Notes under the pieces: model-generated
Told to the model about the DNA's origin: nothing
Seen by the model: only the letters and a program-made list of their open reading frames with translations
Databases searched by the model: none
Made by a program: the position numbers and the translations under genes
Origin: an uncultured beta proteobacterium
GTDB lineage: Bacteria > Pseudomonadota > Gammaproteobacteria > Burkholderiales > Burkholderiaceae_C
Direction: 5' to 3'
NCBI GenBank assembly: GCA_903894475.1
Contig: CAITQH010000102.1
Coordinates: 1-41,726, forward strand
DNA: 41,726 nucleotides
In this document: positions 1 to 41,726 of the stretch, one piece after another
Layout of the letters: every line of letters starts with the position of its first letter
How positions within the stretch are numbered: position 1 is the first letter of the stretch

Positions 1-23
1 GAATCGGCGACGATCGACCATGT

Positions 24-587
24 GTGATCCCTTTGGGGTGTTGGGGATTCAATGGTGACAGTCGCACCGACAACATGTGTCGTGAGGAAACAAAACGGGT
101 TGATTGTTCGTTCAAAAGATCCCCTGGCGTCATATCCTGTCGCCAGGAAGGGAACAATGTAGTCCACCTTTCCTACATCGATACACACGCCTTGCGACAA
201 GAACTTGATGATCTGCTGTGCCAGCGTTACCCCGAGCTGTTTCGTGACCGGGATGGGGACGGGGCGGAAACAGCCATGTGTTGGGGTTTTACATGTGGGG
301 ACGGTTGGTTCGGAATCATTGACGCACTGTGCTCGGAGATTGCTGCTCAAGTGCGTCATGGGAGGATGCCAGCCGTGGTCGTCAGCCAGGTCAAGGAGAA
401 GTCAGGTCTTCTACGCTTTCATATTCGCGGCGGCTTCCTTCGAGGTGGCAACGCCGAAACACATCGGCTGATAGAACTTGCACAGCAGCAAGCGCTGCAC
501 ACCTGCGAAGAGTGCGGCCAACCGGGTAAATTGCTCGACGTTGGTAAACCTGTTGTCGTCTGTCCGCTGTGCGCAAATCAGGATTGA
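24..587 (+). CDS. Conserved hypothetical protein with C-terminal CxxC...CxxC zinc ribbon (true start uncertain, possibly internal)
   Basis: ORF 187 aa; 'MCWGFTCGDGWFGIIDALC', 'VSQVKEKSGLLRFHIRGG' and 'CEECGQPGKLL...CPLC' resemble a widespread proteobacterial accessory-gene family; N-terminal ~50 aa look non-conserved. Confidence 0.55.
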   Translation: MIPLGCWGFNGDSRTDNMCREETKRVDCSFKRSPGVISCRQEGNNVVHLSYIDTHALRQELDDLLCQRYPELFRDRDGDGAETAMCWGFTCGDGWFGIIDALCSEIAAQVRHGRMPAVVVSQVKEKSGLLRFHIRGGFLRGGNAETHRLIELAQQQALHTCEECGQPGKLLDVGKPVVVCPLCANQD

Positions 588-883
588 AGCTGGGAAGTCC
601 GCCGGTGATCCAGCCAGGGCATCAACGTTGCTCAATGACCGCTATCGAGGTGGTCAACTTGGAAATGCTACTACCGCAATGGGCACTATGGAGCCAGCCA
701 CGACGGGCCGGTATAGAGTGGGCCAACTTGAGAGGCCAATATCGCAGCCCTTGCCTTGTCCCAAAGCAGCCCGTGGGCTGCGCGCTGCCGCTTGGCGGCA
801 ACGCGGCAATCTGGTCAGCACGGGTTAGGCGGTCGAGGGACGCCGGAACCGTGGTCAGTGGCAGGTGGATTTCCTCCCGTTTA

Positions 884-1195
884 TCAAAGCTCACCCTCTG
901 GGTATCCGGATTCCCGTTGATGGCGAATGCGTGCCACAAGAACCAGATCTCGGACATCGTCGAATTCATAGCGCGCCAGATAACCGCTGCGCCTACGCGA
1001 AATAATGAGTTCTCGCAGTCCACCCTCAACCGGCCGTCCGATGCCGGGCTGATGGGTCAAAACTTGCAAAGCATCCAGGATGAAATCCAGCAACTCGCCA
1101 GCCATCGGATCATCTGAGTCGACAAGAAACTCCTCCAGCCGAAGAAGGTCGTCGAATGCTGCCTGGCTCAGAAATACACCAGACATAATGATCAA
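884..1195 (-). CDS. Type II toxin, RelE/ParE-like
   Basis: 103 aa; 'VFLSQAAFDDLLRLEEFLVDSD...QVLTHQPGIGRPVEGGLRELIISRRRSGYLARYEFD...VLVARIRHQRE' ParE/RelE pattern; 4-bp overlap with the upstream antitoxin. Confidence 0.85.
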   Translation of the reverse strand: MIIMSGVFLSQAAFDDLLRLEEFLVDSDDPMAGELLDFILDALQVLTHQPGIGRPVEGGLRELIISRRRSGYLARYEFDDVRDLVLVARIRHQRESGYPEGEL

Positions 1196-1521
1196 CTCAT
1201 CTGTGTTGGCGCGAGGTCTCGCGGCTTAGCTTGCAGCCCTTTGCGGTGACTGGCCAACTCTGAAAAATAGGCACGGACATTGCCAAGTTCGTAGCCCGAT
1301 CCGCTGGTCTTCATGTCGCTCAATGCCGTCATGGAGTCCCGCGTAAACGCTTCACGCAGACGTGTACGGCGCACCGAGTCGGCCAGCGTCTGCACCATGA
1401 AGGCGTGCAGGCTCAAGCCCGCACTCCGGGCGTCATTCTCAAGTTGGGTTTTGAGCGCTGCCGGCAACTTCAAACTGGTTGGTTTACTCGCGACACTGGT
1501 GATGGGCATTTCTTGCTCCAA
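1192..1521 (-). CDS. Cognate antitoxin, ribbon-helix-helix-like (start at 1521 or 1509)
   Basis: 'TSLKLPAALKTQLENDARSAGLSLHAFMVQTLADSVRR' RHH-type N-terminus; overlaps the toxin start. Confidence 0.8.
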   Translation of the reverse strand: MEQEMPITSVASKPTSLKLPAALKTQLENDARSAGLSLHAFMVQTLADSVRRTRLREAFTRDSMTALSDMKTSGSGYELGNVRAYFSELASHRKGLQAKPRDLAPTQMS

Positions 1522-1526
1522 TTCGT

Positions 1527-1550
1527 AAGGTAGTCAAATGTTACTACCTT
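1527..1550. promoter_or_regulatory. Inverted-repeat operator upstream of the toxin-antitoxin operon
   Basis: AAGGTAGT-caaatgtt-ACTACCTT, perfect 8-bp arms, immediately 5' of the antitoxin start. Confidence 0.7.
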
Positions 1551-1704
1551 TGAAATTTAACACAGTTGTTGGCATCCAAAAGGCTTGTTCAATCTGGCGA
1601 GCTGCAAAGCCGGGCATTGCCGCTTCCAGATCGAGGGTTTCCACGCTGATCGAAGGCCGATCCAAGCTGCGATACTCAATTTCACTCGGTCCAAACGCCC
1701 CCTC

Positions 1705-3834
1705 ATGAGAAAGTCCATCCTGCAGACCTACAAGATCGGCATCGACGTCGGTGGCACCTTCACCGACTTCGCCCTGATGGGCAGCAAGGGTCGCTCGGCC
1801 GTGCACAAGCAGTTGTCGACACCGGCCGATCCATCGATCGCGGTGATGGCCGGCCTGGCAGCACTGGCGCAGGCTGAGGGGCTGAGCTTCGATGTCTTTC
1901 TGGGCCAGGTCGCGCTGATCGTGCACGGCACGACGGTGACAACCAACGCGGTGCTGACTGGCCGCACCGCACGCACTGCCTTGCTGACGACACGCGGATT
2001 TCGCGACACCTTGCAGATGCGCCGCGGCGTACGCGAGATGATGTACGACAACCGCTGGCATGCGCCGGAGCCTATCGTGCCACGCCAGCTGCGGCTGCCG
2101 ATTACCGAGCGCGTCGATGCTGCTGGAATTGAGTTGGTGGCACTTGATACGGCCGATGTTGAAGTGGCGATACAGACGATGCGCGAGCAGGGCATCGAGG
2201 CCGTGGCGATCTGTTTTATGCACGCCCATGGCAGCGCCGCGCACGAAGAGGACGCTGCACGCCTGGTGCAGCAGGGAATGCCGCAGGCCTACCTGTCCGT
2301 GTCCTCGCGCGTCTTGCCACAAGTGCGGTTTTATGAACGCACCAGCACCACCGTGCTGAACGCGGGGGTCGGGCCGATCCTCGCGCATTACCTGGACCGA
2401 CTGAATGCTCGTCTGGCCGAGGCACAGTGGCGCGGTACGCTGCTCATCATGCAGTCCAACGGTGGCACCGCCGCGCCGGCGAGCGTGCGGCGCCTGGCCG
2501 CTTCAACGCTGTTGTCTGGTCCGGCTGCCGCGCCGGCAGCGGGACTCGCATGGATGGCACCCACACGCAAAAGGAGCTTCATCACCGTCGACATGGGGGG
2601 CACCAGCTTCGACGCCGCCCTGGTCCAGGGTGGCCAGCCCGCGGTAACCACGTCCGGCCACGTGAACCGTTTTGCGATGGCGCTGCCCAGCATGGAGATC
2701 AACACCATCGGTGCCGGCGGAGGGTCGATTGCCTGGATCGACGATGGCGGCCTGCTGCACATGGGGCCGCAAAGTGCTGGCGCCGATCCCGGCCCGGCCT
2801 GCTACGCCAGGGGTGGTACCGAGCCCACCTGCACGGATGCCAACCTGGTGCTCGGCTACCTGTCGGCCAGCTACTTTGCCGGGGGACGTCTGCCACTGGA
2901 TGAGCTGGCCGCGCGCAACGCCATCGACAAACGCATCGCCAAGCCGCTCAAGCTGTCGCTGGTCGAGGCGGCGCAGGGTATGTTCCACGTCATCAACGTA
3001 GCGATGGCCGCGGCGATCCGCGAGATATCGGTACAAAAGGGCTTCGACCCGCGCGAGTTTCCGCTGGTGTGCGCCGGTGGAGCCGGGCCGCTGCACGGCG
3101 CAGCCATCGCCGAGGAGCTCGGCATCGAGCGCGTCTTTGTGCCGCGCGAGTCGTCGGTGTTCTGCGCCTCGGGCATGCTGCACAGCGACCTCAAGCACGA
3201 CCACGTGCGCAGCTTTGCACGCGTGCTGCATCCGCCCGGGCCCGATCGTGTGCAGGTGCGCACCGGTGTGCGCGCTCTGCTGCGTGAGCTGCGTGCGCAG
3301 GGCCGCGCGGCATTGTGGGCTGAGGGTATCGCCGCTGAGCGGCAGCAGATACGCCACGCGCTGGACCTGCGTTACACAGGGCAGTATCACGAAGTCACGG
3401 TCGACGTGCCGGACGAACTGCTTGACCGCGCCGATTGGGCCGCAGTGGCCGAACTGTTCCACCGCCAGCACGACCGGCTGTACGGCTACGCACTTCGCGA
3501 TGAAGGCACGCCCGTCGAACTGCTCAGCCTGCGTGTGGCCGCCGTTGGCATCACTGACAAACCGGCGCTCAAGCGCCAGCCGCGCACCACGTCTGCGCCG
3601 CGCGCCGCGCTCAAGGGCAGGCGCCCAATCTACCTGCCTGGACGCACGGCCAGCAGCCAGGTACCGGTCTACGACGGCGAACGGCTGCTGCATGGCCACC
3701 AGTTCAACGGTCCGGCACTGATCGAAAGCGCCAACACCAGCATCCTCGTGCCGCCGGCCTGGGTCGCAGAAATCGACGCGCTCGGCAGTTGTGTGCTCTG
3801 CGTGCGTCCTGGAGTCAAGAGGTCACCCAAATGA
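1705..3834 (+). CDS. Hydantoinase/oxoprolinase family alpha subunit (HyuA-like; also the family of acetone/acetophenone carboxylases)
   Basis: 'YKIGIDVGGTFTDFALMG' and 'SGPAAAPAAG...VDMGGTSFDAALV' ASKHA-type motifs; ORF opens at 1585 but ATG at 1705 is likelier. Confidence 0.9.
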   Translation: MRKSILQTYKIGIDVGGTFTDFALMGSKGRSAVHKQLSTPADPSIAVMAGLAALAQAEGLSFDVFLGQVALIVHGTTVTTNAVLTGRTARTALLTTRGFRDTLQMRRGVREMMYDNRWHAPEPIVPRQLRLPITERVDAAGIELVALDTADVEVAIQTMREQGIEAVAICFMHAHGSAAHEEDAARLVQQGMPQAYLSVSSRVLPQVRFYERTSTTVLNAGVGPILAHYLDRLNARLAEAQWRGTLLIMQSNGGTAAPASVRRLAASTLLSGPAAAPAAGLAWMAPTRKRSFITVDMGGTSFDAALVQGGQPAVTTSGHVNRFAMALPSMEINTIGAGGGSIAWIDDGGLLHMGPQSAGADPGPACYARGGTEPTCTDANLVLGYLSASYFAGGRLPLDELAARNAIDKRIAKPLKLSLVEAAQGMFHVINVAMAAAIREISVQKGFDPREFPLVCAGGAGPLHGAAIAEELGIERVFVPRESSVFCASGMLHSDLKHDHVRSFARVLHPPGPDRVQVRTGVRALLRELRAQGRAALWAEGIAAERQQIRHALDLRYTGQYHEVTVDVPDELLDRADWAAVAELFHRQHDRLYGYALRDEGTPVELLSLRVAAVGITDKPALKRQPRTTSAPRAALKGRRPIYLPGRTASSQVPVYDGERLLHGHQFNGPALIESANTSILVPPAWVAEIDALGSCVLCVRPGVKRSPK

Positions 3835-5591
3835 AGCGCGATGCTATCCAGGTCTCGGTGCTGCAACGGCGCCTGAAGTCCATTACCGAGGAGATGGGCC
3901 TGACGCTGTTGCGCACCACGCGCTCGCCGATTCTCAATGAGGCGCGCGACTTTGTCACCGGCTTGTACGACGCCAAGGGTCGCATGCTGGAGCAGACCGA
4001 GTACATACCGGTGCTGGCCTTCGCGCTGCAGCCGGCTTGCGAAAACGTGGTGCGCTTTTTCGGCGATGACATCCACCCCGGCGACGTCATCCTGCACAAC
4101 GACGTCTTCAGCGGCGGCAACCAGAATAACGACGTCGCGGTCTTCAAGCCGATCTTCGATGGCAAGACGCTGGTCGCCTGGGCCGCCTGCAAGGGTCACC
4201 AGGCCGATATCGGCGGCGCCGTGCCCGGTGGCTACAACCCCGAGGCACGCGAGGTCTGGCAGGAGGCGCTGCGCATACCGGCAGTGAAAGTTGTTGAGCG
4301 CGGCAAGCTCAGACGCGACGTGTGGAACCTGATTTTTGCCAATATCCGGCTGAAGATTGTCGAAGAGGACATCAAGGCGCAGATCGGTGGCTGCACCGTC
4401 GGTGAGCGGGGCTTTCATGGCCTGCTGGCCCGTTTCGGGCGGCCCACGCTGCAGCGTTTGCTGGAAGACCTTTTCGACAGCAGCGAACAGATGGTTCGCT
4501 CAGAGATCGCAGCCATCCCCGACGGCCGCTATTGCGGTGACTCCACGGTTTTTTACGACGGCGTCACCGATGGCAGCACGATGCAGATCGCGCTCGCCGT
4601 GACGGTGCAGGGCAATGGCATCAGCTTTGATTTCAGCGGCTCGTCGCCGCAGACGCCCGGCTTTGTCAACGCCCCCTATGCCGCCACGGCATCGGCGCTG
4701 TTGCTGACCTTTCTGATGCTGATCAACCCGGAGATCCCGCACAACGCCGGCATCCTGCGGCCAATCAAGATCATCAACCCCGAGGGCTCCTTCCTCAACG
4801 CCCGTTTCCCGGCCGCCACCACTTTCGGCAATTCGATCACCGGACCGACTTCGGACGCCATCTTTCGGGCCATGGCACAGGCGCTGCCAAAGGTGGTCAC
4901 CGCAGGCTGGAACCGTTTTCTTGGCTTTGCCGTATCGGGCGACGACCCCCGGCACGCGGACCACCGACGCTATGCCGATATTCTGTTCCTGTCGCTCAAG
5001 GGCGGCTCCGGTGCGACCCACGGCGCTGATGGTTTCGATCACATTGGCCTGATCAATTGCGCCGGCGGCATACTGGCGCAGGATTACGAGATGTTCGAGA
5101 TCCATAACCCACACTTGCTGCGCAAGCACGAATATCTGAGCGACAGCGCCGGGGCGGGTCAGTGGCGTGGCGGTCTGGGCGTCGAGACCGAGTTTGAGAT
5201 GCTGGGCGAAAACGTCACCGGTGTCGCTTTCGGTGATGGCATCGAGGAAGCCGCGCGCGCCTTTGGTTTCTTCGGTGGCGGAGTCGGTTCGCGCAATGCC
5301 ATCGTGCTGACCTATCCCGACGGCACGCAGCGGCGCGTGAAGTCCAAGGAGATTATTCGCGGCATTCCGCCCGGCACCGTTTTCCACCAACTCGCAGGTG
5401 GTGGCGGGGGCTATGGTGATGCCTTTGACCGGCCCGCCGAGCGGGTGGCGTCAGATGTAAGCGCCGGTGTAGTGAGTGTGCAGGCTGCGCGCCAGGACTA
5501 TGGCGTGGTCGTCGACGCCACCAGTGGCGCGCTCGATGCCGCTGGCACAGGCAGGCTGCGTGCACGACACAAGCCAAGGAGCAAGGCATGA
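3831..5591 (+). CDS. Hydantoinase B/oxoprolinase family subunit (HyuB-like)
   Basis: 'NDVFSGGNQNNDVAVFKPIF...KGHQADIGG' HyuB signature; ATGA overlap with hyuA. Confidence 0.9.
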   Translation: MKRDAIQVSVLQRRLKSITEEMGLTLLRTTRSPILNEARDFVTGLYDAKGRMLEQTEYIPVLAFALQPACENVVRFFGDDIHPGDVILHNDVFSGGNQNNDVAVFKPIFDGKTLVAWAACKGHQADIGGAVPGGYNPEAREVWQEALRIPAVKVVERGKLRRDVWNLIFANIRLKIVEEDIKAQIGGCTVGERGFHGLLARFGRPTLQRLLEDLFDSSEQMVRSEIAAIPDGRYCGDSTVFYDGVTDGSTMQIALAVTVQGNGISFDFSGSSPQTPGFVNAPYAATASALLLTFLMLINPEIPHNAGILRPIKIINPEGSFLNARFPAATTFGNSITGPTSDAIFRAMAQALPKVVTAGWNRFLGFAVSGDDPRHADHRRYADILFLSLKGGSGATHGADGFDHIGLINCAGGILAQDYEMFEIHNPHLLRKHEYLSDSAGAGQWRGGLGVETEFEMLGENVTGVAFGDGIEEAARAFGFFGGGVGSRNAIVLTYPDGTQRRVKSKEIIRGIPPGTVFHQLAGGGGGYGDAFDRPAERVASDVSAGVVSVQAARQDYGVVVDATSGALDAAGTGRLRARHKPRSKA

Positions 5592-6022
5592 CTGCGACGA
5601 CGATTGCACCGCCCCCCTACATTGACCACATCGGCATCGTCGTCGCCGATCTTGATCAGGCGGTCGAGAAGCTGCGCCCCTTGTTCGGCATTCCCGCGCG
5701 GACCAAGGAACTGCCCGAGGTCGGTCTGCGCGTGGCCGAGTTCGACGCTGCCAATGTGGTGATCGAGTTGCTGCAGTACACAGATGGCCCAAACAGCTTC
5801 GCGCAGCAGGTGATGGGTCAGCGGCTCGGCTTGAACCACCTGTCGGCGCGGGTCACTGATGTCGAGCAGTCAGTAGAGGACTTGCATGATGCCGGCTTCA
5901 TCCCGATGGCCGGTTTCCCCCGACAGGGCGCGCACGGCCGGGTCGCTTTTTTCGAGCCTGACGCGGTGACGGGCTTGCTGTTTGAAGTTTGCCAGGTTGA
6001 CGCGAAGGAGCACACCGCATGA
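5588..6022 (+). CDS. VOC/glyoxalase-fold protein, methylmalonyl-CoA epimerase-like
   Basis: 'YIDHIGIVVADLDQAVEKL...LNHLSARVTDVEQSVEDLHDAGF...GRVAFFEPDAVTGLLFEVCQ'; ATGA overlap with the previous gene. Confidence 0.8.
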   Translation: MTATTIAPPPYIDHIGIVVADLDQAVEKLRPLFGIPARTKELPEVGLRVAEFDAANVVIELLQYTDGPNSFAQQVMGQRLGLNHLSARVTDVEQSVEDLHDAGFIPMAGFPRQGAHGRVAFFEPDAVTGLLFEVCQVDAKEHTA

Positions 6023-7401
6023 TGACCGCACAGGATCCGCAGCGCCGCCTCTGGAACGAGCGCATCGAACTGATGTCGCAGGACGAAATGCGCGCGCTGC
6101 AGCTATTGCGGCTGCAGCGACAGGTGGCCTACAACCACGCCAACTCGCCCTATTACCGCGAGCGGCTCGACGCAGCCGGCGTCAACCCACGCGATATTGC
6201 GAGCTTCGAGGACTTCGCGCACGTGCCGCTGATGGACAAGGTTGAGCACCGGCGCGTGCAGGAGGAGTCACTCGCGCGCCACGGCACGCCTTTCGCCTTG
6301 CTGGCCTGTGCGCCGCGGGAAAAAATTGTGCGTGTCAGCGCCACCTCGGGCACCACCGGCATGCCTACGCTGTACACACTCACCGCGCACGACGTTGCGG
6401 TGGTCAACGAGATGCATGCGCGCAAATACTGGCGAGCCGGCATACGACCCGGGCACGTGATGGTGCAAGCACTGTCTTTGTCGATGTTCACTGGCGGACT
6501 GCCGCTCTCGCAGGGCATACAGCACCTCGGTGCCTGCGTGGTGCCGGTCGGTATCGAGGGTGGCACGCAGCGCGTGCTCGACTTTGCCCACCTGACCCGA
6601 CCCGACGCGCTGATCGCCACGCCGTCCTTTGGTCAGTACCTGATCGAGCAATGTCCCACGCTCACCGGCAAGCCTGCCACTGAACTTGGCTTTCGATGGT
6701 TCTTCTGCGCTGGAGAGCCCGGTGGTGGCAACCCGGGACTGCGCCGGCTGTTGGCTGACGGCTTCGATGCCAAGGTGTTTGACCACACCGGTGGCGGCCA
6801 CGCCTTTCACGGCATCTCATGCGACGAATCGCCCGACGAATACAAGGGCATGCACTTCACCTCCGAAGACCATTGCCTGCTGGAACTGGTTGACCCGCAT
6901 ACGCATGCGCCCATCGCGCTCACGGACGGTGCCGTTGGCGAGATGGTGTTTACTTTCTTGGACTGGGAGGGCGGTCCCTTCATGCGCTATGCGCTGGGCG
7001 ACCTGATCCAGGTCTGGACCAAGCCATGCAGTTGCGGCATGCCGGGCCTGCGTTTCAAGATCGTGGGGCGCACGGATGACATGCTGATCGTCAAGGGCGT
7101 GAACCTGTACCCCGAGGCGATTCGCCAGGTGTTGATGGGCTTTGCGCCGCGTGTGACAGGCAGCTTTCGCATCCGGCTGCCGCAGGCGGGGCCCAAAGTC
7201 ACGCCGCCGCTGCACTTGCGCATCGAACATGGCCAGGACCTTGCCAAGGCAGACCTGCCAGAACTTGAAGCGCAGTTGCAGGCGCGCATGCGCTCCGAAC
7301 TGCGCGTGGCGCCGCGCATCGAATGGCTCGCGCCCGGTACACTGCCGCGCGAGGCGCACAAGACAAAATTCATCGAAATCGTGCGCGACCCCGGCCAATG
7401 A
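6019..7401 (+). CDS. Phenylacetate-CoA ligase family (PaaK-like) adenylate-forming enzyme
   Basis: 'VSATSGTTGMPTLYTLT', 'MRYALGDLIQVW...CSCGMPGLRFKIVGRTDDMLIVKGVNLYPEAI'. Confidence 0.88.
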   Translation: MMTAQDPQRRLWNERIELMSQDEMRALQLLRLQRQVAYNHANSPYYRERLDAAGVNPRDIASFEDFAHVPLMDKVEHRRVQEESLARHGTPFALLACAPREKIVRVSATSGTTGMPTLYTLTAHDVAVVNEMHARKYWRAGIRPGHVMVQALSLSMFTGGLPLSQGIQHLGACVVPVGIEGGTQRVLDFAHLTRPDALIATPSFGQYLIEQCPTLTGKPATELGFRWFFCAGEPGGGNPGLRRLLADGFDAKVFDHTGGGHAFHGISCDESPDEYKGMHFTSEDHCLLELVDPHTHAPIALTDGAVGEMVFTFLDWEGGPFMRYALGDLIQVWTKPCSCGMPGLRFKIVGRTDDMLIVKGVNLYPEAIRQVLMGFAPRVTGSFRIRLPQAGPKVTPPLHLRIEHGQDLAKADLPELEAQLQARMRSELRVAPRIEWLAPGTLPREAHKTKFIEIVRDPGQ

Positions 7402-7417
7402 ACAAGGAGTACACCGC

Positions 7418-8200
7418 ATGGACCTGAAACTGAGCGGACGCCGCGCCCTGATCACTGGCGGCTCCAAGGGTATCGGTCTGGCCATCGCCCGGCTGCTCGC
7501 GAGTGAAGCTTGCCACCTGCATCTGGTTGCGCGTTCGGGCGACGACCTGGCGAGCGTAGCCGACGAGTTGCGGCAACACCACGGCGTCGAGGTAAGTGTG
7601 CATGCCCTCGATCTGGCTGAGCGCGGTCGGGCTGCAGAGTTGGCAGCCATGTGCCCGGACATCGACATCCTGATCAACAACGCGGGTGCCACACCGCGTG
7701 GCAGCCTGCTTGACGTCGATGAAGAGCGCTGGCGTGCTGCCTTCGATCTGAAGGTCTTTGGCTATATCAATCTATCACGCGCTTTCTACCGACAGATGAA
7801 GGCGCGCCAGAGAGGCGTCATCATCAACATCATTGGCAACGGCGGCGAGCGACTCGACGCCGGCTACATTGCCGGTGCCACTGGCAACGCTGCGCTGATG
7901 GCCTTCACGCGCGCGCTGGGCGGCGCCAGCGCCGAAGACGGCATCCGGGTCGTTGGTGTCAATCCGGGTCCGGTGGCGACCGAGCGCTTGGTCGGCCTGA
8001 TGAAGACCGAGGCGACCAAGCGTCATGGTGACCCGACTCGCTGGCGCGAATTCGAAGCCGGCTTCCCCTTTGGCCGAGCTGCCACTGTCGAAGAAATCGC
8101 CGCCACGGTGGCGTTGCTGGCCTCTGATCTGTCGTCCTACACCACCGGCACCATCATCACGATCGACGGCGGCATGGCGAACCGTGGTTCACTGATCTGA
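7418..8200 (+). CDS. SDR family oxidoreductase
   Basis: 'GRRALITGGSKGIGLAIARLL' Rossmann motif, 'NNAG', C-terminal 'TIDGG'; RBS-like aaggag before ATG 7418. Active-site Tyr (normally YxxxK) appears degenerate ('GYIAGATGNAAL'). Confidence 0.85.
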   Translation: MDLKLSGRRALITGGSKGIGLAIARLLASEACHLHLVARSGDDLASVADELRQHHGVEVSVHALDLAERGRAAELAAMCPDIDILINNAGATPRGSLLDVDEERWRAAFDLKVFGYINLSRAFYRQMKARQRGVIINIIGNGGERLDAGYIAGATGNAALMAFTRALGGASAEDGIRVVGVNPGPVATERLVGLMKTEATKRHGDPTRWREFEAGFPFGRAATVEEIAATVALLASDLSSYTTGTIITIDGGMANRGSLI

Positions 8201-8235
8201 CGATAGGTCCAAAGCGGGCGCACTCCGAGCACATC

Positions 8236-8874
8236 ATGAAACGCATTTGGGACATTTCTTCGCCGCTGCATCCGGGCTCGCCGGTCTTTCCCGGCGACAC
8301 GGCCTATCGCCAGCACTGGACCGCCACCATTGCACCGGACTGCCCGGTCAATGTGAGCGCGCTGACGCTGTCGCCGCATGTCGGCAGCCACGCCGATGCT
8401 CCCTTGCACTACGACCCCCAGGGTGAGCCGGTTGGCGCTCTGGATTTGCAACCCTATCTGGGACCCTGCCGCGTGATCCATGCGATCCGTTGTGGAGCGC
8501 TGATTGAGTGGCGGCACCTCGCCCATGCGCTGCAGGATCTGCCGCCACGCGTGCTGGTGCGCACCTACGAGCGCATGCCGGTGGACCACTGGGACCCAGC
8601 TCTGACCGCCTTCTCACCCGAGACAGTGGAGCACCTGGCCGATCTGGGTGTGCTGCTGGTGGGCATCGACACTGCCAGCATCGACCCGGCGGACAGCAAG
8701 ACGCTGCCGAGTCACCAGATGATCCGACAGCGCGGCTTGCGCGTGCTGGAAAATCTGGTGCTTGACGCGGTGCCGGAGGGCGACTACGAACTGATTGCCT
8801 TGCCGCTCAAACTCATGCTCGCCGATGCGTCACCGGTGCGAGCCATCCTGAGAGAACTTCATGATTACCCTTGA
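8236..8874 (+). CDS. kynB: Kynurenine formamidase (arylformamidase)
   Basis: 'WDISSPLHPGSPVFPGDTAY...LSPHVGSHADAPLHY'; overlaps kynU. Confidence 0.92.
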   Translation: MKRIWDISSPLHPGSPVFPGDTAYRQHWTATIAPDCPVNVSALTLSPHVGSHADAPLHYDPQGEPVGALDLQPYLGPCRVIHAIRCGALIEWRHLAHALQDLPPRVLVRTYERMPVDHWDPALTAFSPETVEHLADLGVLLVGIDTASIDPADSKTLPSHQMIRQRGLRVLENLVLDAVPEGDYELIALPLKLMLADASPVRAILRELHDYP

Positions 8875-10147
8875 ACACTGCCAACAACTCGACCTGCAGG
8901 ATCCGCTGCGCGCGCTGCGCGAGCAGTTCAACCTGCCCAGCGGAGTGATCTACCTCGACGGCAATTCGCTCGGCGCCTTGCCAAAGAGCACCGCTGCGCG
9001 AGTCGCCCAGGTGGTGACGCAGGAGTGGGGGCAGGGACTGATTGGCTCCTGGAACGAAGCCGGCTGGTTTGACCTGCCGCAGCGCCTGGGTGACCGCATT
9101 GCTCCCCTGATCGGCGCTGCAGCGGGCGAGATCGTGGTGACCGACAGCACCTCTATCAATCTGTTCAAGGTGCTCAGCGCCGCGCTGCAGATCGCCAAAA
9201 GCGCTGATCCGGCAAGGCTCAGGGTGCTTTCCGAGCGCGACAATTTTCCGACCGACCTCTACATTGCTGAGGGCCTGTGCCGTGCGCAAGGCGGCACGCT
9301 CGAACTGCTTGAAGCCGGGCAACTGGCAGCGGCGCTGGCGCCTGAGGCGGCGCAGGATGTGGCAGTGCTGCTGCTGACCCATGTGAACTACCGCAGCGGC
9401 GCCATGCACGACATGGCGGCACTCACGGCGGCTGCGCACCGGGCCGGCGTACTCACGGTGTGGGACCTGGCGCACAGCGCAGGCGCGGTGCCCGTGAACC
9501 TGAAGGCGGACCAGGCGGATTTTGCGGTCGGCTGTGGCTACAAGTACCTCAACGGCGGCCCGGGCGCGCCGGCGTTTGTGTGGGTCAGCCCGCAGCATGC
9601 AGATCGCTTCTGGCAGCCACTGGCGGGCTGGTGGGGCCATGCGGCGCCCTTTGCCTTTACGCCCGACTACCAGCCCGCGAGCGGCATTGCGCGCTATTTG
9701 TGCGGCACCCAGCCCATCATCAGCCTGTCGGCACTGGCTTGCGGGCTCGACACCTTCAGCGCTGCCGAGTCCCTGGGTGGCATGGCCGCGTTGCGCGCCA
9801 AGTCGCTGGCGCTGAGCGACCTGTTCATCACCCTGGTGGAGCAGCGCTGCGCCGGTCATGGCCTGACCGTGGTGACTCCGCGCGAGCACGGTCGGCGCGG
9901 CTCGCAGCTCAGTCTGGCGAGAGAGCAGGGCGGCTACGCCATCATGCAGGCCCTGATCGCGCGGGGTGTCATCGGCGACTTTCGCTCAGGCGACGGCAAG
10001 CAGCGAGCCGATATCCTGCGCTTTGGTCTGACCCCCTTGTATACCGGCTTTGAAGAGGTGTGGCAGGCGCTGGAACAGCTGCGCCAGGTACTTGTCAGTG
10101 GCGAGTGGCAGCGCTCCGAGTTCAGCCTGCGCAAGGTAGTGAGCTGA
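8861..10147 (+). CDS. kynU: Kynureninase
   Basis: '[16 protein letters not shown]...[14 protein letters not shown]', '[15 protein letters not shown]...[16 protein letters not shown]' PLP site. Confidence 0.95.
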
Positions 10148-10148
10148 T

Positions 10149-10988
10149 ATGGGCACCCCCGAGCAGATCCTGGCTGCGGAAAATGCGAAGCTCGATTTCA
10201 GCCGCTCCATGAGCTATGGCGACTACCTGCACCTTGACCAGATTCTGGGCGCCCAGGTTCCGCTGTCGCCCGACCACAACGAGATGCTGTTCATCATCCA
10301 GCACCAGACCAGCGAGCTCTGGATGAAGCTGATGCTGCATGAGCTGCGGGCGGCCATGGCCTGCGTCGCCAGTGATGAGTTGGGCAGCGCCTTCAAGATG
10401 CTGGCGCGCGTCAGCAAGATCATGGAGCAACTGGTGCACGCCTGGGACGTGCTGGCCACCATGACGCCGCCCGAGTACAGCGCGATTCGTCCCTACCTGG
10501 CCAATTCCAGCGGCTTTCAGAGCGCGCAGTACCGCTGCATCGAGTTTGCGCTTGGCAACAAGAACGCCACCATGCTGCAAGCGCACGCGCACCGGCCTGA
10601 CCTGCTGGAGCAGGTGCAGGCGGCGCTGGTGGCACCGTCGCTGTACGACCAGGCGCTGCGCCTGCTGGCACGCCGCGGCATCGCCGTGCCTGAGAGCCAC
10701 ACAGAGCGCGACTGGAGCCAGGCCTACCGCGCCAGCCCGGCAGTGGAAGAAGCCTGGCTGGTGGTGTACCGCAATCCGCGTGAGCATTGGGATCTGTACC
10801 AACTGGGCGAGGAACTGACGGATTTGGAAGACGCTTTTCGGCTCTGGCGCTTTCGCCATGTGACGACGGTGGAACGGGTGATCGGCTTCAAGCGCGGCAC
10901 GGGTGGTACCGGCGGCGTCAGCTACCTGCGCAAGATGCTCGACGTGGTGCTGTTCCCCGAAATCTGGACTCTGCGCACCAGCCTCTAA
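10149..10988 (+). CDS. kynA: Tryptophan 2,3-dioxygenase
   Basis: '[15 protein letters not shown]...[24 protein letters not shown]', '[30 protein letters not shown]'. Confidence 0.96.
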
Positions 10989-11019
10989 AAAGCCACCCGC
11001 GGGACATTCACATCATCGA

Positions 11020-12813
11020 TCAAAGCGCGCGTATACGCCGCCGGCGCGCCAGCACGATGGCGCCGACGCACAAGGCCAGACTAGAAAGACCCCAAGGCAA
11101 GGCCGCTTTGAGTTTTGGCACCAGAAAGTGCCAGAGCGCGTAGCGCATGGCCGTTTTTTGCAGGTCGAAACCGTCCGGGATCGGCAGCACGCCGTTGGCG
11201 CGTGCGTATTCGGCGTAATCGGCGAGCATGGATTTGAAGCGTTCCGGTTGGGCGCTGCTCAGATCGTGCACCTCCCCCGGATCCGTCTTGAGATCGTAGA
11301 GGCGCCACTTGCCATCGCCCAGAGGCGCAATGTTCTTCACCAGTTTGAAATCGCCCTTGAACAGTGCCGCGGAACCGGCCAACTCATAGCCAAGCGCTTC
11401 GTCGGATGCATGAACGTAGTCCGTCTTACCCTGCAGCATGGGCAGCATGCTGCGCCCACTCAAGGGTTCGACCTTGCTTCCCAAATAGATTCCGTCATGC
11501 GGCTGGATGCCGACAGCGTCGAGCAAGGTCGGAACAATGTCGTTCACATGGGTCAGCGCGGAGATGGTGCGGGACGCGGGCATGCCGGGCACGCCCGAAA
11601 TGATGAGGGGAACGCGCAGGCCGCCCTCGCCGGCAAAGTACTTGTAGCCCATGAAGGGCGATGTGGTGGCACTGGCCCAGCTTGGACCGTTCGCTGCAAA
11701 CGTGCCCTTGCCCCCCGGTGGATCGGCGTCGCTGTCGTAGTTCATGCGCACCCAGCTACTGGAGACAGGAATATTCAAGGGATCGGCCGGATCCGAGCCG
11801 TTGTCGGACAGAAAAACAAAAACCGTGTTGTCGTACTGAGCACTCGCCTTGAGGTAGGCCACCAGCCGGCCCACTTGAAAGTCCATCGCTTCGGCCATAC
11901 CGGCGTAGACCTCCATGTGGCGCGCTTGCTGGCGCTTCTTGTCCACACTCAACTGCTCCCAGTCCGCGGTGCTGGCCAACGCAGCCATGTCGATCCCGGC
12001 GGGAATCATGCCCAAGGCAGCGGAACGGTCACGCCGTGCCTTGCGCAGGGCGGTCCAGCCCTGGTCGTAGCGGCCGCTGTATTTTTTGACGAATTCGGCT
12101 GGAGCCTGCAGCGGAATATGGTTGGCCTGAAAGCCGATGTAGGCAAAAAATGGCTTCTTGTCCTTGTCGTTGGATGCGATGTACTCAATGGCCTTGTCAA
12201 CGAAAAATTTCGATGAATAATAGTCCGACGGTAACTCAGCTTCCCGGCCCTGCTCGAACCAGTAGGCTTTGTCGTACAGCATCATGTAGGTTCGCTTCTC
12301 CCAGTTGTCCGAGCCGCTGTCGGCTTGAATGAAAGAGCGTTCAAATCCACGGTTGCCGGGCAGTTTGTCTGGCGTCTTGCCCAGGTGCCACTTGCCAGTG
12401 ATGTAGGTGTGGTATCCGGCGTCCTTGAGCATCGTGGCCAGCGTGACGGCGTTGTCCTTGAGCGTGCCGGCATAGCCTGGCTGTCCCTCATGCTCAGCAG
12501 GCATGGTTTCGGGCATGTTGCCCACGCCATTGCGGTGATTGTCGACACCGGTCAGCAGCATGGCGCGCGTCGGCGAGCACACGGCGGCCACGTGAAAGTT
12601 GGAGAACTTCGCGCCGTGCTTGGCCAACTCGTCCAGGTTGGGCGTGGCGATCTCGCTGCCGTAGACCCCGACATCGGTATAGCCCCAATCGTCAGCCACC
12701 AGCACGATGATGTTAGGGCGGGGCTTGTCGTTCGCCCCGTAACAGACCAGGCAAGCGCTTATCAGCAGCACGCTTACAAAACCCTGGCGAATAGGTCCGG
12801 TTGCGGAACGCAT
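11020..12813 (-). CDS. Secreted/membrane-anchored formylglycine-dependent sulfatase (arylsulfatase)
   Basis: 'RPNIIVLVADDWGYTDVGVYGSEIATPNLD', Cys-type maturation motif 'CSPTRAMLLTG'; N-terminal hydrophobic signal, C-terminal TM + RRRR. ORF opens at 13107 but ATG 12813 is likelier. Confidence 0.9.
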   Translation of the reverse strand: MRSATGPIRQGFVSVLLISACLVCYGANDKPRPNIIVLVADDWGYTDVGVYGSEIATPNLDELAKHGAKFSNFHVAAVCSPTRAMLLTGVDNHRNGVGNMPETMPAEHEGQPGYAGTLKDNAVTLATMLKDAGYHTYITGKWHLGKTPDKLPGNRGFERSFIQADSGSDNWEKRTYMMLYDKAYWFEQGREAELPSDYYSSKFFVDKAIEYIASNDKDKKPFFAYIGFQANHIPLQAPAEFVKKYSGRYDQGWTALRKARRDRSAALGMIPAGIDMAALASTADWEQLSVDKKRQQARHMEVYAGMAEAMDFQVGRLVAYLKASAQYDNTVFVFLSDNGSDPADPLNIPVSSSWVRMNYDSDADPPGGKGTFAANGPSWASATTSPFMGYKYFAGEGGLRVPLIISGVPGMPASRTISALTHVNDIVPTLLDAVGIQPHDGIYLGSKVEPLSGRSMLPMLQGKTDYVHASDEALGYELAGSAALFKGDFKLVKNIAPLGDGKWRLYDLKTDPGEVHDLSSAQPERFKSMLADYAEYARANGVLPIPDGFDLQKTAMRYALWHFLVPKLKAALPWGLSSLALCVGAIVLARRRRIRAL

Positions 12814-12892
12814 GTGTGTTGTCTCTGTGAGAACGGCCTGTGATGTCTCCTGACCCGCTATTATGTTTTCATTTTGACGCGTCAACCTGGAG

Positions 12893-13642
12893 ATGCCCAT
12901 GACAAGTGAATTGGTTATTCGCAGCGATTCGGCCGGAGTAGCAACCCTGACTCTGAACCGCCCCGACAAGCTTAATGCCCTGACGCCGGCGGTCTTTGTT
13001 GCGTTGCGTGCCCACCTTGACGCCGTCGCGGCCGATCCCTCTGTCGGATGCGTGGTTCTCATGGGCGCGGGGCGTTCGTTTTGCGCCGGACATGATCTGG
13101 CTGCCATTGCCGATCACGCCGCGGCGTCAAGCCCGCACTTCGAAGCCGAGACCATAGACGCACTGGAAGCCTTGCCACAGCCGACCATTGCCCGCCTGCA
13201 TGGCCATTGCTTTACCGGCGGGCTGGAGTTGGCACTGGGTTGTGACATTTTGATGGTCGCCGAGTCAACGCGCCTGGGGGACACCCACGGGCAATGGGGA
13301 CTGGCTCCCATATGGGGTCTGTCAGTGCGGCTGCCGCAACGTGTTGGCGTATCGCGCGCCAAGGAACTGATGTTTACCAGCCGGCGCATCAGCGGTCAGA
13401 CCGCCGCGAGCATCGGCCTGGTGGACTACTGCGTGGCCGATGACCAACTGGACGCTGCCGTAGCGCGCCTTGCAGCAGAGGTGCTGGCAAATTCCCGCGG
13501 TAGCAATCGCATTGCCAAGACCTTGCTTGCTGCGGCGCAAGAGCGCAGTTGGCAAGACGCCTTGCGTTTTGAGCGGCAGATGCCGTTTGGCATGCCTGAA
13601 GACATGGCGCAGCGTATGGCTGCAGCGGGTCGACCCGGCTAG
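12893..13642 (+). CDS. Enoyl-CoA hydratase/isomerase (crotonase) family protein
   Basis: 'LTLNRPDKLNALTPAVF...GAGRSFCAGHDL...HCFTGGLELALGCDIL'. Confidence 0.88.
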   Translation: MPMTSELVIRSDSAGVATLTLNRPDKLNALTPAVFVALRAHLDAVAADPSVGCVVLMGAGRSFCAGHDLAAIADHAAASSPHFEAETIDALEALPQPTIARLHGHCFTGGLELALGCDILMVAESTRLGDTHGQWGLAPIWGLSVRLPQRVGVSRAKELMFTSRRISGQTAASIGLVDYCVADDQLDAAVARLAAEVLANSRGSNRIAKTLLAAAQERSWQDALRFERQMPFGMPEDMAQRMAAAGRPG

Positions 13643-13699
13643 CTCGTCCTCCGACGTAAACTGTATGAGCCTTTGAAAAACATCAACCGGAGACCTCCC

Positions 13700-15139
13700 A
13701 TGACCGTCGTCGCACCGAAGCCTGTATTAGCCTTAACCAGGATGCAAGAAGTGTTCGAGCATCAAGCTGCTACCGCTTTGCGGCTCAGAAGTTCCACCGC
13801 GGATGAACGCATCGCCAAGGTGCGCAAACTGCGTGATGCCGTGATCGCCCACACCGAGGATTGGTATCGCGCGGCCTATGCGGACTTCAAAAAGCCTCCC
13901 GGCGAGGTGGATTTGGGCGAAATCCTGCCGATCTGCGTGGAGGCCAACGACGCGATCAGCCATATCAAAAAGTGGATGAAGCCAAAACGCGTTTGGCCCA
14001 CCCTGCTGACAGGCGGAACCCGCAGTTACGTGCAATATATGCCGCGCGGGCGCTGCCTGATCATCGGTCCCTTCAACTACCCCATCAACCTCACGCTGGG
14101 GCCCCTGGTCTCGGCGATTGCGGCGGGCAACACGGCGATTTTGAAACCGTCTGAGTTGACGCCGAACATGTCAGCCCTGATAGCCAAGGTAGTCCGGGAA
14201 GTCTTCCCGGAAGACGAGGTCGCCATCTTCGAGGGCGAGGCTGAGGTAGCGCAGGCTCTGCAGGAACTGCCGTTTGATCACATTTTCTTCACAGGCAGCC
14301 CGGCCATCGGCAAATACGTCATGGCGGCGGCGGCAAAGAATCTGGCCAGCGTCACGCTGGAACTCGGTGGCAAGAGTCCGACGATTGTCGACGCCAGCGC
14401 AAACCTGAAACTCGCCGCCAGCAACATCATGTGGGCCAAGTTCGCCAATTCAGGTCAAACCTGCATTGCGCCGGACTACGTCTATGTGCACGAGAGTGTC
14501 AAGGATCGATGGGTGGAATGTTGTCGCGCTGAACTCCAAAGAGCCTACGGCGTGACTCTGGCGGAGCAGCAAGGTAGCCCGCATCTGGCGCATATGGTGA
14601 ATGCCCGCCATACGGCCCGCGTAAAAGCGCTGCTCGATGACGCCAATGCAGGCGGTGCGCAAACCCTGGTAGGAGGCGGTGTGGTGGCAGATGCCTGCTT
14701 CATCCAGCCAACGCTGCTTGACAGGATTGCGGCTGACGCCCGCATCATGGATGAAGAGATATTTGGCCCATTGTTACCAGTGATTGGCTACAGCCAGATC
14801 GATGAGGTCATCACCAGCATCAACGCCGGGCCCAAGCCGCTGGCGCTGTATATCTACAGCCAGACCGATGCCAATATCGACAAGGTACTCACCCAAACCG
14901 CGTCCGGTGGGGCCTGTGTCAACCACTCACTGATGCAGTTCTTGCACGGCAATCTGCCTTTCGGTGGCGTTAACAACTCGGGCATTGGCAATGCTCACGG
15001 GCACTACGGGTTCAAGACCTTCAGCCACGAGCGCGGCGTAGTCCGCACCCAGTTCTCGCTGGCTGCCACCCTGTTCAAGGCGGGAGAGGTGCCGCCAATG
15101 ATTCGCAAACTGATCAAGTCAGCGTTCAGGATTCTCTGA
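13700..15139 (+). CDS. Aldehyde dehydrogenase family (fatty-aldehyde/coniferyl-aldehyde DH-like)
   Basis: 'IIGPFNYPINLTLGPLVSAIAAGNTAILKPSE', 'LELGGKSPTIVD', 'FANSGQTCIAPDYV', 'LPFGGVNNSGIGNAHGHYGFKTFSH'. Confidence 0.92.
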   Translation: MTVVAPKPVLALTRMQEVFEHQAATALRLRSSTADERIAKVRKLRDAVIAHTEDWYRAAYADFKKPPGEVDLGEILPICVEANDAISHIKKWMKPKRVWPTLLTGGTRSYVQYMPRGRCLIIGPFNYPINLTLGPLVSAIAAGNTAILKPSELTPNMSALIAKVVREVFPEDEVAIFEGEAEVAQALQELPFDHIFFTGSPAIGKYVMAAAAKNLASVTLELGGKSPTIVDASANLKLAASNIMWAKFANSGQTCIAPDYVYVHESVKDRWVECCRAELQRAYGVTLAEQQGSPHLAHMVNARHTARVKALLDDANAGGAQTLVGGGVVADACFIQPTLLDRIAADARIMDEEIFGPLLPVIGYSQIDEVITSINAGPKPLALYIYSQTDANIDKVLTQTASGGACVNHSLMQFLHGNLPFGGVNNSGIGNAHGHYGFKTFSHERGVVRTQFSLAATLFKAGEVPPMIRKLIKSAFRIL

Positions 15140-15290
15140 GTCCTTGCGCGTCTTGACAGTCCGAGAAGGCTTTCAAACCGAAAATCCTGAACCGGCTAAC
15201 AGATCCGTTCTTTACAAAAGCATTCGCGCGATGACAGCTGTCAAATTACAGCTGCCATTTGAACTTTCCGGCCATATCCGTTAGCATTGC

Positions 15291-15306
15291 CTGAAATCGG
15301 TTTCAA
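15291..15306. promoter_or_regulatory. Putative LacI-family operator (autoregulatory copy)
   Basis: CTGAAATCGGTTTCAA, one change from a perfect palindrome in the 14-bp core shared with the site at 16454-16469. Confidence 0.7.
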
Positions 15307-15367
15307 TCAGCTTGACAAGCTGCTTCCATTTCAAATGCCAACCAAGATTCTTGTACGAACCGCACCG

Positions 15368-16399
15368 ATGGCGCGCGCTACCATTGCGGATGTCGCACGG
15401 CAGGCTGGCGTCTCCAAAGCCACTGTTTCCAGGTTCTTGAACCACCGTGACAAATTGCTCACCAAGGGCATCGCTGCACGAGTGGAGGCCGCGATCTCGA
15501 CCCTCTCCTACAGCCCGAACCCGATGGCGCAGGCACTCAAGCGGGGTCGCTCGCGTCTCATTGGCTTAGTGGTCGCCGACGTAAGCAACCCGTTTTCTGT
15601 GGCGGTGTTGCGCGGCGCTGAAAAGGCCTGCCAACAAGCCGGTTACTTGCTCATGCTGTTTAACCTCGGAAATGACAGCCGGCGTGAGCGTGAAGCCATT
15701 GAAACGCTCACGGCTTACCAAGTAGAAGGTTTTATCCTCAACACGCTGGGCCAGGATGGCGGCGCCGCTGTAGAGTCTGCCCGTCATGGCAAGCCAGTGG
15801 TGCTGGTCGACCGGCGCCACCATGATATGCGAGCCGACTTTGTGTCGCTGGACAACGCTGACGCCGTTCGCATGGGCGCGCGCCATTTGGTGGAGGCGGG
15901 CTACCGCGAGTTGTTGTTTGTCTCGGAGCCAGTCAAGGACGTCAGTCCGCGTGAAGAGCGTAAATCTGCTTTCTGCCGCTATCTCAGCGAGTCAGAGAAC
16001 ACCATCACCAACCTGCATGGCAGCACGTTCGAAAGCATGGCAGACGAGCCGGAAGCCCGGCTGAGCAACGCGCTGCAGTGTCTTCGCCAGAGCGCGGGCG
16101 AACGCCTGCCAGGCATACTGTCGAGCAACGCGGTAGTGACCTTGCGGGTAGTGGCGGCGATGACGCGTCTTGGGTTGCGTCTGGGCACTGATATCGGCCT
16201 GGTTGGCTTCGACGACACCGAGTGGTCGCCTTACGTCGGGCCGGGGCTGAGCACCATTGCTCAACCAACCGATGATTTGGGCAGAATCGCCGCGGACTGC
16301 CTGATCGAACGCCTCAAGGGTCTGGAACTGCCACCACGCCAGATATTGTTATCTGGCCGATTGATGCCTCGGGGCTCCTCCGTTCCTTCACCAGCATGA
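15368..16399 (+). CDS. LacI-family transcriptional regulator (start 15368 or 15335)
   Basis: 'ATIADVARQAGVSKATVSRFLNHR' HTH; periplasmic-binding-protein-like effector domain. Confidence 0.92.
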   Translation: MARATIADVARQAGVSKATVSRFLNHRDKLLTKGIAARVEAAISTLSYSPNPMAQALKRGRSRLIGLVVADVSNPFSVAVLRGAEKACQQAGYLLMLFNLGNDSRREREAIETLTAYQVEGFILNTLGQDGGAAVESARHGKPVVLVDRRHHDMRADFVSLDNADAVRMGARHLVEAGYRELLFVSEPVKDVSPREERKSAFCRYLSESENTITNLHGSTFESMADEPEARLSNALQCLRQSAGERLPGILSSNAVVTLRVVAAMTRLGLRLGTDIGLVGFDDTEWSPYVGPGLSTIAQPTDDLGRIAADCLIERLKGLELPPRQILLSGRLMPRGSSVPSPA

Positions 16400-16453
16400 A
16401 AGGATCCTGGGTTTACCCTGATTTCCGCTCAGACAGAAGTGCTTCTATAATTC

Positions 16454-16469
16454 CTGAAACCGGTTTCAG
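16454..16469. promoter_or_regulatory. Putative LacI-family operator before the ABC/sugar-acid operon
   Basis: CTGAAACCGGTTTCAG, perfect 16-bp palindrome 16 bp upstream of the first permease ATG. Confidence 0.8.
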
Positions 16470-16484
16470 CTTTGGTTCCAGTTT

Positions 16485-17156
16485 ATGAAGTACACATTTC
16501 AGTTTGATGCTGTTTTTGCAGCCTGGCCCCTGTTGGTCAAAGGGACCTGGAGCACCATTGAACTGTCGATATTGGCCATGCTGGCCGGCTTGGTGGTTGC
16601 GATCTTGTGCGCCTGGGGCAAAACCTCAGGGCCGCGTCCCCTGCGCTGGCTAATTAACGCCTACATAGAACTGATCCGCAATACACCGTTTCTGGTGCAG
16701 CTTTTCTTTTTCTTTTTTGCCTTGCCTGCCATAGGCTTGCGCTGGTCCGCGCATACCGCAGCCCTGACGGCCATGGTGGTCAATCTGGGCGCTTACGCCA
16801 CCGAGATTATCCGTGCCGGTATCGAGTCAATACCCAGAGGCCAAATTGAAGCCGGTCTGGCGCTTGACCTGAAACGCCACCAGATATTTCGTTTCGTCAT
16901 TTTGAAACCGGCGCTGCGCGCCGTCTATCCGGCACTCACCAGTCAGTTCATATTGCTTATGCTCAGTTCCAGCGTCGTGTCGGCCATATCGGCGGACGAC
17001 TTGACCTCTGTCGCTGCCAACCTGCAGTCGCAAACCTTTCGCAGTTTTGAAATCTACATCGTCGTGGCTGTCATTTACCTGGTGCTGGCGCTTTTGTTTT
17101 CCGCACTGTTCCGAACCATCTATCGGCACACGCTTAATTACCCGGCTGGAAGATGA
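16485..17156 (+). CDS. ABC transporter permease, polar amino acid (HisMQ/GlnP-like) family
   Basis: 'LIRNTPFLVQLFFFFFALPAIGL...GAYATEIIRAGIESIPRGQIEAGLALDL'. Confidence 0.92.
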   Translation: MKYTFQFDAVFAAWPLLVKGTWSTIELSILAMLAGLVVAILCAWGKTSGPRPLRWLINAYIELIRNTPFLVQLFFFFFALPAIGLRWSAHTAALTAMVVNLGAYATEIIRAGIESIPRGQIEAGLALDLKRHQIFRFVILKPALRAVYPALTSQFILLMLSSSVVSAISADDLTSVAANLQSQTFRSFEIYIVVAVIYLVLALLFSALFRTIYRHTLNYPAGR

Positions 17157-17180
17157 TGACCCTGATGACCCCCACGATCG

Positions 17181-17240
17181 GCACTTCGTGTCCTCCCTGC
17201 CCCCCAGGGGGCTGATTCGTCTTGGGGCGGCCCGGCGCCG
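17181..17240. repeat. Possible REP-like intergenic hairpin repeat between the two permease genes
   Basis: gcacttcgtgtcctccctgCCCCCCAGGGGGctgattcgtcttggggcggcccggcgcc; C-run/G-run hairpin and 'ttggggcggcccggcgcc' tail, different in character from the flanking coding DNA. Confidence 0.45.
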
Positions 17241-17246
17241 AATCTG

Positions 17247-17900
17247 ATGCGTACGTTTGGCTTCTCCGAGTTTCTGTTCATTCTTGAGGCAGCCAAGTGG
17301 ACGGTGGCGCTTTCAATGATCGCGTTCATCGGTGGCGCCATCGGTGGCCTGCTGATAGCGCTGAGCCGAACCAGTGAGAATCGCGTGGGCAAGTTGTTGG
17401 CTGGCGGCTTTATCCGATTTTTCCAGGGCACGCCGCTATTGCTCCAGCTGTTTCTTGTTTTTTTTGGCGCCCCGGTGCTCGGCATGGACATCAACCCCTG
17501 GGTCGCTGCAGGTGTGGCGCTCATCCTCAACAGCAGTGCCTTTCTGGGTGAAATCTGGCGCGGTTGCATCGAGGCCATACCGAGCGGCCAGTGGGAGGCA
17601 GCATTGGCGCTGAACCTGCGCTATCGCGCACGAATGCGCTACGTGATTCTGCCGCAGGCCTTCAAGATCGCATTGGCTCCGACGGTCGGTTATATGGTGC
17701 AAATCATCAAGGGCACCTCGCTGGCCGCCATCATCGGCTTTGCCGAAGTCACACGATCCGGCCAAATCATCAATAACGCCACGTTCCAGCCATTGATGGT
17801 CTTCAGTGTCGTCGCTGCCATCTATTTCCTGTTGTGCTGGCCTCTGTCCTTGTTGGCTGCCCGCATGGAGCGCCGCCACAACGCGGCACTGGCGCATTGA
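17247..17900 (+). CDS. ABC transporter permease, polar amino acid family
   Basis: 'FIRFFQGTPLLLQLFLVFFGAPVLG...LNSSAFLGEIWRGCIEAIPSGQWEAALALNL'. Confidence 0.92.
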   Translation: MRTFGFSEFLFILEAAKWTVALSMIAFIGGAIGGLLIALSRTSENRVGKLLAGGFIRFFQGTPLLLQLFLVFFGAPVLGMDINPWVAAGVALILNSSAFLGEIWRGCIEAIPSGQWEAALALNLRYRARMRYVILPQAFKIALAPTVGYMVQIIKGTSLAAIIGFAEVTRSGQIINNATFQPLMVFSVVAAIYFLLCWPLSLLAARMERRHNAALAH

Positions 17901-17953
17901 CCTTTCCATTTTTCAACCCTGCCATTTTCACCTCAACTTCTGGAGACTTTCTC

Positions 17954-18760
17954 ATGAGCAAGCATCTGCCCCGCCGTCTTTTCACAAACACCGCATTGGC
18001 CATCGGGCTGGCCGCCACACTATCGGTTTGGACCCCGTTCGTCAGTGCGCAAACTGCTGCTGACATCCAGAAAAAAGGTGAAGTGACAATCGGTATGCTG
18101 ATTGACTTTCCACCGTACGGCACCACCAATGCCAGCAACCAGCCCGATGGCTATGACGCCGATGTGGCTCGCCTGCTGGCCAAAGATCTGGGCGTCAAAC
18201 TCATATTGCTGCCGGTAACCGGCCCCAACCGCATTCCATTTCTGTTGACCAACAAGGTGGATCTGCTGGTTGCCTCGCTGGCGATCACCCCCGAGCGTGC
18301 CAAGCAGGTCCAATTTTCCAAGCCTTACGCCGCTGCCAGCGTCATTCTGTACGGTGACAGGAAGATCAGCATCAAGACGCCGGCCGACCTCAAAGGCAAG
18401 CGCATTGGTGTGGCGCGTGCCAGCACCCAGGACGTCGCATTGACCGCCATGGCCCCTGAGGGTACCGAGATACGCCGCTTCGACGACGACGCTTCGGGGA
18501 TGCAGGCCTTGATGTCAGGCCAGGTGGACGCGATTGGTTGCTCGACCACCGTGGCGGCGCAGATCGACAAGCGCGCGCCTGCTAACGCCTATGAACCCAA
18601 GTTCTTGCTACGCCAGCAAGTCATGGGTATCGTCCTGCGCCCAGGCCAGGCTGAGTTGCTCAAGACGGTTGACGATTTCGTTGCCAGGAACAGCGCCAAC
18701 GGTGAACTCAACAAGTTGTACCGCAAGTGGCTGGAAACCGACCTGCCGAAAATGGAATAA
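17954..18760 (+). CDS. ABC transporter substrate-binding protein (amino-acid SBP family)
   Basis: Signal peptide; '[42 protein letters not shown]...[23 protein letters not shown]'. Confidence 0.9.
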
Positions 18761-18791
18761 GTCAGAGCTGCACTTTTTTGTGACCGACACA

Positions 18792-19571
18792 ATGCAAGCC
18801 CCAACCCCGGCAGTTCGCGCAGGCCAGCCCATCATCGAGATGGAAGCGGTCGACAAGTGGTATGGCAAGTTTCAGGTTCTGAGCAACATCAACTTGACGG
18901 TCGCAGCCGGGGAACGAATTGTGGTGTGCGGGCCTTCGGGCTCGGGCAAGTCGACCTTGATTCGATGCATCAATCGTCTTGAAACCGTACAGAAGGGGCG
19001 CATTGTGGTCAATGGCATTGACCTGACAGCCGGTGGTCGCAATGTGGATTCGGTGCGCCAGGAAGTGGGCATGGTGTTCCAGCAGTTCAACCTCTTTCCG
19101 CACATGACAATTTTGGAAAACTGCACGCTGGCACCGATGCAGTCACGCGGCCTGAGCCGTGACAAGGCAGAGGCCCTTGCGATGGAGTACCTGCACCGGG
19201 TACGCATTCCGGAACAGGCACAGAAATACCCAAGTCAGCTCTCTGGCGGCCAGCAGCAGCGTGTGGCGATTGCCCGTGCACTGTGCATGACACCCAAGAT
19301 AATGCTTTTCGACGAGCCCACTTCTGCCCTGGATCCGGAGATGGTCAAAGAGGTGCTCGACACGATGATCAGCCTTGCCGATGATGGCATGACCATGCTG
19401 TGCGTCACTCACGAAATGGGCTTTGCGCGCAGCGTGGCAGATCGCGTCATTTTCATGGCGGACGGAAAGATCGTCGAGCAGGCACGACCAGAGCAGTTTT
19501 TCAGCAACCCGCAGCATGAAGCAACCCGAAATTTTCTGGGTCAAATCCTGAATTCTCATGACGCACGCTGA
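18792..19571 (+). CDS. ABC transporter ATPase (GlnQ/HisP-like)
   Basis: Walker A 'GPSGSGKST', '[15 protein letters not shown]', Walker B '[14 protein letters not shown]'. Confidence 0.94.
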
Positions 19572-19630
19572 GCTCGCGCTTATCCACTTCACGTCGTTCC
19601 CCGGATGAAATACACAAAGCGACTGATCCC

Positions 19631-20575
19631 ATGACCCCTGCACTGGACGTTGTTACCTTTGGGGAAGCCATGATGCTGTTGGTCGCTGACAGACCTGGCC
19701 CGCTGGAACAGGCTGAAATGTTTTACAAGCGCACCGCCGGCGCTGAGACCAACGTGGCCATTGGTCTGGCGCGTCTGGGCCTGCGGGTGGGCTGGGCCAG
19801 CCGCCTGGGCACCGACTTCATGGGTCGCTATCTGCTCGCTGCGATGGCCAAGGAAGGTGTCGACTGCTCGCACGTTGTCTGTGATGCCGAGAAGCGGACA
19901 GGCATGCAGTTCAAGGGCCAAGTCAGCGATGGCAGTGACCCAGAGGTTGAGTACCACCGAAAAGGCTCGGCTGCCAGTTACATGGGGCTCGCCGATATTG
20001 ACGAAGCGTGGCTGGTGAGCGCGCGCCACTTGCATGCCACAGGCGTCTTTGCCGCCATCTCGGCAACTACATTGATCGCTGCCGAAAAAACCATGGAACT
20101 GATGCGCAGCGCGGGGCGCAGCGTATCGTTTGACCCCAATCTGCGCCCCACGCTGTGGGCTACACCTGCGGTGATGCGCACATCCATCAACGCGCTGGCT
20201 ACGCACGCCGACTGGGTGCTGCCGGGCCTGGAAGAAGGTCGCTTCTTGACCGGTGAACACAGCCCTGAAGGTATTGCCTTCTATTACCGCGAGCGTGGCG
20301 CCAAGCTGGTGACCGTCAAGCTGGGCAGCCAAGGCGCCTATTTCGATGGCGACGCTGGCAGCGGTTACGTGGCAGGCTTTCCGGTCGCCAAGGTCGTAGA
20401 CACCGTGGGCGCTGGCGACGGTTTTGCGGTCGGTGTCATCAGCGCGCTGCTGGATGGCCTGAGCGTGCCCGAGGCGGTCAGGCGCGGTGCCTGGATTGGT
20501 TCACTGGTGGTACAGGTTCTAGGTGACAGCGAAGGTCTGCCCAGGCGCGCCGAGTTGAGTAGGGCAGGGCTCTAA
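19631..20575 (+). CDS. PfkB-family sugar kinase, probable 2-dehydro-3-deoxygluconate (KDG) kinase
   Basis: 'DVVTFGEAMMLLVAD...AGAETNVAIGLARLGLRVGWASRLGTDFMG', 'DTVGAGDGFAVGVISALLDG'. Confidence 0.85.
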   Translation: MTPALDVVTFGEAMMLLVADRPGPLEQAEMFYKRTAGAETNVAIGLARLGLRVGWASRLGTDFMGRYLLAAMAKEGVDCSHVVCDAEKRTGMQFKGQVSDGSDPEVEYHRKGSAASYMGLADIDEAWLVSARHLHATGVFAAISATTLIAAEKTMELMRSAGRSVSFDPNLRPTLWATPAVMRTSINALATHADWVLPGLEEGRFLTGEHSPEGIAFYYRERGAKLVTVKLGSQGAYFDGDAGSGYVAGFPVAKVVDTVGAGDGFAVGVISALLDGLSVPEAVRRGAWIGSLVVQVLGDSEGLPRRAELSRAGL

Positions 20576-20577
20576 AT

Positions 20578-21582
20578 ATGCTTGGACCAACGGAGTCTGC
20601 GACACGCAAGAACGTTTTGGTATTTCGGGAGTTACCGATCGACCAACTCGCGCGACTGCGGGAACTGCACGATGTCACCGTGGCCAACCCGCGAGTGCCG
20701 GCCCAGGCCAGCGCCTTCAGTGCTGCACTGGGCACCACGCAAGGCATGATTGGCTCGAGCTTTCCCCTAAACGCTGACCTGCTGGACCGTGCGCCGCAAC
20801 TTGAGGTCATCTCCAGTGTGTCGGTGGGCGTGGACAATTACGATCTGCCGGCGTTGGCAGCGCGTGGCATAGCACTCTGCCACACACCTGGCGTGCTTAC
20901 CGAAACCACCGCCGATACGATTTTTTCACTCATCATGGCCAGCAGTCGACGCTTGGTCGAACTGGCCAATCTGGTGCGGGAAGGCCGCTGGACACGCAAT
21001 ATCAGTGACGATTTGTTCGGCTGGGACGTCCACGGCAAGACGCTGGGTATCCTGGGCTTTGGTCGGATTGGTCGGGCGCTGGCTCGCCGCGCCGCGCTCG
21101 GATTTGGCATGCCGGTGCTTTATCACAACCTTCAGCCAGTGGATGTGGCTGCCGAGCTACCCGAACTGATCGGGAAGGTCTGCCAGGCATCGCTGGACGA
21201 ATTGCTGCAACGTGCCGACATCGTCGCCGTCGTGCTGCCCCTGTCCGATGAAACCCGGGGCCTGATGGGCGCGCGTGAGTTTGGCTTGATGAAACCAGGT
21301 GCGATTTTTGTGAACGGTGCCCGTGGTGCCATCGTGCAGGAAGATGCCTTGCTGCACGCGCTCGACCACGGCAATCTGCGAGCGGCCGGATTGGACGTCT
21401 TCGCCACCGAGCCGCTGCCGCTGGACTCAGCTCTGCGCAGGCACGCCAAAGTGACGGCATTACCGCATATCGGCTCGGCGACGCTTGAAACGCGGCGCGC
21501 CATGGCCGTGCTGGCGACCAGCAACCTGCTGGACGCTTTGGCAGGTCAGCAACCGGCCGGACTGTTCAATCTGCCGTCATGA
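20578..21582 (+). CDS. D-isomer-specific 2-hydroxyacid dehydrogenase
   Basis: 'GKTLGILGFGRIGRALARRAALGFGMPVLYHN', 'GAIFVNGARGAIVQEDAL', 'ALPHIGSATLETR'. Confidence 0.9.
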   Translation: MLGPTESATRKNVLVFRELPIDQLARLRELHDVTVANPRVPAQASAFSAALGTTQGMIGSSFPLNADLLDRAPQLEVISSVSVGVDNYDLPALAARGIALCHTPGVLTETTADTIFSLIMASSRRLVELANLVREGRWTRNISDDLFGWDVHGKTLGILGFGRIGRALARRAALGFGMPVLYHNLQPVDVAAELPELIGKVCQASLDELLQRADIVAVVLPLSDETRGLMGAREFGLMKPGAIFVNGARGAIVQEDALLHALDHGNLRAAGLDVFATEPLPLDSALRRHAKVTALPHIGSATLETRRAMAVLATSNLLDALAGQQPAGLFNLPS

Positions 21583-21622
21583 ATGTGCTTGTTCTCTTGA
21601 TATTTTGAAAGGATCGACTTTT

Positions 21623-22791
<1,169 letters not shown>

Positions 22792-22832
22792 ACAGCGTGC
22801 TGCCGCTGCTGAACTGCTGCAGCCTCTGCGGT

Positions 22833-23402
22833 CTATGGCCCCAGCGCGCGACCGCGCTCCAGTGCTTCCAGATTGGCGCCGCGTTGCGCCACGCCGCTCA
22901 GGGCCTCGATGGCTTGCCGGACCTCCGCATAAGTGAAGAGGAAGTCTGACTGGCTCGAAGCAAAGCCGAGCAGCACCAGGTTGGCCATCATCGGGCTGTG
23001 CATGCGCAGCGCGACAGCGTCGGCATCGCAGGTGTGAACGGTGACCTGCATTTCGCTCAGCAAGTCAGCCACCCGCTGGTCGGGAAAAGCTTGTTCATCC
23101 GGTGCGTTGACCACGCAAAGGGCGCTTCGGCCATTCTGCCTGGAACGCAGATAGGGCAGGGCGCGGTGCGATTCCATGCAGTCCAGACCGAGCAGCAGGT
23201 CGGCATCGCCTTCACGAACCAGGGGACTGCTGAATTGACCGATCTTCAGGTGGGTCATGACCGAGCCGCCGCGCTGGGCCATGCCAAATGTCTGCGACCC
23301 CAGCACAGGCACGTCTTTGCGCCGCGCCACCTCAATGAAGATCTTGGTCGTGAAAAGAACCCCCTGACCACCGACCCCCGCAATGATGGCCTGTGCTCTC
23401 AT
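22833..23402 (-). CDS. iorB: Indolepyruvate oxidoreductase subunit beta (IorB-like 2-oxoacid oxidoreductase gamma domain)
   Basis: 'AIIAGVGGQGVLFTTKIFIEVA...GSQTFGMAQRGGSVMTHLKIG'; ATGA overlap with the upstream gene. Confidence 0.87.
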   Translation of the reverse strand: MRAQAIIAGVGGQGVLFTTKIFIEVARRKDVPVLGSQTFGMAQRGGSVMTHLKIGQFSSPLVREGDADLLLGLDCMESHRALPYLRSRQNGRSALCVVNAPDEQAFPDQRVADLLSEMQVTVHTCDADAVALRMHSPMMANLVLLGFASSQSDFLFTYAEVRQAIEALSGVAQRGANLEALERGRALGP

Positions 23403-26400
23403 GCGCCGGCCAGCACCTGCTGGGTCAAGAGTGGCTGGATTGCTCCCTGCGCGCAGACCTGGATGCAAATGCCGCAATCAATGCAGGTGCGTCGGTCAAT
23501 ATCGACCAGGCCATCCGCTCGACGCTGCAGCGAGGGGCATTCGAACCAAGTGGTGCAATAGCCGCAGGCAATGCAGACACCGACGGGTGCCATGCTGATC
23601 GCGCCACGCGGGCATTGCGCCTGGCAAACGCGACAGGCGGTGCATTTGTCGGCGTCGATCTGGTAGCTGCCCGCAACCAGCGTGATCGCGGCGGTCGGAC
23701 AGACATGGACGCAGATGTCGCAGTGCGTGCAGACCCCGCAGTGAAAGCAGCGCTCGCTGGCCTCGGCGCTGGCGGCTTCGGTGCCCAGACCAAGATTGAC
23801 TTCGTCGAAGTTCCAGATTGAATCGGCAGGCGCTCGATGGCGCGCCTGCGCGCGCTCGGTCTTGCTGAAGAACTGCAGCTTGATATCCTGCGCCGCGGCC
23901 ACTGGCAAGGCCTGCTGCGCGCGCGCCGGGCTGGCGCTTGCCAGCTTCGCGCAGGCGATGCCGGGGCCGGCTGCCAGTTGCAGGGCCGGTGCATCGATCG
24001 TTGCGCCGCCCAGTCGCTCATGGATCCCCAGGGCGGCCCGCTTGCCGGCATTGACGGCGCCAACCACGGTGCCAACGCCGCTGCTGGCGGCGTCACCGCC
24101 GGCAAAAATGCGCGGCTGCGCGGTGCTTCCCCACGGGTCGACCTGGATCCGGCCACTTAGGGCCAAACCCGCCTCGCCGAGGTAGGCCAGGTCGGCATCG
24201 CCGCCGATGCACACCAGGACGCTCTCGGCCTCATTGGTTTCGGTGTAGAAGGGCGGCGAATCGGCCGGCAGATCCGGCTTCGCCAGCGCAAGGTCGCGCA
24301 GCAGCAGTTTGAGCCGATGGGTCTCACCGGGCTCGAAACTGACCGGCACCAGCGCATGATGAAACACGATGCCTTCCTCGCGTGCCGCGCTCACTTCTTC
24401 GGGTATCGCCAGCAGCACGTCATAGTAAACGTCCACCACGGCGCCCTGACGCCGAGCGCTGCGTGCCGCATCGATGGCGGTGTTGCCACCGCCAATCACG
24501 GCGACGCGCGAGCCCAGTTCGGGCGTCTCTTCGGCACGCAGCCGGTACAGGTAGTCAAGCCCGCTGAGGACCCCGACCCGGTCCTCCCCGGTAATCTTAA
24601 GGCGCCTTTGTTGCCAGGCGCCAGTGGCCAGATAGACGGCGTCAAAGCGATCGAGTTCAGACCAGGCCAGATTGCTTCCCAGACGAACTCCCGTGTGCAC
24701 GGTGACGCCGAGCGACTTGAATACTTCGAGTTCCCGCTGCAGCACGCTGGTCGGCAGCCGGTACTGCGTGATGGCCCAGCGCAGCATGCCGCCGATTTCA
24801 GGCAGCGACTCAAAGATTTCGACAGCGTAGCCCAGGCGCGCCAACTGGTATGCGGCGCTCAAGCCCGAAGGGCCGGCTCCGACCACGGCCACCGTCTTGC
24901 CCAGTGCCTGCCCGCGCTTGGCAAAGCCGGCGGCCGAGCGACCACGGTCACCCGCCATGCGCTCGATGGCGTTGATGGACAGGGCGCCGTCATGGACGCC
25001 GCGGTTGCAGTTACTCTCGCACGGATGCGGACAGACGCGGCCCAGGGTGGACGGAAAGGGGTGCTCCTGGTAGAGCATGTTGGCGGCCTCCAGCCACTGG
25101 TCCTGCGCCGCCAGCGTCATCAGTCGCTCGATGTCGTTGCCGGCTGGACAGGCTTCGGAGCAGGGCGACAGGCGGTCCTGGTGGTGCGGCATCCACGGCG
25201 CATCCAGTGCGCCGGTGGCGCCTGGTGAACGCGGGCGCGCTCCATGGCGCACCTCGACGGCAACGGCCACCTTGCCCGGACCCAGGCCTTTGTGCTGCGC
25301 CACGCAGGCGTAGCGGGCCAGGACAACGGCAACGCCGCCCTGCTCGGCACGGCTGTGCGCCAGTGCGTCGAGCAGCACGCGATGGAAGCTGGCCAGATCG
25401 TGGGGGTCGGCGTGTACCAGGTAGTTGATGCCGCAGCCCCTGATCAGGGTCTCGAGCTGGACAATGCCCCCGCTGTGGCCGCCGGCGGTCTGGCCGGACT
25501 CGGGAGTCGGTTGCATGCCGGTCATGCCGGTGGTGCCGTTGTCCAGCACCAAGAGGACAAAGCGGGCGCCGTTGTAGACAGCGTTCTCCAGTCCCGCTGC
25601 CCCGGAGTGAAAGAAGGTACCATCGCCAATGGTGGCGAAAATCGGTGGTGCTTTGCCGTCCTGGGCGTAGGCGTGATAGAAGCCCGAGGCCATCGAGATC
25701 GAGGCCCCCATGTCGTGCACGGTGTCAACCGCACCCTGGTTCAGCCCCAGGGTGTAGCAGCCGATATCGCCCGGGAACAGGGCGTCCGGAAAGGCACGCC
25801 GCAGGGCATAAAACGTGGCGCGGTGGCCGCACCCGGGGCAGAAGGTAGGACGGCGCACCGGCAATTCCAGCGTCGCTACGGCCTGCAGCATGCGGTTAGC
25901 AGCTCGCTCATGGGCGATCAGCCCGGCCTCGCTGGCTGCCGTGACCAGATGTTTTTCGATGACACCGGGAGTCAGTTCACCGTGCGAGGGAACATGCCCG
26001 CTCAGGCGCCCCCAAACCGGCATTGGCAGCCTGATCTGGAGTTCGACAGCAGCGTCGGTTTCCTCAAACACGATGAGCCGCTCGCAGCGGCTGGCAAAAT
26101 CCTCGAGCAAAGCGCGCGGCAGCGGATAGGCGGTGGCGATCTTCAGAATCGGACATTGGTCCGCCAGCCCGAGAGCGGGCAACAGATCGGCCAGGTAGGA
26201 GTAGCTGACACCGGCTGCAACCAGGCCCAGTGGTGAGCGCTGCTGACTCGATCCTGGTGGGAAGAAGGCATGATTGACAGGCCAGCCTTCGAACTCTTTT
26301 TCAATCGCCGCCAGTTTTTCGTTCAGTTGCTTGTGCAACTGCATTCTGGCGCGTGGCGCTGCCGCCCAGCGTTGCGGATTCTTCTCGAAATCGGCGCTTC

Positions 26401-27007
26401 GACCAGCGGCCTGCGTTGGCTTGCATTCGATCGATTGCTCCGAGTGACAGACGCGCACCGTGGGCCGCAGCAGCACCGGTATCTGATGACGTTCGGACAG
26501 TTCGAAGGCGAGCGTTACCATGTCCCTGGCTTCCTGCGGCGTGCTGGGGTCGAGCGCCGGGATTTTGGAGAACAGCGAGAACAGCCGCGAGTCCTGCTCG
26601 GTTTGCGAGGAGTGCAGTCCGGGGTCATCGGCGACGATCAAAACCAGGCCGCCTACCACGCCGACATAAGCAGCGGAAAGAGCCGCATCTGCCGCCACGT
26701 TGAGTCCCACCTGTTTCATGGCGACAGCAGCACGCTTGCCGGCATAGGCTGCGGCCAGCGCCGTCTCGAGGGCGACCTTCTCATTGGTTGACCACTCAAC
26801 GTAAACATTGACGCCGAGTTCATTCCTGAAGGCGACCACGGCCGGCAGTATTTCGGAGCTTGGCGTGCCCGGATAGGCGCTCATGAACTGGCAGCCCGAT
26901 TCAACGAGGCCGCGGGCAATCGCCTCGTTGCCCAGCATCACGCGGTGGTCATGGATGGCCATTGTCAGTATTCCATCAAACGGGCTGATAGAGACTTCAA
27001 GGCTCAT
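23399..27007 (-). CDS. Fused IorA-like (indolepyruvate:ferredoxin oxidoreductase alpha) + GltD-like FAD/NAD(P) oxidoreductase + C-terminal multi-[4Fe-4S] ferredoxin domain
   Basis: 1202-aa uninterrupted ORF. aa ~16-590 IorA ('AYPGTPSSEILP', 'CPGCGHRATFYALRRAF', 'ATIGDGTFFHSGAAGL...LDNGTTGMTGMQ'); aa ~612-1000 GltD-like ('CSEACPAGNDIERLM', 'RVCPHPCESNCNRG', 'VAVVGAGPSGLSAAYQL', 'VAVIGGGNTAIDAARSA'); aa ~1087-1190 Fe-S ('CFHCGVCTHCDICVHVCP', 'CTACRVCQAQCP', 'CIDCGICIQVC'). Confidence 0.88.
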   Translation of the reverse strand: MSLEVSISPFDGILTMAIHDHRVMLGNEAIARGLVESGCQFMSAYPGTPSSEILPAVVAFRNELGVNVYVEWSTNEKVALETALAAAYAGKRAAVAMKQVGLNVAADAALSAAYVGVVGGLVLIVADDPGLHSSQTEQDSRLFSLFSKIPALDPSTPQEARDMVTLAFELSERHQIPVLLRPTVRVCHSEQSIECKPTQAAGRSADFEKNPQRWAAAPRARMQLHKQLNEKLAAIEKEFEGWPVNHAFFPPGSSQQRSPLGLVAAGVSYSYLADLLPALGLADQCPILKIATAYPLPRALLEDFASRCERLIVFEETDAAVELQIRLPMPVWGRLSGHVPSHGELTPGVIEKHLVTAASEAGLIAHERAANRMLQAVATLELPVRRPTFCPGCGHRATFYALRRAFPDALFPGDIGCYTLGLNQGAVDTVHDMGASISMASGFYHAYAQDGKAPPIFATIGDGTFFHSGAAGLENAVYNGARFVLLVLDNGTTGMTGMQPTPESGQTAGGHSGGIVQLETLIRGCGINYLVHADPHDLASFHRVLLDALAHSRAEQGGVAVVLARYACVAQHKGLGPGKVAVAVEVRHGARPRSPGATGALDAPWMPHHQDRLSPCSEACPAGNDIERLMTLAAQDQWLEAANMLYQEHPFPSTLGRVCPHPCESNCNRGVHDGALSINAIERMAGDRGRSAAGFAKRGQALGKTVAVVGAGPSGLSAAYQLARLGYAVEIFESLPEIGGMLRWAITQYRLPTSVLQRELEVFKSLGVTVHTGVRLGSNLAWSELDRFDAVYLATGAWQQRRLKITGEDRVGVLSGLDYLYRLRAEETPELGSRVAVIGGGNTAIDAARSARRQGAVVDVYYDVLLAIPEEVSAAREEGIVFHHALVPVSFEPGETHRLKLLLRDLALAKPDLPADSPPFYTETNEAESVLVCIGGDADLAYLGEAGLALSGRIQVDPWGSTAQPRIFAGGDAASSGVGTVVGAVNAGKRAALGIHERLGGATIDAPALQLAAGPGIACAKLASASPARAQQALPVAAAQDIKLQFFSKTERAQARHRAPADSIWNFDEVNLGLGTEAASAEASERCFHCGVCTHCDICVHVCPTAAITLVAGSYQIDADKCTACRVCQAQCPRGAISMAPVGVCIACGYCTTWFECPSLQRRADGLVDIDRRTCIDCGICIQVCAQGAIQPLLTQQVLAGA

Positions 27008-29019
27008 CCGACGCGGACAAAGTCAGGCGCGCGTCGTTCGCCAAAGGCCGCGATGCCTTCGCGCGCTGCCGCTGTGCAGGCGCTGTCACCAAAGGCGAGG
27101 TAACCGATCTCCAGCGCCGCCGCAAGGGTAGGTGCTTGCGCCGCCTGTTGTACCGCACGCTCAAGCAAAGAAAGCGTGGTGGGACTCAAGGCCATGCCAC
27201 TCGCCGCTTTGGCGTCCGTGGGTTCGAAGGCGGGCAGGGTGAATGGCGCGTCGGCGATGCGTGCATGCCCCTGCGTCAGGGCATGCACACGCGCGACCGC
27301 CAGGGTGATCAGACCGGCCGAGTCTTTTGCTAAAGCATCCACCACACCGAGCGCCAGGGCCTGTTTGGCCTTGAGTTTCTCGCAGCGTCGCAGCATGCCG
27401 TGGAAGGTGCTTGCGGCCTGCGGCCAGCGGCGATAGGGCACCACCATGGCGCCGATGCCAGGCAAGATGCCCAGACTCACTTCGGGAAGCTGCATCCAGC
27501 TGTGCTCGACGGCAAGCAGCGCGTGGCAGCGCATCGCCAACTCAAAACCACCGCCCAGGGCCATGCCATTGAGGGCAGCCACCACCGGCTTTTGCATGGC
27601 ATCCAGATGTACCAGCAGACGCGAGCAGTCGCGTGAGTACTGCGCAGCCGCGTCCTTGTCACCGAGCATCGACGGGAAACGACCGATGTCGGCGCCGGCA
27701 CAAAACGCCTTGTTGCCATAACCGGTGATGACAAATCCGGCCACACCGGGGTCGCTCTCGAATCGACGGATCACTGCCAGAATTTCATCCGTCATTTCAT
27801 CATGCAAGGCATTCAAGGCTTCGGGGCGGCGCAGCGTGATGATCTTCACACCGTCCAGATCGTCCACCAGCACATGGCGCTCGAAGCGCAGGTAGTCAGC
27901 CAGGGGTTTGCGCGGCATGGGCATGCCGGGTCGCTCCTGCGCCAGTCGGTCCAGGATGCGTTGCGCCTCGACGAGCGGGGTCTGGCGCAGCAGTGCGAGC
28001 GGCCCGCTCTTGAAGCCGAGCGCGGTACAGCACCCCAGGTCAAGATCGGCCGGTGTGCCGACGGCACGGTCCAGAATGTCAACCGACTGCGACCACAGGA
28101 TACCCAGCAGACGATCCCTGGTGGCTTGTGCCACAGTGGCTGGCACATCTACGCGCTTGCCGGGTGCCACGGTGAGCCAGTTCTGTACGGATTTGAAGAC
28201 CGGTGCCGGGCGGTAATGCTCGCCTTCTTCATCGGCCTGCAACGTATTAGTCTCGGTGATGATCGGGTTGCCGCGCGCCAGATTGAGCACAAAGAAGGGC
28301 CCGGCATGGACGAATTCCGTGGCCACACTGTCAATTTCAGCGGCACTCGCCTGGTTGAGCAGCAGCGCGGCCTCGTTACACCAGTTGTCAAAGATGCGGT
28401 CCAGCATGAAGCAGGGAACGTCCGTGGTGGTCAATGGCACTTTGCCGGTGTTGCAGAATATCCAGCGCAACCAGAGCACCAGTTCCGGCGCTGCGCCAGA
28501 CCAGGCTATCACCTCCACCGCCGGGTTGCGCCACGCCGGCGCGAAGAAGTGGGTGACCGTGGCGCGCTCCTTGTGCTGGAGTTCGGCAAAGATGCGCTCG
28601 GCTGGTAGGGAACTGGTGTTGGAGGTGATGACTGCGTCGCTGGCCACGCGGGCCTCAATCTCGGCAAAGATGCGCCGCTTGAGTTTGATGTTTTCAGTGG
28701 CGGCTTCGATCACCCAGTCACAGCCCTTTATGGCGTCGTAGTCGGTGCTGCCGTGGACGTTCTGCTGCACCGCTGCCGCCTGCTGTGCGCTCATCTTGCC
28801 CTTGGCCAGTGCCTTGTTGGCATAGTCGGCAAAGCGGGCCAGGGCGGCGTCGATGGCGGCTTGCGAAATGTCGATCAAGGTCAGCTTGAGCTCGGGCAGC
28901 GTGCTCTTGAGGTAATAGCCTATGTCCGGTCCGATCGAGCCCGCGCCGATCACGGCGACGTGGCGCGGCAGGCCGCGCTCGGGTGTCTGTAGAAGTGGGT
29001 TGTCCAGCGTCACTTGCAT
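27004..29019 (-). CDS. Fused 3-hydroxyacyl-CoA dehydrogenase (N-term) / enoyl-CoA hydratase (C-term)
   Basis: N-term 'HVAVIGAGSIGPDIGYYL...VIEAATENIKLKRRIFAEIE...SNTSSLPAERIF'; C-term 'GVKIITLRRPEALNAL...NKAFCAGADIGRF...GMALGGGFELAMRC...LPEVSLGILPGIG'; ATGA overlap with the IorA fusion. Confidence 0.88.
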   Translation of the reverse strand: MQVTLDNPLLQTPERGLPRHVAVIGAGSIGPDIGYYLKSTLPELKLTLIDISQAAIDAALARFADYANKALAKGKMSAQQAAAVQQNVHGSTDYDAIKGCDWVIEAATENIKLKRRIFAEIEARVASDAVITSNTSSLPAERIFAELQHKERATVTHFFAPAWRNPAVEVIAWSGAAPELVLWLRWIFCNTGKVPLTTTDVPCFMLDRIFDNWCNEAALLLNQASAAEIDSVATEFVHAGPFFVLNLARGNPIITETNTLQADEEGEHYRPAPVFKSVQNWLTVAPGKRVDVPATVAQATRDRLLGILWSQSVDILDRAVGTPADLDLGCCTALGFKSGPLALLRQTPLVEAQRILDRLAQERPGMPMPRKPLADYLRFERHVLVDDLDGVKIITLRRPEALNALHDEMTDEILAVIRRFESDPGVAGFVITGYGNKAFCAGADIGRFPSMLGDKDAAAQYSRDCSRLLVHLDAMQKPVVAALNGMALGGGFELAMRCHALLAVEHSWMQLPEVSLGILPGIGAMVVPYRRWPQAASTFHGMLRRCEKLKAKQALALGVVDALAKDSAGLITLAVARVHALTQGHARIADAPFTLPAFEPTDAKAASGMALSPTTLSLLERAVQQAAQAPTLAAALEIGYLAFGDSACTAAAREGIAAFGERRAPDFVRVG

Positions 29020-29066
29020 CGCGTCTTCCTCGGTTCTGGCGTCAACTCGACATCTGGTCGAAATAG

Positions 29067-29106
29067 TTGACACCTGCGTCCAATGCGCCTATCGTATACC
29101 GAATAC
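29067..29106 (+). promoter_or_regulatory. Putative sigma70-type promoter with overlapping ATAC-N3-ATAC element in the divergent intergenic region
   Basis: TTGACA (29067-29072), 17-bp spacer, TATCGT (29090-29095), overlapped by ATACcgaATAC (29096-29106). Confidence 0.45.
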
Positions 29107-29202
29107 TGGATGCCGTCCAGACCATCGACGCTGCGATGCAAGAAGTGGCGCCGGCCAGTCACCTCAGAGTGACATGAACAACCATTGATGGAGACAAGTT
29201 GC

Positions 29203-30048
29203 ATGATCCAGCCTCAACGCCAACCCGAGATGCCTGACCTGCGCGTCGTTCCAGTGGCCGACCTGCTGCTGCACGAGCAGCACGACGCGCAGCGCAGCGA
29301 GCCACTGTTGCAGCGTCTGCGCACCGATGGTGTGCTCAAGAATCCACCCATCGTGGCCACGATTCCGGGCGAGCAGCGCTACGTGGTGCTGGATGGTGCC
29401 AATCGAGTCACCGCAGCGCATGCCTTGGGGATGGAGCACATTGCGGTCCAGGTCGTTGATTACGAGGACCCGGAACTGATTCTTGACACCTGGTATCACC
29501 TCATCAAGGGCATGGATGTTGAGCAATTCAAGGATTTGCTGGCCGGGCTTCCGGGGATCAGAACCGAGGCAGCCGACCTGATGCACGCACGGGCACTGCT
29601 TGCGCGGCGGGAATCGCTGGCCTTTGTCGAATATCCGCATGGTGAGGTTTGTAGTCTGTTTGCAGAGGGCAATTTGCACCAGCGAACGCAGCGGCTCAAC
29701 GACATCGTCGATCTCTACAAGGCGCGCGGTCGAATCTTTCGTGCCAATACGGACCATCTGCCATCGTTGCTGTCACTCTATGATGATATTACGGTGCTGG
29801 TGGTTTTTCCGCATTACGCGCCGGCTGAAATTGTTGATCTGGCCCGGGTCGGGGCTTTCCTGCCGGCCGGAATTTCGCGCCACTTGATTCCACGACGCGC
29901 GCTGCGCATCAACCTGCCGCTGGCGATGCTGGGCAACGGCGCAAGCCTGGACGAAAAGAACCGCTGGCTAAGCGACTGGATGAAAGAAAAAGTCGCCGCG
30001 AAAGCAGCGCGCTATTACCAGGAGTCGACCTTCTTGTTTGATGAGTGA
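29203..30048 (+). CDS. ParB/sulfiredoxin-fold protein resembling free-serine kinases (SerK/SbnI)
   Basis: 'VPVADLLLHEQHDAQRSEPLLQRLRTDGVLKNPPIVATIPGEQRYVVLDGANRVTAAHALGMEHIAVQVVDY...TWYHLI' and C-terminal 'ISRHLIPRRALRINLPL' follow the layout recalled for SerK/SbnI (HEQ-like motif, DGxxR, RH-x-x-P tail). ORF also allows start 29185. Confidence 0.7.
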   Translation: MIQPQRQPEMPDLRVVPVADLLLHEQHDAQRSEPLLQRLRTDGVLKNPPIVATIPGEQRYVVLDGANRVTAAHALGMEHIAVQVVDYEDPELILDTWYHLIKGMDVEQFKDLLAGLPGIRTEAADLMHARALLARRESLAFVEYPHGEVCSLFAEGNLHQRTQRLNDIVDLYKARGRIFRANTDHLPSLLSLYDDITVLVVFPHYAPAEIVDLARVGAFLPAGISRHLIPRRALRINLPLAMLGNGASLDEKNRWLSDWMKEKVAAKAARYYQESTFLFDE

Positions 30049-30133
30049 CGCTCAGTCAGAATTGCCCATGTTCTCATCAGGGGCAGGGTAAACCTCAGCA
30101 AACAAGGTCTTTTAATTCATGCTAAAGGCGTGC

Positions 30134-30144
30134 ATACTGTATAC
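30134..30144. promoter_or_regulatory. Second ATAC-N3-ATAC element upstream of trpB2
   Basis: ATACtgtATAC, same spacing as the element at 29096-29106. Confidence 0.3.
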
Positions 30145-30192
30145 GGGAATCCCCCTCCATCCGCGTTATCAATAAATTTCTGAGGAGCAAAC

Positions 30193-31563
30193 ATGAGTCA
30201 TCAAACGAAGTACCTTTTGGAAGAGAGCCAGATGCCACGCTTCTGGTACAACATTCAGGCGGACTTGCCCAAGCCGGCGCCCGCAGTGTTGCATCCGGGT
30301 ACCTTGCAGCCAGTCGGTCCTGACGATCTGGCTCCGCTATTCCCCATGACCTTGATCATGCAGGAAGTGAGCATGGAGCGCGAGATAGAGATTCCCGAAC
30401 CGGTGCGTGATGTCTTTCGCCTCTGGCGTCCGGCGCCCATGTTCCGCGCGCACCGACTCGAAAAAGCACTGGGCACCCCGGCCAAGATTTACTACAAATA
30501 TGAAGGTGTCAGCCCGGCAGGCAGCCACAAGCCGAACACTGCCGTGCCGCAGGCGTTCTATAACAAGGAAGCGGGTGTCAAACGGATAACCACCGAGACC
30601 GGTGCCGGGCAGTGGGGGTCCTCAATGGCCTTTGCAGGTTCTTTGTTCGGTCTGCAGGTTGAGGTGTTCCAGGTTCGGGTGTCGTATGACCAGAAGCCCT
30701 ATCGGCGCGCCCTGATGGAAACCTATGGCGCACGTTGCGTGGCCTCTCCGTCCAATGAAACGGTCTATGGGCGCGCGGTGCTGGCCGAGAACCCGAATCA
30801 TCCTGGCAGTCTGGGTATCGCGATTTCGGAGGCGGTCGAGTTGGCGGTACAGCGCGAAGACACCAAGTACGCGCTGGGCTCGGTATTAAATCATGTGTTG
30901 CTGCACCAGACCATCATCGGGCAAGAGGCGATGGAGCAGATGCAGATGGCCGATGACTGGCCTGATGTGGTGGTCGGTTGCTGCGGTGGCGGCTCCAACT
31001 TTGCCGGTATCGCTTTTCCGTTTATGGGTCACGGCTTGCGCGGTGGCAAGACGTCGCGCTTCGTCGCGGTGGAGCCTGCTGCCTGCCCGTCATTGACGCG
31101 AGGCAAATACGCCTACGATTTTGGCGACACCGGTCGCATGACGCCCCTGACCAAGATGCACACTCTGGGCAGTCAGTTCACGCCACCGGGCTTTCATGCC
31201 GGAGGCCTGCGCTACCATGGCATGTCACCGTTGGTCTCGCATTGCAAGGAACTGGGCTTGATTGAAGCCGTGGCCTACAACCAGGTCGAGTGCTTTGAGG
31301 CGGCTGTGCTGTTTGCGCGCAATGAGGGCATCGTGCCCGCACCCGAGTCCAGCCACGCCATCAAGGGTGCCATTGCCGAGGCCATGCGATGCAAGCGCGA
31401 AGGCAAATCCGAAACGATCCTCTTCAATCTGTCGGGCCACGGCCATTTCGACATGATGGCCTACCAAAAGTACTTTGCCGGCGAAATGTCAGACGCACTC
31501 TACGACGAAGCCGAACTGGCCAAGTCCTTGGCGGGTCTGCCCAACGTGCCTGAAACGGCTTGA
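30193..31563 (+). CDS. trpB2: TrpB-like PLP enzyme of the TrpB2 type (tryptophan synthase beta homolog)
   Basis: 'YYKYEGVSPAGSHKPNTAVPQAFYNK' PLP-Lys site, 'TTETGAGQWGSSMAFAGSLFGLQVEVFQVRVSYDQKPYRRALMETYGA', 'GCCGGGSNFAGIAFPF'; ~456 aa; RBS gaggag; no trpA partner in the window. Confidence 0.9.
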   Translation: MSHQTKYLLEESQMPRFWYNIQADLPKPAPAVLHPGTLQPVGPDDLAPLFPMTLIMQEVSMEREIEIPEPVRDVFRLWRPAPMFRAHRLEKALGTPAKIYYKYEGVSPAGSHKPNTAVPQAFYNKEAGVKRITTETGAGQWGSSMAFAGSLFGLQVEVFQVRVSYDQKPYRRALMETYGARCVASPSNETVYGRAVLAENPNHPGSLGIAISEAVELAVQREDTKYALGSVLNHVLLHQTIIGQEAMEQMQMADDWPDVVVGCCGGGSNFAGIAFPFMGHGLRGGKTSRFVAVEPAACPSLTRGKYAYDFGDTGRMTPLTKMHTLGSQFTPPGFHAGGLRYHGMSPLVSHCKELGLIEAVAYNQVECFEAAVLFARNEGIVPAPESSHAIKGAIAEAMRCKREGKSETILFNLSGHGHFDMMAYQKYFAGEMSDALYDEAELAKSLAGLPNVPETA

Positions 31564-31564
31564 G

Positions 31565-32302
31565 TCAGCGGTAAGCGACCGACGGCCGGGTGACCGTCAA
31601 CAGACGGTCCAGGCCGCCGGTATCGATGCTGATATTTGCGTATTCGCGTACCTTGGGCTTGGCCCGGTACGCTACGCTGAGTCCTGCCAGTTTCATCATT
31701 TCCAGGTCGTTGACGCCATCGCCGACCGCGATCACCTGCTCGTGAGAGCAACCGATCTGAAGGCAGATCTGGGCCACCGTATCACGCTTGGCGTGCTGGT
31801 CGATCACCGCGCCGAGCAATCGGCCAGTCAGTCTGTCATCCTGGATTTCGAGTTCGTTGGAGTGGGCAAAGTCCAGCCCCAAGCGAGGTTTTAGCCGATC
31901 GGTAAAGTAGGTGAAACCGCCCGAAATCAGCAGGATCTTGAGCCCGTCCCAGCGTGCATAGGCGAGCAGTTGCAAGGCGCCCGGATTGAGTCGAAGTCTG
32001 TGTTCATAAACCCGTTGCAGCGCCGAAACGTGGGTACCAGCCAGAATGGCGAGCCGACGGCGCAGGCTGTCTTCAAAGTTGCTGATTTCGCCACGCATCG
32101 CCGCCTCGGTAATGACCTGAACCTGCGGACCCTTGCCCACAACATCGGCAATCTCGTCGATGCATTCGATGTCGACCAGCGTGGAATCCATATCGAAGGC
32201 AATCAGCCGGTAGTCACTGAGCTTCAGCTTAGGCTTGATGCCTTGAATGAACAGACCAGTGCTGTCTTGCAGCGCTGCGCGGGGTCTTGAGGGGACGTTC
32301 AT
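31565..32302 (-). CDS. serB: Phosphoserine phosphatase
   Basis: HAD motif 'IAFDMDSTLVDIECIDEIAD', 'LLISGGFTYFTDRLKPRLGLDFAHSNELEI', 'VIAVGDGVNDLEMMKLAGLSVAYRAKP'. Confidence 0.94.
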   Translation of the reverse strand: MNVPSRPRAALQDSTGLFIQGIKPKLKLSDYRLIAFDMDSTLVDIECIDEIADVVGKGPQVQVITEAAMRGEISNFEDSLRRRLAILAGTHVSALQRVYEHRLRLNPGALQLLAYARWDGLKILLISGGFTYFTDRLKPRLGLDFAHSNELEIQDDRLTGRLLGAVIDQHAKRDTVAQICLQIGCSHEQVIAVGDGVNDLEMMKLAGLSVAYRAKPKVREYANISIDTGGLDRLLTVTRPSVAYR

Positions 32303-32308
32303 GAGTCC

Positions 32309-35300
32309 TTATACCAAATTACGCAGCAGATCCCGAACCATTTTCGCCCGGTCGCGCATTTCGGGGATCGCCCGCTCAATGCGAAGCTTTTCGTTGCCGG
32401 CCAGTTTGATGTTTCGGTTCTTTTGAATCAGCGCGATGATGCGCATCGGATCAATGGGTGCATCCTTCTTGAAGGTGATCGTGGTGACCGTGGGCGAGGC
32501 GTCCACTTTGACGACGCCAAAGGGTTGACTTGTGACGCGCAGGCGATGAACCTCGATCAGGGTTTGCGCCTGCGCTGGCAGTTTTCCGAAACGGTCCACG
32601 ATCTCTTCAAGCAGGGCGTCTACCTGATCGGTGTTCTTTGCAGTGGCCAGCTTCTTGTAGAAGGACAGGCGCAAATGGACGTCACCGCAATAGTCGTTCG
32701 GAAGCAAGGCTGGTGAATGCAGATTGATATCGGTGGTGGCGCTTAGTGGGCCAAGCAGATCAGGTTCGATACCGGCTTTCAGGCAGCGCACTGCCTCGGA
32801 CAACATTTCGTTGTAAAGCTGAAAGCCGATTTCGAGCATGTTGCCGCTCTGGTTTTCACCGAGAACCTCGCCAGCGCCACGAATTTCCAGATCGTGCATC
32901 GCAAGGTAAAAACCGCTGCCCAACTCTTCCATCTGCTGAATCGCGTCAAGGCGCTGGCTGGCTTGTTTGGTCAGGCCCTGCAGATCAGGCACCATCAGGT
33001 AAGCGTAGGCTTGATGATGGCTGCGACCAACCCGTCCGCGCAGCTGGTGCAACTGGGCCAGGCCAAATTTGTCGGCACGGCTGATGACAATGGTATTGGC
33101 TGTCGGCACATCGATGCCGGTCTCGATGATGGTGGAGCACAACAGAAGATTGAAGCGCTGCGCAACAAAGTCCCGCATCACCGATTCGAGCTGGCGCTCG
33201 GGCATTTGGCCGTGCGCTACGGCGAGGCGTGCCTCCGGCAGCAGTTCTTCGAGCTTGGCCCGGCGATTTTCAATTGTCTCTACTTCATTGTGCAGAAAGT
33301 ACACCTGCCCGCCGCGTTTGAGCTCGCGCAACACCGCTTCGCGGATCACGCCATGGCCCTCGGTTCGGACAAATGTCTTGATCGCGAGACGACGCTGTGG
33401 CGCGGTTGCAATCACACTCAAATCACGCAAGCCTTCGAGTGCCATCCCTAGTGTGCGCGGGATGGGCGTGGCGGTCAGCGTCAATACATCGACATCCGCT
33501 CGCAAGGCCTTCATGGTCTCCTTGTGGCGCACGCCGAACCGGTGTTCCTCGTCGATGATGAGCAAGCCCAGATTGCGAAACTGCGTGCTTTGACTGAGCA
33601 ATTTGTGGGTGCCCACAACGATATCTACCGTTCCGTCGGCCAATCCTTTCAAAGCGGCCGTGATTTCCCTGGCGGAGCGAAAGCGGCTCATTTCAACGAC
33701 CTTGACTGGCCACTTGGCAAAACGGTCAACCAGTGTCTGGTAATGTTGCTCTGCCAGCAAGGTCGTGGGCGCCAGCAGTGCCACCTGCTTGCCACCCGTG
33801 ATGCCGATAAAGGCAGCGCGCAAAGCAACTTCGGTCTTGCCAAAACCAACGTCACCGCAGATCAGGCGATCCATCGGGCGCGGGCTGATCATGTCCTGAA
33901 TCACGGCGTGGATGGCAGCGCTTTGGTCGGGCGTTTCCTCAAACCCAAAGTCGTTGGCAAAGGCTTCATAGTCGGCTGGTGAATAGCGAAAGGCATGGCC
34001 CTCCCTCGCGGCGCGGCGGGCATAGATGTTGAGCAGTTCGGCGGCGCTGTCACGTACCTGTTCGGCAGCTTTGCGCCTGGCCTTTTCCCACTGACCCGAG
34101 CCCAGCTTGTGCAGCGGTGCCTCGTCGGCACTAACGCCGGTGTAGCGGCTGATCAGTTGCAACTGACTGACCGGCACATAGAGCACGGCCTGGTCGGCAT
34201 ACTCCAGGTGCAGGAATTCCTGCACCTCGGATTCGCCATCTGCTCGTGACTTTCCCACGTCAAGGTTGATCAGGCCCCGATAGCGGCCAATGCCGTGTGC
34301 TGAATGGACCACCGGGTCCCCGATATTGAGTTCGCTCAAGTCCTTGATCAGCGCCTCGACATCACTGACCTGTTCCTGCTTTTTGCGCCTTCGGGCTGTC
34401 GGACCGGCAGCGAACAATTCGGTTTCTGTGACAAAGTCAATACCTGCTTCCAGCCAGGAAAAGCCGGTATACAGCGACGAAGTGGCGATGCCCAAAGGCT
34501 CATTGGCAAGTTCGAACTCCGCCAGGCTTGCAAAGGATGGAGGTGTGAGGCCACTGGCATGCAGAAAGTCCAGCAAGCTGGTTTTTCGACCCTCGCTTTC
34601 GGCCAGTACCAGTATTCGATGAGCGGTCTGGCCAAGGTGCGCCTTCAGGCGTGCAAGTGGCTCGTCAGCGCCGCGCATCGCAGTCAGATTGGTCAAGGGT
34701 CCAAACAGCGGACTCTCGCCGAAGTCTTCGCTGACCGATCGGAAGGCTAACTGAGAGTGTTGATTGACTCGGGTGTAGAACTGTTCTGCACTGAGGAATA
34801 GCGCCTCGGGTGGCAGGGCCGGTCGTTCCGGGTCACCCTGCACCAGACGGTAACGTTCACGCGCGTCCTGCCAGAAATGTTCAAAAACCTGCTCCAGTTC
34901 GCCATGCAGCAGCACCGTCGCGGCAGTACCCAGGTAGTCAAAAACGGTCGCGGTTTCCTCAAAAAAGAGCGGCAGGTAGTACTCGATACCGGCAGTGGCG
35001 ACACCGTTGCCGATATCCTTGTAGATCCTGCTCTTTGTTGGGTCCCCGTCCAGCAGTTCACGCCAGCGACTGCGAAAGCGCGCGCGGGCCGCATCATCCA
35101 TCGGGAATTCACGGCCCGGCAGCAAGCGAACCTCGGGCACGGGGTACAGACTGCGTTGACTATCCGGATCAAAAGTGCGAATGCTGTCGATTTCATCGTC
35201 GAACAGGTCAACCCTGTAGGGAACCGGCGATCCCATCGGGAAAAGGTCGATCAAACCCCCGCGCACTGCGTATTCGCCAGGGCTGACCACCTGACTTACG

Positions 35301-35764
35301 TGGCTGTAACCAGCCAGGGTCAGTTGAGCCTTGAAGCTGGCCTCATCGAGCTTTTGTTTGACCTTGAAGTGAAATGTATATGCGGCCAAAAAGGCCGGTG
35401 GCGCCAGTCGGTAGAGCACCGTCGTAGCCGGTACGATGACCATGTCTGCGCCGGTCTTGTCGTCGTGCTGGTTGATCCGCCAAAGTGTGGCCAATCGCTC
35501 GCTGATCAGATCCTGGTGCGGAGAAAAGCTGTCGTACGGGAGTGTCTCCCAATCCGGGAACAGAACACATCGCAAGTCGGGCGCAAAGAATCCGATTTCA
35601 TCGATCAGACGCTGCGCATCGGCGGAGTCTGCGGTCACGATGGCGGTCAATTTGCCACTGTCGCGCTCACGCAATCCCAATTGGGCCAGCAAAAGCGCGT
35701 CGGCGGATCCGGCGGGTTTGGGTAAGGTGAAACGCTTGCCGGGGAGAAGCTTGGGTAAATCCAT
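32309..35764 (-). CDS. mfd: Transcription-repair coupling factor Mfd
   Basis: 1151 aa; 'DRLICGDVGFGKTEVALRAAF', 'IIDEEHRFGVRHKE', 'TLTATPIPRTLGMAL', 'ADKFGLAQLHQLRGRVGRS'. Confidence 0.97.
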   Translation of the reverse strand: MDLPKLLPGKRFTLPKPAGSADALLLAQLGLRERDSGKLTAIVTADSADAQRLIDEIGFFAPDLRCVLFPDWETLPYDSFSPHQDLISERLATLWRINQHDDKTGADMVIVPATTVLYRLAPPAFLAAYTFHFKVKQKLDEASFKAQLTLAGYSHVSQVVSPGEYAVRGGLIDLFPMGSPVPYRVDLFDDEIDSIRTFDPDSQRSLYPVPEVRLLPGREFPMDDAARARFRSRWRELLDGDPTKSRIYKDIGNGVATAGIEYYLPLFFEETATVFDYLGTAATVLLHGELEQVFEHFWQDARERYRLVQGDPERPALPPEALFLSAEQFYTRVNQHSQLAFRSVSEDFGESPLFGPLTNLTAMRGADEPLARLKAHLGQTAHRILVLAESEGRKTSLLDFLHASGLTPPSFASLAEFELANEPLGIATSSLYTGFSWLEAGIDFVTETELFAAGPTARRRKKQEQVSDVEALIKDLSELNIGDPVVHSAHGIGRYRGLINLDVGKSRADGESEVQEFLHLEYADQAVLYVPVSQLQLISRYTGVSADEAPLHKLGSGQWEKARRKAAEQVRDSAAELLNIYARRAAREGHAFRYSPADYEAFANDFGFEETPDQSAAIHAVIQDMISPRPMDRLICGDVGFGKTEVALRAAFIGITGGKQVALLAPTTLLAEQHYQTLVDRFAKWPVKVVEMSRFRSAREITAALKGLADGTVDIVVGTHKLLSQSTQFRNLGLLIIDEEHRFGVRHKETMKALRADVDVLTLTATPIPRTLGMALEGLRDLSVIATAPQRRLAIKTFVRTEGHGVIREAVLRELKRGGQVYFLHNEVETIENRRAKLEELLPEARLAVAHGQMPERQLESVMRDFVAQRFNLLLCSTIIETGIDVPTANTIVISRADKFGLAQLHQLRGRVGRSHHQAYAYLMVPDLQGLTKQASQRLDAIQQMEELGSGFYLAMHDLEIRGAGEVLGENQSGNMLEIGFQLYNEMLSEAVRCLKAGIEPDLLGPLSATTDINLHSPALLPNDYCGDVHLRLSFYKKLATAKNTDQVDALLEEIVDRFGKLPAQAQTLIEVHRLRVTSQPFGVVKVDASPTVTTITFKKDAPIDPMRIIALIQKNRNIKLAGNEKLRIERAIPEMRDRAKMVRDLLRNLV

Positions 35765-35794
35765 GAACGGCTTATTTTAGAATGGGGCACGCCC

Positions 35795-36562
35795 ATGTCC
35801 GATACCTCCGAGAATTTACCAGCCGATGACTCATCAAGAGCACGATGCTGGGCCCTGATTCCATGTGCTGGCAGTGGTTCACGTGCGGGCCTGGATCGCC
35901 CCAAACAGTACCAGGTGCTGGCCGGCAAGCCCATGGTGTTGCACACACTGGCAGCCTTTGCGACAGTAAGTCGCGTCACCGGAATTCTTGTGGTGCTTGC
36001 CCCGGGCGACTCGTTTCTTTCAAACCGACAGTCGGACTATTGGGTCGCTGACTGCGGCGGTGCGACCCGGGCTGAGACTGTCGCCAATGGTCTGAAATTT
36101 CTTCTTCAGAAGGGCGCTGCAGGGAATGATTGGGTGTTGGTGCACGATGCTGCGCGTTGCCTGGTCACGCCAGCACAAATCAATGTCCTGATCGATGCCT
36201 GCGAGATAGACCTTGTTGGCGGTTTGCTGGCTCATCCTTTGGCAGACACGCTCAAATGCGCCGTGGACGACCGGGTGACGGAAACCCTCCAACGCCACGA
36301 TAAATGGCTGGCGCAGACACCTCAGATGTTTCGCATTGACATGCTGATGCATGCACTGAGCCAGGCAGGCGCGGAGGTGACGGATGAGTCGAGCGCCGTC
36401 GAGAGTATCGGTCTGCGACCCTTGTTGGTGCGCGGCAGCGCACAGAACTTCAAGGTGACTTACCCTGAGGATGTTGCCCTGGCCCATCTGTTGTTGCAGG
36501 CACGTTCAGTGGGAATCCATGATTCAGACAACCCGGTAACGACCGTCAGGAAGGGACCATGA
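35795..36562 (+). CDS. ispD: 2-C-methyl-D-erythritol 4-phosphate cytidylyltransferase
   Basis: '[33 protein letters not shown]', 'VHDAARCLV', 'AQTPQMFR'. Confidence 0.94.
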
Positions 36563-36563
36563 C

Positions 36564-37046
36564 ATGAGTTTCAGAATCGGCGAAGGCTGGGATGTGCACG
36601 CACTGGTGGCGGGTCGCAAACTCATCCTCGGTGGAGTGATGATCGATTTTCATCTCGGCCTGTTAGGCCACTCCGATGCCGATGTGCTGTCGCATGCCAT
36701 CACCGATGCACTGCTGGGTGCGGCGGCGCTGGGTGATATCGGCCAGCATTTTCCGGACAGCGACGAGCGTTTCAGGGGCGCTGACTCGATGGTCTTGCTG
36801 GCTGAAGCGGCGCGCCTGGTGAGAGCGAACGGCTTTCAGATTGGCAATGTTGACAGTACGGTGATAGCCCAAGCACCCAAGCTGATGCCCTACCGTGCCG
36901 CGATGTGTGCACAGATTGCGTCGGCCCTGGCCATCTCGGTGAATCAGGTCAACGTCAAAGCCAAGACGGCAGAGAAGATGGGCCCCGTCGGGTCGGGTCA
37001 GGCAATCGAGGCGCGCGCTGTCGTGCTGCTGACCCCTTTGCGATGA
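36564..37046 (+). CDS. ispF: 2-C-methyl-D-erythritol 2,4-cyclodiphosphate synthase
   Basis: '[24 protein letters not shown]...[33 protein letters not shown]', '[25 protein letters not shown]'. Confidence 0.97.
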
Positions 37047-37085
37047 TGGCGCTGCTCATTCTTTGCTCATGCAGCGACAAATCGG

Positions 37086-37991
37086 TCACGCTTGCAGCGT
37101 AAAAAGCGGTATGTCCTTGTCCCTGGCCAGGGCGTCAAGTGCCTCGCGTGTCATGCCCTCCAGGTAAGTGGCGATGGCTTGATGGGTTTGTGTCGACAGC
37201 ATGGTCAGGACGTTTATATAGGGAACCTGCGCCGTCGCGCACAGTGCTCTGGCAAAGTGGGGCTCCAGCGCAGCGACCGCGACTCGCCCGTTCTTGCACG
37301 CATAGACACGGTAGCCGGCGTGGCCGCCACCGACTGCTGCACCGGCTTGAGTCAGCCCCCAGTTACGAGGCAAGGCAAGGTAAGCTGCGGCTGCCGAAAG
37401 CGCCACTTCGAAGTAACAACTCTTGCCACGCTTTTGCATCAGCACCGCTTGAAGCACGGCTTCCGATGCCATCAGGGACCCCCCCATATCAGCATACAGG
37501 GTAGGGGGCAACTCCAGGCCGTTAACAAGGCCGTTCTCCGCCAGATAGGTCAGATCGTGCCCGGGTTCCTCGGCGCGAGCGCCTGGCGCGCCAACCATGG
37601 CGACCTGAGACAGCGTGGGGTATTGTTTATGCAGGACCTTCCACTCCAGCCCAAGTTTTTTCAGAGCCGATGGGCGAAACGAGGTCAGCAGAATATCGGC
37701 CTTGGCCAACTCGCGTTGCAATGCCCTTTGGCCCTTCTCAGTCTTCAAGTCGGCAACCAGCAATCGAATGCCGCGATGCAACACATCAAAGGCGGTGCGG
37801 TTGTACAAACCCATGGGATCACCCGAAGCGCCCGTTGCTGAACCCGCCGGCGCGGGTGGTTCAAGCTTGACGCAAGTTGCCCCCATCTGCTGACACCTCA
37901 TCAGGGCTGCCGGACCTGGCAGATTCAAGCTCAGACTGAGTACGCGTACGCCCTTGAGTGGTTGGTTCTGGGTTCTGGATGGACTAGCCAT
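37086..37991 (-). CDS. CoA-transferase family III (CaiB/BaiF) protein
   Basis: 'LKGVRVLSLSLNLPGPAALMRCQQMGATCVKLEPP', 'KADILLTSFRPSALKKLGL', 'TLYADMGGSLMASEAVLQAVL'; ATG 37991 preferred over ORF start 38210. Confidence 0.87.
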   Translation of the reverse strand: MASPSRTQNQPLKGVRVLSLSLNLPGPAALMRCQQMGATCVKLEPPAPAGSATGASGDPMGLYNRTAFDVLHRGIRLLVADLKTEKGQRALQRELAKADILLTSFRPSALKKLGLEWKVLHKQYPTLSQVAMVGAPGARAEEPGHDLTYLAENGLVNGLELPPTLYADMGGSLMASEAVLQAVLMQKRGKSCYFEVALSAAAAYLALPRNWGLTQAGAAVGGGHAGYRVYACKNGRVAVAALEPHFARALCATAQVPYINVLTMLSTQTHQAIATYLEGMTREALDALARDKDIPLFTLQA

Positions 37992-38256
37992 TTTGAAAAA
38001 GTGTCTATGACGATGCGGTTTAATGAAGAGGCTGGCTGGTGCCACACAATGCAATCTAACATGGAGCAATTCCAATTTACTGTATCCAGAGCGGCAGGAC
38101 TGTCGCCAACGCGCTTTTCGAACAAAAAATGAAGGGCAGGGAGGTAGAATTCGTCGCATGCGAGACCAGCCAGATTCGCGATTATTTTCTCCCTGGGCAT
38201 GCTTGGGCAATCAGTCAAGACAGCAGCCAGGTCTGCCAATAGGCCCAAGGAATTGA

Positions 38257-39510
38257 ATGAAACGTGTTGATGACTTCCGCCTGAAGTTCGGAAATAAGGA
38301 GTTCGTGCCCATCATGATTGGCGGTATGGGTGTTGATATTTCAACCGCTGAACTTGCGCTTGAGGCGGCTCGACTCGGTGGTGTAGGGCACATCTCAGAC
38401 GCCATGGTGACCGACGTATCGGACCGACGTTTTGACACCAAGTTTGTCAAGAACAAGTTGAAACTTTATAAGCACAACATCCATAATTCAGACAAGTCGA
38501 TTATCAAGTTCGATTTGGGCGCACTGGCCGAGGCAACGCGTCGGCATGTCGAGTCAACCATGCAGTCAAAAAAGGGAGAGGGCCTGATTTTTGTCAATTG
38601 CATGGAAAAATTGACGATGAATGCACCTCGCGAAACCTTGCAGGTGCGCATGGCATCGGCGCTTGACGCCGGTATCGATGGAATTACCTTGAGTGCGGGG
38701 CTGCATCTGGGTTCGTTTGGATTGCTTGCGGAACATCCCCGATTTCGGGATGCGAAGCTTGGCATCATCGTATCGTCGGTACGCGCACTGCAGCTGTTTC
38801 TGCGCAAAAACGCCAGACTGAACCGACTGCCTGACTACGTTGTTGTCGAAGGCCCGCTGGCTGGTGGACACCTTGGTTTTGGTGCCGACTGGGCCCAATA
38901 CGACCTGGCCACGATCGTTGCGGAGGTGGTGCAGTACCTGCGGACAGAGCAACTCGCGATCCCGGTGATAGCCGCTGGCGGTATCTTTACCGGTAGCGAT
39001 GCCGTGTCTTTTCTGGAAACCGGCTCTGCAGCTGTGCAGGTGGCGACTCGTTTTACTGTGGCCGATGAATGTGGACTACCGAAAAAGGTCAAGCAGGAAT
39101 ACTTCAAGGCAAGCGAAGAGGACATCATCGTCAACACGGTCTCGCCAACCGGTTATCCGATGCGCATGCTGCGCAGCACGCCGGCTATCGGTGCCGGCAT
39201 TCGTCCCAACTGCGAGGCATACGGGTACTTGCTGGACGGTAACGGTAGCTGCGCCTATATCAACGCATACAACCGGGAGGTGGCGCTGCACCCGGACGCC
39301 AAGACACTTTCAGTCATGGATAAGACCTGTCTGTGTACCCATATGCGCAACTTCAATTGCTGGACCTGTGGGCAGACCACATACCGCCTGAAAGACACGA
39401 CACGCCGCCTTGAAGACGGCAGTTACCAAGTCTTGAGCGCGGAACACATCTTCAAGGACTACCAGTTCAGCATCGACCAGAAAGTGGCTTTGCCTGAAAT
39501 ATCGCAGTAG
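38257..39510 (+). CDS. Nitronate monooxygenase (2-nitropropane dioxygenase-like) flavoprotein with C-terminal Cys motif
   Basis: 'FVPIMIGGMGVDISTAELALEAARLGGVGHIS', 'VVVEGPLAGGHLGFG', 'IPVIAAGGIFTGSDAVSFLETGSAAVQVATRF'; C-term 'CLCTHMRNFNCWTC'. Confidence 0.85.
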   Translation: MKRVDDFRLKFGNKEFVPIMIGGMGVDISTAELALEAARLGGVGHISDAMVTDVSDRRFDTKFVKNKLKLYKHNIHNSDKSIIKFDLGALAEATRRHVESTMQSKKGEGLIFVNCMEKLTMNAPRETLQVRMASALDAGIDGITLSAGLHLGSFGLLAEHPRFRDAKLGIIVSSVRALQLFLRKNARLNRLPDYVVVEGPLAGGHLGFGADWAQYDLATIVAEVVQYLRTEQLAIPVIAAGGIFTGSDAVSFLETGSAAVQVATRFTVADECGLPKKVKQEYFKASEEDIIVNTVSPTGYPMRMLRSTPAIGAGIRPNCEAYGYLLDGNGSCAYINAYNREVALHPDAKTLSVMDKTCLCTHMRNFNCWTCGQTTYRLKDTTRRLEDGSYQVLSAEHIFKDYQFSIDQKVALPEISQ

Positions 39511-39574
39511 GAGCGCGCTGTGCGCGCCTGTTCTCGCGACGATAGCGGCGCGCCCACGGCGCACCTGCTACCGG

Positions 39575-41074
39575 TTAAGAAATTTCGACAATCTCTGTGA
39601 CAGCAAGTGCAGCAATGTCACGCAATTTTTCATGGCGAGGTGAATTCAAATCGACCAATTCAGATACGCGCGAATAGGAAGCACTGACGAATACTTCATG
39701 GTCGTCACGGTTCTGCCGTTTTACTCCGAAGCGCACCGTCTTACGCTCTTCAGGGGTCAATTTACCCATCAAATTCTTGGTCGCCCACAATGAGCCGTGA
39801 CGAGCTATGTCAGATAGTCTGGCGGCATGGTTGATTGTGTCGCCCAAAACGGTGAATTCAACTTTGGTTTCGATGTGAAAGATCCCTAACCATTCCTGCC
39901 CCTCGTTGATGCCGGTGTTCAGGTAAAGGTCGTTTATCCAATTCTTTCGCAGTTGCCATTCTTTGCTGATCTTGCGCATGGCTTCTCGAATTTGGTTGGC
40001 GCAACGCAGTGAGTTATAGATGTAATTGCTGTCGGGTTGTGGGAAAAAGTAGTACACCAAGCCATCGCCAACATGCTTGCCGTGAGTGCCATAGTAACTG
40101 CGGAAAATGGGCTCCATAGTGGCCCAAATCTGGTTAATCAACTCAAAGTATTCTTCGGGCGGCAGTTCCGAGCAAATGCGCACAGAATTCTGCAGATCCG
40201 CCACAATCACTGCAACATCCGTTAGCACCGGCAAACGTTTCTTGAGCAAATTGCGGATCACATCGTCGCGTCTTTCCAACAATCCCAATAAACCCTGATG
40301 CCCTTCAGTATCGTCGGTAAAGACGACCAGTATGCCTTCCCGGAAGTAGGAGGCGTAAACCCGATAGCGCTCATTTTCGCCGTCTGGTGAACGAAGATTG
40401 AGTGGCCACTCTGCGATAGGTCGGGTAGCCTTATCTGCCTCGCGAGATCCACCGTTCAGTGTGTCGGGCAGACGCTCACGCCCCATCTGCTTGTGGAGTT
40501 GCCTAAACGCTTCGAAGTTTTCCAGGCTCTTGCCATAGACCCCGCGGGAAAAGAAATCAAGAACGTAACGCTCCTTGGTGTCGGCCGGCAGACGGTCAAA
40601 ATCGCCCAGCAGAGACACCCTGGCCTCTTCGTTGTACCACGCAAGTTCCAAGTTGTAGTTCAGCATGTATGCTGGATAAGGCAACTTGTCTATGGTGAGT
40701 CGCAATGGACCCGTTTCGGATACTGGGACGGCTGGCGACCTCGGCGTCGTCGTGTCGGTCGATCTGCTGTCACGTTCTCTCTCAAACCGAGGCGTGGTTG
40801 TGGTTTGAGTCTGTGAACCGTCAAACCCTTCTCGTGACATATGTCGGAAGATGTCGGCCATGGTAAGTCCTTCTTTTTTCATAAGTTTGATGCGTTCTAT
40901 ACGGTCAATGGCGTCTGGTGGGAAATAACCTAATTGTCTTGCACGCGTGTTCGAGTTGTCATCCGGATTGCGGATTATCGGCTTCGGCAATAACCCAAGA
41001 GCTACGTAATTGTGCAATGTAGCGCGAGAGATGCCGGAGGTTTCAATGACTTCCAGACTGCTCAACATAACCAT
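39575..41074 (-). CDS. MerR-type HTH - PAS/MmyB-like sensor - class III adenylate/guanylate cyclase fusion
   Basis: aa 1-80 MerR-like ('SGISRATLHNYVALGLLPKPI...YFPPDAIDRIERIKLMKKEGLTMADI'); aa ~120-255 PAS-fold-like ('LPYPAYMLNYNLELAWYNEEARVSLLGDF'); aa ~283-450 cyclase ('VAVIVADLQNSVRICSELPPEEYFELIN', 'GKHVGDGLVYYFFPQ', 'FTVLGDTINHAARLSDIA'). Confidence 0.85.
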   Translation of the reverse strand: MVMLSSLEVIETSGISRATLHNYVALGLLPKPIIRNPDDNSNTRARQLGYFPPDAIDRIERIKLMKKEGLTMADIFRHMSREGFDGSQTQTTTTPRFERERDSRSTDTTTPRSPAVPVSETGPLRLTIDKLPYPAYMLNYNLELAWYNEEARVSLLGDFDRLPADTKERYVLDFFSRGVYGKSLENFEAFRQLHKQMGRERLPDTLNGGSREADKATRPIAEWPLNLRSPDGENERYRVYASYFREGILVVFTDDTEGHQGLLGLLERRDDVIRNLLKKRLPVLTDVAVIVADLQNSVRICSELPPEEYFELINQIWATMEPIFRSYYGTHGKHVGDGLVYYFFPQPDSNYIYNSLRCANQIREAMRKISKEWQLRKNWINDLYLNTGINEGQEWLGIFHIETKVEFTVLGDTINHAARLSDIARHGSLWATKNLMGKLTPEERKTVRFGVKRQNRDDHEVFVSASYSRVSELVDLNSPRHEKLRDIAALAVTEIVEIS

Positions 41075-41317
41075 TTGGACTGTACAGATGCACTCCGCTA
41101 ATTTAGACAGCCCGATATTGACGCGGACCTGATACTGCTGTCAATCGCCGCTCACATTGTTATAGCGTTAGCGCTTGAATGTGTTGTCAAGAAGCGACAA
41201 CTTCCGCAATAGAACAAGCAAGCGGTTGGACTGTATCGCGATGTGACTTAGACAGTTCAACAGTTCAAACGCATGCGGTTTGACCTATCGATGGCAGCCA
41301 AAGTCCGGCAAGAGTAA

Positions 41318-41726
41318 CTAGCTCTTGGGACCTTGCACCATCTTCATGGCCGAGGCAATCAGCGCCGAAACTTCAGTCATATTGCTCGGCACGATCAGCG
41401 TGGTATTTGCCTCTGAAGCGACTTTGGAATAGGCCTCAACGGCTTTTTCGGCTACCTTGAGCTGCACTGCCTCTGCACCGCCGGGTTGACGGATGGCAGC
41501 GGCAATTCTCTCAATCGCCTGCGCTGTCGCCTGGGCTACGGCAGTGATCGATTGTGCTTCTCCCTGCGCCCGGTTGATGACAGCCTGTTTTTCGCCTTCG
41601 GAACGCTGAATGAATGCCTCGCGCTCGCCCGTTGCAATGTTGATTTGCTCCTGACGCCGCCCCTCGGAAGCGGCAATCAGTGCGCGTTTTTCACGCTCGG
41701 CTGTAATTTGCTGCTGCATGGCGTGC
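41318..41726 (-). CDS. SPFH/stomatin-like (QmcA/HflK-like) protein, C-terminal part, truncated by the window edge
   Basis: 'ITAEREKRALIAASEGRRQEQINIATGEREAFIQRSEGEKQAVINRAQGEAQSITAVAQATAQAIERIAAAI...VAEKAVEAYSKVA'. Confidence 0.85.
   Translation of the reverse strand, partial: HAMQQQITAEREKRALIAASEGRRQEQINIATGEREAFIQRSEGEKQAVINRAQGEAQSITAVAQATAQAIERIAAAIRQPGGAEAVQLKVAEKAVEAYSKVASEANTTLIVPSNMTEVSALIASAMKMVQGPKS

Follow-up and report, generated by a model that had tools for sequence, protein, structure and literature searches.

SerK of Thermococcus and SbnI of Staphylococcus phosphorylate free L-serine to O-phospho-L-serine (OPS). SbnI feeds SbnA, a fold-type II PLP enzyme, in siderophore synthesis, and its kinase activity needs Glu20 and Asp58 (Verstraete 2018, as cited in PMC9641203). 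SerK is ADP-dependent and serves cysteine synthesis and the assimilation of serine (PMC5120207), and one archaeal SerK-like protein was reported to have CTP bound instead of ATP (PMC12704722). OPS dependence has also been described for TrpB2 enzymes (Busch 2014, as cited in PMC11917138), and no kinase partner was found reported in that account of them. TrpB2 enzymes have a high affinity for indole, and their use in indole scavenging has been discussed (PMC11917138).

Anaerobic indole degradation was presented in a 2018 review as an oxindole-isatin route, the mechanism of which was still a black box (PMC6221969). In the anaerobic iaa operon of Aromatoleum, indoleacetate enters via a ligase, and the pathway enzymes include the CoA-transferase IaaL, the mutase IaaGH and the dehydrogenase IaaF (PMC8360864). 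The 2-oxoindoleacetyl-CoA gamma-lactamase belongs to the hydantoinase branch (PMC5214803). Here we analyze a betaproteobacterial locus in which a predicted serine kinase adjoins TrpB2; the presence of such a pair inside Chloroflexota operons suggests that bacteria may capture and degrade indole by a route not known before.

The predicted kinase gene and its TrpB2 neighbor

The window, which is the whole stretch of 41,726 nucleotides that was analyzed, is contig C102 of a draft genome. A preliminary description placed a kinase-like gene and a TrpB2 gene on the same strand, 144 bp apart, and both the coordinates and the gene identities were correct (Table 1). That no trpA accompanies them is true of the window; however, trpF, trpB1 and trpA are grouped on another contig of this genome, C99.

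Table 1. Features of the window and of related loci (positions are those of the window unless a locus is named)
Feature	Position	Strand	Remarks
Hydantoinase A-type ATP-dependent lactamase subunit	1705..3834	+	51% identical to subunit in Rhodoferax indoleacetate-type cluster
Hydantoinase B-type subunit	3834..5591	+	56% identical to Rhodoferax counterpart
IorB, indolepyruvate oxidoreductase beta subunit	22833..23477	-	
IorA fused to NAD(P)H:acceptor (GltD-like) and ferredoxin domains	23399..27007	-	Third partner common to both phyla
3-hydroxyacyl-CoA dehydrogenase/enoyl-CoA hydratase (HADH/ECH) fusion	27004..29073	-	80% identical homologue flanks Rhodoferax L255 indoleacetate-type cluster
Sigma-70-like promoter of kinase gene, TTGACA-17-TATCGT	29067..29095	+	Conserved in L007-L009; ~1.3 such sites expected by chance in region scanned
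Predicted SerK/SbnI-type free-serine kinase gene (P0001, 281 aa)	29203..30048	+	Homology, pocket motifs, C-terminal SRH, model
Conserved block upstream of trpB2, GGGTAAACCT ... CGTGCATACTGTATACG	30087..30147	+	Found also at kinase-free Rhodoferax L179
TrpB2 (P0002, 456 aa)	30193..31563	+	Lys113, ETGAGQ, GGGSN, Arg340 in place of TrpB1 Asp305
C-x2-C-x4-C protein (Chloroflexota)	L204 6776-7066; L205 4251-4553; L185 8951-9259; L253 9477-9782		

Residues 12-279 of P0001 align with SbnI (NCBIfam NF033589, E=5e-19; PDB 5ujd, 2e-13), and the SerK profile matches with E=2e-16, most strongly in the N-terminal half. P0001 scored below both NCBIfam equivalog cut-offs (SbnI, 68.6 bits vs 350; SerK, 59.9 vs 380), and by these scores it is a homologue that belongs to neither equivalog. 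It is ~22–25% identical to SbnI and, over the structural alignment, ~18% identical to SerK. The HEQ-like, DGANR and SRH motifs named in the preliminary description were all found (H24-E25, D64-G65-A66-N67-R68 and S225-R226-H227). The asparagine of DGANR, which had been regarded as an anomaly (SbnI has DGVHR), is normal in this subfamily, as N occupied position 67 in 60 of 61 close relatives and H in 21 of 21 SbnI-like ones. E25 and D64, which correspond by alignment to Glu20 and Asp58 of SbnI (E25 also to E30 of SerK), were invariant across 82 relatives, as were H24, R31, W97, H99, R180, R232, R270 and Y272; the pattern used to scan for relatives demanded DGA[HN], and conservation of D64, G65 and A66 is thus partly a product of selection.

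In an AlphaFold model of P0001 (pLDDT 92.4, from an alignment of 44 sequences) the whole length resembled SbnI and SerK, which made up the nine best PDB matches (E 5e-15 or better, TM 0.67–0.83). The next matches were partial ones to ParB/Srx structures over the ~80-residue N-domain (E 3e-4 and worse). Canonical ParB structures covered ~80 columns, Pfam ParB_N fell below its cut-off and no HTH family matched P0001. Based on the sequence, the catalytic Glu and Asp, the model and the CBS-type neighbors of its relatives in genomes that mostly lack cysE, P0001 is probably a free-serine kinase, as had been proposed. It is similar to SerK in fold, pocket and predicted product, OPS, and to SbnI also in its pairing with a fold-type II PLP enzyme, which in this case would be TrpB2 rather than SbnA.

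P0002 is a clear member of the TrpB2 family (NF009057, 743 bits vs a cut-off of 366; TIGR01415, 631 vs 519), and its nearest solved structure is 6hul. Where the TrpB1 of the same genome has AGLDYPG, P0002 has GGLRYHG, with Arg in place of the serine-contacting Asp. The OPS-dependent TrpB2 enzymes have the same Arg, and Arg340 fits phosphate recognition and the predicted use of OPS; P0002 differs from them in its bacterial and apparently catabolic setting. The residues SHKPN after the catalytic Lys were considered as a mark of kinase-paired TrpB2 and rejected, as they are not specific to paired enzymes.

The conserved block upstream of trpB2 is a probable promoter independent of the kinase. Its presence at a kinase-free locus means that betaproteobacteria need not transcribe the pair together, and the idea of a kinase-trpB2 operon in the lineage of the window is weakened, as the block is older than the kinase. 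The hexamer GTATAC occurs in the promoter regions of both the kinase gene (29094) and trpB2 (30139), and may represent a shared operator; it was found at both promoters in the window and L009, at neither in L007 and inexactly in L008.

Divergent from the kinase gene are iorB, iorA and the HADH/ECH gene (22833–29073), and iorA is kept at this position in L008 and L009. The hydantoinase A/B genes are possibly a distant part of an indoleacetate-type pathway, to judge from their similarity to the Rhodoferax genes, and a CaiB-family gene is also present; no molybdenum hydroxylase, B12 mutase or dedicated aminotransferase was seen within the window. Genes for kynurenine formamidase, kynureninase and tryptophan 2,3-dioxygenase stand in a row after those for a PaaK-like CoA ligase and an SDR (8236–10988; 6019–7401), and a route from tryptophan to anthraniloyl-CoA may therefore be encoded on the same contig as trpB2.

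Recurrence of the pairing in two phyla

The kinase type of the window was found beside trpB2 in four betaproteobacteria only, namely the window and three more genomes (L007–L009), and their pairing is a single gain. In Rhodoferax (G675), the closest relative in which the two genes are separated, trpB2 lies next to serB and mfd without a kinase (L179), and the kinase gene is on a different contig. The conserved block precedes trpB2 at this kinase-free locus too, and the order of events is most simply read as a resident trpB2 that the kinase gene joined later. In two other betaproteobacterial relatives (G673 and G674) the kinase was found and TrpB2 gave no match. The proximity of serB, mfd and ispD to trpB2 represents an older synteny, as it was also found at kinase-free loci (L128, L131, L133, L136 and L179), and SerB was rejected as a part of the module. 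At one of these, L136 (6306–8359), serB and trpB2 are on the same strand and ~27 bp apart, which is another phosphoserine link for TrpB2.

A whole-genome search revealed a second kinase paralogue (subfamily 2) in Chloroflexota, 36–40% identical to P0001, which the DGA[HN] scan had overlooked. This kinase was found in 12 of the 400 genomes searched, all of one Chloroflexota order, directly 3' of trpB2 and directly 5' of iorA. Its neighbor was trpB2 in all 11 genomes where the contig reaches far enough for this to be determined and iorA in 12 of 12, the distance to iorA being 7–67 nt. A single clade of both TrpB2-linked kinase groups was rejected (p-AU 0.0012, quick tree), and the TrpB2 tree likewise splits the betaproteobacterial from the Chloroflexota kinase-linked enzymes. 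This indicates that the pairing is convergent, with the kinases recruited separately.

The kinase-TrpB2 pairing is thus beyond chance and is not confined to the genome of the window; the functional link that had been suggested for the two genes gains from this recurrence and from the Arg in place of the TrpB1 Asp. Two Chloroflexota operons of the same type have no kinase, so that the kinase is not obligatory, and TrpB2 with neither a kinase nor indolepyruvate oxidoreductase (IOR) nearby is common. General co-presence of kinase and TrpB2 was not enriched across Chloroflexota (11 of 18 kinase genomes vs 120 of 221 overall). In a text search of open-licence literature, we found no paper describing the pair.

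IOR and indoleacetate-type operons

Among TrpB2 loci with adequate flanks, iorA was within 6 kb of trpB2 at 14 of 14 kinase-linked loci vs 2 of 48 others, although the Chloroflexota loci were chosen by kinase similarity and are related, and the independent cases are two clades and not fourteen. Both iorA-positive loci without a kinase were the same Chloroflexota operon minus that gene.

The Chloroflexota operons comprise, in order, trpB2, the kinase gene, iorAB, three subunits of a molybdenum hydroxylase, a HisC-like aminotransferase, a VOC protein and CaiB (a family III CoA-transferase). These are followed by an acyl-CoA dehydrogenase, a B12 mutase (B12-binding and large subunits), hydantoinase A/B and benzoyl-CoA-reductase-type subunits with their activator, and then by MaoC-, SDR- and thiolase-type genes that were named by eye from the sequence. 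The molybdenum subunit scored best against 4-hydroxybenzoyl-CoA reductase. In Rhodoferax (G675), a cluster runs from a ligase through hydantoinase A/B, acyl-CoA dehydrogenase, mutase, molybdenum hydroxylase and CaiB to an NnrS-like gene and a P0001 homologue, the last standing two genes past the indoleacetate-type cluster.

The gene set of the Chloroflexota operons looks like that of a complete indoleacetate pathway, with counterparts of IaaL, IaaGH, IaaF (PMC8360864) and the 2-oxoindoleacetyl-CoA gamma-lactamase (PMC5214803). The mutase, acyl-CoA dehydrogenase, CoA-transferase and hydantoinase genes of the Aromatoleum iaa operon recur in both the Rhodoferax and the Chloroflexota clusters. None of the NCBIfam matches for these operons was to an iaa model, and so the iaa assignments rest on composition and homology. 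Unlike Aromatoleum, the Chloroflexota operons add trpB2, a serine kinase and iorAB, with which indoleacetyl-CoA is predicted to be reachable from indole or tryptophan.

Based on the gene set, fold and residues observed, we consider it on balance probable that the kinase-TrpB2 pair provides an ATP-paid entry of indole into an indoleacetate-type pathway, with the enzyme activities being predicted ones. The kinase would form OPS from L-serine and a nucleotide, and TrpB2 would join OPS to indole, as the presumed nucleophile, to give tryptophan, a step that loss of phosphate would make irreversible. This tryptophan would not be mainly for protein. An aminotransferase would convert it to indolepyruvate, from which the neighboring IorAB, assigned at the level of its family, would form indoleacetyl-CoA. 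An iaa-type route would then lead through molybdenum hydroxylase, hydantoinase-type lactamase, family III CoA-transferase and B12 mutase, and on through acyl-CoA dehydrogenase and beta-oxidation, to 2-aminobenzoyl-CoA. The direction of flux, and the remaining pathway in the genome of the window, are likewise presumed. Indole is the likely starting compound because tryptophan or indoleacetate alone would need neither TrpB2 nor OPS.

More tentatively, we propose that these genes represent an undescribed route of indole degradation, consisting of OPS-driven loading by TrpB2, IOR and the indoleacetate pathway, that has evolved on at least two occasions, each time with a serine kinase recruited separately. 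The enzyme families are all known; their combination and its use would be new. If this is correct, it would provide a concrete gene-level pathway for indole degradation with a testable first step, and would explain in catabolic terms some of the stand-alone TrpB2 genes, which are widespread. It would also follow, as a general rule, that a SerK-like protein with a ParB annotation is a marker of a PLP enzyme that uses OPS.

Two further Chloroflexota and Burkholderiales observations concern TrpB2 loci. Between a PaaX-like regulator and trpB2 in Chloroflexota there is a conserved protein of ~100 aa with a C-x2-C-x4-C motif, which had no Pfam or NCBIfam match and a low-confidence model. At L138 (545–4108), from a different Burkholderiales genome that has no kinase, trpB2 appears to share an operon with kynA and a kynureninase-like gene in the order kynA-kynU-trpB2, a further hint that TrpB2 can serve tryptophan catabolism.

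Alternative readings and other partners of the kinase

The preliminary description saw in the pair a self-contained bypass of TrpA/TrpB. An OPS-fed TrpB2 that serves tryptophan biosynthesis or indole salvage, with the nearby IOR unrelated, would be consistent with the indole scavenging discussed for TrpB2 (PMC11917138) and with the pairing in four betaproteobacteria. In other Chloroflexota, trpB2 is directly downstream of tryptophanyl-tRNA synthetase (L181, 5043–7660; L182, 4377–6793), which is consistent with tryptophan supply, and TrpB2 in those genomes likely has a different, supply-type role. We nevertheless consider this reading unlikely for the pair. The presence of trpB1-trpA in the genome, and a trpB2 promoter region that is separate from that of the kinase and older, make the bypass less likely. 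TrpB2 was found in 69 of the 300 Burkholderiales genomes sampled and the kinase in one, that of the window. The linkage to IOR, which lies in catabolic operons, and the position of the Chloroflexota kinase between trpB2 and iorA also stand against it.

It is quite unlikely that the same catabolic logic acts on another nucleophile, such as a substituted indole or a phenol-like compound, which would be converted via an arylalanine and an arylpyruvate to an arylacetyl-CoA. IOR-family enzymes may accept other arylpyruvates, neither they nor PaaX-type regulators are indole-specific, and the best score of the molybdenum subunit also suits this reading. However, the combination of a hydantoinase-type lactamase, a family III CoA-transferase and a B12 mutase is that of the indoleacetate pathway (PMC8360864, PMC5214803), a lactam fits an N-heterocycle only, and the TrpB2 enzymes described have high indole affinity (PMC11917138).

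We doubt strongly that the kinase is a general source of OPS for making cysteine or assimilating serine, in the manner of Thermococcus, with its adjacency to trpB2 incidental. SerK does serve cysteine synthesis and serine metabolism (PMC5120207), the genome of the window carries CysK and CysM, and G673 and G674 have the kinase without a TrpB2 match. Where a partner of P0001-like genes was recognized, it was most commonly a PLP enzyme of the CBS/CysK type, in many cases on the same strand and within ~100 bp upstream; such genes adjoin P0001 relatives at ~20 loci, with at least four changes forced by well-supported branches. P0001-type kinases are thus found time and again with enzymes for which OPS is a possible substrate. 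The genome also has cysE, however, and kinases separately recruited in two phyla lie beside TrpB2.

It is very improbable that P0001 has no enzyme activity and instead regulates trpB2 or the divergent ior cluster as a ParB-like protein that binds DNA, as its ParB fold, the divergent promoters and the reports of SbnI and the related EdeB as transcriptional regulators (PMC9641203) are set against a whole-length SerK/SbnI fold, of which canonical ParB proteins cover only a part, and a catalytic Glu and Asp kept throughout its relatives.

P0001-like proteins were found in Chloroflexota, Eisenbacteria and a few betaproteobacterial MAGs, and in none of the other Burkholderiales and Pseudomonadota genomes sampled. 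At many loci (L014, L020–L023, L025, L028–L030, L037, L056, L057, L060 and L061) the kinase gene is directly behind one of cystathionine-beta-synthase type. A cysE match (E<=1e-20) was missing in 22 of 30 kinase genomes, although these are drafts and some absences may represent incompleteness. The CBS-kinase loci, chiefly from Chloroflexota and in genomes mostly without cysE, likely encode a route to cysteine or cystathionine that is based on OPS. Scans of viral contigs for the kinase found nothing, and plasmid and phage searches found SbnI-like genes only. EdeB of Brevibacillus is SbnI-like and was reported as a transcription activator, and edeine contains diaminopropionate (PMC9641203); by analogy, EdeB may also be an OPS-making kinase. 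On Macrococcus plasmids (L004, 5416–11319; L006), an SbnI-like gene is accompanied by hydroxylase-family, NUDIX, peptidase and CysK-family genes, pyrE and a dihydroorotate dehydrogenase gene, in what is apparently an unstudied biosynthetic cluster.
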